NCBI GenBank assembly: GCA_018240435.1
Contig: JAFEFT010000009.1
Span: 52,222 to 116,221 of the forward strand
Origin: Pseudomonadota bacterium
Lineage (GTDB): Bacteria; Pseudomonadota; Gammaproteobacteria; Xanthomonadales; Xanthomonadaceae
Direction of reading: 5' to 3'
Length of the DNA: 64,000 bases
Made by a program: the position numbers and the translations under genes. Under the pieces are notes generated by a model that saw nothing but the letters and a program-made list of their open reading frames with translations, was not told the DNA's origin and searched no databases. Positions within the stretch are counted from its first letter, which is position 1; the number at the start of each line of letters is the position of its first letter. Of the stretch, positions 1 through 64,000 are shown piece after piece.

Positions 1-185
1 TCGCCGGGGATCAGCAGGCAGCTGTTGGCCTCGGCGCGGAAACCCGACGCCGCCACCCACTGCCGCACGCGCGCCGGCTGCCGGTCGAGATATTGCGCCA
101 GCGCCGCGGCATCGATCGCCAGCAGCGGAATCGCCTGCGTGACGTCTTCCAGCGAGGCATTGGCGAAGCAGGCAGGCAGGCTCAT
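1..185 (-). CDS. Leucyl aminopeptidase family protein (M17), N-terminal 61 residues only
   Basis: Reading leftwards from an ATG at 185 gives MSLPACFANASLEDV and then a frame that stays open to the window edge. The visible part contains AIPLLAIDAAALAQYL and ends ANSCLLIPG, which resembles the start of the second, PepB-like M17 aminopeptidase of Xanthomonadales. The zinc-binding catalytic domain lies outside the window, so the family call rests on the N-terminal domain alone. The ATG overlaps the TGA of the upstream HAD phosphatase gene (ATGA), so the two are probably translated from one message. A separate, complete M17 enzyme (pepA) is present at 61.8 kb. Confidence 0.6.
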   Translation of the reverse strand, partial: MSLPACFANASLEDVTQAIPLLAIDAAALAQYLDRQPARVRQWVAASGFRAEANSCLLIPG

Positions 186-937
186 GCAAGACTCCGTGAT
201 CGAGACTCGACGGGCACGGCAGGCGCGGTCGGGACAGCAGCGCGGCTGGCCTCGTCGAGCCAGTCGGCCAACTCGCCCAGATGCGCGAACACCAGCCCGG
301 GGCGTTGGGGTGAATGTTGCCAGCGGCGGCCGTCGCGATTGATCCACGCCGCCTGCAGGCCGGCGCGCGTGGCGCCGGCGACATCATGTTCGGGGTCGTC
401 GCCGACGTGCAGCACCTCGTGCGGCGCCAGCCGCAGGCGCGCGCAGGCAGCATGGAAGATGCTCGCCGCCGGCTTGCCCTGGCCGTGCTCGCGCGCCGTC
501 AACGAGAACGCAAAACGCTGATCGATGCCGATGCGTACGAGGCAAGCGTTGCCGTTGCTGATCGCCGCCAGCGGCAGCCGCGCGCCGAGCCGATCGAGCG
601 CCGCCAGCGTATCGACGTAATGCTCGACCTCGCAGCGGGCGGCGAAATACGCCTCGAACGCCGCGCCCACCAGCGCCGTGTCCTCGCCACTGTCGGCCAG
701 TATGTGTTCGAGCGTGAGCCGCCGCTGCGCGGTGAAATCGTGCGCCAGTTCGGGATGCTCGGCAGCCACCGCCTCGCGCAGCCGCTGCCGCGCCGATCGC
801 GGCCAACGCGCTGCTGCGCGCGGCGCCTGCGAAGCCAGCCACACGTCGAGCGCCGCCTCGGCGCGATCGATCGCCGGCGCGATCGGCCACAGGGTATCGT
901 CGAGATCCAGGGTGATGGCGCGCGGAAGCCAAGGCAT
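182..937 (-). CDS. yigB: HAD-family hydrolase, YigB-like phosphatase
   Basis: A 251-residue HAD phosphatase. Motif I is TLDLDDTLWP near the N-terminus (two Asp, nucleophile and acid). Motif II is the ISNGN segment, the motif III lysine lies in GQGKPAAS, and motif IV is HVGDDPEHDVAGA near the C-terminus. The order and the ISNGN/HVGDD signatures match E. coli YigB, reported to dephosphorylate the riboflavin intermediate 5-amino-6-(5-phosphoribitylamino)uracil. That activity here is inference, although a riboflavin cluster lies at 20-23 kb. I chose ATG 937 (MPWLPRAI) because it places motif I at the usual distance; an in-frame start 21 bp upstream exists. Its stop overlaps the aminopeptidase start. 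Confidence 0.8.
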   Translation of the reverse strand: MPWLPRAITLDLDDTLWPIAPAIDRAEAALDVWLASQAPRAAARWPRSARQRLREAVAAEHPELAHDFTAQRRLTLEHILADSGEDTALVGAAFEAYFAARCEVEHYVDTLAALDRLGARLPLAAISNGNACLVRIGIDQRFAFSLTAREHGQGKPAASIFHAACARLRLAPHEVLHVGDDPEHDVAGATRAGLQAAWINRDGRRWQHSPQRPGLVFAHLGELADWLDEASRAAVPTAPAVPVESRSRSLA

Positions 938-1003
938 GAGGGCATGGTAACCTGCCAACGCGGCCGCCGGCGTGCGATCGCCCTCCTCCTGCCCGCACGG
1001 GCC

Positions 1004-2107
1004 CTACTCCAGCAACGCCGCCCAGCGCGCGTAGCGCTCGATGCGCGACAGCGCGATCTTCACGCAGGCCAGCAACGGCACCGCCAGCAGCAGGCCGGCG
1101 ATGCCCCACAGCCAGCCCAGCAGCATCAAGGCCAGAATCAGGATCAGCGGCGAGATCGCCATCCGCCGACCGAGGATGATCGGCGTCACCAGTTCGCCTT
1201 CCAGCAGGTGCAGGCCAAGGTAGGCCAGCGCCGGGGCCAGCGCCGGCAGCACGCCCTTGAAGCTGGTGAAGCCGACCAGCAGCATGATGCCGATCCCCAG
1301 CATCGGGCCGACGTAGGGCGCGAAATTCAGCAGCGCCATCATCGTGCCCCACAGCAGCGCCTGCGGCAGCGGCAGGCCGAGCAGCAGCAAGATCGCGGCG
1401 AGCAGGGCACCGACGATGCAGTTGATGGCGGTGATGGTCACCACGTAGCGCGAAATCTCGCGCTCGATGGCCTGCACGATGCTGGCGGTCACCAGCTTCT
1501 GCTGGCGCCGCGGCAGCATCGCGATCGCCTTGCGCACCAGCGACTGGCCGTAGGTCATGAAGAAATAGGTCAGCAGGATCACTGCCAGCAGCGAGGCCAG
1601 ACGACGCGGCGTCGCCAGCAGCGCATCCCAGGGGTCGGAGGCATCGGTGCGGATCACCCGCGCCGGCCGGGTGCTGCCGGTGGTCGCCGCCTGCGCAATC
1701 GCCTGCGCCGCCGAACTGGCCTCGCGCACCGGTTGCATCAGGCTGCGCAGTCGCGGTTCGAGCTGGCGCAACTGTGCCGGCGCCTGCGCGATCCAGTTGC
1801 CGGCCGGTTGCGCCAGGCGATCGACCAGCAGCACCGCCGCCGCCAGTCCCAGACCCAGCACCAGCGCGCCGCCGATGAAGCGCGGCACGTACAGCCGTTG
1901 CAGCAGGCGGATGATCGGGTTGCCGATCAGTGCCAGGAACATCGCCAGCAACATCGGGATCAGCACGTCGCTGGCCGCCCATGCCGCGAACAGCAGGGCC
2001 AGCGTGGTCAGGATCAACTGCGCCACCGATGCCCGCGGGCGCGGTGTCTCGGCCGCGCTGGCCGGTGCCGCCTCCGGCGCGACGGTGCCAGCCGGCGGAT
2101 CAGGCAT
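1004..2107 (-). CDS. AI-2E family transporter (PF01594-type membrane protein)
   Basis: A 367-residue polytopic membrane protein. After a Pro/Ala-rich cytoplasmic start it has an early hydrophobic pair (LILTTLALLFAAW, VLIPMLLAMFLALI), an extended soluble loop near residues 95-165, then further membrane segments including ITAINCIVGALLAAILLLLG and the family-typical NFAPYVGPMLG and PIILGRRM stretches. Family members export autoinducer-2 (TqsA) or act as small-ion antiporters, so the substrate cannot be assigned. The ATG at 2107 overlaps the end of the upstream small gene by 8 bp, suggesting an operon with the YqjD/YqjE-like genes. It is followed 66 bp later by the YigB gene on the same strand. 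Confidence 0.85.
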   Translation of the reverse strand: MPDPPAGTVAPEAAPASAAETPRPRASVAQLILTTLALLFAAWAASDVLIPMLLAMFLALIGNPIIRLLQRLYVPRFIGGALVLGLGLAAAVLLVDRLAQPAGNWIAQAPAQLRQLEPRLRSLMQPVREASSAAQAIAQAATTGSTRPARVIRTDASDPWDALLATPRRLASLLAVILLTYFFMTYGQSLVRKAIAMLPRRQQKLVTASIVQAIEREISRYVVTITAINCIVGALLAAILLLLGLPLPQALLWGTMMALLNFAPYVGPMLGIGIMLLVGFTSFKGVLPALAPALAYLGLHLLEGELVTPIILGRRMAISPLILILALMLLGWLWGIAGLLLAVPLLACVKIALSRIERYARWAALLE

Positions 2108-2438
2108 CGTCGCCGCGACCGGAAGTGCGGGCCGTCTCGTCCTCCGCCTGCGCCATTGCCGCGCCGGCCGCGATCGCCGCGCGCAGGTTGTCGAAGGCGC
2201 CGTCGAGCAGCAGTCGCAACAGGCGACCGGGCAATCCCGGCGACGATGCCTTGGCGGATGGTGCCGCCCACCCGGCAAGCAGGCCGCCGAGCAACCCGGC
2301 ACCCAGCACCCTTCCGGGGGTAAGGCCGTTTTCGATCTCCGCGCGCAGCCGTCGGCCGGCCGCGGTGGTCGCCACCACCTGCGCCCGATGCGCCGCCTGC
2401 GCTGCGGCCAGATCCTGCCGGCGACGACGCAGGCTCAT
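2100..2438 (-). CDS. Small basic/hydrophobic protein, YqjK-like position
   Basis: A 112-residue protein that I do not recognise with confidence. It has a strongly basic N-terminus (MSLRRRRQDLAAAQAAHRAQ), one short Gly/Leu-rich hydrophobic stretch (GRVLGAGLLGGLLAGWAAP) and an Ala-rich tail. It lies directly after the YqjE-like gene with a 4-bp ATGA overlap and overlaps the transporter start by 8 bp. In E. coli the order is yqjD-yqjE-yqjK, and this gene occupies the yqjK slot. The similarity is in position and general character, not in clear sequence motifs. Confidence 0.6.
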   Translation of the reverse strand: MSLRRRRQDLAAAQAAHRAQVVATTAAGRRLRAEIENGLTPGRVLGAGLLGGLLAGWAAPSAKASSPGLPGRLLRLLLDGAFDNLRAAIAAGAAMAQAEDETARTSGRGDDA

Positions 2439-2893
2439 GGATCAGGCTCCGCCGCCACGTCGGCACGCGCGAGCCCGGCCGCGACCAGCGTGCGGGCATC
2501 GCCAACCAGGCTCGCAAGTTGCTGGCGGGTGGTTTGCAAGTCGGCCAGCCGCAACACGGCCAGCGCCCGCCACGCCAGCAGCGCCGCCAGCAGCAGATCG
2601 GCCAGCGCCGGCAGCGCCAGTGCCGCGCCCCAGCCCAGACCGGCGGCATGCAGCCCCCACACCGCCAGCGCGGTGAGCAAGACCCAGCCAGTGAACGCCA
2701 GCACGGCGGCGGCGGCGAACAGCAACGCGCCCTGCGTGGCCGCCGTTCGCGCCAGCGCCAGATCGGCCAGCAACAAGCGCCGCAGGGTGGTGGTGGCACT
2801 GCCGCCAGCGCCGGCGAACGCGCGCGCGGCGTCGTATACCGAGCGTGCGGCCTCGCCCAGCGGTGGCGGCGATGACGGCTCGGAATCGCCCAC
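2435..2893 (-). CDS. Phage-holin-family/YqjE-like membrane protein
   Basis: A 152-residue protein with two adjacent hydrophobic segments (ATQGALLFAAAAVLAFTGW and WGAALALPALADLLLAALLA) separated by a short loop and flanked by charged ends, the architecture of the YqjE / holin-superfamily III group. Such proteins are inner-membrane partners of YqjD/ElaB-type ribosome-associated proteins, and their function is poorly defined. It starts 3 bp after the stop of the upstream DUF883-like gene and overlaps the next gene by ATGA, so it belongs to one operon. Confidence 0.75.
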   Translation of the reverse strand: MGDSEPSSPPPLGEAARSVYDAARAFAGAGGSATTTLRRLLLADLALARTAATQGALLFAAAAVLAFTGWVLLTALAVWGLHAAGLGWGAALALPALADLLLAALLAWRALAVLRLADLQTTRQQLASLVGDARTLVAAGLARADVAAEPDP

Positions 2894-2896
2894 GCG

Positions 2897-3340
2897 TCAG
2901 TTGCGGCGGCTCAGCCGGGCGATCAGGTAGCCGGCGGCAAAGGCGGCGCCGAACGTCGTCCACGGCCGGCTGCGGATCAGATCCTCGGCCTGCGCGAACA
3001 GATCCTTGCTCTGCCCGAGCAGCTTCTCGAACTTGTCGTCGAGCTCGGCCTTGGCTTCGCGCGCGGCATCCCGACTGCCGCTCATCGCATCGGCCATGCC
3101 GACGGTGAGGTGATCACGCGCCTGTCCGGCACCGCTGGCGAAGTCGGCGCGAGCTTCCTTGACGCCACTGCTCAGGTGCTCGCGCGCCTGGCTGACACCG
3201 CTGGCGAAGTCGACCCGAGCCTCCTTGACGCCACTGCTGAGGTGGTCGCGGGCCTGCCCGAGATGGCCGGCGGCGCTGCGCAGGTGCGAGGCGGGGCGTT
3301 CGGCGGGCACGGGGACTTCGGATTCATCGGCAGTGGTCAT
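2897..3340 (-). CDS. YqjD/ElaB (DUF883)-like membrane-anchored protein with 22-residue repeats
   Basis: A 147-residue protein ending in a glycine-containing C-terminal membrane helix (RPWTTFGAAFAAGYLIARL), the hallmark of the YqjD/ElaB/YgaM family that tethers ribosomes to the inner membrane in stationary phase. The middle is an amphipathic helix built from three near-identical 22-residue units (QARDHLSSGVKEAR..., QAREHLSSGVKEAR..., QARDHLTVG...). The start is decided by GGAGG 5 nt upstream of ATG 3340 (MTTADESEV); a more upstream ATG at 3352 lies before this Shine-Dalgarno. It heads the minus-strand operon that runs through to the transporter. Confidence 0.8.
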   Translation of the reverse strand: MTTADESEVPVPAERPASHLRSAAGHLGQARDHLSSGVKEARVDFASGVSQAREHLSSGVKEARADFASGAGQARDHLTVGMADAMSGSRDAAREAKAELDDKFEKLLGQSKDLFAQAEDLIRSRPWTTFGAAFAAGYLIARLSRRN

Positions 3341-3418
3341 GACAGCCTCCATCGAAACATGGCGGGGGAAACATCGAGAATACGCTACATCGCGGCGGCG
3401 CGGGCGCCCGCCGCCGGG

Positions 3419-4858
3419 TCATTGCAACGACAGGGTGCCGACCATCTGCCCGCGCACGAGGGTCATCTGCAGGCGTTGCGGCTTGTTCGCCAGCGCGGCC
3501 TGGAAGGCCGCCAGATCCTGCACGTCGGCGCCGTTGACCTGCGCCACCAGGTCGCCCGCCTGCAGATTGTTGACGTAGGCGCGGCTGCCCGGCGCGACCT
3601 GCGCCACCACCACGCCCGACAAACCCTTCTGGCGCAGGCTTTCCGGCAAATCGTCGAACGTCGCACCCTGCAAACGCGGATCCAGACGCGCACCGACGAG
3701 CTTGTCGGCCTGCGCCTTGAGCGCAGCCGACAGCGTCAGCGCATGACCATCGCGCAAGACTTGCAAGGTAATCGGCTTGCCGACCGGCGCCAGCCCTTCG
3801 GCGTTGCGCAGCGCCTGCGCATTGGCCACCGTCTCGCCATTGACGGCGGTGATCACGTCGCCGATCTTCACGCCAGCCACCTGCGCCGCCGATCCGGCAT
3901 AAACGCGGCTGACCAGCGCGCCGCGGCCGTTGGCGAGCTTGAGCGCCTGCACGATGCGATCGTTCAGATCCTGCGCCTCGACGCCCAGCGAGCCGCGCAC
4001 CACCTTGCCGCTGGCAAGCAACTGCCGCATCACGTCCTGCGCCAGCGTCGACGGAATGGCGAAACCGATGCCGACGCTGCCGCCGCTCGGGCTGTAGATG
4101 GCACGATTGATGCCGACCAGCTCGCCGCGCAGATTGACCAGCGCGCCGCCGGAATTGCCCGGATTGATCGAGGCATCGGTCTGGATCATGTTCTGGTAGC
4201 CCAGCCCCTGCAGGCCGCTGCGGCCGAGCGCCGAGACGATACCGGAGGTGACGGTCTGGCCGAGCCCGAACGGATTGCCCACCGCGACCACGAAATCGCC
4301 GACCTGCAACTGCCGCGAATCGGCGATCGGCAGCGCGGTCAGATGATCGGCGGGAATCCGCACCAGGGCGATGTCGGTGCCCGGATCAGCGCCGACCAGG
4401 TGGCCTTCGACGGTGCGCCCGTCGGCCAGGGTGACGGTGATGCCGTCGGCGGCCTCGACGACGTGGTTGTTGGTGAGGATCAGGCCGCGCTGGGCATCGA
4501 CCACCACACCCGAACCCAGCGCCTGCTCGACGCGCTCCTGCGGCATGTCGGGGATGCCGAAGAACTGCCGGAAGAAGGGGTCCTCGGCGAGCGGATTGCG
4601 CACCCGCACGATGTGCTTGCTCTGGATGCTGACCACCGCCGGGGTGACACCGCGCAGCATCGGCGCCAGCGAGGGCAGCGCCTGCCCACCCACCTCCGGC
4701 GGCAGCGCGGCACGGGCGGGCGAAATGGCGGCCTCCAACGGCATCGATGCCGACGCCGGCGGCTGCGACGGGTCGACCGTGGCTCGGAATTGAAGGGCGA
4801 GCAGGCCGCCGAGGGTGGCGGCGCACAACAGCGAAAGGAAGGCGGGAATCGGGCGCAT
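3419..4858 (-). CDS. degQ: Periplasmic serine endoprotease, DegP/DegQ (Do) family
   Basis: A 479-residue trypsin-like protease with two PDZ domains, the usual DegQ length. A hydrophobic N-terminal export signal (IPAFLSLLCAATLGGLLAL) is followed by the protease domain. The catalytic triad is visible as H132 in TNNHVVE, D162 in GTDIALVRI and S236 in NPGNSGGAL. PDZ1 follows near residues 270-360 (VRGSLGVEAQDL, IGDVITAVNGE) and PDZ2 near 390-475 (GVVVAQV, LQAGDLVAQVNG). It degrades or refolds misfolded envelope proteins. I chose ATG 4858 (MRPIPAF), which puts the signal peptide at the N-terminus; an in-frame start 36 bp upstream would add a polar extension. It is monocistronic and divergent from the glycosyltransferase at 5026. 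Confidence 0.93.
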   Translation of the reverse strand: MRPIPAFLSLLCAATLGGLLALQFRATVDPSQPPASASMPLEAAISPARAALPPEVGGQALPSLAPMLRGVTPAVVSIQSKHIVRVRNPLAEDPFFRQFFGIPDMPQERVEQALGSGVVVDAQRGLILTNNHVVEAADGITVTLADGRTVEGHLVGADPGTDIALVRIPADHLTALPIADSRQLQVGDFVVAVGNPFGLGQTVTSGIVSALGRSGLQGLGYQNMIQTDASINPGNSGGALVNLRGELVGINRAIYSPSGGSVGIGFAIPSTLAQDVMRQLLASGKVVRGSLGVEAQDLNDRIVQALKLANGRGALVSRVYAGSAAQVAGVKIGDVITAVNGETVANAQALRNAEGLAPVGKPITLQVLRDGHALTLSAALKAQADKLVGARLDPRLQGATFDDLPESLRQKGLSGVVVAQVAPGSRAYVNNLQAGDLVAQVNGADVQDLAAFQAALANKPQRLQMTLVRGQMVGTLSLQ

Positions 4859-5025
4859 GTGGCTTGGACGGGATTTGACCGGCACAAGTTCCAATTATGT
4901 GCGGTGGGCTTGAATATCAACTGACCATCACCCGGCTTCCCGGTTCGACGCCGCGTCAGCGAGCCATCGTGCGGCATTCCGCTGCCGTTTGTGGCCTCGT
5001 GCCGCAGCGATGCGATGATGGCGGC

Positions 5026-5970
5026 ATGGCCTCCACCACCCCGCCACCCGAAGTTTCGGTCGCGCTTTGCACCTTCAACGGCGAACGCTACCTGCGCCAA
5101 CAGCTCGACTCGGTGCTGGCGCAGCAGGACGTGGCCCTGGACGTGGTTGCGCTCGACGATGGCTCCACCGACGCCACCGGCGCCATCCTCGACGAATACG
5201 CCACGCGCGATCCGCGCCTGCGCTGGCAGGCCAATCCGCGCAACCTCGGCCCGACCGCGAGCTTCGAGCGGGCGATGGCGCTGTGCCGAGGTCCGTACAT
5301 CGCGCCTTGCGATCAGGACGATGTCTGGCAACCGCGCAAGCTGGCCGAACTGCGCGCCGCGGTCGGCGACGCCGACCTCGTCTACTGCGATTCGGTCTAC
5401 GTCGATGCGCAGGGGCGCGCGAGCGGGGGCCGGGTTTCGCAAGCCACCGCGATGCTCGCAGGCACCAACCCGATCGCATGGCTGTTCACCAATTCGGTGT
5501 CCGGCCACGCCAGCCTGGTGCGTCGCGACCTGTTCGAGCAGGCGCGGCCATTCCCCGTCGGCGCCTACCACGACTGGTGGCTGGCGCTGTGTGCCGCCGG
5601 GCGCAACGGCGTGCGCTACCTGGACCGCGCGCTGGTCGACTACCGCCGCCATGAAAACGCTCATTCGGGCATGGGCCGGTCCTCGTCGGGCCGCTCGCGC
5701 ACCGCGGCGGCAAGCCGCACCTGGCTAGACGAACGCCATGCCCTCATGCGGGCCTACGCCGGCACTTCGTTGCGCCGGCACGAGATCGCCGCAGCGCTGG
5801 CGCAGGCGCTCGACGAGGCGCTCGGCAGCGGCCGCGGCGCACCGTTGCGCCGGCTGCTGTGGCGCCATCGTGATCTGCTGCCGGCATGGACGGGCATCGC
5901 CGCGCTGGACGCATTCAAGCTGCAACGGCGTCTGGCGACCAAACTCCGGCGCGCCCGCATGGCCGGATGA
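5026..5970 (+). CDS. Glycosyltransferase family 2
   Basis: A 314-residue GT-A fold glycosyltransferase. It opens VSVALCTFNGERYLRQQLDSV, has the nucleotide-binding ALDDGSTD motif, the CDQDDVW motif that provides the DXD metal site, and a YHDWWLALC acceptor-region motif. This layout resembles RfbF-type rhamnosyl- or related sugar transferases acting on LPS or exopolysaccharide. Start ATG 5026 places the first beta strand near residue 10; the frame is open upstream but non-homologous. It stands alone on the plus strand, divergent from degQ and convergent with the minus-strand LPS cluster. Donor and acceptor are unknown. Confidence 0.85.
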   Translation: MASTTPPPEVSVALCTFNGERYLRQQLDSVLAQQDVALDVVALDDGSTDATGAILDEYATRDPRLRWQANPRNLGPTASFERAMALCRGPYIAPCDQDDVWQPRKLAELRAAVGDADLVYCDSVYVDAQGRASGGRVSQATAMLAGTNPIAWLFTNSVSGHASLVRRDLFEQARPFPVGAYHDWWLALCAAGRNGVRYLDRALVDYRRHENAHSGMGRSSSGRSRTAAASRTWLDERHALMRAYAGTSLRRHEIAAALAQALDEALGSGRGAPLRRLLWRHRDLLPAWTGIAALDAFKLQRRLATKLRRARMAG

Positions 5971-6017
5971 GCGACCGGCGAGGCCCGCCCAGGGTCGGTG
6001 CGACTGAAACGACCACC

Positions 6018-6998
6018 TCAGCCGCGCCCGAACCAGCGCCGCGGCAGCAACAACTTGAGCGCGCGCTCGGCGCTCTTGCGGCGCAGGCCGGGATGGCGCA
6101 GGCCGCGCCACAATGGCCCGAGCCATTGCCGGCGCGGGCGGTCGAGTATGGCCTCGCGCATGTCGGCTTCGAGCCGGTACATCCGCGCCAGTTCCAGCGC
6201 CAGCGCACGGCGTTCGCCGGACAGCTGCGGGCTGGCTGCGACACAGCGTTCCTGGTCGGCGGCGATATCCCGATACATCGCCAGCACGCGGCGATTGCGT
6301 CGTTCGTAGCCGGCCCAGTCGGCGCCGCTGCGGTCGAACATCCAGTCGTTGAGGTTGCGGTCATGCCGGCGATAACCGAGCAGCGGCTCGGCGATGCAGC
6401 GGCAACTGCCCAGCAGCACCGCGCGCAGGCTGAGCATGTTGTCCTCGACCACGCCCTGCAGCGGCGGCAGCTCGGTCAGCAGGCGGCGGCGCACGGCCAT
6501 CGACGCACCGAGCACCGTGGCCATCTTGCCGCGGCGCAGGAACCAGCGCTGATCGACCTGCCCGGGCAGACCGCGCACGGCGCGCGCGAGAATCCGCCCG
6601 CTGACATCGATGTCATCGACCGCCGAGCCGACCACCATCGTCTCCGGGTGCGCGTGCATCTGCGCGAGCAGGCGTTCGACCCGCTGCGGATAGGCGACGT
6701 CGTCGCCGGCCAGAAACACCAGTACCTCGCCGGTCGCGATCGCCGCCAGTTCGACCAGATGCGCGCACAGGCCGAGGTTGCGCGGCGTGCTGCGCACGCA
6801 CACCCGGTGCGGCCCCGCATATCCCGCCAGCACCTGTTGCGCCGCCTCGAAGGTACCGTCGCCGGAACTGTCGTCGGAAACGATGATTTCGCTCGGCACC
6901 GTCTGCGCCAGCGCCGACGCGATCGATTCGGCGATCGTCGCGCGCATCCGGTAGGCGATCACCAGCACACTGGCCGAGGGCGCGCCCCTCGCGCTCAC
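6018..6998 (-). CDS. Glycosyltransferase family 2
   Basis: A 326-residue GT2 enzyme with SVLVIAYRM at the start, a VSDDSSGDGT nucleotide-binding motif, FLAGDDVAYP as the DXD-type site and a VVEDNMLSLRA catalytic-region motif, followed by a basic C-terminal region with several Arg-rich helices typical of membrane-surface enzymes. The start is a GTG that overlaps the TGA of the upstream methyltransferase (GTGA), consistent with translational coupling. It is last in a minus-strand group lpxL - GT2 - methyltransferase - GT2, which suggests LPS core or surface glycan assembly. Confidence 0.85.
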   Translation of the reverse strand: MSARGAPSASVLVIAYRMRATIAESIASALAQTVPSEIIVSDDSSGDGTFEAAQQVLAGYAGPHRVCVRSTPRNLGLCAHLVELAAIATGEVLVFLAGDDVAYPQRVERLLAQMHAHPETMVVGSAVDDIDVSGRILARAVRGLPGQVDQRWFLRRGKMATVLGASMAVRRRLLTELPPLQGVVEDNMLSLRAVLLGSCRCIAEPLLGYRRHDRNLNDWMFDRSGADWAGYERRNRRVLAMYRDIAADQERCVAASPQLSGERRALALELARMYRLEADMREAILDRPRRQWLGPLWRGLRHPGLRRKSAERALKLLLPRRWFGRG

Positions 6999-7651
6999 CG
7001 CGAGGATTCCTTGATCGCCTCGAGCTCCCACAGGAAATAGGTGCCGCGATCGCGCGGATCGGGCTTGCCGCGCAGCCGACGCGACACCGCGCGAAACGCA
7101 TGTGCCACCTGCTTGAGTCCGCTGCGCCGGCGGCGCTCGGCGAGAGCCTGCGGGTGCGCGTCGTAGGCATCCTGCACATGCGTCCAGTGTGCGCGGCGCG
7201 CCTGAAAGCGCCCGCCGAAACCGTACATTCGCGCGACCGGCTCGATGCCACAGAAATATTCGTGCGTGCGCGCGGTGATGATGTTGACGTGGGTCGGGTC
7301 GACGAAGGCCTCGGCGTGCGGGAACGCCGGCGTCAGCGCGTACAGCAATCCGCCGGGAGCCAGCACCCGCCAGATCTCGTCCATCAGGCGCACGAACGGC
7401 AACACCGTGCCGCCGCCATCGGGCGCCAGCAGCACGCGCGGCACATGCTCGATGAAATCGAACGCCGACACCGAGCCGAAGCTGGCATCGGCAAACGGGA
7501 TGGGCTGCAAGGCGAGGTTGGCCACGCGATAGTCGAACCGATCCGACGCCGGCAACGGGCGGATGTCGACGCCGGCCAGGCGCGCGCGTCCGTAGGGGTT
7601 GCGCGGTACGGCGCCGCAGCCGAGATCGAGGTGGTAGTCGGGAAGGTTCAT
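6995..7651 (-). CDS. Class I SAM-dependent methyltransferase
   Basis: A 218-residue methyltransferase. Motif I is LDLGCGAVPRNPYG at the very N-terminus, followed by GVDIRPLP, then FDFIEHVPRVL and IWRVLAPGGLLYALTP, the last being the usual post-motif III strand/turn. A later DPTHVNIIT segment resembles methyltransferases found inside LPS and glycan clusters. The substrate is probably a sugar or a lipid-linked glycan, judged only from its location between two GT2 genes. It starts 52 bp after the upstream glycosyltransferase, the only gap of note in the cluster. Confidence 0.8.
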   Translation of the reverse strand: MNLPDYHLDLGCGAVPRNPYGRARLAGVDIRPLPASDRFDYRVANLALQPIPFADASFGSVSAFDFIEHVPRVLLAPDGGGTVLPFVRLMDEIWRVLAPGGLLYALTPAFPHAEAFVDPTHVNIITARTHEYFCGIEPVARMYGFGGRFQARRAHWTHVQDAYDAHPQALAERRRRSGLKQVAHAFRAVSRRLRGKPDPRDRGTYFLWELEAIKESSR

Positions 7652-7703
7652 GCGCGCGTCCGAATCGGTGCGGATGTTACCCGGAAAGCGCGCGCACCCG
7701 TGC

Positions 7704-8477
7704 TCATTGGCGTTGCAGTGCGCGCAAGGCGCGGTACTTGGCGTGCACATAACGCGTGTGGCAGGCGTGATACGTCCACGCCGTGCCACCGTCGAGAAAG
7801 CCGCCGCGCAGCACATAGTTGCGCAGCCAGTGCACGGCGGCGTGCAACGGCGCCGCCAGCACGCCGGCGCGCCGTCCTTCGGCGTGCTTCTGCCGCGCCC
7901 ACAAACCCGCGTAGCGCGCGAGCTTGGCGCGGTATTCGGCCAGCGAGCGGGCGGTATCGTGCTCGATGCGTGCGCGCACCGACGCGACGCGGCGACCGCG
8001 CAGATCCAGTCGTTCGTGCACCTGCGCTGGCAGATAGCGCAGGTTCGGCCGGAACAGGCGCTCGACCGGCTCGCGCCCCCAGCCGCCATGATCGAGCACC
8101 GTGCCGAGAAAGTGGGTGCGCCGCGCGAGTTTCCAGACATCCGCTCGCTCGACCGCGCCGGTCGCGAACAATTCGCGCAACGCCTCTGCCGCGCCCTCGC
8201 CCAGCCATTCGTCGGCGTCGAGCAGCAGCGCCCACGGCTGCATCGCCTGCGCGATCGCCGCGTTTTTCTGTTCGGGAAAACCCAACCAATCCTGTTGCCG
8301 CACGATCGCGCCAGCGGCCTGCGCCTGGCTCGCGGTGTCGTCGGTCGAACCCGAATCGAGCACGATGACCTCGGCGCACACCTTCGCCAATGAGGCCACG
8401 CAACGACCGATGCGATCGCCCTCGTTCATGGCGATCACCAGCCCCGACAGCGGCAGGCGTGGCGCGGCGTCAGTCAT
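7704..8477 (-). CDS. Glycosyltransferase family 2, WaaE/KdtX-like
   Basis: A 257-residue GT2 enzyme of the short LPS-core type: LSGLVIAMNEGDRIGRC, VLDSGSTDDT, QKNAAIAQA, LLLDADEWL (DXD site) and RLFRPNLRYLPAQVHERL. These successive motifs are those of WaaE/KdtX-like heptose or glucose transferases that modify the inner core. Start ATG 8477 overlaps the stop of the lipid A acyltransferase gene by 8 bp, linking the two in one operon. The exact sugar transferred is not predictable from sequence. Confidence 0.83.
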   Translation of the reverse strand: MTDAAPRLPLSGLVIAMNEGDRIGRCVASLAKVCAEVIVLDSGSTDDTASQAQAAGAIVRQQDWLGFPEQKNAAIAQAMQPWALLLDADEWLGEGAAEALRELFATGAVERADVWKLARRTHFLGTVLDHGGWGREPVERLFRPNLRYLPAQVHERLDLRGRRVASVRARIEHDTARSLAEYRAKLARYAGLWARQKHAEGRRAGVLAAPLHAAVHWLRNYVLRGGFLDGGTAWTYHACHTRYVHAKYRALRALQRQ

Positions 8478-9387
8478 AGGGCGCCGCGAACGGCGATCCG
8501 GGCGGTTGCAGGCTGTAGCGCTTGTAAGTCCATTGGTATTGCGCCAGATCGCGGCGGGCGATGGCCTCGATGCCGGCATCGAGCGCCGATACCGCCAGCG
8601 AAATATCCGCGCCGCTCACCGCCGGGTCGGCGGCGAACAGATGCACGTCGAAGCGAACCGCACCACGTCGCTCGCTCTCCGGCAGACGTTCGGCGATCGC
8701 ATACAGCACGGTCGCGCCGGTGCGCTGCGCCAGCCGCGGCAGCAAGGTCATGGTCAGCGCCGGCACCCCGAAGAACGGCGCGAACTCGCCATCGCCGAGC
8801 TTCGGCCGCTGATCGGGCAGGATGCCGACCACGCCGCCCGCGATCAACGTCTTGAGCAAGTTCCGCGCGGCGCTGGCACCGGCGGCGACCTGCCGGACGT
8901 TGTTGCGACCGCGCACACGGCGCAGGAAAGCCTCGCCCGACGCGTGCTCGGGCGGCCGATACAGCACGGTGATCGGCGTGCGCGACGCCAACCATTGATT
9001 GAGCAGCTCCCAGTTGCCGTAATGCGGCGCGGCGATGATCAAGCCCTTGCCGGCGGCGAGCGCGGCGTCGAACAACTCCTGCCCGTGCACGGCGCCGATC
9101 AGGCGCAGGTTGTCGGGCTCGCGGCGCGTCCAGAAACGCAGCGTTTCCAGTAGTCCGCGAAAGGTGGCGCGCAGCACCGCGCGCAAGCTGCGTTGCTGTT
9201 CGTCGGCATCCAGCGGCGGCTGGATCAAGGCCAGATTCGCCCGCGCCACCCGCGCCTCGCGCACGTTCGCCACCCGCGCAACCCACGCCATGCCATCGCC
9301 AAGCCGGTCGAGAACCGCCAGCGGCAAGCGGCCAATGACGGTCGCGAGGGCGTACAGGGCGAAGCCGGCAATGTGGGCAAGGCGCAT
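8470..9387 (-). CDS. lpxL: Lipid A biosynthesis acyltransferase (LpxL/HtrB family)
   Basis: A 305-residue lysophospholipid-acyltransferase-like protein with one N-terminal membrane anchor (IAGFALYALATVIGRLPL). The HX4E catalytic motif is visible as HYGNWE, and downstream blocks VLYRPPEH, GGVVGILPDQRP and ATVLYAIAERL match LpxL/LpxM. It transfers a secondary acyl chain to the Kdo2-lipid A precursor at the inner membrane. LpxL and LpxM cannot be distinguished from sequence, so the symbol is tentative. It leads the four-gene envelope operon. Confidence 0.87.
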   Translation of the reverse strand: MRLAHIAGFALYALATVIGRLPLAVLDRLGDGMAWVARVANVREARVARANLALIQPPLDADEQQRSLRAVLRATFRGLLETLRFWTRREPDNLRLIGAVHGQELFDAALAAGKGLIIAAPHYGNWELLNQWLASRTPITVLYRPPEHASGEAFLRRVRGRNNVRQVAAGASAARNLLKTLIAGGVVGILPDQRPKLGDGEFAPFFGVPALTMTLLPRLAQRTGATVLYAIAERLPESERRGAVRFDVHLFAADPAVSGADISLAVSALDAGIEAIARRDLAQYQWTYKRYSLQPPGSPFAAPYD

Positions 9388-9735
9388 CGCGGGAGTGTAA
9401 TGGCGCAGGGAGCAGACAAGGCAAGAAGCATTGGACATCAAGATGACGCCCGGAATGCAGTACGATCCCTCGTCGGTGGCGGTTCCGTCCGGTGGTGTCG
9501 GGCAGTCCGATCGTGGTTCGACAGGCTCACCACGAACGGCTGGCTCACCGCGAGCGGTTGGCTCATCACGAACGGCTGGCTCACCGCGAGCGGTTGGCTC
9601 ATCACGAACCGTTGGCTCACCACGAATGACGAGTTCACCGCGCATGACGGGCTCACCGCGAGTGGTTGTTGCACCACGAATGATTCGTCGGCGTGAGCGC
9701 CTTGTCGCCTTTTTCCCGTCTGCCTGCCCCGCCCC
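9388..9735. repeat. Intergenic stretch with degenerate tandem copies of a REP-like repeat (about 9513-9695)
   Basis: This 348-bp gap holds no credible gene. From about 9513 it starts with the family unit GGTTCGACAGGCTCACCACG and then runs through roughly eight degenerate units alternating CTCACCGCGAGCGGTTGG and CTCATCACGAACGG-like segments with a period near 18-20 bp. Five of the early units form a near-perfect 38-bp higher-order repeat. The same 24-bp family appears as inverted pairs or direct copies at 21.4, 34.6 and 59.2 kb. Here it has expanded into a local tandem array. Confidence 0.7.
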
Positions 9736-10188
9736 ATGCTCGCCCTGATCCAACGCGTGACCCACGCCCGCGTCAGTGTCGACGGCGAAGTCGTCGGCGC
9801 CATCGGCGCAGGCCTGCTGGCGCTGGTCGCGGTCGAGCCCGGCGACGGCGCCGCGCAAGTCGAGCGCACCTGCGATCGCCTGCTCGGTTATCGCATCTTC
9901 GACGACGATCAGGGCCGGATGAACCGCTCGCTGGCCGACACCGGCGGCGGCCTGCTGCTGGTCAGCCAGTTCACCCTGGCCGCCGATACCCGCAAGGGCA
10001 TGCGCCCGGGGTTTTCCACCGCGGCCGATCCGGCCGAGGGTTTGCGTTGGTTCCAGCGGCTGGTCGAATCGGCGCGGGCACGTCATCCGATCGTGGCCAC
10101 TGGGCGTTACGGGGCGCACATGCGGGTTGAACTGGTCAACGACGGGCCGGCGACGTTCCTGCTGACGGCGCGCGCCGGCCCGGCCTGA
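9736..10188 (+). CDS. dtd: D-aminoacyl-tRNA deacylase (D-Tyr-tRNA deacylase)
   Basis: A 150-residue protein of standard Dtd length. It begins [21 protein letters not shown] and carries both diagnostic motifs, [15 protein letters not shown] (catalytic Ser-Gln-Phe-Thr) and the C-terminal NDGPATF (Gly-cisPro-type) loop. It hydrolyses D-amino acids mischarged onto tRNA and so protects translation. It is followed by rpoD 122 bp downstream on the same strand. Confidence 0.95.
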
Positions 10189-10252
10189 TCGCGCCGGCCA
10201 GGGCGACGCGGCGGCGGTGGCCGCGGACACGATTTCCTTGCCGGTCAAGGCC

Positions 10253-10283
10253 TTGGGAAACCGGACCGGGACCGCGATATAAT
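10253..10283 (+). promoter_or_regulatory. Candidate sigma-70 promoter of rpoD
   Basis: A consensus -10 box TATAAT (10278-10283) is preceded by TTGGGA (10253-10258) with a 19-bp spacer, 27 bp upstream of the rpoD start codon. The -10 is perfect; the spacer is longer than the optimum. No strong Shine-Dalgarno is visible before the rpoD ATG. Confidence 0.5.
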
Positions 10284-10310
10284 GACAGGTCAACTTCACG
10301 CGGCGCACCC

Positions 10311-12146
<1,836 letters not shown>

Positions 12147-12162
12147 GCCGCTGTCCAGTCTG

Positions 12163-12197
12163 CCGGGAAAACGGCCGCGCATGCGGCCGTTTTCGTT
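12163..12197 (+). terminator. Rho-independent terminator after rpoD
   Basis: The palindrome AAAACGGCCGCGCATGCGGC followed by CGTTTTCGTTT forms a GC-rich stem with arms AAAACGGCCGC/GCGGCCGTTTT and a T-rich tail, about 20 bp after the rpoD stop. The A-rich left side means it may work in both directions. Confidence 0.8.
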
Positions 12198-12445
12198 TCA
12201 GGACGCGAATCCGGGCCCGATGAACGGCGGGTAGTGCGTCTGCGCACGGCAGTTTGCGCCACGCGCGATGCACCTGGCCGGCTTGCAGCGCCGCGAGCAG
12301 CACTTCCGTTGCCTGCCGGGCAGCCGCCTGGCGCGGATGCAGCAGCAAACCAGGCGCGCGATGCGTGCTGTCCTGGCCCTGTGTTTGGAATCATGATCCT
12401 TGGCTATCTAGCCGGCGACCTGTTTGTGGCCTACCATCCGCTCAC
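12198..12445. other. Non-coding stretch between rpoD terminator and the tRNA
   Basis: Short frames cross this region on both strands, but none has family-like sequence or a ribosome binding site. The tRNA promoter is expected near 12400-12440, where I see ATGATCCTTGGCTATCTAGC but no clear consensus pair. Confidence 0.4.
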
Positions 12446-12767
12446 GGGCCTATAGCTCAATGGTCAGAGCAGGGGACTCATCGAAAGGTGCCGCTGCGGC
12501 GAAAGCCGCGGACGGGAACGGGATGAATTCAGGGAAACCGCAGCGGCGGCATCGCGCGATGCCGGACGGTGGCGATCCTGAGCCAAGCCGGCGGTGCACC
12601 GCCGGAAGGTGCAGAGACTACCTGAGGGCTTCAGCGCCCTTGATCACAGGCTCGAGCGTCCCGCACCCTACCAGCGCAAGCTGCGGGTGAAGAGATAGTC
12701 CGCGCCGGCCGGAAACGACCGGGAAACGCGAATCCCTTGGTTCCAGGTTCGAGTCCTGGTGGGCCCA
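12446..12767 (+). tRNA. ileX: tRNA-Ile2 (CAU anticodon) interrupted by an intron
   Basis: The 5' exon (12446-12481, GGGCCTATAGCTCAATGG...) and the 3' exon (12731-12767, AATCCCTTGGTTCCAGG...TGGGCCCA) join to a 73-nt tRNA. The acceptor stem is GGGCCTA/TGGGCCC, the D arm carries AGCTCAATGGTCAGAGC, the anticodon stem is GGGGA/TCCCT with loop CTCATAA, and the T arm is CCAGGTTCGAGTCCTGG. The anticodon CAT and the resemblance to minor isoleucine tRNAs (GACTCATAATC) identify the species whose C34 is modified to lysidine so that it reads AUA codons. The interruption lies after anticodon position 36. CCA is not encoded. Confidence 0.9.
12482..12730 (+). ncRNA. Group I self-splicing intron in the tRNA-Ile(CAU) anticodon loop
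   Basis: A 249-nt insert with no open frame. Group I core signatures are present: the R element GGTGCAGAGACTA (12608-12620), the S element AAGAGATAGTCC (12690-12701) that pairs with it as P7 (GACTA/TAGTC), a Q-like GATCCTGAGCCAAGC, and a terminal G at 12730. P1 can form between the exon end CAT (U at the splice site) and the internal guide GTG (12488-12490), giving the expected U.G wobble. Site, P1 and size class match the IC3-type intron of the Azoarcus tRNA-Ile(CAU). Subgroup assignment is inference from this resemblance. Confidence 0.88.
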
Positions 12768-12791
12768 GATCCATCGCCAACCACGCCTGAC

Positions 12792-14186
12792 ATGTCCCGC
12801 ATCGAGAACCGCACCTTCGATGAGTTGCGCATCGGCGACAGCGCCAGCCTGGCGCGCACGCTGGCGCGCGAGGACATCGAGCTGTTCGCGGCGATGTCCG
12901 GTGATGTCAACCCGGCGCACGTCGACGAGGCGTTCGCCCGCGACGATCTGTTCCACCACGTGGTCGCGCACGGCATGTGGGGCGGCGCGCTGATCTCGAC
13001 CGTGCTCGGCACGCAACTACCCGGCCCGGGCACCATCTATCTCGGTCAGTCGTTGCAATTCCGGCGGCCGGTGGCGATCGGCGACGTGGTGACGGTGACG
13101 GTGACGGTGAGCGCGCTGGAGGCGGCGCGCCATCGCGCGACGCTGGCCTGTTCGGTGCGCAACCAGCGCGGCGAGGACGTCATCACCGGCACCGCCGAGG
13201 TGATCGTGCCGACGACCAAGGTCTCGCGCGAGCGCATCGAGCCGCCCGCCGTCGAACTGCATCACGATGGCCGGCGCCACCGCGAGCTGCTCACGCGTGT
13301 CGCCGACGCGGCACCGGTGCGCACGGCGATCGTCCATCCGGTGGACGAAGCCAGCCTCGCCGGCGCCCTGGCCGCGGCGCGCGCCGGGCTGATCGTGCCG
13401 GTGCTGGTCGGCCCGGAACGGCGTATCCGCGCCGCCGCCCGGCGCGCCAGCCTCGATCTGGGCGATTGCGAGCTGATCGCCACCGAGCACAGCCATGCCG
13501 CCGCCGCGCACGCCGTGGCGCTGGCGCGCGCCGGCCAGGTCGGGGCGCTGATGAAGGGCGCCTTGCATACCGACGAATTGATGGCGGCGGTGGTCGACCG
13601 CGACGCGGGCCTGCGCACCGATCGTCGCATCAGCCATGTATTCGTGATCGACGTGCCGACCTATCCGCGCCTGCTGTTCGTCACCGATGCCGCGGTGAAC
13701 ATCCAGCCCGATCTGGATGCCAAGCGCGACATCGCGCAAAACGCGATCGATCTGGCCCGCGCCCTGGGCGTTGCCGAGCCGAGGCTGGCGATCCTGGCGG
13801 CGGTGGAGACGGTCAACGCCGGGATGCGCTCCACCCTCGATGCCGCCGCGTTGTGCAAGATGGCCGAGCGCGGCCAGATCAGCGGCGGCATCCTCGACGG
13901 CCCGCTCGCCTTCGACAATGCCGTCTCCGAACAGGCCGCTCGCGCCAAAGGCATCGCCTCGGCGGTTGCCGGCCGCGCCGACATCCTGCTGGTGCCCGAT
14001 CTGGAGGCCGGCAACATCCTCGCCAAACAGCTCGAATACCTCGCGCACGCGCAGGTGGCCGGCATCGTGCTCGGGGCGCGAGTGCCGATCGTGCTCACCA
14101 GCCGCGCCGACGGCACCGACGCGCGACTGATCTCGTGCGCGATCGCGCAGGCGCTGCGGCATCAGCCACGACCGCCGAAGCCGTGA
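12792..14186 (+). CDS. Bifunctional MaoC-like dehydratase / phosphate acetyl(butyryl)transferase
   Basis: A 464-residue fusion. Residues about 10-150 are a MaoC (R-specific enoyl-CoA hydratase) hot-dog domain: AMSGDVNPAHVDEAFA is the hydratase signature with its Asp/His pair, followed by VVAHGMWGGALIS. Residues about 165-460 are a phosphotransacetylase domain with LVGPERRIRAAA, GALMKGALHTDELM, DAAVNIQPDL and DGPLAFDNAVS. Annotated relatives are called bifunctional enoyl-CoA hydratase/phosphate acetyltransferase. The gene overlaps the acetate kinase start by GTGA, so acyl-CoA to acyl-phosphate to acid plus ATP could run in two coupled steps. The true acyl substrate (acetyl, butyryl or longer) is unknown. 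Start ATG 12792 lies 24 bp after the tRNA end. Confidence 0.88.
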   Translation: MSRIENRTFDELRIGDSASLARTLAREDIELFAAMSGDVNPAHVDEAFARDDLFHHVVAHGMWGGALISTVLGTQLPGPGTIYLGQSLQFRRPVAIGDVVTVTVTVSALEAARHRATLACSVRNQRGEDVITGTAEVIVPTTKVSRERIEPPAVELHHDGRRHRELLTRVADAAPVRTAIVHPVDEASLAGALAAARAGLIVPVLVGPERRIRAAARRASLDLGDCELIATEHSHAAAAHAVALARAGQVGALMKGALHTDELMAAVVDRDAGLRTDRRISHVFVIDVPTYPRLLFVTDAAVNIQPDLDAKRDIAQNAIDLARALGVAEPRLAILAAVETVNAGMRSTLDAAALCKMAERGQISGGILDGPLAFDNAVSEQAARAKGIASAVAGRADILLVPDLEAGNILAKQLEYLAHAQVAGIVLGARVPIVLTSRADGTDARLISCAIAQALRHQPRPPKP

Positions 14187-15376
14187 GCGGCGTGCTGTTG
14201 GTGCTCAACGCCGGCTCGTCGAGCCTGAAGTTCGCGATCTACGCGCTGGTCGATCGTCCCGCGCCCGGCAATCGCCTGTTCGCCGGCCATTGCGATGGCC
14301 TCGGCGACGGCGCCCGCCTGCGCGTGCGCGGCGGCGATGGCCGGATGCTCGTCGATGCACCGCTGCCCGGCGTCGGCGACCACGCCCAGGCACTCGATCG
14401 GGTGCTGGCCTGGGTGGACGAATCCGGCCTGACCCTGGCCGCCGCCGGCCATCGTGTCGTCCATGGCGGCGCCCACCGGCGCGCTCCGGCGCGGCTGGAT
14501 GCGCCCCTGCTGGCCGAATTGCAGGCACTGGTGCCGCTGGCACCGCTGCACCAGCCGGCGGCGCTGGCGGCGATCGCGGCACTGGCAGATCGCGATCCGG
14601 CGCTGGCGCAGACGGCCAGTTTCGACACCGCCTTCCACCACGACCAGCCGGCCGTCGCCACCGCCTTTGCACTGCCGCGCCGGCTCGGCGCGCAAGGCAT
14701 TCGCCGCTACGGCTTCCACGGCCTGTCCTACGACTACATCGCCGGCGTGCTGCCCGACTACCTTGGCACGCGCGCCGCCGAGGGCCGCGTCATCGTCGCC
14801 CACCTCGGCGCCGGCGTCAGCCTGTGCGCCCTGCAGGCGCGCCGCAGCATCGCCACCACGATGGGTTTCACCGCCCTCGACGGCCCGCCGATGGCGCGCC
14901 GCTGCGGCACCATCGACCCCGGCGTGCTGCTGTATCTGCTGCAACAGCGCGGCATGACTGCCGCCGACGTGAGCACGATGCTCTACGAACAATCCGGGCT
15001 GCTGGGGGTGTCGGGCTTGAGCGACGACATGCGGGTGCTGCTGGCCAGCGCCGACCCGCGCGCGGCCGAGGCCATCGACCTGTTCGTCTATCGCATCGGC
15101 CGCGAGATCGGCTCGCTGGCGGCAGCGCTGGGCGGCGTGGACGCGGTGGTGTTCACCGCCGGCATCGGCGAGCACGCTGTCGAAGTGCGCCGTCGCATCG
15201 GCGCTGGCGCCGCGTGGCTGGGCGTCGAAATCGACGACGACGCCAATGCCGCCGGCGGACCGCGCATCTCGCGGCCACACAGCCGGGTTTCGGCCTGGGT
15301 CATCCCGACCGACGAGGACCTGGTGGTCGCGCGCCAGGCCTGGGACGTGCTGCACGCCGACCTTGCATCGGCCTGA
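14183..15376 (+). CDS. ackA: Acetate kinase (acetate/propionate/butyrate kinase family)
   Basis: A 397-residue ASKHA-fold kinase starting with a GTG that overlaps the upstream stop. The N-terminal signature LNAGSSSLKFAIY, the second signature RRYGFHGLSYDYIA, HLGAGVSLCAL and FTAGIGEHAVEVR are all present. It converts acyl phosphate plus ADP to acid plus ATP. The coupling to a MaoC-phosphotransacetylase rather than a standalone pta suggests that it may serve a dedicated acyl-CoA route rather than bulk overflow metabolism. Confidence 0.93.
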   Translation: MSGVLLVLNAGSSSLKFAIYALVDRPAPGNRLFAGHCDGLGDGARLRVRGGDGRMLVDAPLPGVGDHAQALDRVLAWVDESGLTLAAAGHRVVHGGAHRRAPARLDAPLLAELQALVPLAPLHQPAALAAIAALADRDPALAQTASFDTAFHHDQPAVATAFALPRRLGAQGIRRYGFHGLSYDYIAGVLPDYLGTRAAEGRVIVAHLGAGVSLCALQARRSIATTMGFTALDGPPMARRCGTIDPGVLLYLLQQRGMTAADVSTMLYEQSGLLGVSGLSDDMRVLLASADPRAAEAIDLFVYRIGREIGSLAAALGGVDAVVFTAGIGEHAVEVRRRIGAGAAWLGVEIDDDANAAGGPRISRPHSRVSAWVIPTDEDLVVARQAWDVLHADLASA

Positions 15377-15425
15377 TGCCAGTGCGCCGGCAGCAGCCGA
15401 CACCGTTTGCCTCTACCATGTATCC

Positions 15426-16802
15426 ATGCCCGAGCTGACTGCCGCGACGATCGCTGCCCTGCGCGATGCGCTCGGCACCGATGGACTGTTGCTCGATGCA
15501 GGCGAGTGCGCGGTCTACGGTTACGACAATTCGCGCCGCCACGCGCAGCCGCAGGCGGTGGCATTGCCCGAATCGAACGAGCAGGTGCAGGCGCTGGTGC
15601 GCGCCTGCGTCGCGGCACGACTGCCGATGGTGGCGCGCGGGCGCGGCACCAACACCACCGGCGCCTCGGTGCCGGTCGCCGGCGGCATCGTCGTCAGCTT
15701 CGAACGGATGGATCGCATCCTCGCCATCCGCGCCGCCGATCGCGTCGCCGTGGTGCAGCCGGGCGTGCTCAATGGCACCTTGCAGGAAGCCGCCGGCGCG
15801 CAGGGATTCTTCTGGCCGCCCGACCCCACCAGCGCGCCGTATTGCTCGATCGGCGGCAACCTCGCCTGCAATGCCGGCGGCCCGCGCGCGGTGAAATACG
15901 GTGCCACCCGCGACAACGTGCTGGCGCTGGCCTTCGTCGATGGTCGCGGCGCGTTGATCCGCGCCGGCGCGCCGACTACCAAGGGCGCCAGCGGCTACGA
16001 CTTCACCCGCTTCCTGGTCGGCTCGGAAGGCACGCTCGGATTGATCGTCGAGGCCACCCTCAAGCTGGTGCCCAAACCGGAGGCGCGACGCAGCCTGCGT
16101 GCGCTGTATCGCGACATGGACGCCGCCGCCGCCGCGGTGGCGCGCTTGATGGCACAACCAGTGGCGCCATCGATGCTCGAGTTCATGGATGCCGGCTGCG
16201 TGAAACTCGCCCGCGAAGTCGGCGGTGCCGACATCCCCGAAGCCGGCGCGCTGCTGATGATCGAAGCCGATGGCGCTGCCGAGCAACTCGAATACGCCGT
16301 TGCCGCGCTGTCTCGCGCCGCCCGCGGCGACGGCCTGATCGCGCTCGACGTGGCGCCCGACGAAGCGGCGCGCGAAGCGCTGTGGGCGGCGCGCAAGGCG
16401 CTGTCGCCGTCGCTGCGCACGATCGCCCCGGGCAAGATCAACGAGGACGTGGTGGTGCCGGTTTCCGCCATTCCTGCGTTGGTCGCGCGCGTGGCCGAAA
16501 TCGCCCGCGACATCGACCTGCCGGTGCTCAGCTTCGGCCACGCCGGCAACGGCAACCTGCACGTCAACATCATGTACGACCCCGCCGATGCCGCGCAAAG
16601 CGAGCGCGCGCAGCGCGGCATGCACGCCCTGTTCGCCGCCGTGCTCGCCCTCGATGGACAGCTTTCGGGCGAACACGGCATCGGCCTGGCCAAACGCGAG
16701 TTCATGGCGAAAGCGTATTCGCCGGCGACGCTGGCGCTGATGCGCGCGGTCAAGGCGCAGTTCGATCCGGAGGGGATTTTCAATCCGGGGAAGATGCTTT
16801 GA
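15426..16802 (+). CDS. FAD-linked oxidase, GlcD / D-lactate dehydrogenase type
   Basis: A 458-residue flavoprotein. The PCMH-type FAD-binding domain is N-terminal (RPMVARGRGTNTTGASVP-like segment, PDPTSAPYCSIGGNLACNAGG, KYGATRDNVL, FLVGSEGTLGLI). The C-terminal cap holds the metal/substrate motifs FGHAGNGNLHVNIMYD and LSGEHGIGLAKREFM. Enzymes of this family oxidise D-2-hydroxy acids (glycolate, D-lactate, D-2-hydroxyglutarate) to 2-oxo acids. No GlcE/GlcF partners are adjacent, which favours a single-subunit D-lactate or D-2-hydroxyglutarate dehydrogenase. It starts 49 bp after ackA and may be co-transcribed. Confidence 0.88.
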   Translation: MPELTAATIAALRDALGTDGLLLDAGECAVYGYDNSRRHAQPQAVALPESNEQVQALVRACVAARLPMVARGRGTNTTGASVPVAGGIVVSFERMDRILAIRAADRVAVVQPGVLNGTLQEAAGAQGFFWPPDPTSAPYCSIGGNLACNAGGPRAVKYGATRDNVLALAFVDGRGALIRAGAPTTKGASGYDFTRFLVGSEGTLGLIVEATLKLVPKPEARRSLRALYRDMDAAAAAVARLMAQPVAPSMLEFMDAGCVKLAREVGGADIPEAGALLMIEADGAAEQLEYAVAALSRAARGDGLIALDVAPDEAAREALWAARKALSPSLRTIAPGKINEDVVVPVSAIPALVARVAEIARDIDLPVLSFGHAGNGNLHVNIMYDPADAAQSERAQRGMHALFAAVLALDGQLSGEHGIGLAKREFMAKAYSPATLALMRAVKAQFDPEGIFNPGKML

Positions 16803-17107
16803 TTCGGGAATCGGGAATCGAGAATCGGGAATCGAGAATCGGGAATCGGGAATCGAGAATCGGGAGCGGAAAACCACAGGGAGTCTCGAGCCCCTCTCCC
16901 ACCGGGAGAGGGGTTGGGGTGAGGGGCCGGGCTCGCGACAAGCACCCGCGTACCGCAACTTCCGTCCCTTCGGGGCGCCCCTCTTTCCGCAGGGACAGGG
17001 ACAAGCAAAGCAGTGCCCCGCTCGCCGTCGACAGTTCACCGAAAACCGATCACCGTCTGTCTTCTGTCCTCTGTCCTCTGTCCTCTGTCCTCTGTCCTCT
17101 GTCCTCT
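16803..17107. repeat. Intergenic heptamer repeats: GGGAATC-type (16806-16872) and TCCTCTG-type (17055-17108)
   Basis: The 305-bp gap is made of repeats. Directly after the oxidase stop come about nine units alternating GGGAATC and GAGAATC. A short hairpin follows at 16892-16914 (CCCCTCTCCC/GGGAGAGGGG), which is a recurrent element in this window. The segment from 17055 carries seven near-perfect GTCCTCT heptamers. Both heptamer families recur at other loci. No gene is visible inside. Confidence 0.85.
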
Positions 17108-17743
17108 GTGCCCGCACCCACCCGCCGCCTCGCCACCCTGCTCACGCAGATCCGCGCCTGCCGGGTTTGCGAAGCACACCTGCCGCTGGGGCCGAATCCA
17201 GTCGTGCGCGCCGGCGTCGGCGCGCGAGTGCTGATCGTCGGGCAAGCACCGGGGACGAAGGTGCATGCCACCGGCATTCCGTGGAACGATGCCAGCGGCG
17301 ATCGCCTGCGGCAGTGGCTGGCGATCGACCGCGATACGTTCTACGACGAACAGCAGGTCGCCATCGTGCCGATGGGCTTTTGCTACCCCGGCCGCGGCCA
17401 TGGCGGCGACCTGCCGCCACGGCCGGAATGCGCGCCGCTGTGGCATCCGCAACTCATCCCGCTGCTGACCCGGGTGCGGCTGGTGCTGCTGATCGGCCGC
17501 TACGCGCAGGTCGGCTACCTCGGCAAGTCGCAGCGCGGGTCGCTCACCGAAACCGTGCGCGCCGCGCACGACTATCTGCCGCGCTACTTGCCACTGCCGC
17601 ATCCAAGCCCGCGCAACCAGATGTGGCTGCGCCGGCATCCGTGGTTCGAGCGCGACATCCTGCCGTTGCTGCGCGAGCGCGTGGCGGCGGCGCTCGCCGA
17701 TGCATCCACGCCGACGTCAACGCGCGAAAAAAAGCCCCGCTGA
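17108..17743 (+). CDS. Uracil-DNA glycosylase family protein
   Basis: A 211-residue UDG-superfamily protein. RACRVCEAHLPLGPNPVV is the N-terminal Cys-containing segment, GQAPGTKVHATGIPWND is the catalytic motif-1 region (GQAPG), and LPLPHPSPRNQMWLRRHPWFE is the motif-2 histidine loop. Relatives are described as uracil-DNA glycosylase superfamily proteins; whether this one excises uracil is not shown. The best in-frame start is GTG 17108, formed by the last heptamer of the TCCTCTG repeat. No ATG is available in frame nearby. The 3' end overlaps convergent pgpA by 27 bp. Confidence 0.8.
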   Translation: MPAPTRRLATLLTQIRACRVCEAHLPLGPNPVVRAGVGARVLIVGQAPGTKVHATGIPWNDASGDRLRQWLAIDRDTFYDEQQVAIVPMGFCYPGRGHGGDLPPRPECAPLWHPQLIPLLTRVRLVLLIGRYAQVGYLGKSQRGSLTETVRAAHDYLPRYLPLPHPSPRNQMWLRRHPWFERDILPLLRERVAAALADASTPTSTREKKPR

Positions 17744-18229
17744 GTGCATCACGATCAGCGCATAACCGCCGGCGATCACGTCGTCGAGCATCACGCCCAG
17801 CCCGCCATGCACGCGGCGATCGGCCCAGCGCACCGGCCACGGCTTCCAGATGTCGAACAGACGGAACAGCGCGAAGCCGGCCAGCATCCAGATCCATCCC
17901 GCCGGCGCGGCGATCAGCGCGATCCAGACGCCGACGAACTCGTCCCACACCACCACCTGCGGGTCATTGACGCCGCTGCGGTTCACCACCCATTGCGCGG
18001 CCCACACGCCGAGCGCGAACGCGACGACGATCGCGCCGAGGTAATACGGCAACGACAAGTCGCGCAGCCACCACCACGGAATCAGTGCGGCGGCGGTGCC
18101 GACGGTGCCGGGCGCGCGCGGCGACAAGCCACTGCCGAAGCCGGTGGCGAGCCAGCCCAGCGGATGGCGCAGCAGGACGCGGGCTGTGAGCGCGGAGGGT
18201 GATGGCGTGGTGGATGAGGGATCGTTCAA
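17717..18229 (-). CDS. pgpA: Phosphatidylglycerophosphatase A
   Basis: A 170-residue membrane phosphatase. It has GFGSGLSPRAPGTVGT at the N-terminus, three to four membrane segments (YYLGAIVVAFALGVWAAQWV and others), VVWDEFVGVWIA and IKPW...VHGGLGVMLDDVIAG-type motifs typical of PgpA. It dephosphorylates PGP to phosphatidylglycerol in the inner membrane. The start overlaps the thiL stop (ATGA). The order nusB-thiL-pgpA is the classic gammaproteobacterial arrangement. Confidence 0.94.
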   Translation of the reverse strand: MNDPSSTTPSPSALTARVLLRHPLGWLATGFGSGLSPRAPGTVGTAAALIPWWWLRDLSLPYYLGAIVVAFALGVWAAQWVVNRSGVNDPQVVVWDEFVGVWIALIAAPAGWIWMLAGFALFRLFDIWKPWPVRWADRRVHGGLGVMLDDVIAGGYALIVMHSAGLFFAR

Positions 18230-19233
18230 GACGCGTCCTTTTCACCCTCACCCGGGTCGTGTTCGCCTTCGTCTGCACCGCTGAAGTGACGATAGCCGAG
18301 CGCTGGCGCGGCGACCAGCGAGCCATCGCGACCACGCAGGCGCAAGCCACACTCGTCGACGATGCGGCCAATGCATGTCACCGCCACGCCAGCGCGTGCG
18401 GCAGCCGCACGCACATCGTCGGCGCGCGACAACGGCGCGGTGAAGCACAGCTCGTAATCGTCGCCGCCGCCGAGCTGGAAGCGTTGCCGCGTCGATTCGT
18501 CGAAGCCTTCCAGCAATGAGGGTGAAGTCGGCAACGATGCGAGATCGAGTTCGCCGCCGACAGCGCTGGCTTCGAGCACATGCTTCAGATCGGCGAGCAG
18601 GCCGTCGGAAACATCGATGCCAGCGTGCGCGATGCCGCGCAGGGCGAGGCCGAGTTCGACCCGCGGCGTGGGGCGATCGAGGCGCACACGCAGCGTCGCG
18701 TCCATCGCCGAACCCTCGCGCCACTGCCGCAATCCCGCCGCCGCATCGCCGAGGGTGCCGCTGACCCACACTGCATCGCCGACGCGGGCGCCGTCGCGGC
18801 GCAGCGCTTCGCCGTGCGGCACGAAACCGTGCACGGTGACGGTGATCGCCAGCGGCCCGCGGGTGGTGTCGCCACCGATCAGCGCCACGCCGTGTCGTGT
18901 CGCCAGCGCGAAAAAACCATCGAGGAAACCGTCCAGCCACACCGCATCGGCATCGGGCAGGGTGAGGTTCAACGTGCACCACGCCGGCTGCGCAGCCATC
19001 GCCGCGAGATCGGACAAGTTCACCGCCAGCGTTTTCCAGCCGATGTCGAAGGCAGCGGTGTCGTGCGGAAAGTGCACGCCGGCGTTGAGCGTGTCGGTGC
19101 TGACGATCAGATCATGGCCTACCGGAACGCACAAGATCGCGGCGTCGTCGCCGATACCGAGCCGCACGTCGTTGCGCGCCGCCGCGGCGGCGCGGGCGCG
19201 GATGCGGGCGATCAGATCGAACTCACCGCTCAT
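18226..19233 (-). CDS. thiL: Thiamine-monophosphate kinase
   Basis: A 335-residue PurM-like ATP-binding enzyme. Signatures include GIGDDAAIL, STDTLNAGVHFP, KTLAVNLSDLAAMAA, GGDTTRGPLAITVT, GIDVSDGLLADL and GGGDDYELCF. It phosphorylates thiamine monophosphate to the cofactor thiamine diphosphate. It lies 39 bp after nusB in the minus-strand cofactor cluster and overlaps pgpA by 4 bp. Length and motif order are standard. Confidence 0.95.
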   Translation of the reverse strand: MSGEFDLIARIRARAAAAARNDVRLGIGDDAAILCVPVGHDLIVSTDTLNAGVHFPHDTAAFDIGWKTLAVNLSDLAAMAAQPAWCTLNLTLPDADAVWLDGFLDGFFALATRHGVALIGGDTTRGPLAITVTVHGFVPHGEALRRDGARVGDAVWVSGTLGDAAAGLRQWREGSAMDATLRVRLDRPTPRVELGLALRGIAHAGIDVSDGLLADLKHVLEASAVGGELDLASLPTSPSLLEGFDESTRQRFQLGGGDDYELCFTAPLSRADDVRAAAARAGVAVTCIGRIVDECGLRLRGRDGSLVAAPALGYRHFSGADEGEHDPGEGEKDAS

Positions 19234-19272
19234 GGCGTCGATCGTCGCGCGAGATGCCGCGCATGCGCCCGC

Positions 19273-19734
19273 TCAACGCGAGCGCGCCGCGCCCGCTTCC
19301 GCCGCCCGCCACTGCGCCGCGGCCTTGTCGAGCACGCCGTTGACATAGGTGTGGCCGTTGTCGGCACCGAAACGCTTGGCCGATTCGATCGCCTCGTTGA
19401 TGACCACGCGATAGGGAATGTCGAGCCGATGCAGCAACTCGTAGGCGGCGATGCGCAGGATCGCGCGCTCGATCGGGTCGACCGCCTCGACGCCGCGATC
19501 GAGAAAGCCCGCCAGCCGCGCATCGAGCTCGGCGCATTGCTGCTCGACGCCGCGCACCAGATCTTCGAAATAGGCGAGGTCGGCGATCTCCATGTCCTGT
19601 TCGTGCTGAAACTCGGCGATGACGCTGGCGATCGGCGCGCGCGCCACCTGCCACGCGTACAGCGCCTGCAGCGCACGCCGGCGCGAACGCGAGCGCGCCA
19701 CCGGATCGATACCATCGGCGCGATGGCGACTCAT
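19273..19734 (-). CDS. nusB: Transcription antitermination factor NusB
   Basis: A 153-residue all-helical protein with [42 protein letters not shown] and [27 protein letters not shown], the conserved NusB blocks. It binds boxA RNA with NusE (S10) and supports rRNA antitermination. Start ATG 19734 overlaps the ribH stop (ATGA), the usual ribH-nusB coupling. Confidence 0.95.
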
Positions 19735-20201
19735 GACCCCATCCTCGCGAACAAATTCGTCATCTCCAGCACCGCCTGCACGACTTCTTCGCCCTTGTTG
19801 CCACGCGCGCCACCCGCTCGCGCGATCGCGTCCTCGTGGCGCTCGACCGCGAGCACGCCATTGACGACCGGCACGCCGGCATCGAGTGCAACCCGCATCA
19901 GCCCGCGCGCGCATTCATCGGCGACGTGTTCGTAGTGACGCGTATCGCCGCGCACCACGCAGCCGAGCGCGACCAAGCCGGCGTAGCGCCGCGTCTGCGC
20001 CGCTTGGGCGGCAGCCTGCGGCAACTCCCAGGCACCGGGCACGCGCACCACGTCGACGTCGGACTCGGCCACGCCGTGCTCGGCGAAGGCGCGATGGGCG
20101 CCCATCAACAGGGCATCGACGATGCGCGGATTCCAGCGGCTGGCGAGGATGGCGTAGCGCGCGCCGTGCAGCGCACGCGGCTCGCCTTCGTAATGGGGCA
20201 T
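19731..20201 (-). CDS. ribH: 6,7-dimethyl-8-ribityllumazine synthase
   Basis: A 156-residue lumazine synthase. [50 protein letters not shown] and [20 protein letters not shown] are the conserved substrate- and phosphate-binding blocks. It condenses the ribitylamino-pyrimidine with the RibB product to make lumazine. It is preceded by ribB, and followed by nusB through an ATGA overlap. Confidence 0.95.
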
Positions 20202-20285
20202 GGCATTTCCGAAAATACAAATGGATGACCAGCCTTTCGGCTGTTGAACCGCACTCCAGCTTGCGCCGGGATGACGATGAAGCCG

Positions 20286-21395
20286 TCAGTTTATCGCGGC
20301 GGCCAGTTCGACGTATTCCACCACTTCCAGCCCGAAGCCGCCCAGGCCCACCTGCCGGCGTGGCGCGCCGAGCACGCGCAATCGATGCAAGCCCAGATCG
20401 GCGAGGATCTGCGAGCCGGTGCCGGTGTGCCGCCACTCGGCCATCGCCGTCGGCGTGGCATCGGCGGCAACCTCCTGCTTCACGCGTGCCAACACCGACT
20501 CTGGCGTGTGCGTCACGTTCAGCGCCACCAGCGCACCGCAGCACGATTGCGAAATCGCGCGCAACGCATCGAGCACCGGGATACCGAAATCGGCGCGCTG
20601 CCAATGCAGCATGTCGGCCAGCGGATTGCCGACGTGCACGCGCACCAGCGCCGGCGTATCGCCGCAAGGCGTGCCGCGCACCATCGCGAAGTGGATGGCG
20701 TGGCTGAGCCGGTCGCGATACGACAGCAGCCGGAACGGCCCGAACGGGGTGTCGATGTCGCGTTCGTCGACGCGTTCGATGGTGTGTTCGGTCGCCAGGC
20801 GATGACGGATCAAGGCCTCGATCGAGCCGATCTTCAGGCCGTGCTCGCGCGCGAACACTTCCAGTTGCGGCCGCCGCGCCATCGAGCCATCGCCATTGAG
20901 CACCTCGACGAGCACCCCGGCCGGTTCGAGTCCGGCCAGCCGCGCCAGATCGGCCGCCGCCTCGGTGTGGCCGGCGCGGCTGAGCACGCCGCCAGGCTGC
21001 GCCGTCAGCGGGAAGATGTGGCCAGGCTGCACCAGATCGTCCGGCCGCGCCGCTGGCGCCACCGCGGTGCGGATGGTGTGGGCGCGATCGTAGGCGGAGA
21101 TGCCGGTACTCACGCCTTCGGCGGCTTCGATCGACACCGTGAAGTTGGTGTGATGCGCCGAGGTGTTGCGCCCGACCATCGGCGGCAACGCGAGCTGGCG
21201 GCAACGCTCGGGCGTGAGCGCAAGGCACACCAGCCCGCGCGCGTGGGTGACCATGAAGTTGATGTCGGACGGCCGCACCAGTTCGGCGGCCATGATCAGG
21301 TCGCCTTCGTTTTCGCGGTCTTCGTCGTCGACGACGACGACCATCTTGCCGGCGGCGATGTCGGCGAGCAGTTCGGGGATGGGGGAGAAGCTCAT
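20286..21395 (-). CDS. ribB: 3,4-dihydroxy-2-butanone-4-phosphate synthase with degenerate cyclohydrolase-II-like C-terminal half
   Basis: A 369-residue protein. Residues 1-205 are a full DHBP synthase: VVVVDDEDRENEGDLIMAAE, HARGLVCLALTPERC, TNFTVSIEAAEGVSTGISA and RAGHTEAAADL carry the acidic and His residues of the active site. The C-terminal 150 residues are laid out like GTP cyclohydrolase II (FRLLSYRDRL, ALVRVHVGNPLADML), but the zinc-binding cysteines expected after the VRVH block are absent. This half is therefore predicted to be inactive as a cyclohydrolase, and a real RibA should be elsewhere. RibBX-type fusions of this kind are known in gammaproteobacteria. Confidence 0.9.
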   Translation of the reverse strand: MSFSPIPELLADIAAGKMVVVVDDEDRENEGDLIMAAELVRPSDINFMVTHARGLVCLALTPERCRQLALPPMVGRNTSAHHTNFTVSIEAAEGVSTGISAYDRAHTIRTAVAPAARPDDLVQPGHIFPLTAQPGGVLSRAGHTEAAADLARLAGLEPAGVLVEVLNGDGSMARRPQLEVFAREHGLKIGSIEALIRHRLATEHTIERVDERDIDTPFGPFRLLSYRDRLSHAIHFAMVRGTPCGDTPALVRVHVGNPLADMLHWQRADFGIPVLDALRAISQSCCGALVALNVTHTPESVLARVKQEVAADATPTAMAEWRHTGTGSQILADLGLHRLRVLGAPRRQVGLGGFGLEVVEYVELAAAIN

Positions 21396-21407
21396 GGCGT
21401 CCGTTCA

Positions 21408-21487
21408 TGGTTCGACAGGCTCACCACGAACGGATTTTATTCCGTCGCGAAAAAACAAAACCGTTCGTCCTGAGCCTGTCGAAGGAC
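21408..21487. repeat. Inverted pair of the REP-like dispersed repeat
   Basis: The left arm GGTTCGACAGGCTCACCACG (from 21410) and the right arm CCGTTCGTCCTGAGCCTGTC (from 21465) face each other across about 35 bp of AT-richer sequence, so transcripts can fold into a long hairpin. It lies between ribE and ribB, where an FMN riboswitch might have been expected. None is recognisable. Confidence 0.8.
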
Positions 21488-21504
21488 GCGCGGTCGTTGC
21501 AACA

Positions 21505-22104
21505 TCAAGTATCGCGCGCGGTCTGCAATCGCTCCACATACCGCGCCACCAGATCGACTTCGAGATTGACGCGATCGCCCGCGCGCATCGCGCCGAACGC
21601 GGTATGCGCCAGCGTGTGCGGAATCAGGTTGACCTCGAATCCTTCGCCATCGACGGCGTTGACGGTGAGGCTGACGCCATCGACGCAGATCGAACCCTTC
21701 ACCGCGACATAGCGCAGCAGCGCGCGCGGCGCGGCGAAGCGCCAACGCTGCGAGCGCGCATCGTCGACGATCGAAAGAACGCTGCCGACGCCATCGACAT
21801 GGCCGCTGACCAGATGGCCGCCGAGGCGATCGGTCGGCAACATCGCCCGCTCCAGGTTCACCGCCGCATCGACCGCAAGCGCGCCGAGCGTGGTCAGCGA
21901 AAGCGTTTCGTTGGAGACATCGAAGGCCAGCCCATCGTCATCGCCGTCGACCACGGTCAGGCACACGCCCGACACCGCGATGGACTCGCCGGGCACGACG
22001 TCGGTGATCGGCAATGCACCCGGATCGACATGCAAACGCACGTCGCCGCCGCGCGATTCGAGTCGCGCGATGCGGCCGACGGCTTGGATCAGGCCGGTGA
22101 ACAT
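21505..22104 (-). CDS. ribE: Riboflavin synthase (alpha subunit)
   Basis: A 199-residue two-barrel protein. MFTGLIQAVGRIARLE opens barrel 1, which holds GESIAVSGVCLTVV; barrel 2 holds GGHLVSGHVDGVG and VKGSICVDGVSLTVNAV. The internal duplication of the SG/D-GVSLTV motif is diagnostic. It dismutates two lumazine molecules to riboflavin. The start codon shares one base with the ribD stop (TGATG), indicating coupling. Confidence 0.95.
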   Translation of the reverse strand: MFTGLIQAVGRIARLESRGGDVRLHVDPGALPITDVVPGESIAVSGVCLTVVDGDDDGLAFDVSNETLSLTTLGALAVDAAVNLERAMLPTDRLGGHLVSGHVDGVGSVLSIVDDARSQRWRFAAPRALLRYVAVKGSICVDGVSLTVNAVDGEGFEVNLIPHTLAHTAFGAMRAGDRVNLEVDLVARYVERLQTARDT

Positions 22105-23288
22105 CAGCGCGCCTTCGGCCGCAGCAGCAGGCGAATGTCCGATCCGATGTGCCGGGTTTCGATGATTTCCAGATCGTGGCGTTGCGCCATCGTCGGCGCA
22201 TCCCAACCGGCGAACAGCGGCCGGCCGTTGGCACCGAGCAGCACCGGCACCACGTAGAGCAGCAATTCATCGACCAGGCCGGCGCGCAGCAAGCCGCCGC
22301 ACAAGGTCGCACCGGCTTCGGTCTGCACTTCGTTGATGCCGCGCTGGGCGAGCAGGCGCAGCGTTGCTTCCAGATCGAGCATGCCATCGGCGGCGGGAAT
22401 TGCGGCGCGGTCGCGATCGCGCAGGTATTTGGGCACGCGCGCTTCGGGCGCGTGCAGCAGCAGCGTCGGCGCGGCATCGTCGAGCACTTTGGACTGCGCC
22501 GGAATCGCCAGGCCCGGATCGAGCACCACCCGCAGCGGCGGCACGAAAGGCGCACCATCATCCATGCGCACGGTCAACTGCGGATCGTCCTTGAGCACGG
22601 TGCCGCTGGCGGTGAGCAGGGCGCCGCAGCGCGCGCGCCAGCGCTGCACGTCCAGCCGCGACGGGCCCGAGCTGATCCACTTCGACTCACCGCTGGCGAG
22701 CGCGGTGTGGCCGTCCAGACTCATCGCCAGCTTCACCCGCAGCCACGGCCGGCCGCGTTCGATGCGCGACAGAAAGCCGCGATTGAGCGCGCGCGCCGGC
22801 GCTTCCAGCAAGCCCGTGTCGACGACGATGCCTGCCTCGCGCAAGGCGGCGATGCCCGCACCGGCGACCTGCGGGAACGGATCGCCGCAGGCGACGACCA
22901 CGCGCGTGATGCCGGCGGCGATCAGCTGCGGCGCGCACGGCGGCGTGCGGCCATCGTGCGCGCACGGTTCGAGCGTCAAGTACGCGGTCGCGCCGCGCGC
23001 GTCGTCACCGGCTTGCCGCAAGGCCAGCACTTCCGCGTGCGGCTCGCCGGCCTTTTGATGCCAGCCTTCGCCGACGACCGCGCCGTCGCGCACGAGCACG
23101 CAACCGACCATCGGATTGGGTCGCGTCGTGTAGGCGCCACGTTCGGCCAAGCGCAAGGCGTGCGCCATCATCGCGTGGTCGAGGGCGGTGAAGCCGGGAA
23201 TCGGCCGCTCCTGCGCATCCTGCGCTCGCGGCATTGGCACATCCATGTGCGGCAGGAATCGGGAATCGGCATTCGAGGAGTTGCTCAT
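22104..23288 (-). CDS. ribD: Bifunctional diaminohydroxyphosphoribosylaminopyrimidine deaminase / uracil reductase
   Basis: About 394 residues. The deaminase domain has RPNPMVGCVLV, GEPHAEVLAL (zinc His and catalytic Glu) and EPCAHDGRTPPC (two zinc Cys). The reductase domain has RVKLAMSLDGHTALASGESKWIS and TEAGATLCGGLL. It performs the second and third steps of riboflavin synthesis. The ATG at 23288 overlaps the nrdR stop (TGATG). The first ~20 residues ([16 protein letters not shown]) are not family-like and contain translated GGGAATC heptamer sequence, so the ancestral start may lie near MDVPMPRA or further in. Confidence 0.93.
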   Translation of the reverse strand: MSNSSNADSRFLPHMDVPMPRAQDAQERPIPGFTALDHAMMAHALRLAERGAYTTRPNPMVGCVLVRDGAVVGEGWHQKAGEPHAEVLALRQAGDDARGATAYLTLEPCAHDGRTPPCAPQLIAAGITRVVVACGDPFPQVAGAGIAALREAGIVVDTGLLEAPARALNRGFLSRIERGRPWLRVKLAMSLDGHTALASGESKWISSGPSRLDVQRWRARCGALLTASGTVLKDDPQLTVRMDDGAPFVPPLRVVLDPGLAIPAQSKVLDDAAPTLLLHAPEARVPKYLRDRDRAAIPAADGMLDLEATLRLLAQRGINEVQTEAGATLCGGLLRAGLVDELLLYVVPVLLGANGRPLFAGWDAPTMAQRHDLEIIETRHIGSDIRLLLRPKAR

Positions 23289-23818
23289 CACCGCCGCGCC
23301 TTCGCCGGCTTGTCGGGTTCCGGCGACTCATCGAGCAAGGGCAACTGCACGCCATCGACACTCGGCGCATCGCGTTCGAGCTGGTCGATCTCGGCGCGGA
23401 ACGCGGCCACGTCCTCGAAGGCGCGATACACCGAGGCGAAGCGCACATAGCCGACCTGATCGAGCGGCTTGAGCTGCGCCATCACCAACTCGCCGATCCG
23501 GCGCGACGGGATCTCGCGCTCGCCGCGCAGGCGCAATTGGTGAATCACATGCCGTACGGCGGCATCGACCTGCTCGGGCGACACCGGGCGCTTCTGCAGC
23601 GCGCGCTCGAAGCTGGTGCGCAGCTTGGATTCGTCGAAAGCCTCGCGCCGACCGTCGTTCTTCACCACCGCCGGCAATTTCAACTCGGCGTTTTCGAAGG
23701 TATTGAAACGCTCGCCGCAGGCCGGACACTCGCGCCGTCGCCGCACGGTGCTGCCGTCTTCGGTCAGCCGCGAGTCGATGACGCGGGTGTCTTCGTGCTG
23801 GCAGAAGGGGCAGTGCAT
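23288..23818 (-). CDS. nrdR: Transcriptional repressor NrdR
   Basis: A 176-residue regulator. The zinc ribbon is CPFC (residues 3-6) and CPAC (31-34), with [10 protein letters not shown] basic residues for DNA binding. It is followed by the ATP-cone domain ([20 protein letters not shown]). It represses ribonucleotide reductase genes in response to nucleotide state. The glyA-nrdR-ribD order is typical of proteobacteria. The 20-residue charged tail after [11 protein letters not shown] is variable in the family. Confidence 0.95.
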
Positions 23819-24124
23819 TTCAGAGGACAGAGGACAGAGGACAGAGGACAGAAAGGAGGTACGTCGGCAGTAACCGGACGCCCGGCTGCGTGGCCGCGGC
23901 AGCGAGGGCCGGTGATTCGATTGATGACTGACGACCGAACAATGGTTTGCCCTCTGCTGAATCCCTTTCCCTCATCCGCCCCTGCGGGGCACCCCCGCCT
24001 TCGCGGGGGCAGGCTCTTCTCCCGGAGGGAGAAGGGAAAACCTGGCCACTGACACCCTGCCCTGCCTGCCAACTGCCAACTGCCAACTGCTTACCCTCTG
24101 TCCTCTGTCCTCTGTCTTCTGTCC
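23819..24124. repeat. Repeat-filled gap between glyA and nrdR
   Basis: No gene is visible in these 306 bp. AGAGGAC heptamers at 23822-23853 and their inverse complement TCCTCTG at 24098-24122 form the two ends, so the region is bracketed by inverted heptamer arrays. Between them lies a copy of a composite element (about 23966-24041) with CATCCGCCCCTGCGGGGCAC followed by CCCCCGCCTTCGCGGGGGCA and CTTCTCCCGGAGGGAGAAGG. That composite recurs in shortened form near 45985-46025 and 63890-63928. Confidence 0.8.
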
Positions 24125-25375
24125 TCAGTAAACCGGCAACCGCGCGCACTGCGCCGTCACCGCCGCGCGCACTCGCGTGAGCACGGCGTCGTCACCGGGC
24201 GCATCGAGAAGATCGCAGATGCCATTGGCCAGTTCGATGCAGTCCGCTTCGGTGTAACCGCGGGTGGTCACCGCCGGGGTGCCGATGCGCAGGCCGGAGG
24301 TGACGAAGGGCGAACGCGGGTCGCCGGGCACGGCATTCTTGTTGACGGTGATGTGGGCCTTGCCGAGCAGGGCTTCGGCATCCTTGCCGGTGATGGTGCG
24401 GCCGATCAGGTCGAGCAGGAACAGGTGGTTTTGCGTGCCGCCGGAAACGACCTTGTAGCTGCGCGCGAGCATGGTATTCGCCATCGCCTGCGCGTTGCGC
24501 ACCACTTGCCGCTGGTAGGCGGCGAACTCCGGCTCCAGCGCCTCCTTGAACGCCACCGCCTTGGCCGCGATCACGTGCATCAGTGGGCCACCCTGGATGC
24601 CGGGGAAGACGATGGATTGCAGCTTCTTGACCAGGTCCTCGGACGGATTTTTCGCCAGCACGATGCCGCCGCGCGGGCCGCGCAGGGTTTTGTGGGTGGT
24701 CGAGGTGACGATGTGCGCGTGTGGCAGCGGGCTCGGATACACCCCCGCCGCAATCAGCCCGGCGACATGCGCCATGTCGACGAAGAACAGCGCGCCGACC
24801 GAATCGGCGATGGCGCGCAGGCGCGCCCAGTCCACCACCTGCGAGTACGCCGAGAATCCGCCGACGATCATCTTCGGATGATGCTCGTTCGCCAGTCGCT
24901 GCACCGCGTCGTAGTCGATCAATCCACGTTCGTCGACACCGTATTGCACGGCGTTGAACAACTTTCCGCTGATGTTGACCTTGGCACCGTGGGTGAGATG
25001 GCCGCCATGCGCGAGGCTCATGCCGAGGATGGTGTCGCCCGGCTGCAACAGCGCCAGATACACCGCCTGATTGGCCTGCGAACCCGAATGCGGCTGCACG
25101 TTGGCGTAGTCACAGTCGAACAGTTGCCTGACGCGCTCGATCGCCAGCCGCTCGGCGACATCGACGTATTCGCACCCGCCGTAATAGCGCTTGCCCGGAT
25201 AGCCTTCGGCGTACTTGTTGGTCAGAACGCTGCCCTGCGCCTCCAGCACGCGCGGGCTGGCGTAGTTCTCCGAGGCGATCAGCTCGACGTGATCTTCCTG
25301 CCGGCGACGCTCGTCGGCGATGGCACGGGCCAACTCGGGGTCGAATCCTTCGATGCGGCAGTCGCGGGAGAACAT
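24125..25375 (-). CDS. glyA: Serine hydroxymethyltransferase
   Basis: A 416-residue PLP enzyme of standard length. It has [69 protein letters not shown], the PLP-lysine loop [15 protein letters not shown] and [17 protein letters not shown]. It converts serine plus tetrahydrofolate to glycine plus methylene-THF, feeding one-carbon metabolism (including purL-dependent purine synthesis). Start ATG 25375 (MFSRD) matches relatives; the frame is open upstream. Confidence 0.97.
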
Positions 25376-25700
25376 CGGCGGGCCTCGAACGGGGGATGGC
25401 CCCAAATTGTAGCGTTCGCGCGAGGAGCGAGCCACAAGGGGTTGTAAGAAGGCCAGCAGGTTCGCCGCGTGTCACAGATCCAGCGCTTGAGGGATTCGTC
25501 GGACATGGGCTTCGGAGGACAGCGGACAGAGAACGGAGGACAGAGAAGGCTGCACCCGAACGGGTGGCGCGACGGGCGCCGTGGCGCTATTAGAACCCAT
25601 CGGGGGGGGCGAAAATTCGCCGAGCCGTGCGCGAAGGCGGCAAGCTTGCAGGAGGGTAGGCCGCGCCGTCTGGGTATAGGATTCGGCTTGGGGGCGCCTG
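25376..25700. other. Intergenic region upstream of glyA with heptamer remnant
   Basis: A candidate minus-strand -10 box TACAAT (complement of 25406-25411) lies 31 bp from the glyA start and could serve glyA; a good -35 is not obvious. At 25514-25551 there is a degenerate AGAGGAC heptamer run. No gene is visible. A plus-strand promoter for cas9 is expected here; TATAGG near 25675-25680 is a weak -10 candidate only. Confidence 0.45.
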
Positions 25701-25781
25701 AAACGAAAGACCCGCCTTGCGGCGGGTCGGATTCGAATTGAATCTTATTGTAGCAACGGCTCTCACCCCGGAAAGCTACGG
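25701..25781 (-). ncRNA. tracrRNA of the type II-C CRISPR system
   Basis: On the minus strand, positions 25779-25747 form an anti-repeat: 21 bases (25779-25759) are an exact complement of the crRNA repeat 3' half and GCTACAAT (25754-25747) complements its 5' end, with a bulge between. The segment CCGTTGCTACAATAAG also occurs in the Neisseria meningitidis tracrRNA. Downstream come a small nexus-like hairpin (GATTC/GAATC, 25744-25730) and a strong terminator stem GACCCGCC/GGCGGGTC (25728-25709) followed by TTTCGTTT. Predicted length is about 80 nt. It lies divergently upstream of cas9. Confidence 0.9.
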
Positions 25782-25786
25782 GAAGA

Positions 25787-25816
25787 AATCTAGCACAGGG
25801 AACGAACATGCAACAA
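25787..25816 (-). promoter_or_regulatory. Candidate tracrRNA promoter overlapping the cas9 start
   Basis: On the minus strand TTGTTG (complement of 25811-25816) and TAGATT (complement of 25787-25792) are separated by 18 bp, with TG in an extended -10 position. Transcription would begin near 25780, exactly at the start of the anti-repeat. The -35 lies in cas9 codons 2-3 and the spacer covers the cas9 start codon. Confidence 0.55.
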
Positions 25817-28800
25817 GCCATTCGTTATGCACTGGGACTGGACATCGGCATTGCTTCCGTCGGCTGGTGCGTGCTGGGCGACGCCCGCATCATTGATCTG
25901 GGCGTGCGCGCCTTCGACAAGGCGGAAACGCCGGACAAGGGCGAATCGCTGAACAAGGCGCGCCGCGATGCGCGCCTGTTGCGTCGCCGTCTGTACCGGC
26001 GCGCGTGGCGGCTGACCCGGCTGGCGCGCTTGCTGGCGCACGCCGGCTTGATCGCCAGCGTCGATGTGCTCAAGCGCCCACCGGGCAAGGGCTTTCCGAC
26101 GCCGAACCTGTGGCAGCTGCGCGTCGAAGCCCTTGACCGCAAGTTGAGCGGCGAAGAATGGGCGCGGGTGATCTATCACCTGTGCAAGCATCGCGGCTTC
26201 CACTGGTACAGCAAGGCCGAGCAGGCCAAACAGGAAAGCGAAGCCGGCGCCAAGGGCGGCAGCGTCAAGCAGGGGCTGTCGAACACCGCCAGGCTGATGC
26301 AGGAGAAGCACTACCGCAGCGTGGCCGAAATGGTGCTGGCCGAATTCCCCGATGCGCAACGCAACAAGGCCGGCAACTACGACAAGGCCCTGGCCCGGGT
26401 ACTGCTTGACGAAGAACTTGGCAAGCTGTTCGAGGCACAGCGCGATTTCGGCAATCCGCACGCCGGCGCTGGACTGGAACAACAGATTCGCGGCCATGGC
26501 GACCAGCGCAGCGGCCTGTTCTGGGAAGTCAAGCCGGCGCTGTCCGGCGAGAACCTGCTGAAGATGCTCGGTCATTGCACCTTCGAAAAACAGGAAAAGC
26601 GTGCGCCCAAGGCCAGCTTCACCGTCGAGCGCCATGTCTGGCTGACGCGTCTGAACAACCTGCGCATCGTGGTCGATGGCGAATCGCGCCCGCTGAAGCC
26701 CGATGAGCACAAGTTCGCGCTGAACCTGCCCTATCTGCAAGCCGCTGAAAAATTCAGCCATGCCGACCTGCGCAAGAAGCTGGTCAGGGAAGGCTTGCTG
26801 CCGGAATCTTTCCGCTTCCTCGGCCTGGCGGGCGCCAGAAAAAAGAAGGATGGAACCGACAGCAACCCGGAAGACGATGCGCTGGTCCGGCTGCCGGCTT
26901 GGCAGGAGTTGCGCAAGGCATTGACGAAAGCCGGCCTGGAAGCCGAGTGGAAGAAGATTTCCATGGCCGCGCTGGAAGGCCAGCCCGAAGCGCTCGACGA
27001 CATCGCCCGCGTCCTGAGCGTCTACAAGGACGATGCGGAAATCGAACGCGAGCTGCGCAAGCTGAACTTGCCCGGCGGCGACAGGATGATCCAGGCCCTG
27101 CTGCCGGTCAGCTTCGACAAGTTCAGCAGTCTGTCGTTGAAGGCGCTGCGCAAGATCGTGCCGGAAATGGAGAAGGGCCTGCGCTACGACGACGCCGTGA
27201 AAGCGGCAGGCTACGCGCACCACAGCCAGATCACGCGCAGCGAGGGCAAGCAGCGATATCTGCCGCCGTTCTATTCAGGCCGCGACCGGAGCGGCAAGAT
27301 GCTGTTCCGCGACGACCTCGACGTGCCGCGCAACCCGGTGGTGCTGCGCGCGCTCAATCAGGCGCGCAAGGTCGTCAACGCCCTCATTCGCGAGTACGGC
27401 TCGCCGGCGGAAGTGCATATCGAGATGGCGCGCGACCTGTCGCGGCCGCTGGACGAGCGGCGCGACATCGAGAAACTGCAGAAGGAATACGCCCAGCGCA
27501 ACGAGCAGGCGCGCAGCGAGCTTGCGTCCCATCTCAACGGCGCGCGGCCTAAGGGACGCGAATTCGAGAAGTGGCTGCTCTACCGCGAGCAAGGCGGCAA
27601 GTGCGCGTACTGCATCCATGCGCTCGACTTGAACCAGGTCCTCGACGACGCGAATTACGCGCAGGTCGATCACGTCCTGCCCTACTCGCGCAGCTTCGAC
27701 GACAGCCGGAACAACAAGGTCGTGGTGCACACCAAGTGCAACCAGGACAAGGGCAACCAGACCCCGTACGAATACCTGGATGGCGCCGGCGACAGCGCCC
27801 GCTGGCAGACGTTTGCTGCCTGGGTACAGGGCAACCACGCCTACCGGCTGGCCAAGCGCAATCGCCTGCTGCGCAAGAATTACGGGCGCGAGGAGCAGGA
27901 AGGCTTCAAGGATCGCAACCTCAACGACACCCGCTACATCTGCAAGTTCTTCAAGCAGTACGTGGAAGACAACCTGCAACTGAGCAGCGACAGCAAACGC
28001 TGCGTGGTGCTCAGCGGCCAGTTGACCAGCTTCCTGCGCGCGCGCTGGGGCCTGACCAAGCTGCGCGAAGGCAGCGACCGCCACCACGCCGTGGATGCGG
28101 CGGTGGTCGCTGCGTGCAGCCACGCCATGGTCAAGCGCCTGTCCGACTATGCGCGACGCAAGGAACTCGCGGCGGTGCGCGATGGCTACGTCGATGCGGA
28201 AACCGGCGAAGTCATCGACATCGCCGCACTGCGCAAGCTGGAAGGGCACTTCCCAACGCCGTTCCCGACCTTCGCCGACGAGCTGTGCGCCCGTGCCGGG
28301 CTGGACCGCAACACCGGCAAGGTGCTGGACGACACATCCATCGAGGCGTTACGCGAGTCGCTGCGCTGGCTGAAGGACGATGATGGCAAGCTGCGCTACG
28401 ACGAAGGCGCATTGAATGGCGTGCGACCGCTGTTCGTGTCGCGTGCACCACAACGACGCAATGGTGGCGCGGCGCATAAGGACACCATCTATGCCCGGCA
28501 GCCAACGTCAGAATTGCCCAATCGCGTCACCCAAACCTTGAGGCTAGCCGACCTGACCTTGAAGCACTTCGGCGGTGAGAAGTACGACGAGGAAAAGTGC
28601 CAACTCATCGAGCCACATCGCAACGAACGTCTCTATCGCGCACTGCACGCGCGTCTGCTCGTGCATGGCGGCAATGCCGACAAGGCATTCGCCGAGCCAT
28701 TCCACAAACCAACCCACGACGGCAAGCAAGGGCCCCTGGTGCGAAGCGTCACCTTGGCCATCGACAAGCTCAGCGGCATTCCCGTGCGCGGCGGCATCGC

Positions 28801-29221
28801 CAAGAACGACAGCATGGTCCGGGTGGATGTATTCAGAAAGAAAGGCAAATTCCACCTCGTCCCCGTCTACACAAGCCATGCCGCTGCGCGAGAACTACCA
28901 AACCGCGCAGCTGTCGCTCACAAGAGCGAGGACGAATGGACGCGCATCGACGGTAGCTTCGAGTTCATGTTTTCGGTCTATCCGAAGGATTTGATCAGGA
29001 TCAAGCAGCGTGACGCTGAGTTCTACGGCTATTTCGCAGGCTCCGATATCGCCTCGGCCAATGTCAGTCTTTGGGCACATGATCGCAATCAGCGCGTGGG
29101 CAAGGATGGGTTGTTTCGCGGAATAGGCGTAAAGACCGCTTTGAGCTTCGAAAAATTCAGCGTCGATGTGCTGGGCGTCGTGTATCCCGCCCCACCGGAG
29201 ACGAGGCGTGGGCTGGCGTAG
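25808..29221 (+). CDS. cas9: Type II-C CRISPR-associated endonuclease Cas9
   Basis: A 1137-residue RNA-guided nuclease, a typical II-C size. RuvC-I is ALGLDIGIASVGW with D12. The Arg-rich bridge helix follows (residues about 50-80), then the REC lobe, which includes ALSGENLLKMLGHCTFE. RuvC-II is VHIEMARDL with E539. The HNH domain carries H622 in VDHVLPYSR and N645 in TKCNQDKGNQTPYEY. RuvC-III is DRHHAVDAAVV with H760 and D763. The C-terminal PAM-interacting part ends GVKTALSFEKFSVD, very close to Neisseria Cas9. All nuclease residues are intact, so it should be active. The Shine-Dalgarno is weak (AGGGA). The last 14 bp overlap cas1. Confidence 0.97.
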   Translation: MQQAIRYALGLDIGIASVGWCVLGDARIIDLGVRAFDKAETPDKGESLNKARRDARLLRRRLYRRAWRLTRLARLLAHAGLIASVDVLKRPPGKGFPTPNLWQLRVEALDRKLSGEEWARVIYHLCKHRGFHWYSKAEQAKQESEAGAKGGSVKQGLSNTARLMQEKHYRSVAEMVLAEFPDAQRNKAGNYDKALARVLLDEELGKLFEAQRDFGNPHAGAGLEQQIRGHGDQRSGLFWEVKPALSGENLLKMLGHCTFEKQEKRAPKASFTVERHVWLTRLNNLRIVVDGESRPLKPDEHKFALNLPYLQAAEKFSHADLRKKLVREGLLPESFRFLGLAGARKKKDGTDSNPEDDALVRLPAWQELRKALTKAGLEAEWKKISMAALEGQPEALDDIARVLSVYKDDAEIERELRKLNLPGGDRMIQALLPVSFDKFSSLSLKALRKIVPEMEKGLRYDDAVKAAGYAHHSQITRSEGKQRYLPPFYSGRDRSGKMLFRDDLDVPRNPVVLRALNQARKVVNALIREYGSPAEVHIEMARDLSRPLDERRDIEKLQKEYAQRNEQARSELASHLNGARPKGREFEKWLLYREQGGKCAYCIHALDLNQVLDDANYAQVDHVLPYSRSFDDSRNNKVVVHTKCNQDKGNQTPYEYLDGAGDSARWQTFAAWVQGNHAYRLAKRNRLLRKNYGREEQEGFKDRNLNDTRYICKFFKQYVEDNLQLSSDSKRCVVLSGQLTSFLRARWGLTKLREGSDRHHAVDAAVVAACSHAMVKRLSDYARRKELAAVRDGYVDAETGEVIDIAALRKLEGHFPTPFPTFADELCARAGLDRNTGKVLDDTSIEALRESLRWLKDDDGKLRYDEGALNGVRPLFVSRAPQRRNGGAAHKDTIYARQPTSELPNRVTQTLRLADLTLKHFGGEKYDEEKCQLIEPHRNERLYRALHARLLVHGGNADKAFAEPFHKPTHDGKQGPLVRSVTLAIDKLSGIPVRGGIAKNDSMVRVDVFRKKGKFHLVPVYTSHAAARELPNRAAVAHKSEDEWTRIDGSFEFMFSVYPKDLIRIKQRDAEFYGYFAGSDIASANVSLWAHDRNQRVGKDGLFRGIGVKTALSFEKFSVDVLGVVYPAPPETRRGLA

Positions 29222-30095
29222 CGTCCTCGTCAGCAAGCCCGCACGGCTGTTGGTGAAGAACCGGCAGTTGCTGCTGGAGCAGGATCAGGGCACCACTGCC
29301 ACCCTGCCGCTGGAAGACCTCAGCGTGGTCGTGCTGGACACTCCGCACACCCTGCTGACCGGGGCGCTGCTGTCCGAACTGGCCGCGCACGACGTGGCGC
29401 TGGTGTGCTGCGATGCCAGCCATCACCCCAATGGCGTGCTGCTGTCGTTTCTGCCGCACAGCCGCGCCTTGCGGGTGATGCAGAAACAATTGGCGCTGAC
29501 CGTGCCGAAAAAAAAGCGCGCATGGCAGCGCATCGTGCAACGCAAGCTGCGCAACCAGGGCGCCTGCCTCGAGCGCTTCAGCCCGGGCGCGGGCAGGTTT
29601 CTGTTCGCACAGGCCGACTACGTGCGCTCGGGCGACCCGGACAACCGCGAAGGCAGCGGCGCGCGCTATTACTTTGCGGAATTGTTCGGAACCGGATTCA
29701 CCCGCGACCAGCCCGGCTGGTGCAACGCGGCGCTCAACTACGGCTACGCCATCCTACGTGCCGCGATCGCCCGCAGCCTCGTCGCGCACGGCTTCCTGCC
29801 GGCGTTCGGGCTGCATCACAAGAGCCAGCTCAACGCCTTCAATCTGGCCGACGACCTGATCGAGCCGCTGCGTCCGCTGGTCGACCACTGGGCCAAGGTG
29901 CACGCCACGGAAGACGCGCGCGAACTGAGCAAGGGAGACAAGGCCGCGCTGATCCAGCTGCTTTACGCCGACGTGCGCATGCAGGCCGGCACCATGAACG
30001 TGCAGGCCGCCATCGACCGCATGGTCGAGAGCCTGTCCCGCTATTGCGATACGGCCAGCGTGGCCGAACTGGACTGGCCGGATATGCTGGTGTGA
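29208..30095 (+). CDS. cas1: Type II CRISPR-associated integrase Cas1
   Basis: A 295-residue Cas1. I chose GTG 29208 because the resulting GWRSVLVSKPARLL aligns with the start of Neisseria Cas1 (MTWRSLLIS). The metal-binding residues are E148 (DNREGSGARYYF), H204 (LHHKSQLN) and the acidic cluster D215/D216/E219 (NLADDLIEP). It forms the spacer-integration complex with Cas2. It overlaps the end of cas9 by 14 bp, so cas9-cas1-cas2 is one operon. No csn2 or cas4 is present, as expected for subtype II-C. Confidence 0.96.
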   Translation: MGWRSVLVSKPARLLVKNRQLLLEQDQGTTATLPLEDLSVVVLDTPHTLLTGALLSELAAHDVALVCCDASHHPNGVLLSFLPHSRALRVMQKQLALTVPKKKRAWQRIVQRKLRNQGACLERFSPGAGRFLFAQADYVRSGDPDNREGSGARYYFAELFGTGFTRDQPGWCNAALNYGYAILRAAIARSLVAHGFLPAFGLHHKSQLNAFNLADDLIEPLRPLVDHWAKVHATEDARELSKGDKAALIQLLYADVRMQAGTMNVQAAIDRMVESLSRYCDTASVAELDWPDMLV

Positions 30096-30110
30096 CCCGG
30101 ATGCAGCCCG

Positions 30111-30443
30111 ATGAGCCAGGAAACTCGTCGATTCATGCGCCTGATGGTTTTCTTCGACCTGCCCACGGTGACCAAGGCGGACAAGCGCGCCTACACCGTG
30201 TTCCGCCGCTTCCTGCTGCAGGACGGCTACGACATGCTGCAGTGGTCGGTGTATGCGCGCATCGTCAACGGTGCGGATGACGTGACCAAGCACCAACAGC
30301 GCCTGGCCGCAAACCTCCCGAGAAAAGGCTCGGTGCGCTGCATGAAGGTCAGCGAGAAGCAGTACGCCGGCATGGAAATCCTGGTCGGCACGCAGACCGT
30401 GCAGGAAGAAACCGTGGCGATGCGCCAGCTCGTGCTGCTTTGA
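30111..30443 (+). CDS. cas2: CRISPR-associated protein Cas2
   Basis: A 110-residue Cas2 with ferredoxin-like fold. RLMVFFDLPTVTKADKRAYTVFRRFLLQDGYDML is the diagnostic N-terminal half; D16 corresponds to the conserved Asp. MQWSVYARI-like and KGSVRCMKVSEKQYAGMEIL segments follow. It is a structural partner of Cas1 in spacer acquisition. It begins 15 bp after cas1. The start ATG 30111 adds eight residues before the first strand. Confidence 0.95.
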   Translation: MSQETRRFMRLMVFFDLPTVTKADKRAYTVFRRFLLQDGYDMLQWSVYARIVNGADDVTKHQQRLAANLPRKGSVRCMKVSEKQYAGMEILVGTQTVQEETVAMRQLVLL

Positions 30444-30463
30444 GCGTGGTTTTTTTTGGCGCA

Positions 30464-30495
30464 AAAAAAGAAAGCCCCTGCAAAAACAGGGGCTT
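30464..30495 (-). terminator. Terminator for the pre-crRNA transcript
   Basis: The stem AAGCCCCTG/CAGGGGCTT (30472-30480 with 30487-30495) has a 6-nt loop. Read on the minus strand it is followed by TCTTTTTTT, the intrinsic-terminator arrangement. On the plus strand there is no T run after the stem. It lies directly past the cas2-proximal end of the array, which supports array transcription on the minus strand. Confidence 0.8.
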
Positions 30496-30507
30496 AAATG
30501 ATAGGTA

Positions 30508-31199
30508 ATTGTAGCTTTCCGGGGTGAGAGCGGGAGCTACAACAGCGCATCCGCCAGTCGTTCGGAAGTGGTCATTGTAGCTTTCCGGGGTGAGAGCGGG
30601 AGCTACAACTGGCCGTCGAGAAGGCCCGCCAGGAATTGAATTGTAGCTTTCCGGGGTGAGAGCGGGAGCTACAACTGGCCGGGCTTCGAGGAGCGCGAGT
30701 CCGCGATTGTAGCTTTCCGGGGTGAGAGCGGGAGCTACAACCGCAACGCCGAGCGCATCAAGCGCGCCCGATTGTAGCTTTCCGGGGTGAGAGCGGGAGC
30801 TACAACCTACCACACATGACACCTTTCCACTGACCAATTGTAGCTTTCCGGGGTGAGAGCGGGAGCTACAACCCATGGCGTGCGCATTCGACGCTTGGGC
30901 TTATTGTAGCTTTCCGGGGTGAGAGCGGGAGCTACAACGAGGATCGCCGCTGACCAGCCCATTGCGTGATTGTAGCTTTCCGGGGTGAGAGCGGGAGCTA
31001 CAACGGCGCAGCGGGTGATCTGGCCGATCCAGTAATTGTAGCTTTCCGGGGTGAGAGCGGGAGCTACAACCCGATCAGATCATCGATCAAAGCATGGCCA
31101 ATTGTAGCTTTCCGGGGTGAGAGCGGGAGCTACAACACGAAAACGACATTGCCGCGTACCTGACGGATTGTAGCTTTCCGGGGTGAGAGCGGGAGCAAC
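30508..31199 (-). CRISPR. CRISPR array, 11 repeats / 10 spacers, type II-C
   Basis: Repeats are 36 bp. On the plus strand they start ATTGTAGCTTTCCGG and end GCGGGAGCTACAAC. Copies begin at 30508, 30574, 30640, 30706, 30771, 30837, 30903, 30969, 31035, 31101 and 31167. Copies 1-10 are identical. Copy 11 lacks three bases (GGGAGCAAC instead of GGGAGCTACAAC) and ends at 31199. Spacers are 30 nt except the fourth (29 nt, 30742-30770). The functional crRNA repeat, GTTGTAGCTCCC...GCTACAAT, lies on the minus strand and pairs with the tracrRNA. It ends in TACAAT, which could be a -10 box inside each repeat as described for Neisseria II-C arrays. I found no spacer match elsewhere in this window. Confidence 0.98.
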
Positions 31200-31243
31200 G
31201 ATTTTTTGCGGACAGGGGGCAAGCCCCTGGCCGCAAAAAATCG
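31199..31243. terminator. Large symmetrical hairpin abutting the last CRISPR repeat
   Basis: Arms CGATTTTTTGCGG (31199-31211) and CCGCAAAAAATCG (31231-31243) are perfectly complementary, with an inner CAGGGG/CCCCTG stem. The outer A/T tracts make it a plausible bidirectional terminator. It begins exactly where the truncated last repeat stops. Confidence 0.6.
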
Positions 31244-31432
31244 TCGCACTCCGTGCGGTCAGCAGGAAAAGGCGAAGCACGAACTCGGTTCCCAAACCCG
31301 CGATCGGACCCCGTCCCGCACGGGTCCGGCTGCGTTGCGGAGAAAAAAGCGAACCATCTCCGCGCAATACGCGGTGAATATCGTGCGCGTGCGGAGAATG
31401 AGGTCCGTAATCTCCGCGTGCATAGCGGCGAT
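31244..31432. other. Non-coding flank of the CRISPR array
   Basis: Frames cross this segment, but none resembles a known family and no start with a ribosome binding site is visible. It contains direct short repeats of CTCCGCG (near 31369, 31391-31397 as variants, and 31422). Nothing further can be assigned. Confidence 0.35.
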
Positions 31433-31513
31433 TGCAAGTACATCTGGCAGGCCGACGACTGGCCGAACTGGCGCTTCGATCTGGCGGCGCTGCCCGGTCC
31501 CCTGGCAGCGGAC
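31433..31513 (+). pseudogene. Remnant resembling the N-terminus of a Fic-family protein (DUF4172)
   Basis: Translation gives CKYIWQADDWPNWRFDLAAL and then GPLA. KYIWQ-x-x-DWP-x-F/W-x-W/F-D is the start signature of the DUF4172 domain that precedes Fic domains in many adenylyltransferases. The similarity stops after about 25 residues, there is no start codon in place, and no HPFxxGNGR Fic motif follows. It looks like a leftover of a deleted or displaced gene, lying between the CRISPR array and ypfJ. Confidence 0.4.
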
Positions 31514-31649
31514 TGCGAGGGCGGACTGCGAGGACACCCGGAAGCACCAGGGCGAATCCGGGTATCCAAATCTCTCCGCCGGTTTGAACCCACCCTTGCA
31601 CCCTCACCCTCATCGCCGTAGCGTTTGCGGCATCCATCGGGAGGCTGAC

Positions 31650-32552
31650 ATGGACTGGCAAAAGGGCCGGCAAAGCGACAATGTCGAGGAGGATTCCGGC
31701 GGCGGTGGCGGCTACGGAGGCGGCGGCGGTTTCGGTTTTCGCGGCGTGCATTTGGGCATCGGCGGAACGATCCTCGCGCTGCTGATTGCGCTGGTGGTGC
31801 CGCAGACGCGGCCGTTGATTTTCGGGCTGCTGTTCAATGGCGGTGGACAGCCGGGCGCGCTGGCGCCGGCCGCACGGCCGACGACGGGGCATCCGGCACG
31901 CCTGGCCGACCCGCAGCAGCAATTCGTCGCGCATGTGCTGGGCAGCACCGAAGATGTCTGGGGCAGCTACTTCCAGTCCATCGGGCAGACGTACGAGCAG
32001 CCCAAGTTGCTGCTGTTCCACGGCGCGACGACCTCGGGCTGCGGTGCCGCGCAGGCATCGATGGGGCCGTTCTATTGCCCCACCGATCATCGCGTGTATC
32101 TGGATCTGGATTTCTTCCAGGAAATGGACACGCAGCTGCACGCGCGCGGCGACTTCGCGCGCGCCTACGTGATTGCCCATGAGGTTGGCCACCACGTGCA
32201 GAATCTGCTTGGAACGATGCGCAAGGAGCAGGCGCTGCGCGCGCGCGGCGTGCCGATGGATGGCGCCGACGGGTTGTCGGTGAAGGTCGAGTTGCAGGCC
32301 GATTGCTATGCCGGGGTGTGGGCCAACCGCTCGCAGCAGCAGTTGCAGTGGTTGCAGGCCGGCGACATCGAGGCCGCGCTCAATGCCGCTTCGCAGGTCG
32401 GCGACGACACCTTGCAGAAGAGCGCGCGCGGCTACGCGGTGCCCGACTCGTTCACCCATGGCACCTCGGCGCAGCGGATGCGCTGGTTCAAGGCCGGCTT
32501 CGATTCGGGCGACATCGGCCATTGCGATACGTTTGCGGCGCAGGCGTTGTAG
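31650..32552 (+). CDS. ypfJ: YpfJ-like neutral zinc metallopeptidase (PF04228-type)
   Basis: A 300-residue membrane-anchored metallopeptidase. MDWQKGRQSDNVEE is followed by a Gly-rich stretch and a single membrane segment (GIGGTILALLIALVVPQ). The catalytic domain has FHGATTSGCGAAQASMGPFYCP, YLDLDFF and the zinc motif HEVGHH (H177-H182), plus ELQADCYAGVWA. GGGAGG lies 5 nt before the ATG, which fixes the start. The substrate is unknown. The stop is followed by a 335-bp gap before ettA. Confidence 0.9.
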   Translation: MDWQKGRQSDNVEEDSGGGGGYGGGGGFGFRGVHLGIGGTILALLIALVVPQTRPLIFGLLFNGGGQPGALAPAARPTTGHPARLADPQQQFVAHVLGSTEDVWGSYFQSIGQTYEQPKLLLFHGATTSGCGAAQASMGPFYCPTDHRVYLDLDFFQEMDTQLHARGDFARAYVIAHEVGHHVQNLLGTMRKEQALRARGVPMDGADGLSVKVELQADCYAGVWANRSQQQLQWLQAGDIEAALNAASQVGDDTLQKSARGYAVPDSFTHGTSAQRMRWFKAGFDSGDIGHCDTFAAQAL

Positions 32553-32887
32553 GTTAGGAGCGCATCGCCACTGGTTCGCCATGACCCAGAGGATCGCAGC
32601 GGGGCCAGCTCTCTTTCCCCTCCCCAACCCTCCCCTACGCTTCGCGCAAGGGAGGGAGTATGAGTGCCGGCAAGCCTTGCCGAGAGCTCTGCGTCGCACA
32701 AGCGGTGTCACTGCGCAGCCCTCATCCGCCCTGCCCGCAGTCGTCGCGCGATTGCGTCGCTCTCCCGAAAGACAGCGCACGCCGCCATCGGATCGCTCCG
32801 GGCACGGAGCCGGTATAATCGCGGGTTTACTTCCTTCACTCCCTTGGCGAACCCGCGCCGGATGGCGTGCGTTCCGGAGAACCGCGA
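32553..32887 (+). promoter_or_regulatory. Gap upstream of ettA with a consensus -10 box (32814-32819)
   Basis: TATAAT at 32814-32819 lies 69 bp before the ettA start; a convincing -35 at the proper distance is not visible. Earlier in the gap, around 32610-32662, is a fragment with TCCCCTCCCCAACCCTCCCC and GCAAGGGAGGGAG that can fold as a weak stem. No gene is visible. Confidence 0.45.
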
Positions 32888-34549
<1,662 letters not shown>

Positions 34550-34558
34550 CCGAAGACC

Positions 34559-34642
34559 CCGTTCGTGGTGAGCTTGTCGAACCATGAACGGCGTGTGGCA
34601 ACCCTGCGTTCACCCTTCGACAGGCTCAGGGCGAACGAATCG
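34559..34642. repeat. Inverted pair of the REP-like dispersed repeat between ettA and pyrF
   Basis: CCGTTCGTGGTGAGCTTGTC (from 34559) and CCTTCGACAGGCTCAGGGCG (from 34615) are inverted copies separated by about 35 bp, the same arrangement as at 21.4 kb. A transcript could fold into a hairpin that separates ettA from pyrF expression. Confidence 0.8.
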
Positions 34643-34660
34643 TGGCGTCAGGACAAGTCC

Positions 34661-35488
34661 GTGAACTTCATCCAATTGCTACGCCGACGTTGGTCAGACT
34701 CCAGCTCCCTCGTCTGCGTCGGCCTCGATCCCGAGCCGGCCCGGTTTCCCGGCCCGATGCAGGGCGATGCGCAGGCGACGTTCGACTTCTGTCGCGCGAT
34801 CATCGACGCCACCGCCGAGCATGTGTGCTGCTTCAAGCCGCAGATCGCGCACTTCGCCGCGCTCGGCGCGGAGGAAACGTTGCAGCGATTGATCGCGCAC
34901 ATTCGCGATGCCCATCCGGGCGTGCCGGTGATCCTCGACGCCAAGCGCGGCGACATCGGCAGCACCGCACAAAATTACGCGATCGAGGCCTTCGACCGCT
35001 TCGCGGCCGATGCAGTGACCGCGAATCCGTATCTCGGTCGCGACTCGGTGCAGCCGCTGCTCGATCGCGCCGACAAGGGCGTGGTGATCCTGTGCCGAAC
35101 ATCAAATCCGGGCTCGGGCGATTTTCAGGATCTGGACGTGACCGACGACCGCGGCCGCCAGCGTCCGCTGTATCAACACGTCGCCGAGACCATCGCTCGC
35201 GACTGGAACGGGCACGGCAATTGCGCGCTGGTGGTCGGCGCGACGTGGCCGGCGCAGTTGCGCGAGGTGCGCGCGATCGTCGGCGAGATGCCGCTGCTGA
35301 TTCCCGGCATCGGCGCGCAAGGCGGCGATGTCGAGGCGGTGCTGCGCAACGGCAAGACCGGCGATGGCACCGGGCTGATCGTCAGCTCGTCGCGGGCGAT
35401 CCTGTATGCCGGCAAGGGCGAGGGTTTCGCGGCCGCCGCAGCGGCGGCGGCACGCGACCTGCGCGATACCATCAACCGCTTCCGCTGA
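34661..35488 (+). CDS. pyrF: Orotidine 5'-phosphate decarboxylase (type 2)
   Basis: A 275-residue OMP decarboxylase of the long type-2 subfamily. It has [28 protein letters not shown], the catalytic [18 protein letters not shown] (Asp-Lys-x-x-Asp) and [17 protein letters not shown], and [14 protein letters not shown] near the end. It makes UMP. I chose GTG 34661 ([11 protein letters not shown]); an ATG further upstream in frame would translate the dispersed repeat and is unlikely to be used. Confidence 0.92.
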
Positions 35489-35541
35489 GAGGCCGGGCGT
35501 TTTGCAACCGCGCAGTCCGGCCTTGGATGGCCGGCACGGGA

Positions 35542-36426
35542 TCACGCGCGCGCCGATCGATCCCGCAAGGCTCCGAGCCGCGCCCGTCGCCACGCGCGCG
35601 GCGCGGCGATCGCGCAGTGCACCCAGAGCGCGCACCACAGCAATGCACGCAGCGGCAGCGAGGTGTGCTGCGCTTCGAATTTCGCGAAGTAGCGCCACAT
35701 GCCGCGGTGCTTCTGCCATTCCACCCACAGCGGTCGGCGGCGGCTGGAGACGCCGCGCAGGTGGACGATGCTTGCGTCGTTGGCGACGGCCACCACGCAA
35801 CCGGCTGCGCGCACGCGCCGGCACAGGTCGAGATCCTCGGCATGCAGGCGATAGCCGGCATCGAAGCCGCCGACGCGCGCGAACACCGCATTGGGCAGCA
35901 GCATCAGCGCCCCGGAGATCGCGTCCACGCGTTGCAGGGCGTTGCCGTCGGCCGGCAGGTACACGGCATTGCGCGCGCCGCCGGCGCGCAGCAGCGCGCG
36001 CAGCGAGGGGTCGCGGCGACGCACGGCGGCGTCCTCGATGCCGGCGGCATCGACTTGCACGCAACCCAGGACGCCCACGTCCGGTGCGCTCCGGGCATGC
36101 GCGAGCAGGCGCGCGAAGGTGTCGGCCTCGATCAGGCAATCGGGATTGACGAACGCCAGCCACGGCAACGTGCAGCCGAGCGCGCCGGCGTTGCAGCCGG
36201 CGGCGAAGCCGGGGTTGTCCGGATGCGCCTGCACGCGCAGGCGCGGCTCGAACTCGGCCAGCGCCAGCGCCTTCGCAACGGTGTCGTCATCGGAGGCGTT
36301 GTCGACGACGACGACCTCCGCCACCGCGCGCGCTGCCAGCAATCGGCGCAGGCAGCCCTGGATCGTCGTCGCGCTGCCATGGCTGACGACGACCACGCGG
36401 ATGCCATCGGCGTCCATCATCGTCAT
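35542..36426 (-). CDS. Glycosyltransferase family 2, rhamnosyltransferase-like
   Basis: A 294-residue GT2 enzyme. RVVVVSHGSATTIQGCL, VVVDNASDDDT, NPGFAAGCNAG, WLAFVNPDCLIE (DXD equivalent), DAISGALMLLP and FDAGYRLHAEDLDLCRRVRAAG are the characteristic blocks of WbbL-like rhamnosyltransferases. The C-terminal basic helix (RAWRRARLGALRDRSARA) suggests membrane association. It follows gspD by 43 bp on the same strand, but a functional link with type II secretion is not evident. The start could be ATG 36426 or ATG 36420. Confidence 0.85.
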   Translation of the reverse strand: MTMMDADGIRVVVVSHGSATTIQGCLRRLLAARAVAEVVVVDNASDDDTVAKALALAEFEPRLRVQAHPDNPGFAAGCNAGALGCTLPWLAFVNPDCLIEADTFARLLAHARSAPDVGVLGCVQVDAAGIEDAAVRRRDPSLRALLRAGGARNAVYLPADGNALQRVDAISGALMLLPNAVFARVGGFDAGYRLHAEDLDLCRRVRAAGCVVAVANDASIVHLRGVSSRRRPLWVEWQKHRGMWRYFAKFEAQHTSLPLRALLWCALWVHCAIAAPRAWRRARLGALRDRSARA

Positions 36427-36469
36427 CTGCGGACGCGCACGCGATCTCGCGCGCGCCGACGCGCGACCG

Positions 36470-38809
36470 TCACTTGAGCGTGGTCGGCTGGCGGATCGGT
36501 TCGAGTGCCTTGAAGCGGCTGCCGTACTCGTCGGTCAGGGTGCGCATGCCGCTGGGGTCACGAATCACGGTCGGCGTGACCAGCACCACCACTTCCTGCC
36601 GCTCGTTGGTCAGCCCTTTGGTGCCGAACAAGGCGCCGACGAACGGCAGCCGGCTCAGGAACGGCACGCCGTTGCCGTTGACGCCCTTGGTCTGCTTGAT
36701 CAGGCCGGCGAGGATCACCGTCTCGCCGCTTTGCACCATCACCGAGGTCTTGAGCTCGCGATTGTCGACGCTGATGTTGCCGGCGACGGTCGGGCCGCTG
36801 GTGCTGGGATTGCTGATGGACTGGTCGATGTCCATGAACACCATGCCGTTGCTCGACACCCGGGGTTTGACCTTCAGGCTCACGCCGGTCTGCATGAACT
36901 GCACCTGGCTGTAGGTGTTGTCGACCGTGCCGGTCGAACCGGAACCGCCGGTGGGCGAGGTGATCGTCCCGGCCGATCCCAGGCCGGGCGAGAAGATCGT
37001 GCTGGCGACCGGAATTTGCGTACCGGAATTGAAATCGGCCTCGACGTTGTTGCGCACCACCAGCGACGGCGCCGACAGCACCCGCACGTTGGTCACCTGA
37101 TCGAGCGCGCGCACCACCGCCAGCGAACTGGGGCCGAGGAACGTCCATTGCGCACCCGGGTTGTTGGGGTCGCTGCTGGGCAGGATGCTGCCGGCGATCG
37201 CGCCCCAGCCCTTGCGGTGGGCGGCGATGCCCGACAGCACCGGATCGGGGATGGCGTTCTGGAAATACCAGCTCACCCCGTATTGCAGATCGCCGGTGAG
37301 ATTGACCTCGATCACCTGCGCCTCGATGTGCACCTGCAGCGGCATGACATCGAGACGATCGATCGCGCGCCGGATCGATTCCCACTGTGCCGGCGTGGCG
37401 CGCACGAGGATCGAATTGCTGTCTTCGATCGAGGTGATGCTCACGCCGCTGCCGTCGCCGTTCTGGCCCGATGCATTGCCGGCGCCCGCCGCCAGGCGCC
37501 CGGCGAGCGCGCCGCGCGCATTGCCGGCGCTGCTGCCACGGCCACCGAGCGCGCCGGCGGAGGCGTTGCCGCCGAACGCCGACAGCGTCTGCGCGGTCGA
37601 CGGCACGCCGTTGTTGCTGCCGTAGGTGCTGGCCTCCACCGGCTCCAGCCCGGGCATGGTCGAGGGCGGCGGCGTCGAGGAGGTCTGCTGCACCTGGATT
37701 CCGTACAACGTGCCGATCTGGTTGGACAGGTCGCTGGCCTTGATGTTCTTGACCTCGTAGACGTACAGCCGCGGCGTCTGCCCGTCACCGGCGTCGAGGC
37801 GGTCGATCCAGGTCTTGATTTCGTCCAGATACTTCGGTTGCGGCGTGATCACCAGCACCGCGTTGATGCCCTCCAGCGGCATGAAACGGAACATGCCGGC
37901 GACCGGCGTCTTGCTCTGCTCGCCGAACACCTTTTCCAGCGAAGTCACCATGTGGGTGGCATCGGTCTGCTGCAACGGGAACACGCCGACCGACATGCCG
38001 GCCAGCCAGTCGACATCGAAGATCTGGATGGTGCGCAGGTAGTTGGCCAGTTCGTCGCGGGTGCCGGCCAGCACGATCAGGTTGCGGGCGGAATCGACGT
38101 TGACGATGGCATTGCTGCGCGCATAGGGCTTGAGCAGTTTCTCCATCTCCGGCGCCGAGATGAAACGCAGCGGCACCGCGCGCAGTTCGAAGCCGCGCAC
38201 GCCGGCCAGCGGCCCGGTATGCGGGCCGAGGTTGCCCGAGGTCAGCGCCTGATCGGCCGGCACGATGTTGTAGCGGCCGTCGGCCCAGATCATGCGCGCG
38301 TTGTTCCAGCCCAGCACCATTTCCAGCAGCGACATCGCCTGACTGGGGTTGACCGGGCTGGGCGTGGCCAGCGTCACCGTGCCCTGCACGCCCGGCGCAA
38401 TCACGTAGTTCTTTTGCAACAGGTCGCCGAGGATGGCCTTGATCACCGCCTGCAACGACTCGCCTTCGAAGTTGAACGTCGTCTCGCCGGCCGGCTCGGC
38501 GCCGCGCCCGGGCGGCGTCAGGCCGGCGGCGCCGGCGTCGATCAGCTGGCCGGTACCGCGCGACAGGGTCGGCGGGATCTTCGGCGGCGGCGCGGTTTCG
38601 ATCGCCTTGCTGTCGTCGGCGATGTGGGTCGCCGCCGGTGGCGGCAGCGTCGCGGCCCGATCCATGCGCGGTTGTGGCGCGCTCACGCAACCGGCGAGCG
38701 CGACCAGCGCGGCGACCAGCAGGGCCAGTACCGCCGGTCGCCGGCGACCGCCGCGCATCGCGGGCGAGGTGGAAACGGTGCGAACGGGGATCTGGTGCAT
38801 GCAATTCAT
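36470..38809 (-). CDS. gspD: Type II secretion outer-membrane secretin GspD
   Basis: A 779-residue secretin. A lipoprotein signal with lipobox LVALAGC lies at residues about 26-42, as in Xanthomonas XpsD. N0-N3 domains follow (NFEGESLQAVIKAILGDLL, RFISAPEMEKLLKPYARSNAIV), with a Gly/Ala/Ser-rich insertion at about 400-470 in N3. The C-terminal beta-barrel has VRVLSAPSLVVRNNVEADFNSGTQIPV, VSLKVKPRVSSNGMVFMDI, KTSVMVQSGETVILAGLI and LFGTKGLTNERQEVVVLVTP. It forms the exit pore. It overlaps gspN by ATGA and is the last gene of the secretion operon. Confidence 0.96.
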   Translation of the reverse strand: MNCMHQIPVRTVSTSPAMRGGRRRPAVLALLVAALVALAGCVSAPQPRMDRAATLPPPAATHIADDSKAIETAPPPKIPPTLSRGTGQLIDAGAAGLTPPGRGAEPAGETTFNFEGESLQAVIKAILGDLLQKNYVIAPGVQGTVTLATPSPVNPSQAMSLLEMVLGWNNARMIWADGRYNIVPADQALTSGNLGPHTGPLAGVRGFELRAVPLRFISAPEMEKLLKPYARSNAIVNVDSARNLIVLAGTRDELANYLRTIQIFDVDWLAGMSVGVFPLQQTDATHMVTSLEKVFGEQSKTPVAGMFRFMPLEGINAVLVITPQPKYLDEIKTWIDRLDAGDGQTPRLYVYEVKNIKASDLSNQIGTLYGIQVQQTSSTPPPSTMPGLEPVEASTYGSNNGVPSTAQTLSAFGGNASAGALGGRGSSAGNARGALAGRLAAGAGNASGQNGDGSGVSITSIEDSNSILVRATPAQWESIRRAIDRLDVMPLQVHIEAQVIEVNLTGDLQYGVSWYFQNAIPDPVLSGIAAHRKGWGAIAGSILPSSDPNNPGAQWTFLGPSSLAVVRALDQVTNVRVLSAPSLVVRNNVEADFNSGTQIPVASTIFSPGLGSAGTITSPTGGSGSTGTVDNTYSQVQFMQTGVSLKVKPRVSSNGMVFMDIDQSISNPSTSGPTVAGNISVDNRELKTSVMVQSGETVILAGLIKQTKGVNGNGVPFLSRLPFVGALFGTKGLTNERQEVVVLVTPTVIRDPSGMRTLTDEYGSRFKALEPIRQPTTLK

Positions 38810-39606
38810 GGGTTCGGGTCACTGGCTTGGCGCTGCCGCATCATCTGCTGACGGCGCTGTTCGATGCGGCGGCGAATCTCTTCGGCTTGCTGGGCGGCGG
38901 CCGCGGCGGCGGCCGCTTGATTCGGATCGGCGGCGGCGGAGGCGGCGTCGGCCGCCGGCGCGGCATCGGCCGGCGCATCGGATCGGCTCTGGTCATCGCC
39001 TGCCGGCGGCGCGTCGGCGGGCGGCGGCGGACGCGGGTTGCCGAGCACTCCGGCGGCCACCGCCTGCGGGGTCAGGCCCAGACGTGTGGGCTCCTCGCCG
39101 CCCTTGCCGTCGAACACGCGCAGCTCCAGCGTCTGCTGGCCTTGCGCGCCACCGTCGAAATCGGCGGTGCGCGGCGACAGCCCGGTCAGCGTCCAGCCGG
39201 CATAGCTGCCGCCGATCGGCTGCCCTTCGCGTACGCGCAGGCTTTGGTGGGTCTTGGGATCCTGCACGATCGCCATCTGCAGCGTCGGCGTCATGATCAC
39301 GCTGGTCAGTTGCACGTCCAGCGGGTGCGAATCGGCGCCGTTCTTGCCGGGAATGCGCGCATTGGCCGGTTTGCGATTGGGGAAGAACAGCGGGTGGTTG
39401 AATGCCTCGCCGTAGGCATCGAGGGGCTTGAGCACCGAACCGGTGGCGAAATGCGGCACCGGCGGCAGCTTCGGCGCCAGCGCGGGATCGTCGGCCACGG
39501 GCGCCGAACGGCCGCCGAAACCGATCAGGGCGACCACGACGAAGGCCAGCGACCAGCCGGCCAGCGCCACCAGCAGCCACGTCCCGGGTTCGAGCCGGCG
39601 GATCAC
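38806..39606 (-). CDS. gspN: Type II secretion protein N (XpsN/GspC-like)
   Basis: A 266-residue bitopic protein with one N-terminal membrane helix (LLVALAGWSLAFVVVALIGF) and a periplasmic HR-type domain: FNHPLFFPNRKPANARIPGK, VQLTSVIMTPTLQMAIVQD, REGQPIGGSYAGWTLTGLSP and TLELRVFDGK. In Xanthomonas the XpsN protein links the inner-membrane assembly to the XpsD secretin. The C-terminus (from residue 190) is a Pro/Ala-rich stretch with Gln-rich helix, variable in the family. The start is GTG 39606, preceded by a G-rich Shine-Dalgarno candidate. The 39-bp gap after gspM is the only spacing in this part of the operon. Confidence 0.85.
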   Translation of the reverse strand: MIRRLEPGTWLLVALAGWSLAFVVVALIGFGGRSAPVADDPALAPKLPPVPHFATGSVLKPLDAYGEAFNHPLFFPNRKPANARIPGKNGADSHPLDVQLTSVIMTPTLQMAIVQDPKTHQSLRVREGQPIGGSYAGWTLTGLSPRTADFDGGAQGQQTLELRVFDGKGGEEPTRLGLTPQAVAAGVLGNPRPPPPADAPPAGDDQSRSDAPADAAPAADAASAAADPNQAAAAAAAAQQAEEIRRRIEQRRQQMMRQRQASDPNP

Positions 39607-39645
39607 GATCGCCCCCCGCCGGCGTCCGCCCGCCGAGGCGACGGC

Positions 39646-40254
39646 TCAGGGCGCATGTGCACTCCCCGGGCGCAGGTAGCCATACAGGTCGAAGGAGACG
39701 TTCAAGGGCTGGCTGGTGTCGGTGGCGTCGTTCTCGCCGATGTACGAATGCTGGCTGATGATGTTGAGGTTGTCGACGAACAACTCCGGCCGGCCGCCTT
39801 CGAAGGCGTGCAGCAGGGCGCTGAGCTGGCTCATCCCGCACAGCAGGCGCACCTGCACGACCACTCGCTGGTAGCGCTCGGGGGCGCCGGCCCAGGGCGT
39901 GGGCGTGCGCTGGACGATGCTGCAGGCGCCGTGATCGGGGCTGACCGCGGCGATCTCCGATTCGATGCGCTGGGTGAGATCGGCCTGCGCCAGCTCGACG
40001 CTGGCCTCGGACAGGAAGCCGGGGTTGGCCGCCTCCACTTTCTGCACCTCGGCGAGGCGTTTTTCGATCGCCGGCTTTTGCGCGATGGTCATGCGCAGTT
40101 GCAGATCCTGCTGGCGCAACTGTTCGATCTGATCGCCCATGCTCAACATCGGCGCCGTCCACCACCAGTGCAGGCCGGCGCCATAGGCGACCGCCAGGGC
40201 CAGCAGCAGCAAGCCGATGGCGAGCGGCCGACCATGCTCACGGGGAGGCTGCAT
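39646..40254 (-). CDS. gspM: Type II secretion protein M
   Basis: A 202-residue protein with a single N-terminal membrane helix (PLAIGLLLLALAVAYGAGLHW) and a short coiled stretch (IEQLRQQDLQLRMTIAQKPAIEKRLAEVQ) before a ferredoxin-like periplasmic domain. This is the PilO-like organisation of XpsM. It stabilises GspL. The ATG 40254 lies inside the gspL end (17-bp overlap), consistent with coupled expression. Confidence 0.88.
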   Translation of the reverse strand: MQPPREHGRPLAIGLLLLALAVAYGAGLHWWWTAPMLSMGDQIEQLRQQDLQLRMTIAQKPAIEKRLAEVQKVEAANPGFLSEASVELAQADLTQRIESEIAAVSPDHGACSIVQRTPTPWAGAPERYQRVVVQVRLLCGMSQLSALLHAFEGGRPELFVDNLNIISQHSYIGENDATDTSQPLNVSFDLYGYLRPGSAHAP

Positions 40255-41464
40255 CGGATCCTCCCTGACGAGTGGCGGCAGCGGCAGGCGATGGCGCCGG
40301 GCCGAGCACGGCGAGATTGGCGGCGAGGGTGAAACGGTCGCGTTTGCTCGCCGCATCGGGCTGCACGCTGCCGCTGAGCGCCGGCGCCCGCAGCAACGGC
40401 GAGCCTTGCAGTTTGCCGACCAGGCTGGCGGCATCGGCGCTCAGGCCGGTCAGGTAGACCTGCCCGTCCTGCTCGGAAAAGCGCTCCAGGAAGGTGTTGT
40501 CGGGAATGCGGGCGCTGAGGTCGGCCAGCACCGCCAACATCGGCGGCTGCGCGGCGCGGCGGGTGGTCAGGAAGTTGGCGCCTTCGGCGGCGCCCTTGAG
40601 CTGGGCGACCAGGGCGTTGACCGCGCGCGCCTGTTCGTGGCGGCGATCGACCTGCGCTTGCAGGCGGGTGATCTCGCTGTGGCGGTTGTCAAGGATCTGC
40701 ACCAGCGCGAACGCGAAGGCGATCAGCGCGATCGCCGCCAGGCCCAGGTTGAGCCACAGGCGACGATGATCGGGCGCCTGGCGACGTTCGACCGGCAACA
40801 GGTTGCAATGCAGGGCCCGGCCCTGCTCGTCGCAGGCATCGACGCCATGCAGGCCGCTGGCGAGCGGGCCGAGCGCGGCCAGCGCCGCCTCGAGGCGTTC
40901 GTTGGGCAGCACCAGCATTTCCACCTTCGCCATCCGGGTGGCGGCATCGACCGCCAGCACCCGGCAGTCGAAACTCACTTGATCGGCGCGAAACGGCGTC
41001 TGCCGATCCAGTTCGTAACCGACCACGACGCGCAGGCGATCACCGGCGGCGGCCGGCAGGGTGATCGTCCGCCGCAGCACCTGCCCGGCCGGCAGCATCA
41101 GCCAGCGCGGACGCTCGGCACGCTGCGCACCCAGCCGGGCGGCGACTCGCGCGCGCAGATCCTCGCGGCGGTCGACCGCCTCCTCATCGGCGCCGGCAAC
41201 CGCAAAGCGGCCGATCGGCAAGGTGTGCTCGCCTTCCTCCAGCTGCAATTCGATTTCGCCCTCGGCCGGCACATACAGCACCCGCGCCCGCCCGGCGGCG
41301 AACACCGCGCGCCACGAGGCCGGCAGCAACGCGGCCAGTTCGCCGCCCCACCATTGCAGGAACTGCTGCAGGCCGCTGCCGGCGAAGCGGCTGCGTGCCT
41401 GCGCCAGCGGCGCGCCGAAACGATGGGCCAGCGAGGGTGCGGGTTGGACGGACGATACGGGCAT
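40238..41464 (-). CDS. gspL: Type II secretion protein L
   Basis: A 408-residue bitopic protein. The cytoplasmic actin-like domain is shorter than in Vibrio GspL and includes RWLMLPAGQVLRRTITLPAAA and VVVGYELDRQTPFRADQV, the PilM/PilN-like signature. The membrane helix is near residues 250-270 (LWLNLGLAAIALIAFAFALVQI), followed by a PilN-type periplasmic domain. It recruits the ATPase GspE to the membrane. The start ATG shares one base with the gspK stop (TGATG). Confidence 0.9.
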   Translation of the reverse strand: MPVSSVQPAPSLAHRFGAPLAQARSRFAGSGLQQFLQWWGGELAALLPASWRAVFAAGRARVLYVPAEGEIELQLEEGEHTLPIGRFAVAGADEEAVDRREDLRARVAARLGAQRAERPRWLMLPAGQVLRRTITLPAAAGDRLRVVVGYELDRQTPFRADQVSFDCRVLAVDAATRMAKVEMLVLPNERLEAALAALGPLASGLHGVDACDEQGRALHCNLLPVERRQAPDHRRLWLNLGLAAIALIAFAFALVQILDNRHSEITRLQAQVDRRHEQARAVNALVAQLKGAAEGANFLTTRRAAQPPMLAVLADLSARIPDNTFLERFSEQDGQVYLTGLSADAASLVGKLQGSPLLRAPALSGSVQPDAASKRDRFTLAANLAVLGPAPSPAAAATRQGGSDAASP

Positions 41465-42354
41465 CAGTGCGATTCTCCCTCCCGCCATTGCAGCGGCACG
41501 TACAACTGGCCGAAGGGTCCGGGTTGCGTAGCGCGCACGATAGCATCCACGGTCATGCTCGTGCCGTCGGCGAGCGTGACCTGACTGGAAATGTCGTAGG
41601 TGCCGGTGCCGGGCTGGACGACGAAGGGCTGCCCGTCGGGCAGCGTCGGCGGTGCCCCCGGCGCGTTGGGCTGCCTGGCCTGGCGCTGGCCGAGGAAGCC
41701 CGCCGCGGCCGCGCTGCTCATGCCCAGCGCTTGCAGCACCGGCGCCTGGGCGAAGGTCGGGCTGGGATCGCCACTGGCATACACGGTCACGTACGGCCGC
41801 AGCCTGGCATAGGTGGACTGATCCACGCCCAGCACCCGTTGCAGTTCCGAGACGGTTTCGAAGGGCTTGTTCTTGGGGCCGTACGGCAGCCCGGCGGCTC
41901 GGTAATCGGCCGCTTCGGCGCCGCCGGGAGTGAGCAGGTCGTCGGGGTCGCGGAAATCGGCGATCGCCGCCGCGATCGCCTGCGCCTGCGGTTCTTTCAC
42001 CTCCAGCGCCAGCAGCAGGCGATGCAGCAATTCCGGCGAAGCGCCGTTGAGATCGACCTTGCCCGATTCATCGACGATGCGGATCTGCATCTGCGCACCG
42101 GCATAGGCGAACCGATACACCCGCCCGTCCGGCACCCAGCGCCGATCCACGTCCTGATACTGCATGCGCAGCACGGCGTATTCGATGCCGGCGCGGGCGG
42201 CCTGGCGGGCCACCACCGCCGAGCGCAACTGGTGCGCCTCCAGTGCCTCGATGCGGGCGCTGCGGGCAAAGCCGCCGACCAGCACGACCATCAGCACCAG
42301 CAGCCACAGCACCAGGATCAAGGCCACGCCGGCCTGTTTTCGCCCCACGCTCAT
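41464..42354 (-). CDS. gspK: Type II secretion minor pseudopilin GspK
   Basis: A 296-residue minor pseudopilin, the large tip subunit. The short leader MSVGRKQAG precedes the hydrophobic helix VALILVLWLLVLMVVLVGGF. The helical KLDLN-like block IRIVDESGKVDLNGASPELL, IADFRDPDDLLTPGGAE and KPFETVSELQRVLGV are typical of GspK. The usual Glu at position +5 of mature pseudopilins is not present, as is common for GspK. It caps the pseudopilus with GspI and GspJ. The start overlaps the gspJ stop (ATGA). Confidence 0.92.
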   Translation of the reverse strand: MSVGRKQAGVALILVLWLLVLMVVLVGGFARSARIEALEAHQLRSAVVARQAARAGIEYAVLRMQYQDVDRRWVPDGRVYRFAYAGAQMQIRIVDESGKVDLNGASPELLHRLLLALEVKEPQAQAIAAAIADFRDPDDLLTPGGAEAADYRAAGLPYGPKNKPFETVSELQRVLGVDQSTYARLRPYVTVYASGDPSPTFAQAPVLQALGMSSAAAAGFLGQRQARQPNAPGAPPTLPDGQPFVVQPGTGTYDISSQVTLADGTSMTVDAIVRATQPGPFGQLYVPLQWREGESH

Positions 42355-43130
42355 GGCTGCCCCCCGCCGGGCAACGAGTCGTCGTCGGCACGGGCCTGCG
42401 CATAGCCCAGCGGCAAGGCCGCCATGAACGGCGGCCACGGCCGACTGGCATCGGCCAGGCGCAGCACGATGCGCACTTGCAGCGGCAGTTGCGCGACCCG
42501 CGTCCACTGGCTGCGCCACGGCCCGGCGCTGCCGTCGGACTGCAGGCCGCGGTATTCGAAGTGCGCCTGGGCGATGCCGTCGAGCAGGTCTTCGGGCGGC
42601 CGCCGGCTGTCGGCTTCCAATGGTTTTTCGTCGACCAGCATCGCGAACGCGTATTGCAGGCGCGAGCCCTTGCCGTCGGCCGCCGGCACGAACTGCAACG
42701 TAACGATGTACGGACCGCCGCGCGACATGTAGCCGGGCATCGAGGCGACCAGGCGCAGGCGATCGGGCTTGCCCTCGAACCAGATCGCCTGCTGGGTCGT
42801 CCCCTGCCGCGCCAGCACGATCGGCTGCGCGCCCTGCAAGGTGCGATAAAGCAAGGCCTGCACCGCGCGCAGGTGCTCGTTGCGCGCCGCCACCGCGTCG
42901 GCGCGCTCGACGGTGCCGCTGGCGGTGCGCAGGGTCGCGAAGGCGATCGCCAGCCCGAGCGCCAGCAACAAGGTCGCCAGCACCACCTCGATCAGGGTGA
43001 AGCCAAGCGAACGGGAAACACCCCGACTCGAGCGACCACTCGTTCCTGCGCGTGATCGCGACCTCTCGCGAAGAAAAACTCGTGCTCCGCCGACCCCGCC
43101 CGGCACACGCCGTTGCATCGACCGCGTCAT
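42351..43130 (-). CDS. gspJ: Type II secretion minor pseudopilin GspJ
   Basis: A 259-residue pseudopilin. The prepilin signature SLGFTLIEVVLATLLLALGLAI lies near residues 41-62, after an unusually long basic leader (MTRSMQRRVPGGVGGARVF...). The globular part has the GspJ-type IWFEGKPDRLRLVAS and GGPYIVTLQFV blocks. The long leader suggests either an extended prepilin or a start further downstream. However, ATG 43130 is in ATGA overlap with the gspI stop, which favours the annotated start. Confidence 0.88.
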   Translation of the reverse strand: MTRSMQRRVPGGVGGARVFLRERSRSRAGTSGRSSRGVSRSLGFTLIEVVLATLLLALGLAIAFATLRTASGTVERADAVAARNEHLRAVQALLYRTLQGAQPIVLARQGTTQQAIWFEGKPDRLRLVASMPGYMSRGGPYIVTLQFVPAADGKGSRLQYAFAMLVDEKPLEADSRRPPEDLLDGIAQAHFEYRGLQSDGSAGPWRSQWTRVAQLPLQVRIVLRLADASRPWPPFMAALPLGYAQARADDDSLPGGGQP

Positions 43131-43627
43131 GGCCCCACCACCGGCGGCGGCGTATAGGCGCGCAGGGTATCCACGCGCAGGCTGCGGCCGCCCTTGCCGT
43201 CGCCCCAGCGCAGCACCAGCGCGATGGCGAGCAGCTGATTGTCGTTGCCGCCGTTCAGCGCCGCCGGCGGCGCGCCCGGCACCGGCGTGGCCGCGGGCGT
43301 CTGGAAGGCGCTGACATCCAGCGTCCAGCGATAGCGTCCGCCCTCGAAACTCCCTTGCGCATGACCGGGCTGCAGGCGCCGATCGGCGCCGAGCGAATCG
43401 AGCAGACCCTGCGCGTACAGGCTGGCGCGGGTCGAATCGGCCGCGGTCGCGATCGAGTGCACGCCGCCGGCGAGGATCGAGAGCATCAGGCCCATCCCGA
43501 TCGCCAGCAGGCTGAAGGCGATCATCACCTCCAACAGGGTGTAGCCGCGGATGCTGCGGGCGCCCGGCGCCGATGCCAGCGGCGGCGATGGTCGCCGGGC
43601 CACGCCGGCGCCGGTTCGCGCGCTCAT
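43127..43627 (-). CDS. gspI: Type II secretion minor pseudopilin GspI
   Basis: A 166-residue pseudopilin with RGYTLLEVMIAFSLLAIGMGL as the prepilin cleavage and N-terminal helix motif (Glu +5 present), after a leader of 28 residues. The short globular domain with SLYAQGLLDSLGADRR is GspI-like. It nucleates the tip complex with GspJ and GspK. ATGA overlaps on both sides place it firmly in the operon. Confidence 0.88.
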   Translation of the reverse strand: MSARTGAGVARRPSPPLASAPGARSIRGYTLLEVMIAFSLLAIGMGLMLSILAGGVHSIATAADSTRASLYAQGLLDSLGADRRLQPGHAQGSFEGGRYRWTLDVSAFQTPAATPVPGAPPAALNGGNDNQLLAIALVLRWGDGKGGRSLRVDTLRAYTPPPVVGP

Positions 43628-44232
43628 CGCGGCAGATCCGGCAGGCGATCGCGGCTGATCTCGCCGGTCAGCCAGCGCACGTCGACCCGCCAGCCGACGC
43701 GGCCGCTGCGCAGGCTGATGCGGCCGCCGGTGGACGAGCCATCGGGGAAGAAGCGGATCGCCAGGTCGCGCGGCCCGTGTTGTTCTTCGCGCACGGCATC
43801 GACGGTGACTTGCAGATCCGCCGGCAGGCTGCCGTGATGGTCGGCCGCGGCCCAGCCGCGACGGGCCAGGTCGATCGCGAATGTCTGCGATTGCCCGGTC
43901 ATCAGCGCACGGGTGCGGGTGTAGCGCAGCTCGCTGGCGACGGTATCGACCGCTGCCCGCAACTGTCGGCCCTGGCGGCCGACGCCGAGCACGCCGGCGG
44001 CCAGCGCGGTGGCGGCGGCGATCAGCACCACCACCATCATCACCTCCAACAGGGTGAAGCCGCGCGCCAAGGCGGCACTGCCGCCTGCGCGGCCCAACGC
44101 CCCGCGGCTCGGCCGCGGGGCCGGAACGAAGCCGCGCTGCAACGGCGGCGGCGCGGCGGCGGCGCCACCCACTGGGTGTGCCGGCGGCGGCACCCAGGCC
44201 TGCGCACGATTACTGGTGATGGATGTCCGCAT
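43624..44232 (-). CDS. gspH: Type II secretion minor pseudopilin GspH
   Basis: About 202 residues. The prepilin motif ARGFTLLEVMMVVVLIAAATAL is present, then a GspH-type globular domain (LRAAVDTVASELRYTRTRALMTGQSQTFAID). The start is uncertain: the ATG at 44232 overlaps the gspG 3' end by 23 bp and yields a leader of about 57 Pro/Ala/Arg-rich residues, much longer than normal prepilin leaders. GTG codons nearer the motif are possible starts. Confidence 0.82.
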   Translation of the reverse strand: MRTSITSNRAQAWVPPPAHPVGGAAAAPPPLQRGFVPAPRPSRGALGRAGGSAALARGFTLLEVMMVVVLIAAATALAAGVLGVGRQGRQLRAAVDTVASELRYTRTRALMTGQSQTFAIDLARRGWAAADHHGSLPADLQVTVDAVREEQHGPRDLAIRFFPDGSSTGGRISLRSGRVGWRVDVRWLTGEISRDRLPDLPR

Positions 44233-44647
44233 CCACGCTGTCGCCACCGGGTTTGCCGTCGCGGCCGTAGCTGATCAGGTCGTACGGGCCGCTCTCGCCG
44301 GGCACCTTGTAGACCAGCGGATGGTTCCACGGATCCTTCAGGTCCTTGTCCTTGGCATAAGGCCCGAGCCAGCCGTTGACGCTGCCGGGGTTCTTGAGCA
44401 GCGCCTCCAGATTGGGCGGCAGGCTGCCGGTATCGCTCTGGTATTGCTCGATCTTGCTGGCGACGGCGTCGACCTGGGTTTGCGCCAGGTGGTACTTGGC
44501 CTGATCGGACGCACCGAAGATGCGCGTGCCCACCAGCGCCACGATGCCACCGATCAGCACGATCACGATCATGATTTCCAGCAACGAAAAACCGCGCTGG
44601 GCCGCGGCCGGCAGGCGAGGATGCAGGGCAGGAACCGTTTGCTTCAT
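44210..44647 (-). CDS. gspG: Type II secretion major pseudopilin GspG
   Basis: A 145-residue major pseudopilin. QRGFSLLEIMIVIVLIGGIVALVG is the type IV prepilin motif (cleavage after Gly, Glu +5), followed by QVDAVASKIEQYQSDTGSLPP, the GWLGPYAKDKDLKDPWNHPLVY block and the calcium-site-type ESGPYDLISYGRDGKPGG near the C-terminus. The calcium ligands of GspG are mostly retained. It polymerises to form the secretion pseudopilus. It starts 5 bp after gspF. Confidence 0.95.
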   Translation of the reverse strand: MKQTVPALHPRLPAAAQRGFSLLEIMIVIVLIGGIVALVGTRIFGASDQAKYHLAQTQVDAVASKIEQYQSDTGSLPPNLEALLKNPGSVNGWLGPYAKDKDLKDPWNHPLVYKVPGESGPYDLISYGRDGKPGGDSVDADIHHQ

Positions 44648-44652
44648 GAAAA

Positions 44653-45870
44653 TCAGCCTATCGAGGAAGTCAGGTCGAACAACGGGAACAGGATGGACAG
44701 CACGACGATGCCGACGACGGCCGCCATCACGATGGTCAACGCCGGCACCAGCGCGGCGAGCAGGCGATCCATCGCCTGCGTGGTCTCGCGATCGAAAGTA
44801 TCGGCGGTGCGCAGCAGCATGGTATCGAGTTCGCCCGATTCCTCGCCGACCTGCACCATCTGCACCGCCAGCCGCGGAAACACGCCACGCCGCGCCAGCG
44901 CGTGGGCCAAGCCGCTGCCGGTCTTGACTTCCTCGGCAGCCGCTTCGACCGCCTCGGCCAGCACCCGGTTCGCGAGCACGTTGCGGCCGATGGTCAGCGC
45001 CTGCAGCAAGGGTACGCCATTGTTGACCAGAGTGCCGACGGTACGCGCCAGGCGCGCGGTGTCGATGCGCGCGAGCAACGAGCCGACCAGCCGCCGGCGC
45101 AGCAGCCATTCGTCCAGCGCCCGCCGGAACGCCGGATCGCGGCGCTTGCGATCGGCCCACCACAACAGCGCGATCAGCATGATCGGCAGCAGCCAGCCAT
45201 AACTGCGCACGCCGTTGCCGACCGCCAGCACGATCCGGGTCAGCAGCGGGATCGGCGCGTCCAGGCCATCGAACATCTGCTGGAACTGCGGCACCACGTA
45301 GCCGAGCAGGAACACCAGGGCGCCGCCGACCACCGTGAACAGGATCGCCGGGTAGATCAGGGCGTTGATCACCCGCGCCCGCAGGCCGCGACTGCGGTCG
45401 AGGTAATCGGCCAGCCGCGCCAGCGTTTCGTGCAGGCTGCCGCCGACCTCGCCGGCGCGCACGGTGCTGATGTACAGGCGCGAGAACAGGCCATGCTGCT
45501 GCTCCAGCGCGCTCGACAGCGAGGCGCCGCCGCGCACCGCATCGCGCACGTTGGCGATCACCTTGCGCGCTGCCGCCGCTTCCGGCAGATCGAGCAGGAT
45601 GGCGAGCGCGCGATCGAGCGGCTGGCCGGCGCCGAGCAAGGTCGCCAGCTGCTCGGTGAATTGCTGGATCTGCTCGGCGGTGAGGGCACGGGCCTGGAAC
45701 AGGCTGGCCCAGCTGCCGCCGGCCGCGACCTCGTCGGCACGCCGCGCCTCGATCGGGATGTGGCCGGCCTCCTGCAGGCGCGCGATGACCTCCTCGACGC
45801 CGGCCGCTTCCATCTGCCCCGTCAGCGGCTCGCCGCTCGCACTCAGCGCCTGATAGCGAAACTGCGGCAT
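44653..45870 (-). CDS. gspF: Type II secretion inner-membrane platform protein GspF
   Basis: A 405-residue PilC-like platform protein with two GspF domains (residues about 70-190 and 270-395) and three membrane helices (ALIYPAILFTVVGGALVFLLG, YGWLLPIMLIALLWW and ALTIVMAAVVGIVVLSILFPLF). The conserved FTEQLATLLGAGQPLDRAL, VRAGEVGGSLHETLARLAD and VQVGEESGELDTML motifs are present. It couples the ATPase to pseudopilus assembly. A 192-bp gap separates it from gspE. Confidence 0.96.
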   Translation of the reverse strand: MPQFRYQALSASGEPLTGQMEAAGVEEVIARLQEAGHIPIEARRADEVAAGGSWASLFQARALTAEQIQQFTEQLATLLGAGQPLDRALAILLDLPEAAAARKVIANVRDAVRGGASLSSALEQQHGLFSRLYISTVRAGEVGGSLHETLARLADYLDRSRGLRARVINALIYPAILFTVVGGALVFLLGYVVPQFQQMFDGLDAPIPLLTRIVLAVGNGVRSYGWLLPIMLIALLWWADRKRRDPAFRRALDEWLLRRRLVGSLLARIDTARLARTVGTLVNNGVPLLQALTIGRNVLANRVLAEAVEAAAEEVKTGSGLAHALARRGVFPRLAVQMVQVGEESGELDTMLLRTADTFDRETTQAMDRLLAALVPALTIVMAAVVGIVVLSILFPLFDLTSSIG

Positions 45871-46062
45871 CAGCGGCGGCCCCGATCGAGCGGGCCATGT
45901 CTGCGATTGCCTTCCGCCTCCGGAGGACGGTGGCGCGCAGCGCCGGATGCGGGAATCCCCCTCGCCAAACGATGCGCCTTTCCCGCATCCGCCCTGCGGG
46001 CACCTTCTCCCGACGGGAGAAGGAACGCGCTGGCATCCGCGGCAATCAGGCTCATGCGCGAT
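45871..46062. repeat. Gap inside the secretion operon with the composite hairpin repeat
   Basis: CATCCGCCCTGCGGGCACC followed by CTTCTCCCGACGGGAGAAGG (about 45987-46025) is a copy of the composite element also seen near 24.0 and 63.9 kb. The second stem could attenuate transcription between gspE and gspF. No gene is visible. Confidence 0.65.
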
Positions 46063-47781
46063 TCAGCCATCCGTGCACACGCGCAGCACTTCCTCGATCG
46101 TGGTCTGGCCGCGCAAGGCCTTGGCCAGACCGTCCTCGTACATCGTGCGCATGCCTTCGCTGGCGGCCACCGATTCGATCTCGCCCATGCCGGCGTGCTG
46201 CATCACCAGCCGCCGCAGCGAGTCGGTCATCACCAGGAATTCCATGATCGTGGTGCGGCCGAGGTAGCCGGTGGGCGTCAGCGCGGACGGCACCGGCTTC
46301 CACAGGTAGATGGGGCCTTCCGGCTGCAGCTTGCGCAGGCCGAATTGCTCGATCACCTCCGGCAGCGGCTGGTAGCGCTGGGCGTGGCTCGGCTCCAGCC
46401 GGCGCACCAGTCGCTGGGCGAGGATGCCGTTGACGGTGGAGGTGAGCAGGTAGTCCTCGACGCCCATGTCGAGCAGGCGGGTGATGCCGCCGGCGGCGTT
46501 GTTGGTGTGCAGCGTCGACAGCACCAGATGGCCGGTCAGCGCCGACTGGATGGCGATTCGCGCGGTTTCCAGATCGCGCATTTCGCCGATCATGATGATG
46601 TCCGGATCCTGGCGCACGATCGAGCGCAGCGCCTGGGCGAAGTCCAGCCCGATCGCGGGCTTGGCCTGGATCTGGTTGATCCCGGAGATCTGGTATTCGA
46701 CCGGATCCTCGACGGTGATGATCTTCACCTCGGGGGTGTTGAGCTGGGAGAGCGCGGTGTACAACGTGGTGGTCTTGCCCGAGCCGGTCGGGCCGGTCAC
46801 CAGCAGGATGCCGTGCGGTTGTTCGAGCACCTTGCGGAACTGCGGCAGGAACTCGTCGGTGAAACCGAGCTTGTGGAAGTCGAGCACGACCGATTCGCGG
46901 TCGAGGATGCGCATCACCACCGACTCGCCGAACGCGGTCGGCACCGTGCTCACGCGCAGGTCCAGTTCCTTGCCCTGCACGCGCAGCATGATGCGGCCGT
47001 CCTGCGGCAGGCGGCGTTCGGCGATGTTGAGCTTGGCCAGGATCTTGATGCGCGAGATCACTGCCGCGGTCAGGTTGGCCGGCGGCGACTCGACTTCTTC
47101 CAGCACGCCGTCGATGCGGTAGCGCACCTTCAGGCGGTTCTCGAATGGCTCGACATGGATGTCGGAGGCGCGCGCTTCCACCGCGCGCTGGATCACCAGG
47201 TTGACCAGGCGGATCACCGGCGCCTCGGAGGCCAGATCGCGCAGGTGCTGGACGTCGTCCTCGTCGCCGCCGCCGGATTCGTCCGACAGGTCTTCGACGA
47301 TCGCGCCCATCGCGCTGCGCCCGCTGCCGTAGTAGCGCTCGATCAGGTCGTCGATCTCCGAGCGCAAGCCGATGCGCAGGCGCACCTTGCGCCCGCTCGC
47401 CAACGCGACCGCCTCGGCCGGATACGGGTCGTGGGCGTCGGCGACCAGCAGGTCCAGGCCATCGCCCTGCTCGGCAATCGGGCAGACGTGGTGCTGCTTG
47501 AGGAAACGGATCGACAGTTGCAGCGCCGGCGGTGCATCGGGGCAGTCCTTGGCGGCGACCAGGGGCACATCCAGCACCTCGGCGCTGGCCTCGGCCAGAT
47601 CCTTCTCCGAGACCATGCCCAGCCGCGCCAGCAGCGAGGCCAGTGCGCCGCCGGATTCTTCCTGCAGGCGCCGCACCCGGCCCAGGTCGGCATCTTTCAG
47701 CCGCCCGCGCCGCAACAGCACCTCGACGATGCGCTCGTCGATGCTGCCAGCGCCGGGCGCCTGCCGCTCGGCCTCAGCCAT
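46063..47781 (-). CDS. gspE: Type II secretion ATPase GspE
   Basis: A 572-residue hexameric secretion ATPase. The N1/N2 domains (residues about 1-210) bind GspL. The ATPase core has ASDIHVEPFENRLKVRYRID, Walker A GPTGSGKTTTLYTAL, the Asp box ITVEDPVEYQI, Walker B RQDPDIIMIGEMRD and the His box TGHLVLSTLHTNNAAG. The CxxC pair of zinc-binding cysteines normally found between the His box and C-terminal helices is missing: the region reads QRLVRRLEPSHAQRYQPL and later SALTPTGYLGRTT. I chose ATG 47781; an in-frame GTG lies 21 bp upstream. It is the first gene of the operon. Confidence 0.95.
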   Translation of the reverse strand: MAEAERQAPGAGSIDERIVEVLLRRGRLKDADLGRVRRLQEESGGALASLLARLGMVSEKDLAEASAEVLDVPLVAAKDCPDAPPALQLSIRFLKQHHVCPIAEQGDGLDLLVADAHDPYPAEAVALASGRKVRLRIGLRSEIDDLIERYYGSGRSAMGAIVEDLSDESGGGDEDDVQHLRDLASEAPVIRLVNLVIQRAVEARASDIHVEPFENRLKVRYRIDGVLEEVESPPANLTAAVISRIKILAKLNIAERRLPQDGRIMLRVQGKELDLRVSTVPTAFGESVVMRILDRESVVLDFHKLGFTDEFLPQFRKVLEQPHGILLVTGPTGSGKTTTLYTALSQLNTPEVKIITVEDPVEYQISGINQIQAKPAIGLDFAQALRSIVRQDPDIIMIGEMRDLETARIAIQSALTGHLVLSTLHTNNAAGGITRLLDMGVEDYLLTSTVNGILAQRLVRRLEPSHAQRYQPLPEVIEQFGLRKLQPEGPIYLWKPVPSALTPTGYLGRTTIMEFLVMTDSLRRLVMQHAGMGEIESVAASEGMRTMYEDGLAKALRGQTTIEEVLRVCTDG

Positions 47782-47900
47782 GGATTGCGAAGGAACGCTC
47801 ACGCCGGAATCGTCGATGCAAGGGCAACGCTGCACTTTAGCAGCCGCCGCGGCCGGCCGGAATCGTTTCTCGGCAGAACCGGCCGCACCGTCGGGCGCCG

Positions 47901-47930
47901 CAACGAAAACGCGGCGCCGAAGCGCCGCGT
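47901..47930 (-). terminator. Terminator downstream of the trimeric autotransporter
   Basis: ACGCGGCGC/GCGCCGCGT (47909-47917 with 47922-47930) is a 9-bp GC stem with a four-base loop. Read on the minus strand it is followed by TTTTCGTT. It lies 58 bp after the autotransporter stop and before gspE. Confidence 0.75.
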
Positions 47931-47987
47931 CAGGATGTTGCCCTTGGCCGGAAGGCGCGGCTGCGCCTCCCGACCGCGGTGTCGCAA

Positions 47988-50855
47988 TTACCAACCCATG
48001 CCCAGACCGGCGCCCCAGGTGCTTTCGCCATTGGTGAACGAACCACCGATGGTGAAGGTGACGTTGGACTTGATCAGGCGCTGGTAGCCGATCGAGACCG
48101 CGTTCTCGCCGCCCTGGTGACCATAACCGACCGCCAACCGGTTCGGCGACTGAATGCCCGCCGCGCTGGCCGTCATCATGCTCATCGCCGTGCTCATCGA
48201 GCTGATCCGGCTGATGCGCTTGTCGGTCTGCATGAACTGGTTCTGGATCGCGTTGTTGAGGTTGGTGATCTGCACGTCGGTGTAGTGGTTGGCCGCGGTG
48301 AGCACCGCCGCGTCCGCCGCCTGCATCTGGCCCAGGTTCACCGCGTCGGTGTTGTTCACACCCGCCGCGACGTTGACCACCCGACGCTCGTTGCCGGCAC
48401 TGCCGACCGACACGGTATTGTCCGCCGTGGCCACCGAACCGGCACCGAGCGCGACCGAACCGGCGCCACTGGCGTTGGCGCCAGCGCCCAGCGCGGTGCT
48501 GGCCGCACCGGACGCGGTGCTGCCCGTACCCAGCGCCGTACCGTAGGTGCCCGACGCCGTCGACACCGCACCGACCGCCGTGGCACCGGCGCCGAAAGCG
48601 GCCGCCTGCGCGCCGATGGCGCTGGAACCCAAGCCCGAGGCCGCCGACTGACCACCCACCGCGGTCGACTTGTCGCCGGTACCCTGCGACTGCGAACCCA
48701 CCGCGACCGCACCGTAGCCGGTCGAGTTGGCCTGCGCACCGAAGGCGACGCCGGCATAACCGCTGGCGATGGAACCCACGCCCATCGCGCTGCTGTACTG
48801 CCCGGTCGCATGCGAGTTGTTGCCCACGGCCGTCGAGCCGGCACCGGTGGCGGTGCTGACGCTGCCGAGGGCCGTGGCGCCATCGGCGCTCGCCGACGAA
48901 TTGGCACCGAACGCACTGGCGCCGTTGCTGCCGCTGGCCGATGCCAGGGTACCCACCGCAGTGCCGAAGTAGCCGGTGGCCGAGCTGCCGAAGCCGTTGG
49001 CGGTACCGGCGTAACCGGCATAGCTGTGGGCGCCGGTCGCGGTCGCGCCCAGGCCCATCGCCGCCGAATACGCACCGCTGGCGGTGCTGAAATCGCCGGC
49101 CGCGTTGCTGTAGACGCCGGTCGCCGTGCTGTTGGCGCCGGTGGCTTGGCTGAAATCGCCGGTCGCGGTGCTCTGGTAGCCTGAAGCAGTGCTGGCGGCA
49201 CCGGTTGCGGTGCTGAAATCACCGGTGGCCTTGCTGCCGAAGCCGGTCGCCGACGAGGCGCGGCCCGAAGCGGTCGAATACGAACCGGTGGCCGTGCTGT
49301 AATCGCCGGTGGCACTGCTCAATGCGCCCGTGGCCGTCGAATACTTGCCCGAAGCGTTGCTGTTGGCGCCGGTGGCGGTGGAGTACTTGCCGCTGGCGCT
49401 GCTGTGCGCACCCGACGCCGTGGAGTACTTGCCGGTCGCGCTGCTGCGGTAGCCCATCGCCACGCTGCCCTGGCCATAGGCGTTGCTGAACGCGCCGGTG
49501 GCCGTGCTGTAGTAGCCCGACGCCGATGCCGCCGCACCGGTGGCCGTGCTGGCCGCGCCGGTTGCATGCGCATAAGAGCCGGTGGCGGTGCTGGCAAAGC
49601 CGCTGGCCTCGCTGCCGGAGCCGGTCGCCGTGCCGTAGTCGCCGGACGCGGTGCTGTGCGAGCCCGTGGCAGTGGACTTGTAGCCCGAAGCGGCGCTGTA
49701 GGCACCCGAGGCGGTGGACATGTAGCCCGAAGCGTTGCTGTACAGACCGCTGGCGGTGCTGGCCACGCCGCTGGCGGAGCTGAACGCACCGGTCGCGGTG
49801 GAGCCGACGCCGGTGGCGCTGCTGGCCGTGCCAGTGGCCGTGCTGAACGCCCCGGTGGCCCTGCTGTAGGCGCCGCTGGCGGTGGCGCCGATGCCCGCGG
49901 CATAGCTGCCAAAGCCATTGGCGGTGGTGTAGTTGCCGTAGGCCGTGCTCTTGTTGCCGGTCGCGGTCGCGCCGGTGCCATAGGCGGTGCTGGAACTGCC
50001 CAGCGCGGTCGCGCCGGCGCCCACCGCATAGGCATAGCTGCCGAACGCCGAGGAGCCATCGCCCTGGGCCTTGGAATAGGCGCCGCTGGCGGTCGCACCG
50101 ACGCCTGCGGCGACGGAATGCGAACCGAAGGCGCTGGCGTTGTCGCCGTAGGCGACGCTGCCAAAACCGTTGGCCGTCGCACCGACACCGCTCGCATAGG
50201 ACACCGCGCCGGTGGCGGTGGCGGCATAGCCCTTGGCATAGGCCTGCGCGCCGGTGGCGGTCGCGCCGATGCCGTTCGCCCTGCTGCCAACGCCGGTGGC
50301 GGTAGCGGCAGTGCCATAGGCAAGGCTGTATGCGCCGGTGGCGGTCGTGCCGCTGCCAATTGCCGAGGACTTGTAACCCGCGGCGGTCGCGACGTAACCC
50401 AACGCAGCGGAATAACTGCCGGTGGCGGTCGCGCCTACGCCGTAGGCTGCGCTGCGATAGCCGGACGCCGATGCATAAGCGCCTACCGCGCGGCTGTCGG
50501 CGCCCGACGCGGTCGCACCGCCGCCAGCGGCAACGCTGCCGGCGCCAAACGCGCTGGCGGAAAAGCCTCCCGCATAAGCGCCGACACCGTTGGCCGTCGA
50601 ACGTGCACCGTTGGCGAACGATCCGGAACCGCTCGCCGTCGCATACGGACCGTTCGCCAGTGCGCCGTAGCCGAACGCGCTGCTGTAACCGCCGGTGGCA
50701 GTGGCATTGGTGCCGCAGGCCACGTCACCCGGATCGGTTGCCACCTCGCCGGTCGGCCCGGTGCAAGTCTCCTGCGCCCAGACGTTGCCGCCTGCCAACG
50801 TCCCGACGGCCAGCGCCACGGCCAGTGTCAGAACGCGCTTTTGCGTAGTCTTCAT
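47988..50855 (-). CDS. Trimeric autotransporter (YadA-like) adhesin, head-repeat dominated
   Basis: A 955-residue outer-membrane adhesin. GGGAGAGAG precedes ATG 50855, giving MKTTQKRVLTLAVALAVG and signal cleavage near VWAQE. From about residue 45 to 830 the chain consists of 14-residue YadA head repeats of the form (S/T)xAxGxxSxAxG. The central block is especially uniform (GKYSTASGAHSSASG, GKYSTATGANSNASG and similar). A short neck/stalk (NVAAGVNNTDAVNLGQMQA, then a coiled coil IQNQFMQTDKRISRISSM) leads to the C-terminal four-strand YadA anchor, ending in GLGMGW. It probably mediates attachment or autoaggregation. It is alone on the minus strand. Confidence 0.92.
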   Translation of the reverse strand: MKTTQKRVLTLAVALAVGTLAGGNVWAQETCTGPTGEVATDPGDVACGTNATATGGYSSAFGYGALANGPYATASGSGSFANGARSTANGVGAYAGGFSASAFGAGSVAAGGGATASGADSRAVGAYASASGYRSAAYGVGATATGSYSAALGYVATAAGYKSSAIGSGTTATGAYSLAYGTAATATGVGSRANGIGATATGAQAYAKGYAATATGAVSYASGVGATANGFGSVAYGDNASAFGSHSVAAGVGATASGAYSKAQGDGSSAFGSYAYAVGAGATALGSSSTAYGTGATATGNKSTAYGNYTTANGFGSYAAGIGATASGAYSRATGAFSTATGTASSATGVGSTATGAFSSASGVASTASGLYSNASGYMSTASGAYSAASGYKSTATGSHSTASGDYGTATGSGSEASGFASTATGSYAHATGAASTATGAAASASGYYSTATGAFSNAYGQGSVAMGYRSSATGKYSTASGAHSSASGKYSTATGANSNASGKYSTATGALSSATGDYSTATGSYSTASGRASSATGFGSKATGDFSTATGAASTASGYQSTATGDFSQATGANSTATGVYSNAAGDFSTASGAYSAAMGLGATATGAHSYAGYAGTANGFGSSATGYFGTAVGTLASASGSNGASAFGANSSASADGATALGSVSTATGAGSTAVGNNSHATGQYSSAMGVGSIASGYAGVAFGAQANSTGYGAVAVGSQSQGTGDKSTAVGGQSAASGLGSSAIGAQAAAFGAGATAVGAVSTASGTYGTALGTGSTASGAASTALGAGANASGAGSVALGAGSVATADNTVSVGSAGNERRVVNVAAGVNNTDAVNLGQMQAADAAVLTAANHYTDVQITNLNNAIQNQFMQTDKRISRISSMSTAMSMMTASAAGIQSPNRLAVGYGHQGGENAVSIGYQRLIKSNVTFTIGGSFTNGESTWGAGLGMGW

Positions 50856-51118
50856 GTGCTCTCTCCCAGCCGTGACGGCTGTACTTGGTTGAAGTTCGAA
50901 ACTGCCCCGGAAGCCACCACCTGCATTCCCCATGACCGCGACAACGCGAAAGCAGGCGCGATGCGGTCATGTTCCCGCCGACCCCGCCCACGGCGGCATC
51001 GACGGTCATCTTGACGCGAGGTTAACAGAAATCCACATTCCCGCAACCGCTTTTCGTGACGGTCGGCACGGTTCATGGCTGGCCGCCGCACCACCAACGG
51101 CGCCGGGCCTGATTCAGC

Positions 51119-54100
51119 TCAGCCCACGAACGCCCGCGCATTGGCGAACAACCGCAGCCACGGCGAATCCTCGCCCCACCCGGCCGGCCGCCAGCTCAAC
51201 TGAACGCTGCGGAACACCCGCTCGGGGTGCGGCATCATCAAGGTGGCGCGGCCATCGGCGCTGGTCAGGCCGGCGATGCCGTCGGGCGAGCCGTTGGGGT
51301 TGGCCGGGTAGCGGGTCGCCGGCCGCCCCGAAGCATCGACGTAGCGAACCGCGACCTGCACCGCCGCGGCATCATCGGCGCTGGCGAACTGCGCCCGGCC
51401 CTCGCCGTGCGAGACCACGATCGGGATGCGCGAACCGGCCATGCCGGCCAGCAGCACCGACGGCGAGTCGGCCACCTCCAGCAGCGCCAGCCGCGCCTCG
51501 TACTGCTCGGAGCGGTTGCGCTCGAACACCGGCCAGTGCTGCGCGCCGGGGATCAGCTCCTTGATCCGCGCCAGCATCTGGCAGCCGTTGCAGGCGCCGA
51601 AGGTGAAGGTGTCGGGACGGGCGAAGAAGGTGGCGAACTGCGCGCGCAGGCCGGGGCGCTCGAGGATCGAGGTCGCCCAGCCACGCCCGGCGCCGAGCAC
51701 GTCGCCATAGGAGAACCCGCCGCAGGCCGCCAGCCCCTTGAATCCGTCCAGGCCGATGCGGCCGGCGATCAGGTCGGACATGTGCACGTCCACCGCCTCG
51801 AAGCCGGCGCGGTCGAACGCCGCCGCCATCTCGATCTGGCCGTTGACGCCCTGCTCGCGGAGGATGGCGATGCGGGGGCGGCGGGATGCGCCGCCGGGAC
51901 TCAGAACTCGGGACTCCGGACTCGGAACAGCGGAATCGACTCCGGCCGGCGGAATCCCGGAACCCACTGCACCAAACTCGAAGGTCAGCTGCGCCTGCAA
52001 CGGCGGTGCGTCAAACTCGCGCCGGGCAGCACGCTCCTCGTCGGCGCAGGCCGGGTCATCGCGCCGTGCCGCCATCGCGTGCGTCACCGACCACCACGCA
52101 GCGAACGCCGGCTGCCAGCCCCAGCGCGCCAGGGTCTTGCCGGCCCGAATGACGCTGATTTCCGGCGCGGCGATCGGCCGGCCAATGCGGCGGGCGCAGG
52201 CGGCCAGATCGTGGCGCGCGATCAGGGCGGCAAACGCCTCGCGCCGGGCGACGACGACCTGCACCACCACGCCCAGCTCCTCGTTGAACAAGGCGCGGGC
52301 GGCATCGAGCTGGTGCTCGTCCAGTTCGATCTCCACCCCGCAATGGGCGGCGAAGGCCAGCTCGCAGATGGTGGCGAACAGGCCGCCGTCGGAGCGGTCG
52401 TGGCAGGCCAGCAGCAGGCCATCGCGGCGGGCATCGGTGACCAGGTCGAACAGCCGCCGCAGCAGCGCCGGGTCGTCCAGATCGGGGCAGGTGCCGGCGA
52501 AGCCACCGTGACACTGGGCGAAGATCGAGCCACCGATACGCATCTGCCCGGCGCCCAGCCCGATCAGCCACAAATCGGAATCGACGTCGGTCGCCAGCAT
52601 GGGCTGCAACTGCTCACGCACGTCGGTCACCGGTGCGAACGCCGACACGTTCAGCGACACCGGCGACACCGTGCGCTGCGGTGCTCCTTCATGCACGAAT
52701 TGCGCCTGCATCGACAGCGAATCCTTGCCGACCGGGATGCTGATGCCCAGTTCCGGGCACAGCTCCATGCCGACCGCGCGCACCGCCTCATACAGCGCCG
52801 CATCCTCGCCGGGGTGGCCAGCGGCGGCCATCCAGTTCGCCGACAGCTTGATGTCGGCCAGCGCCGCGACCGGCGCGGCGAGCAGGTTGGTGATCGCCTC
52901 GCCGACCGCCATGCGCGCACTCGCGGCCGCATCCAGCAGCGCCAGCGGGCTGCGCTCGCCCAGCGCCATCGCCTGCCCGGTGTAGCCGTCGAAATCGTCC
53001 AGGGTGATCGCGCAATCGGCGATCGGCAACTGCCACGGGCCGACCATCTGGTCGCGCGCGACCAGGCCGCCGACGCTGCGATCGCCGATGGTGACGAGGA
53101 AGTTCTTCGCGGCCACGCTCGGATGCGCCAACACGCGCAGGCCGGCGGCTTCCAGCGCGGCGCGGTCGCCATCGAGCGCCAATGTTTCGGTCGCCGGCCA
53201 CGGTGCCGGCGCGGCGCGCACGCTGTCGCGCTGCATGCGCGGGGCGTTGCCGAACAGCACCGCCATGGGCATGGAGATCGGGAGCCGGGAATCGGGAATC
53301 GGGAATCGGGAATCGGAAAGCTGGGAATCGGGAATCGGGAATCGGGAATCGGGAAGCCGTGAATCGGGAATCGGGAATCGGGAATCGTTTGCAGCAGAAG
53401 CAGTAGAAGCAGAAGCAACGGCGTCGCGGTCGTGCAGGATCAAGGTCTGTTCTTCGGTCGCCGTGCCGACGACGGCGAACGGGCAGCGCTCGCGCTCGCA
53501 CAGGGCGGCGAAGCTCGCCAGGTCGGCCTCGGCAATACCGAGCACATAGCGCTCCTGGGCTTCGTTGCACCAGATCTGCATCGGCGACAGCGACGGGTCG
53601 TCGCTGGGGATGGCGCGCAGGTCGATCACGCCGCCGACGTCGGAATCGTGCAGCAATTCGGGGATGGCATTCGACAAGCCGCCGGCGCCGACGTCGTGGA
53701 TGCAGCGGATCGGATTGGCCGCGCCGAGGCCGACGCAGCGGTCGATGACTTCCTGGCAGCGGCGTTCCAGCTCCGGGTTGTCGCGCTGCACGGAAGCGAA
53801 ATCCAAATCCTCGCTGCTCTCGCCCGATGCCACCGACGAGGCGGCGCCGCCGCCCAGCCCGATCAGCATCGCCGGACCGCCGAGCACGATCACCCGGTCG
53901 CCGGGCCGCAGCGGCTTCTTTTCGACCAGCGACGGGTCGATCGCGCCCAGGCCGCCGGCGAGCATGATCGGCTTGTCGTAGCCGCGCCACAGCCCGGCCT
54001 GCGCGGTTTCGATCTCGAACACGCGGAAGTAGCCGGCCAGCGCCGGCCGACCGAATTCATTGTTGAACGCCGCCGCGCCCAGCGGGCCGTCGCGCATGAT

Positions 54101-55171
54101 CTCGAACGCGCTGGCCATGCGCGGATTGAGCGGGCGCGGCGCTTCCCAGGGCTGCGGCAGGGTCGGGATGCGCAGGTGCGACACCGAAAATCCGGTCAAC
54201 CCGGCTTTCGGCTTGCCACCGCGGCCGGTCGCGCCTTCGTCGCGGATCTCGCCGCCGGCACCGGTCGACGCGCCGGCAAAGGGCGCGATCGCGGTCGGGT
54301 GATTGTGGGTTTCGACCTTGATGCAGAACGCGCCCGGGCGCAGCCCGGAGGCGGCGTACACGCCCTGCCCGTCCGGCCGGAACGTGCTGGCGATGCGGCC
54401 CTCGATCACCGCCGCGTTGTCCTTGTACGCCGACAACGTGCCCTGCGGCGAGCGCGCATGGGTGTTGCGGATCATCGCGAACAGCGAATGCGGCTGCGGT
54501 TGGCCGTCGATGGCGAACGAGGCGTTGAAGATCTTGTGCCGGCAATGTTCGGAATTGGCCTGCGCAAACATCATCAGCTCGGCATCGGACGGCTCGCGGC
54601 CGAGTTCGCCGAAGGCGCGCTGCAGGTAGGCGATCTCATCGCTCGACAGCGCCAGCCCGAGGCGGGCATTGGCGGCGGGCAGATCGGCGATGGCGATGCG
54701 TTCGAGCGCGCCGCGCGCCGGTGTGACGAACATCGTGGCCGCCTCGTCACGGTCGTGCAGCAGCGATTGCGTCATCGGATCGTGCAAGGCCCGCGCCAGC
54801 GCCGGCCACGATGGCGAATCCGCGGCAGGCAATCCGACGACATCCAGGCGCAGGCCGCGCTCGACGCGATGCACCGGCAAGCCGGCGCCGCGCAGGATTT
54901 CGGTCGCCTTGCTCGCCCACGGCGACAACGTGCCCAGCCGCGGGGTGACGAACACGCTGCGCGCACCGGCCGCGAGTTCCGCCGTGCCGTCATGCGCTTG
55001 CAGGGTGCGCGACAAGACCGTTGCGTCGGGCCGCACGCCGGGCTCGGGGTCGATGAAATACAGCCACCACGCGCCAGCGATGGACACACCGGCATGAAGT
55101 GAACGCAGGCTGGTTTCGAGACGGTCGCAGCGGAACGGCGACAGGGCCGGCAGGCCCTCGAGGACGATCAT
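51119..55171 (-). CDS. purL: Phosphoribosylformylglycinamidine synthase (single-chain PurL) with repeat insertion
   Basis: A 1350-residue enzyme making FGAM from FGAR, glutamine and ATP. The N-terminal PurS-like and linker domains lead to the FGAM synthase core ([67 protein letters not shown]). The C-terminal glutamine amidotransferase has [10 protein letters not shown] (nucleophile Cys) and PHPERVFR. Residues about 589-635 are a proline-rich insertion of DSRFPIP-type heptapeptides encoded by GGGAATC heptamer DNA (53283-53393), which explains most of the excess over the 1295 residues of the E. coli enzyme. It is monocistronic, minus strand. Confidence 0.95.
53283..53393. repeat. In-frame GGGAATC heptamer tandem array inside purL
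   Basis: About 14 heptamers, most exactly GGGAATC and interrupted by GGAAAGCT- and GAAGCCGT-like variants, lie within the purL coding strand. Because three heptamers make 21 bp, the frame repeats every seven residues (DSRFPIP). The frame is kept open, and the core purL motifs on both sides are intact. Confidence 0.93.
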
Positions 55172-55259
55172 GGATGGTCAGTCGCGGCGGGAGCGGGCGC
55201 GTATTTTAGCGCAGCGAGCGACGCGACGATTTCGACATGTTGCGTTGTCGACGAAGCTC

Positions 55260-55290
55260 TTGACGCCCCCCCCCTCCCATACTCTATAAA
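55260..55290 (+). promoter_or_regulatory. Candidate promoter with a C9 tract in its spacer
   Basis: TTGACG (55260-55265) and TATAAA (55285-55290) are 19 bp apart, or 18 bp to CTATAA. The spacer starts with nine consecutive C residues (55266-55274). It lies 40 bp upstream of the lipoprotein start. The box quality is good on both sides; spacing is slightly long, and slippage in the C tract would change it directly. Confidence 0.6.
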
Positions 55291-55329
55291 GCCGTGCCCA
55301 ATGACGGGCTTGAACGAATCGAGGAATTC

Positions 55330-55869
55330 ATGGAAGTGACTTTCCGGAAGTTGGTGTGCGTGGCAATGGTTGCTGCAAGCGGTCTGGCGTTGACGGGATG
55401 CAATGCCACGTCCGGGGGAGATTGCGGCAGCAGCGCAGGATGCGGCATGGGAGGCGCGATCGGGCTCCCGATGGCGCAAACGCAGGTGCAGGCGAGTGCG
55501 CCGATCGACGCCGCCGGCGTCGTGCTGGACACCAGCGGCTCGACCATCGCCTATCCCAGCTCCGGCACGGTGACCGTAAGCCTTTACAATTCGTCTGGTT
55601 CCGTGATGGCATCCAGATCCTTTCCATGGGTTCTGAGGGGAACTGGCCTGGTTTTTGCCAACCCAAATGTTGTCAATCAATGGGAAAGCGCCAACAACAA
55701 TGGCATCACCCAGATCAAGTACCAACTGGCGCCGTTCACTGCCGGGTACGCTGCGGGAACCAACACCATGGCCATCGCGACCAACTACCAGGGCGTGACC
55801 CTCACCCGCTTCAGCACCACATTCACGTCCGTCAAGGGCAGCCCTTGCCCGTCATGCCGGCAGCAGTAG
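55330..55869 (+). CDS. Small secreted lipoprotein of unknown function
   Basis: 179 residues that I do not recognise. ATG 55330 is preceded by GAGGA. A type II signal peptide is clear: MEVTFRKLVCVAMVAASG then LALTGCN, with Cys as the lipidation site. The mature part has a Gly/Cys-rich start (GGDCGSSAGCGMGG), then a beta-rich domain with SSGTVTVSLYNSSGSVMASR and MAIATNYQGVTLTRFSTTF, ending CPSCRQQ. The first Cys after the lipobox and the last CPSC could form disulfides. Downstream comes a strong terminator. Base composition looks less GC-rich than the neighbours, suggesting an acquired gene. Confidence 0.75.
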   Translation: MEVTFRKLVCVAMVAASGLALTGCNATSGGDCGSSAGCGMGGAIGLPMAQTQVQASAPIDAAGVVLDTSGSTIAYPSSGTVTVSLYNSSGSVMASRSFPWVLRGTGLVFANPNVVNQWESANNNGITQIKYQLAPFTAGYAAGTNTMAIATNYQGVTLTRFSTTFTSVKGSPCPSCRQQ

Positions 55870-55878
55870 TAAAACCTC

Positions 55879-55913
55879 GGGCCACGCGCGTTCGCGCGTG
55901 GCTTTTTTTTTTC
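55879..55913 (+). terminator. Rho-independent terminator after the lipoprotein gene
   Basis: GCCACGCG and CGCGTGGC (55881-55902) form a GC stem with loop CGTTCG, followed by ten T residues. This is the strongest intrinsic terminator in the window. Confidence 0.9.
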
Positions 55914-55935
55914 GACAACCAGCGCTCTGATCGCG

Positions 55936-56742
55936 TTGGCGCTGTCGTCGTGCGTCATGATACCTCGTTCGACCCGCGACCAATCCAATCGCGTTTTCGG
56001 AAATACAGGCTTTACACACAGCACGATGGCGGCGCACGCCGGTTCCGCGTCCTTTCTGGCTACGGCGACGTTCGTGTCGGGCACCAAGCCCTACCATCCC
56101 TCGCCCATGCAGACGCTGGACTGCGGCGACTCGAGAACACCGATTACCGTGCTTTGGTCATCTGCCGACGGGGTTCCCGATGGAAACGCACGGCTCGCAT
56201 GCGACCTGACGATCGCAGCTGTCGCCTACGACAGCCAGATTTCGCAACGATCGATCCCGGCCCTCGGCTACCGCCTGTTGCTGGTGCCGACCGGATACTC
56301 GTTGTACCGCCATGCCATCAGCATGAGGCTGTCTGGTCCAGCCCGCCTTACCTACGCCGTACACGGCGGCGATGCCAAACTCATGCGCATCGAACTGGTA
56401 CAGAACATCGCGCACGAGACGATGCATGTGTGGGCGGAATTCTTTCGCGTACCAGCCGCGCGTCGTGCCGGCACCCGCGAAGAACAGATGGCCTACATGA
56501 CAGGAACTTGCGCTGCATTGGCCGTGAACGGATATTTCAATGCTCGCGACGGAATGATCGTGACGCCCGGAAACGTGGCAACCAATCACTCGATTGATCG
56601 ATCCCAGCGCGGGGGCACGGCGCTGAGGCACGAGATCGCCAGCTATTTCAGTGACGGCCCCATCCTTCAGCGCGATTCCACCGACGGTCGTCGATTCGCT
56701 GATTTTTGCAAAGCGAGGATCGGCGCGTTTTTCGCGCCCTGA
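55936..56742 (+). CDS. Unrecognised protein with an HExxH motif, no good start codon
   Basis: The frame encodes up to 268 residues from a TTG at 55936. It contains AHETMHVW with H160-E161-x-x-H164, the zinc-binding motif of metallopeptidases, followed by REEQMAYMTGTC where a downstream Glu could be the third ligand. The rest is not recognisable. In frame upstream of the TTG the codons read TTSALIALALSSCVM, which looks like the hydrophobic core and lipobox of a lipoprotein signal, yet no ATG or GTG is in frame before it; only the terminator T-run lies there. Either a non-standard start (CTG/TTG) is used, or the gene has lost its start. It overlaps no other gene and is convergent with dsbC. Confidence 0.6.
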   Translation: MALSSCVMIPRSTRDQSNRVFGNTGFTHSTMAAHAGSASFLATATFVSGTKPYHPSPMQTLDCGDSRTPITVLWSSADGVPDGNARLACDLTIAAVAYDSQISQRSIPALGYRLLLVPTGYSLYRHAISMRLSGPARLTYAVHGGDAKLMRIELVQNIAHETMHVWAEFFRVPAARRAGTREEQMAYMTGTCAALAVNGYFNARDGMIVTPGNVATNHSIDRSQRGGTALRHEIASYFSDGPILQRDSTDGRRFADFCKARIGAFFAP

Positions 56743-56743
56743 T

Positions 56744-57550
56744 TCACGACGCCGGCTTCGCCGCCAGCTGGTCCAGCTTGGCCTTCATGTCCGCCGGCGA
56801 GAGGTAGCCGCCGATCTGGGTGCCGTCGGCGGCATAGATCGCCGGGGTGCCCTGCACGCCGAATTTCTGGCCGAGCTTGTAGTCCATCGTCACCGGGTTG
56901 GTGCAGTTGACCTTCTTCATCGGCAGGCCCTTCTTGGCGTCGGTCAGCGCCTGCTGGCGGTTGCTTGCGCACCACACCGCCACCGCCTTGTCGTAGGCCT
57001 CGCTGCCGAGGCCATCGCGCGGATAGAACAGGTAATCGACGGTGATGCCAAGGCGGTTGTAGTCGGCGATCTGCGAGTGCAGTTTGCGGCAATAGCCACA
57101 ATCGACGTCGGTGAACACGGTGACGGTGTATTTCGGACGCGCCGCGGCGAACACCACCATCTGGTCGGCACGCACATCGCGCAACAAGATTCGGCGGGCG
57201 GCGGCGCGCGAGGCCTCGGTGAGATCGCGCTTGCTGGCAACGTCGATCAGGTTGCCGGTGAGCAGGTACTTGCCATCGGCGGTCATGTAGATCAGGTCGT
57301 CGCTGGTGGTGACTTCCATCACCCCGGCAATGGGGGTGGCGCGCACGCTCTCGACCTTGGTGCCGGGCACGAGTTTGACGATCGCGGCGCGGATCGCCCC
57401 ATCGCCATTGGCCGGCGCCGGCGCCGCAACCGCGGCCGGCGCGACCGGCTTGGTCGGCTTGCCATTGGCGGCGAAGGCAACCCAACCACTGCCGAGGGCG
57501 ATGGCGCCGACGGCGGTCAACAACAGGATCGGCAGGGACGGTCGATGCAT
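56744..57550 (-). CDS. dsbC: Periplasmic thiol:disulfide interchange protein DsbC
   Basis: A 268-residue disulfide isomerase. Signal peptide LPILLLTAVGAIALGSGWVAFA, then an N-terminal dimerisation domain (IRAAIVKLVPGTKVESVRATPIAGVMEV), and a thioredoxin-fold domain with VFTDVDCGYCRKLHSQ (the CGYC active site) and the cis-Pro loop VQGTPAIYAADG. Two further Cys (AVWCAS, KKVNCTNP) match the structural disulfide of DsbC. It corrects non-native disulfides in secreted proteins, possibly including type II secretion substrates. Confidence 0.95.
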   Translation of the reverse strand: MHRPSLPILLLTAVGAIALGSGWVAFAANGKPTKPVAPAAVAAPAPANGDGAIRAAIVKLVPGTKVESVRATPIAGVMEVTTSDDLIYMTADGKYLLTGNLIDVASKRDLTEASRAAARRILLRDVRADQMVVFAAARPKYTVTVFTDVDCGYCRKLHSQIADYNRLGITVDYLFYPRDGLGSEAYDKAVAVWCASNRQQALTDAKKGLPMKKVNCTNPVTMDYKLGQKFGVQGTPAIYAADGTQIGGYLSPADMKAKLDQLAAKPAS

Positions 57551-57660
57551 GGCAGGCCTCGGAATGCGGCGAGGTTCGGCTCGCCGTCGGTGCGGGTCGT
57601 CATTGTCGCATGCGCCCCGGCGGCGATCGTGAACGCCGGCGGCACGCAGCGTGCCGCTCG

Positions 57661-58608
57661 TCAGCCGCGTGGATGGTGGCGGGCGTGCAGACGCTTGAGC
57701 CCTTCGCTGGCGACCAGCGTGTAGATCTGGGTAGTCGACAAGCTGGCGTGGCCGAGCAGCATCTGCAGGGCGCGCAGGTCGGCACCGTGGTTGAGCAGGT
57801 GGGTGGCGAAGGAGTGCCGCAATCCGTGCGGGCTGACCTTGCCGGCGTCGAGGCCCGCCTGCACCGCCAGTGCCTTGAGAGTGGCCCAGAAATGCTGCCG
57901 GCTCAGTGCCTGTCCCTTGCCGTCGACGAACAATGCCGGCCGCGGCAGCTTCCCTGCCAGCAGCGGACGCGCGTGGTCGAGATAGCGCTGCAGCCAGTGC
58001 TGCGCTTCCTCGCCCATCGGCACCAGGCGTTCCTTGCTGCCCTTGCCGGTCACCCGCAGCACACCCTGACGAAGGTTGACGGCGATTGCCGGCAGCGACA
58101 CCAGTTCGCTCACGCGCAGGCCGGTGGCGTACATCAGCTCGATCATCGCGCGATCGCGCAGGCCGGCCGGCGTGGCGATGTCCGGCGTCGCCAGCAAGGC
58201 CTCCACCTGCGATTCGGACAGGGCCTTGGGCAGCGACCGCCGGGGTTTGGGCGCCTGCAGGTGCTGGCTGGGGTCGACCGCGATCAGGCGCAGCCGCAAC
58301 GCCTGCCCGTAGAACGCCCGCAGCGCCGCCAGCAACCGGGCATTGCTGCGGCCGCTGTAGCCCAGTTCGGTGCGCTGCGCCAGATAATCGAACAAGGCGG
58401 CGCGGTCGGCACCCATCAGGTCAATGGCGCGCGCAACCAGCCAGCGCGCCAGCCCTTCCAGATCGCGGCGATAGCCGTCGAGGGTGTGTCGCGCCAGGCC
58501 CGATTCGGCCCAGATGCGATCGATGAAGGCAGCGATCGCCTGCTCGTCGCGGGCGCTCGGCGCCGGCTGGGCGCGGGCGTGACGGCGGCGGTCGGCAGGC
58601 GTGGGCAT
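57661..58608 (-). CDS. xerD: Site-specific tyrosine recombinase XerD
   Basis: A 315-residue tyrosine recombinase. The N-terminal SAM-like core-binding domain is [34 protein letters not shown]. The catalytic residues appear as R in [13 protein letters not shown] in [12 protein letters not shown] and R in [15 protein letters not shown] in [13 protein letters not shown] and the Tyr nucleophile there. With XerC it resolves chromosome dimers at dif. Length and start (ATG 58608) are normal. The context (dsbC downstream) is common in gammaproteobacteria. Confidence 0.95.
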
Positions 58609-58674
58609 GGCCCAGATTACCGTCATCGCCATCGGCGCGGGCGGGCGCGACGGGTGACCGGCTATCCTTGGCCG

Positions 58675-59151
58675 ATGCCAGCATCCGAACGCCTCGACGT
58701 TGCACCCGCATCCGTGTCCGCCAGCGCCACTCCCGCACACCTCGGCTGGCGGTTGCTGGCGATGGTCTACGACCTGCTGCCGCTGGTGGCGATCTGGTTC
58801 GTCGTCGCCACCGTGGATTACCTCGCCCGCGGCATGCACGAGGTGCGCCCCGGCAGCATCGCTGCCTGGTTCGAGCTGGCCTTGCTGTGGCTGGCCACCG
58901 GCGCCTACTTCGTCGTCTCGTGGCGGCGCGGCGGACACACCGTGGGCATGCGCGCGTGGCGGCTGAAGGTGCTGGCAACCGACGGCCGCCCGGCATCGTG
59001 GTCACGGCTGTGCCTGCGTTACACGGTGGCGACGCTGTCGCTGGCGGCGGCCGGGCTGGGGCTGATCTGGTCGCTGGTCGACGGGCAGCGCCGCAGCTGG
59101 CACGACCTCGCCGCCGACACGGTGTTCGTGCGCATGGATCACGGCGGCTGA
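58675..59151 (+). CDS. RDD family membrane protein
   Basis: A 158-residue protein with three membrane segments: [21 protein letters not shown] (starting with the R-x-x-A-x-x-x-D RDD motif), [16 protein letters not shown], and [38 protein letters not shown] and [14 protein letters not shown] complete the family pattern. The function of RDD proteins is undefined; some are linked to transport or stress. It is divergent from xerD with 66 bp between. Confidence 0.88.
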
Positions 59152-59163
59152 GCAGCACCGCTT

Positions 59164-59240
59164 CCGTTCGCGGTGAGCCTGTCGAAGATCCCGTTCGCGG
59201 TGAGCCTGTCGGAATCCCGCTCGTGGTGAGCCCGTCGAAC
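59164..59240. repeat. Three direct copies of the REP-like dispersed repeat
   Basis: CGTTCGCGGTGAGCCTGTCG occurs at about 59166 and 59193, and a CGCTCGTGGTGAGCCCGTCG variant at about 59218, in direct orientation with a period near 26 bp. They lie between the RDD gene and the end of lptG. Confidence 0.8.
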
Positions 59241-59326
59241 CACGGACGCTGTCGCCGGACCCTGCCGCAAATCGAAGGGCCGTCCAGACGCACGCGTGCC
59301 GGCGACCGGCCCGGCCGCAGCCGCCG

Positions 59327-60427
59327 TCACACCCGCCTGCGGAAATACAGCCCGGAGGCGATCAGCACCAGCAGAGGCGGCCCCAGATGCGCACCCCACG
59401 GCAGCAGATGGTAGGCCGTGAACAGGTTCTGCGAGAATCGTTGCAGCACGAAGAAGGCCAGCCCGCCGAGGATGCCGACAAACAAGCGCTTGCCGAAACC
59501 GCCGCTGCGCAGCTGGCCGAAGGCGAATGGCAGCGCCGCCAGACACAGCGCCAACACGTTGAGCGGATAGAACTTGCGTGCCCAAAACGCGTTTTCGTAC
59601 TCGCCGGCATCGACCTGGTTGCGCTGCATGTAGGCGATGTTGCCGCGCAACTCGCGGGTGGACTGGTAACGCGGCGGCTCGACCCCGGCCAGCACCGTGC
59701 GCGGGCGCAGACTGGTCTGCCAGGCGCCGGCGGCACGGGTGGCGCGCGTCACCTCCGCGCCGGCAAAGCCGGTGCGTTCGGTCCGGCTCAGTGTCCATTG
59801 GCCGTTCGCGTAGCGGGCCTTGTCGGCGTGGGTGAACGCCAGCAGGCTGCCATCGGCATCGAACTGGAAGATGCGCACGTCGAGCAGATCCACCCGCTCG
59901 CCCTCGGCGCCGCGCAGCCGGCGCGCGCCGGCGCGGGCATTGACGAACGACTCGCCATCGCGTGCCCAGATGCCGCCACCCTTGCCGACCATCAAGTCGC
60001 CGGATTTGGCCGAAACCTGGATCGCCTCGGCGGTGCGTTCGCCGAGCGGGCCGATGGTTTCGGCACTCACCATCATCACCAGCGTGACCAGCGCCAGCCC
60101 GGCGATCGCGCCCAGGCTGATCCGCCACCGCGACAAGCCGGCGGCGCGCAAGGCGGTCAGTTCGGAAGTCGCCGCCAAACCACCCATGCCGAGCAGGCTG
60201 CCGATCAGTGCCGCGGTGGGGAACAGCTCGTAGGCCCGGCGCGGGATCGTGCAAACGATGTACAAAACCGCATGGCCGAGGCTGTAGCTACCCTTGCCGA
60301 GGTCGTCGAGCTGGCTGGCGAAATCCAGCAGCGCGTCGAACGCCAGCAGCACCACCCACACCAACACCATCGAACCGAGCACGGCGCGCGCGACGAGACG
60401 ATCGTGCAGGCGCGGCCGCAGCGTCAT
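59327..60427 (-). CDS. lptG: LPS export system permease LptG
   Basis: A 366-residue permease. The N-terminal membrane helices (LGSMVLVWVVLLAFDALLDF, ALYELFPTAALIGSLLGMGGLA with the SELTALRAAGLS coupling helix) are followed by a periplasmic beta-jellyroll domain (residues about 135-265) and three C-terminal helices (YPLNVLALCLAALPFAFGQL and onwards). With LptF and LptB it extracts LPS from the inner membrane. It overlaps lptF by ATGA. It fits the wider LPS gene content of this window. Confidence 0.95.
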   Translation of the reverse strand: MTLRPRLHDRLVARAVLGSMVLVWVVLLAFDALLDFASQLDDLGKGSYSLGHAVLYIVCTIPRRAYELFPTAALIGSLLGMGGLAATSELTALRAAGLSRWRISLGAIAGLALVTLVMMVSAETIGPLGERTAEAIQVSAKSGDLMVGKGGGIWARDGESFVNARAGARRLRGAEGERVDLLDVRIFQFDADGSLLAFTHADKARYANGQWTLSRTERTGFAGAEVTRATRAAGAWQTSLRPRTVLAGVEPPRYQSTRELRGNIAYMQRNQVDAGEYENAFWARKFYPLNVLALCLAALPFAFGQLRSGGFGKRLFVGILGGLAFFVLQRFSQNLFTAYHLLPWGAHLGPPLLVLIASGLYFRRRV

Positions 60428-61503
60428 GGCCGCACCGCACGCGGCGCCCGCACGGCGCCGTCACGACGCAGCAACCACAGCCCGAGCAACAGCAAGGGCA
60501 GATGCAGCCACCACAGCCCCAGCCAGCCGTGGATCTTGCCGGCGACCAGATAACTGCGACCGACCAGCATCAGCGAGGTGTAAGTGACGTACAGCGCCAG
60601 CGCCAGCAGCAACAGGTCGTAACGCGGCTGGCGCGGTTCCGAGCGCGCCAGCGGCAACGCCAGCAATGCCAGCAGCAGCACCGCGATCGGCGTGGCGATG
60701 CGCCAGTTCAACTCGGCGCGGGCGTCTCGCTTGTCGCTGCCCAGCAGATCACCGGTACTGGCCGAACTGGCGTCCTGCTGGGTATTGGCGGCGGCATCGG
60801 CGGGCAGCCGGATCTCGCTGCGCTGGTAGCGCAGCACGCGGTAGTCCTTCTGCCCCGGCACGCCGTCGACGCGCATGCCATCGAGCAGGCGCAGGTAGCG
60901 CTCGCCGCCATCGACGAACAATTCGCCGCGTTTGGCGGTGATCACGCTCATCCGCCCTTTCTTGTCGGACTGGATGAAAACGTTTTTCATCTTGCTGCCG
61001 TCGGTGCTGAGCTCGGTGACGTAGAGCACGCCGTCGCCCGACGGCAACGACCGGAAGCGCCCGGCCTCCAGCCCGGCGATCAGCAACGAACGATTGGCGG
61101 CAGCGATCATCGATCGCGACGTGTGCTGCGCCCACGGCCCGATCCACAGCGAGCACGCCGCCACCAGCGCCGCCAGCGGCACCGCCACCCAGGCCAGCGG
61201 TCGCAATAGATCGCGTGGGCTGCGCCCGCTGGCTGTCAGCACCGCCATTTCCGAGTCGCGGTACAGCCGGCCGATGCCCAGCAGCAGGCCGAGAAACACG
61301 CCCAGCGGCAACACCATCGGCAGCCAGCGCAACATGCGCAAGCCGAGCTGCGACAGGCCCAGCGCCACCGGCACCTTGCCCAGCGCGATTTCCTGCATCA
61401 GGTCGGCGACCACCGCACCGAGCGCGACGAACAGCAACACGGTGGTGGTCGCCGCGACCGTCGCCGCCAATTCACGCAGCAGGTAGCGATCGATGGTCAG
61501 CAC
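60424..61503 (-). CDS. lptF: LPS export system permease LptF
   Basis: A 359-residue partner permease: DRYLLRELAATVAATTTVLLF, LPMVLPLGVFLGLLLGIGRLYRDSEMAVLTASG (with the coupling helix) and the C-terminal IATPIAVLLLALLALPLAR helices flank a periplasmic jellyroll domain. It transports LPS to the LptA bridge. It is the first gene of the lptFG pair and is divergent from pepA, with about 250 bp between. Confidence 0.95.
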   Translation of the reverse strand: MLTIDRYLLRELAATVAATTTVLLFVALGAVVADLMQEIALGKVPVALGLSQLGLRMLRWLPMVLPLGVFLGLLLGIGRLYRDSEMAVLTASGRSPRDLLRPLAWVAVPLAALVAACSLWIGPWAQHTSRSMIAAANRSLLIAGLEAGRFRSLPSGDGVLYVTELSTDGSKMKNVFIQSDKKGRMSVITAKRGELFVDGGERYLRLLDGMRVDGVPGQKDYRVLRYQRSEIRLPADAAANTQQDASSASTGDLLGSDKRDARAELNWRIATPIAVLLLALLALPLARSEPRQPRYDLLLLALALYVTYTSLMLVGRSYLVAGKIHGWLGLWWLHLPLLLLGLWLLRRDGAVRAPRAVRP

Positions 61504-61757
61504 GCCGAATCGACCTCGATGCCGCGCCCAGGCGCGCGCAAAGCACCGTCGGCACCGTCATCCGGCGCCAGTGCCGACACCATGCAGGCCATGCCGGCAG
61601 CCGGGCTCATGCGCGAGGACGACGGTGGCAGCAGGACGAATGACGCATGAACGTGAGGGCCGCTTGCATTAAACTGACGGGATTCCCGCTGCCGGCACCG
61701 GCCTCGACGAGGCCGCGCCCGCGTCGGCGCAATCCTTCATTCTACGGAACTTCGCCG

Positions 61758-63257
61758 ATGAGCCTGCAATTTCACCTCAGCCACGCCGACCTGACCACCC
61801 TCGCCTGCGACTGCCTCGTGCTGGGCATCTTCAGCGATGGCGCACTCGGCGCCAGCGGCATCGCCGTCGATCTCGCCAGCGGCAGCCGCCTGAAGGCCTG
61901 CATCGAGCGTGGCGATGTTTCCGGCAAGGCTGGCCGCACCACGATGCTGCACGATCTGCCGGGCGTCACCGCGCCGCGCGTGCTGCTGGTCGGGCTGGGC
62001 GAGCCGGGCAAGTTCTCCGCCGCCTCCTATCAGCGCGCCGTGGCCGATGCCGTGCGCGCGCTGGCCACCGGCCCGAGCCGGTCGGCGCTATGCACGCTGG
62101 CCGAGTTCGACGTGGCCGGGCGCGACGCCGCGTGGCGGGTGCGGCAATTGGTGATCGCCGCCGACCACGCCGCGTATCGCTACACCACCCACATCAGCCG
62201 CAAGCCCGACGCCGGGCTGGAGCGCCTGCTCGTCCACGCCGACGCCGGCCAGAGCGCAGCGCTCGCGCAGGGCGTGGCGATCGCCGGCGGCGTCGCCTTT
62301 ACCCGCGATCTCGGCAATCTGCCGCCGAACGTGTGCAACCCCGGCTACCTCGCCGAGCGTGCCCGCCAACTCGCCAACCAGATGCCGCACGTGCGCTGCG
62401 AAGTGCTCGAACGCGCCGACATGGAAAAACTCGGCATGGGCTCGCTGCTCGCGGTCGCGCGCGGCTCGGCCAATCCACCGCGGCTGATCGTGCTGCGCCA
62501 CGACGGCGGCGGCGACGGCAAACCCTTCGTGCTGGTCGGCAAGGGCATCACCTTCGACTCGGGCGGCCTGAATCTGAAAGTCGCCGGCGGCATCGAGGAA
62601 ATGAAATTCGACATGCTCGGCGCCGGCACCGTGCTCGGCGTGTTCCACGCCATCGCCGCGCTGCGCCTGCCGATCAATCTGGTCTGCATCGCCGCGGCGG
62701 TGGAGAACATGCCCGACGCCGACTCCTACCGCCCCAGCGACGTGCTCACCTCGATGTCCGGCAAGACCATCGAAGTGCTCAACACCGACGCCGAAGGCCG
62801 GCTGATCCTGTGCGACGCGCTCACCTACGCGCAGCGCTTCGAGCCGCAGGCGCTGGTCGATGTCGCCACCCTGACCGGCGCCTGCGTGGTGGCGCTGGGC
62901 AAGGTCGCGCACGGTCTGATGAGCAAGCACGACGATCTGGCCGACGAACTGGCCGCTGCGGGCGAACACGTTCACGACCGCGCCTGGCGACTGCCATTGC
63001 ACGACGAATACCAGAGCCTGCTCGACTCGGCCTTTGCCGACGTCGCCAACATCGGCGGCAAGTACGCCGGCGCGATCACCGCCGGCTGCTTCCTGTCGCG
63101 ATTCACCGAGGGCCAGCGCTGGGCGCATCTGGACATCGCCGGCACCTCCTGGGGTGAAGGCAAGAAGGGCCTGGCAACCGGCCGGCCGGTGGGCTTGCTG
63201 TGCCAGTGGTTGCTCGACAGGGCCGGGAATCGGGAATCGGCAATCGGGAATCGTTGA
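61758..63257 (+). CDS. pepA: Leucyl aminopeptidase PepA (M17)
   Basis: A 499-residue hexameric aminopeptidase. The C-terminal catalytic domain has [16 protein letters not shown] (Lys and Asp metal ligands), [32 protein letters not shown] and the family signature [10 protein letters not shown]. In gammaproteobacteria PepA also binds DNA and assists Xer recombination. Start ATG 61758 ([11 protein letters not shown]) matches the family. The last twelve residues ([12 protein letters not shown]) are encoded by GGGAATC heptamers and are not family sequence; the original C-terminus probably ended near LLCQWLLD. Confidence 0.95.
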
Positions 63258-63359
63258 AGCGCACTCCGGCTTCCACGCGACATCCCTGCAAGCTGCCAGC
63301 GTCTGCGGCTCTTTGCCTTTCCGATTCACCATTCCCCATTCCCGATTCCCGGCTCTACC
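63222..63359. repeat. GGGAATC heptamers at the pepA end and before holC
   Basis: Forward GGGAATC units at 63227-63254 (the third unit reads GGCAATC) form the pepA C-terminal codons. At 63333-63353 the complementary GATTCCC orientation appears as CCCCATTCCCGATTCCCGG, just before the holC start. The two sets are inverted, so a hairpin with a ~75-nt loop is possible. Confidence 0.85.
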
Positions 63360-63785
63360 GTGCCCCGTGCCGATTTCTACCTGATCGCCAAACCGCGCTT
63401 TCGTGATGACCCGCTGCGGCTGGTCTGCGAGCTGGCGCGACGCGCGCATGACTCGGGGGCGTCGACGCTGGTGCTGGCCCGCGACATGGCACAGGCCGAG
63501 GCGCTGGACGATGCGCTGTGGGCGTTCGACCCGGACGCCTACATCCCGCACCAGATCGCCGGCACGGACGAGGACGACGACATCACCCCCGTGCTGATCG
63601 CCACGCCCGACCGCGACATCCCCGGCCGCGCGATGGTGATCAACCTGCGCGATGCCGCGGTGGAGCTGGCCTGCGAACGCGTGCTGGAAGTCGTGCCCGC
63701 CGACGAGTCGGCGCGCGAGCCGTTGCGCCAGCGCTGGAAGCAGTACAAGGCGCGCGGCTTCGAGGTGAACAAGCACGACATGTAG
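63360..63785 (+). CDS. holC: DNA polymerase III chi subunit
   Basis: A 141-residue protein. PRADFYLIAKPRFRDDPLRLVCELARRA, TLVLARDMAQAEALDDALWAFDPDAYIPHQ and RWKQYKARGFEVNKHDM are HolC blocks. It links the clamp loader to SSB at the fork. The start is GTG 63360, with the heptamer repeat directly upstream. pepA-holC is the common gammaproteobacterial order (normally followed by valS). Confidence 0.93.
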   Translation: MPRADFYLIAKPRFRDDPLRLVCELARRAHDSGASTLVLARDMAQAEALDDALWAFDPDAYIPHQIAGTDEDDDITPVLIATPDRDIPGRAMVINLRDAAVELACERVLEVVPADESAREPLRQRWKQYKARGFEVNKHDM

Positions 63786-64000
63786 TTCAGAAGACAGAGG
63801 ACAGAGGGTGGTCAGTAGGCAGTCGCCTGTCGGCGGACGGCGATCGCCACGGTGCTCGCGGGTCTTGCGGTTGCACGATCGGTCGCCCGTCATCCGCCCC
63901 TGCCGGGGCACCTTCTCCCGGAGGGATAAGGAGCAGCCGGCGCATCGTCTCCCGTCTCCCGTCTCCCGTCTCCCGTCTCCCGATTCCCGATTCCCGATTC
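63786..64000. repeat. Repeat-rich end of the window
   Basis: No gene is visible. AGAGGAC-type heptamers (63791-63807), a composite hairpin copy (CATCCGCCCCTGCCGGGGCAC then CTTCTCCCGGAGGGATAAGG, about 63893-63932), four CCGTCTC heptamers (63954-63979) and then GATTCCC heptamers to the edge. Three heptamer families meet in one gap. Confidence 0.85.

Follow-up and report, generated by a model that had tools for sequence, protein, structure and literature searches.

Among the closest described systems is the group IC3 intron in the pre-tRNA-Ile of Azoarcus sp. BH72 (PMC3984707, PMC6274277). Its target is the anticodon triplet CAU and its guide is, by implication, GUG (PMC6274277). The tRNAscan-SE 2.0 paper counts 36 genomes in which genes for fMet or Ile2 tRNAs seem to be missing owing to group I introns, and it names Acidovorax and Burkholderia for an interrupted Ile2 (PMC8450103). 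With these three genera, introns in tRNA-Ile(CAU) are already in print. Other papers list cyanobacteria, alpha- and betaproteobacteria (PMC4033280 and PMC11408192). Interrupted tRNAs are already known in Gammaproteobacteria for other tRNAs: PMC4853749 gives tRNA-Arg and tRNA-Leu cases in Thiomargarita and BOGUAY, with the intron type not determined there. Finally, the group IA2 introns of IStrons bear P7.1 and P7.2 hairpins (PMC4227781).

Here, we describe a group I intron in the window, i.e. the whole 64-kb stretch of DNA analysed. It resembles the Azoarcus sp. BH72 intron in the tRNA, the target CAU, the guide GUG and the small size. It is also like the tRNA-Ile2 cases of Acidovorax and Burkholderia, where a group I intron lies in the same tRNA and gene finders miss the gene; these introns sit in Betaproteobacteria, unlike the host of the window (PMC8450103). 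As in the IStron introns there is additional pairing in the P7 domain, but the IStron introns combine two hairpins in this domain with an extended P9, whereas the window intron shows one hairpin, in two parts, and only one P9 (PMC4227781).

The interrupted tRNA gene

The tRNA-Ile(CAU) gene at 12446-12767 is interrupted 3' of anticodon base U36, between U36 and A37. The halves and the intron add up to the full length (36 + 249 + 37 = 322 bases). The locus consists of the following features:

10311-12146, + strand: rpoD (sigma-70), the upstream neighbour, from Pfam Sigma70 domains and tblastn
12446-12481, + strand: 5' half of tRNA-Ile(CAU), tRNA positions 1-36, with the same sequence as this part of the intron-free tRNA in the same-genus genome G001; cloverleaf of the joined halves
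12479-12481, + strand: anticodon CAU, which doubles as the exon strand of P1, from its pairing with the GUG guide in 35/35 aligned introns
12482-12730, + strand: group I intron, 249 nt, from the RF00028 match (54.2 bits, E 5.4e-11), with ends from the empty site
12731-12767, + strand: 3' half of the tRNA, positions 37-73, 3' CCA not encoded, from the fold of the joined halves and the G001 match
12792-14186, + strand: MaoC/phosphate acetyltransferase fusion gene, the downstream neighbour, from Pfam PF01575 and PF01515, with a homologue beside the empty site of locus L183

Open reading frames run across the 249 nt of the intron. With its intron mode off, ARAGORN detects no tRNA anywhere in the 64-kb window. 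When the halves are joined, the 73 nt give a full cloverleaf with the anticodon CAU (ARAGORN). The identical 73-nt tRNA is present intron-free in G001 (100% identity), which fixes both ends of the intron. The boundaries cannot slide, since the exon ends in T and the intron in G, while the intron starts with C and the 3' exon with A. The interruption is therefore confirmed, and the two halves 249 nt apart that the earlier note had described are exact to the base, with an empty site in G001. The intron mode of ARAGORN places the intron two bases earlier, with the anticodon CCG; this candidate was rejected, as joining its exons gives a sequence that disagrees with the uninterrupted tRNA of the sister genome, and the ends bar sliding.

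Intron-free tRNAs are found in three other genomes of the genus, with 97% (G004), 95% (G003) and 93% (G002) identity. The G004 tRNA follows rpoD (89% identity, 456 residues) and precedes the MaoC/PTA gene (73% over 464 residues), i.e. it is the same locus without the intron, between the same two neighbour genes. In many relatives, rpoD is found within the same fetched stretch as the tRNA locus.

Some further observations concern the surroundings of these genes. The tRNA-Ile(CAU) has no encoded 3' CCA (window 12767-12770), whereas the other distinct tRNAs detected, 41 of 41, encode it; among the interrupted tRNAs of an early, stricter extraction the CCA is encoded in 81 of 100. Upstream of the true tRNA-Ile(CAU), tRNA-like copies are seen at L176 (in G001, same genus), L182 (G030, three copies) and L179 (G071). 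They resemble tRNA-Ile(CAU) over most of the length, up to about position 69, and each continues into a tail of about 100 nt with its end near CCATGGACGG. The predicted tail folds are alike in G030 and G071 (two hairpins inside an outer stem) and different in G001, and Rfam reports tRNA alone on these copies. A sequence pattern locates such copies in 2 of 119 family genomes, the window's own genome being without them, and a regular expression designed to gather more found no further copies. The window also contains 18/36-base units in tandem at 9524-9661 and nearby arrays of 7-base repeats at 16804-16865 (TCGGGAA) and 17056-17109 (TCTGTCC).

Group I identity and core fold

RF00028 matches positions 12469-12722 over its full length (model 1-253) with 54.2 bits and an E-value of 5.4e-11, above its gathering cut-off of 50 bits. 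This is the covariance search that the earlier note had proposed as a check. The match is the only one at gathering score for any Rfam family in the 64-kb window, and a second group I intron was not found in the genome at E up to 1. The core elements, from the sequence and an alignment of 35 introns (35 of the 60 nearest listed), are:

12488-12490, + strand: internal guide sequence GUG, with the U.G wobble at the 5' splice site, from sequence and alignment
12519-12523, + strand: P3 5' strand CGGGA, partner 12659-12663, from the fold of the alignment and sequence
12616-12620, + strand: P7 5' strand GACUA (R element), complementary to 12696-12700
12659-12663, + strand: P3 3' strand UCCCG, from the fold of the alignment and sequence
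12696-12700, + strand: P7 3' strand UAGUC (S element), complementary to 12616-12620

P1 is formed by C34-A35-U36 with GUG, and is closed by the pair C12482-G12487 over a GAAA loop. The four P1 pairs are identical in 35/35 aligned introns, partly by selection, as the extraction required CTCAT and a GTG. The last base of the intron is G in the window, and a terminal G is present in 100/100 extracted introns, most of which come from a pattern requiring it and one of which (L158) was wrongly cut. Compensatory changes occur at 22 of the 63 predicted pairs of the alignment. P3 and P7 are invariant there, with P7 outside the nested fold, and without covariation they neither back nor oppose the fold.

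The window intron has the P3-P9 core, in which the R and S elements pair. The elements that the earlier note had named were all found: GACUA and UAGUC are complementary, and the CAU/GUG P1, the U.G pair at the splice site and the terminal G are in place. Its interpretation as a group I intron is supported.

Predicted splicing and lysidine formation

The RNA probably excises itself, as suggested by conservation, and we infer from the anatomy of the intron, established group I chemistry and Azoarcus that splicing probably has two steps. In the precursor, P1 would arise from pairing between the guide GUG and the anticodon CAU. Guanosine from outside would attack 3' of U36, and the freed U36 would then attack 3' of the terminal G, so that the halves join into a normal anticodon loop, CUCAUAA. 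CCA addition would come next, followed by TilS, which would convert C34 to lysidine so that the tRNA reads AUA. Lysidine formation should come after splicing, because C34 would be paired in P1 in the precursor; the earlier note had put this order more firmly, as a necessity.

The interrupted tRNA is not one of the methionine tRNAs, as the other CAU tRNAs in the genome are one elongator and one initiator tRNA-Met. It carries C4-G69 and C5-G68, which we take to be the identity pairs of TilS, and it presumably resembles E. coli tRNA-Ile2; on these two grounds it is assigned to the lysidine type (tRNA-Ile2). A tilS gene is present in the genome (TIGR02432, 166.9 bits, cut-off 93.6). Together with the presumed identity pairs, this supports the earlier suggestion that the intron interrupts a tRNA depending on lysidine.

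Copy number and reading of AUA

The genome has 45 tRNA matches, 41 of them above the cut-off, and ARAGORN on the fetched tRNA loci gives 41 distinct tRNAs. Among these 41 there is neither a tRNA-Ile(UAU) nor an intact tRNA-Ile(CAU). The uninterrupted second copy that, according to the earlier note, would have spoken against its reading was thus not found in this draft genome, which is rated 99.96% complete in 71 contigs. A missed intact copy is conceivable, because the assembly is a 71-contig draft in which tRNA-Leu(UAA), tRNA-Ile(GAU) and tRNA-Ala(UGC) are unlisted.

As separate observations, tRNA-Leu(UAA) was not found among the tRNA matches of the genome, and a pattern search for it gave 8 matches with 2 mismatches, fewer than the reversed control and none convincing. 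The unlisted tRNA-Ile(GAU) and tRNA-Ala(UGC) perhaps lie with an unassembled rRNA operon.

The draft state of the assembly and the few expected tRNAs that are unlisted also leave room for a dead tRNA copy, i.e. an intron that no longer splices, with AUA read by an unseen intact copy or a tRNA-Ile(UAU). We regard this as very improbable, as the exons are identical to the uninterrupted gene of the sister genome, the intron core is conserved across the aligned set, tilS is retained, and both Ile(UAU) and intact Ile(CAU) are absent among the 41 distinct tRNAs.

The joined tRNA was used as a query in 27 intron-bearing genomes. It has matches in 25 of them and none in G073 and G089 at the threshold used. 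An intact copy is also present in one of the 25, G027 (89% complete, 4% contaminated). A full-length match with 82% identity in G072, considered as an intact Ile copy, is actually a tRNA-Lys.

In 40 open reading frames of the window, chosen by a simple mechanical selection rule, AUA accounts for 20 of the 693 isoleucine codons. Since an intact copy was not found and tilS is present, the reading of AUA should depend on splicing; that is, it should rely on a predicted ribozyme in an apparently single-copy tRNA.

A hairpin between P7 and P3

The window intron has an additional element in its core:

12621-12650, + strand: extra hairpin between P7 and P3 (P7.1-like), an insertion relative to the RF00028 consensus, with pairing seen in relatives

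The inner helix of the hairpin is paired 4/4 in 93/93 distinct introns of the window's type, with eight strand combinations, and we therefore consider the helix real. A published account of the P7-hairpin type in tRNA-Ile was not found in a literature search of open-licence papers.

We compared introns of tRNA-Ile(CAU) from 145 loci, of which 133 were extracted and 12 missed; L158 was dropped, leaving 132 introns. The hairpin begins with the CCUG of the window's type in 99 of them. Sixteen, all betaproteobacterial, have no insert between P7 and P3, and we label them Azoarcus-like after the Azoarcus intron. The start of the insert differs in the others, namely in ten introns (nine from Planctomycetota, one from Verrucomicrobiota) and in seven from Betaproteobacteria.

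The Azoarcus intron, and IC3 introns as such, are not known to have an extra helix between P7 and P3, whereas in the window intron a hairpin of about 30 nt separates the P7 5' strand from the P3 3' strand. In the trees, the Azoarcus-like betaproteobacterial introns stand in for the Azoarcus intron itself.

In a tree of the cores with the insert removed, the 16 Azoarcus-like introns join introns of tRNA-Leu(UAA) (SH-aLRT 100), while the window's type groups with introns of tRNA-Thr and with planctomycete and other betaproteobacterial Ile introns. A single tRNA-Lys intron falls with the window's group, weakly (34) and on a long branch. Monophyly of all Ile introns is rejected (p-AU 0.005), as is that of the Azoarcus-like and window types alone (p-AU 0.005), in tests with 68 rows, including the first 30 of 92 window-type rows, and 204 columns; the base composition is unusual in three of the four Leu rows. 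The groups received their names once a first tree had been seen, and the core tree came with a warning of long branches meeting. Using the window's intron as a query, blastn retrieves 99/99 of its own type (itself included) and 0/16 of the Azoarcus-like introns.

A common lineage of the window intron and the IC3 intron of Azoarcus tRNA-Ile, with a hairpin after P7 as the sole difference, is unlikely. The shared tRNA, site, guide and small size agree with it, but the insert-free cores group apart (with Leu(UAA) on one side, and with Thr and planctomycete Ile introns on the other), both joint clades are rejected, and blastn separates the types completely. The comparison with Azoarcus made in the earlier note thus holds for the tRNA, the CAU target and the implied GUG guide and, judged by the Azoarcus-like introns, fails for the P7-P3 hairpin and the placement of the core. 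An assignment to the Azoarcus-type IC3 introns was not upheld, given the hairpin at 12621-12650 and a core set apart from the Azoarcus-like Ile introns in trees without Azoarcus itself. By these comparisons, Azoarcus matches the window intron in site and guide, but probably not in lineage.

We give even odds to the reading that at least two separate lineages of group I introns have each come to occupy the identical phosphate of tRNA-Ile(CAU) and to use the same guide GUG, making the lysidine tRNA a refuge for ribozymes. The Azoarcus-like lineage would then be that of Betaproteobacteria, and the lineage with the P7 hairpin would be that of Gammaproteobacteria, akin to the introns of tRNA-Thr and the Ile introns of Planctomycetota.

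Among class members, four loci have group I introns in the anticodon loop of other tRNAs, three in tRNA-Thr and one in tRNA-Lys (L231, L236, L239 and L242). According to a reading of the flanks, these introns too have an insert resembling a hairpin at this point of the core, between P7 and P3.

Distribution and descent

Within the family, 24 of 247 genomes, from 14 of 54 genera, have RF00028 matches, and all 24 could be extracted as tRNA-Ile(CAU) introns. Luteimonas aestuarii is one of the cultured relatives with the intron. At the class level, 53 of 369 genomes have matches. Among the 66 class matches listed, 23 are in tRNA-Ile(CAU) with both halves seen, and the window's adds one; all of these have the CCUG start of the hairpin, as read by eye from the flanks. 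The other listed matches lie in tRNA-Leu(UAA), tRNA-Thr, tRNA-Lys, tRNA-Arg and apparent tmRNA and 23S rRNA genes, with four unplaced.

Scanning named genomes with a sequence pattern turned up at least 118 stretches. The pattern had been designed to fit tRNA-Ile(CAU) and a G as the last intron base, so that the site and the 3' end are partly preselected in this set. The Ile(CAU) loci come from Gammaproteobacteria, Betaproteobacteria, Planctomycetota and Verrucomicrobiota, and from one metagenome bin labelled Actinomycetes, a label that we distrust. Some loci are one genome present in two collections.

The distances between introns correlate with those between the rpoD proteins of their hosts (Spearman 0.76, 61 distinct introns), and none of 500 permutations is as high. 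This comparison used rpoD pieces of at least 300 residues in the same stretch, which are unequal in length. On an rpoD tree with 23 rows (11 with the intron, 12 without), unrooted and with many weak forks, the presence of the intron needs seven changes. Shuffling gives no more changes than this in 184 of 500 cases (mean 7.9), so that intron presence is not clustered on this scale. The window's row belongs to a starred four-member group, the other members of which are three intron-free species. RF00028 has no match in four genomes of the same genus, under stricter filters and with G003 only 71% complete.

The intron broadly tracks its hosts over long range, and comes or goes easily over short range. 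It may have arrived recently and sideways from another genus of the family, a possibility that we hold only tentatively. The four genomes of the genus without an RF00028 match have a full-length uninterrupted tRNA, other genera have introns with as much as 91% identity over 211 nt (L208), and the seven changes on the rpoD tree agree with such an arrival. However, the intron and rpoD distances correlate overall, repeated loss would produce this pattern too, and on an unrooted tree the number of changes fits gain or loss alike. In our preferred reading, the intron belongs to the P7-hairpin type, which is common in Gammaproteobacteria, and is largely kept by descent, with repeated loss or gain.

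Discussion

The best explanation of the whole is a ribozyme in the only tRNA-Ile(CAU) gene found in the genome, which would be spliced before TilS acts, belongs to the P7-hairpin type and has mostly been kept by descent. We put the probability of this reading at about 0.93. To the introns already described it adds the patchiness within a family combined with host-like divergence, and an apparently separate P7-hairpin lineage at the Azoarcus site. It also offers a reason why tRNA-Ile2 seems to be absent from such genomes.

If there are indeed two lineages, the lysidine tRNA, which is almost always the sole copy detected in genomes with the intron, and in which C34 is fixed as C and paired with the guide before modification, would offer ribozymes a favoured refuge, and pairing with the guide would verify that C34 has not yet been modified. 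As two dissimilar introns share one site, it would become directly testable in which order splicing and lysidine formation occur, and what makes this tRNA a repeated target. For the organism, a rare but used codon, AUA, would be tied to a ribozyme in an apparently single-copy tRNA.
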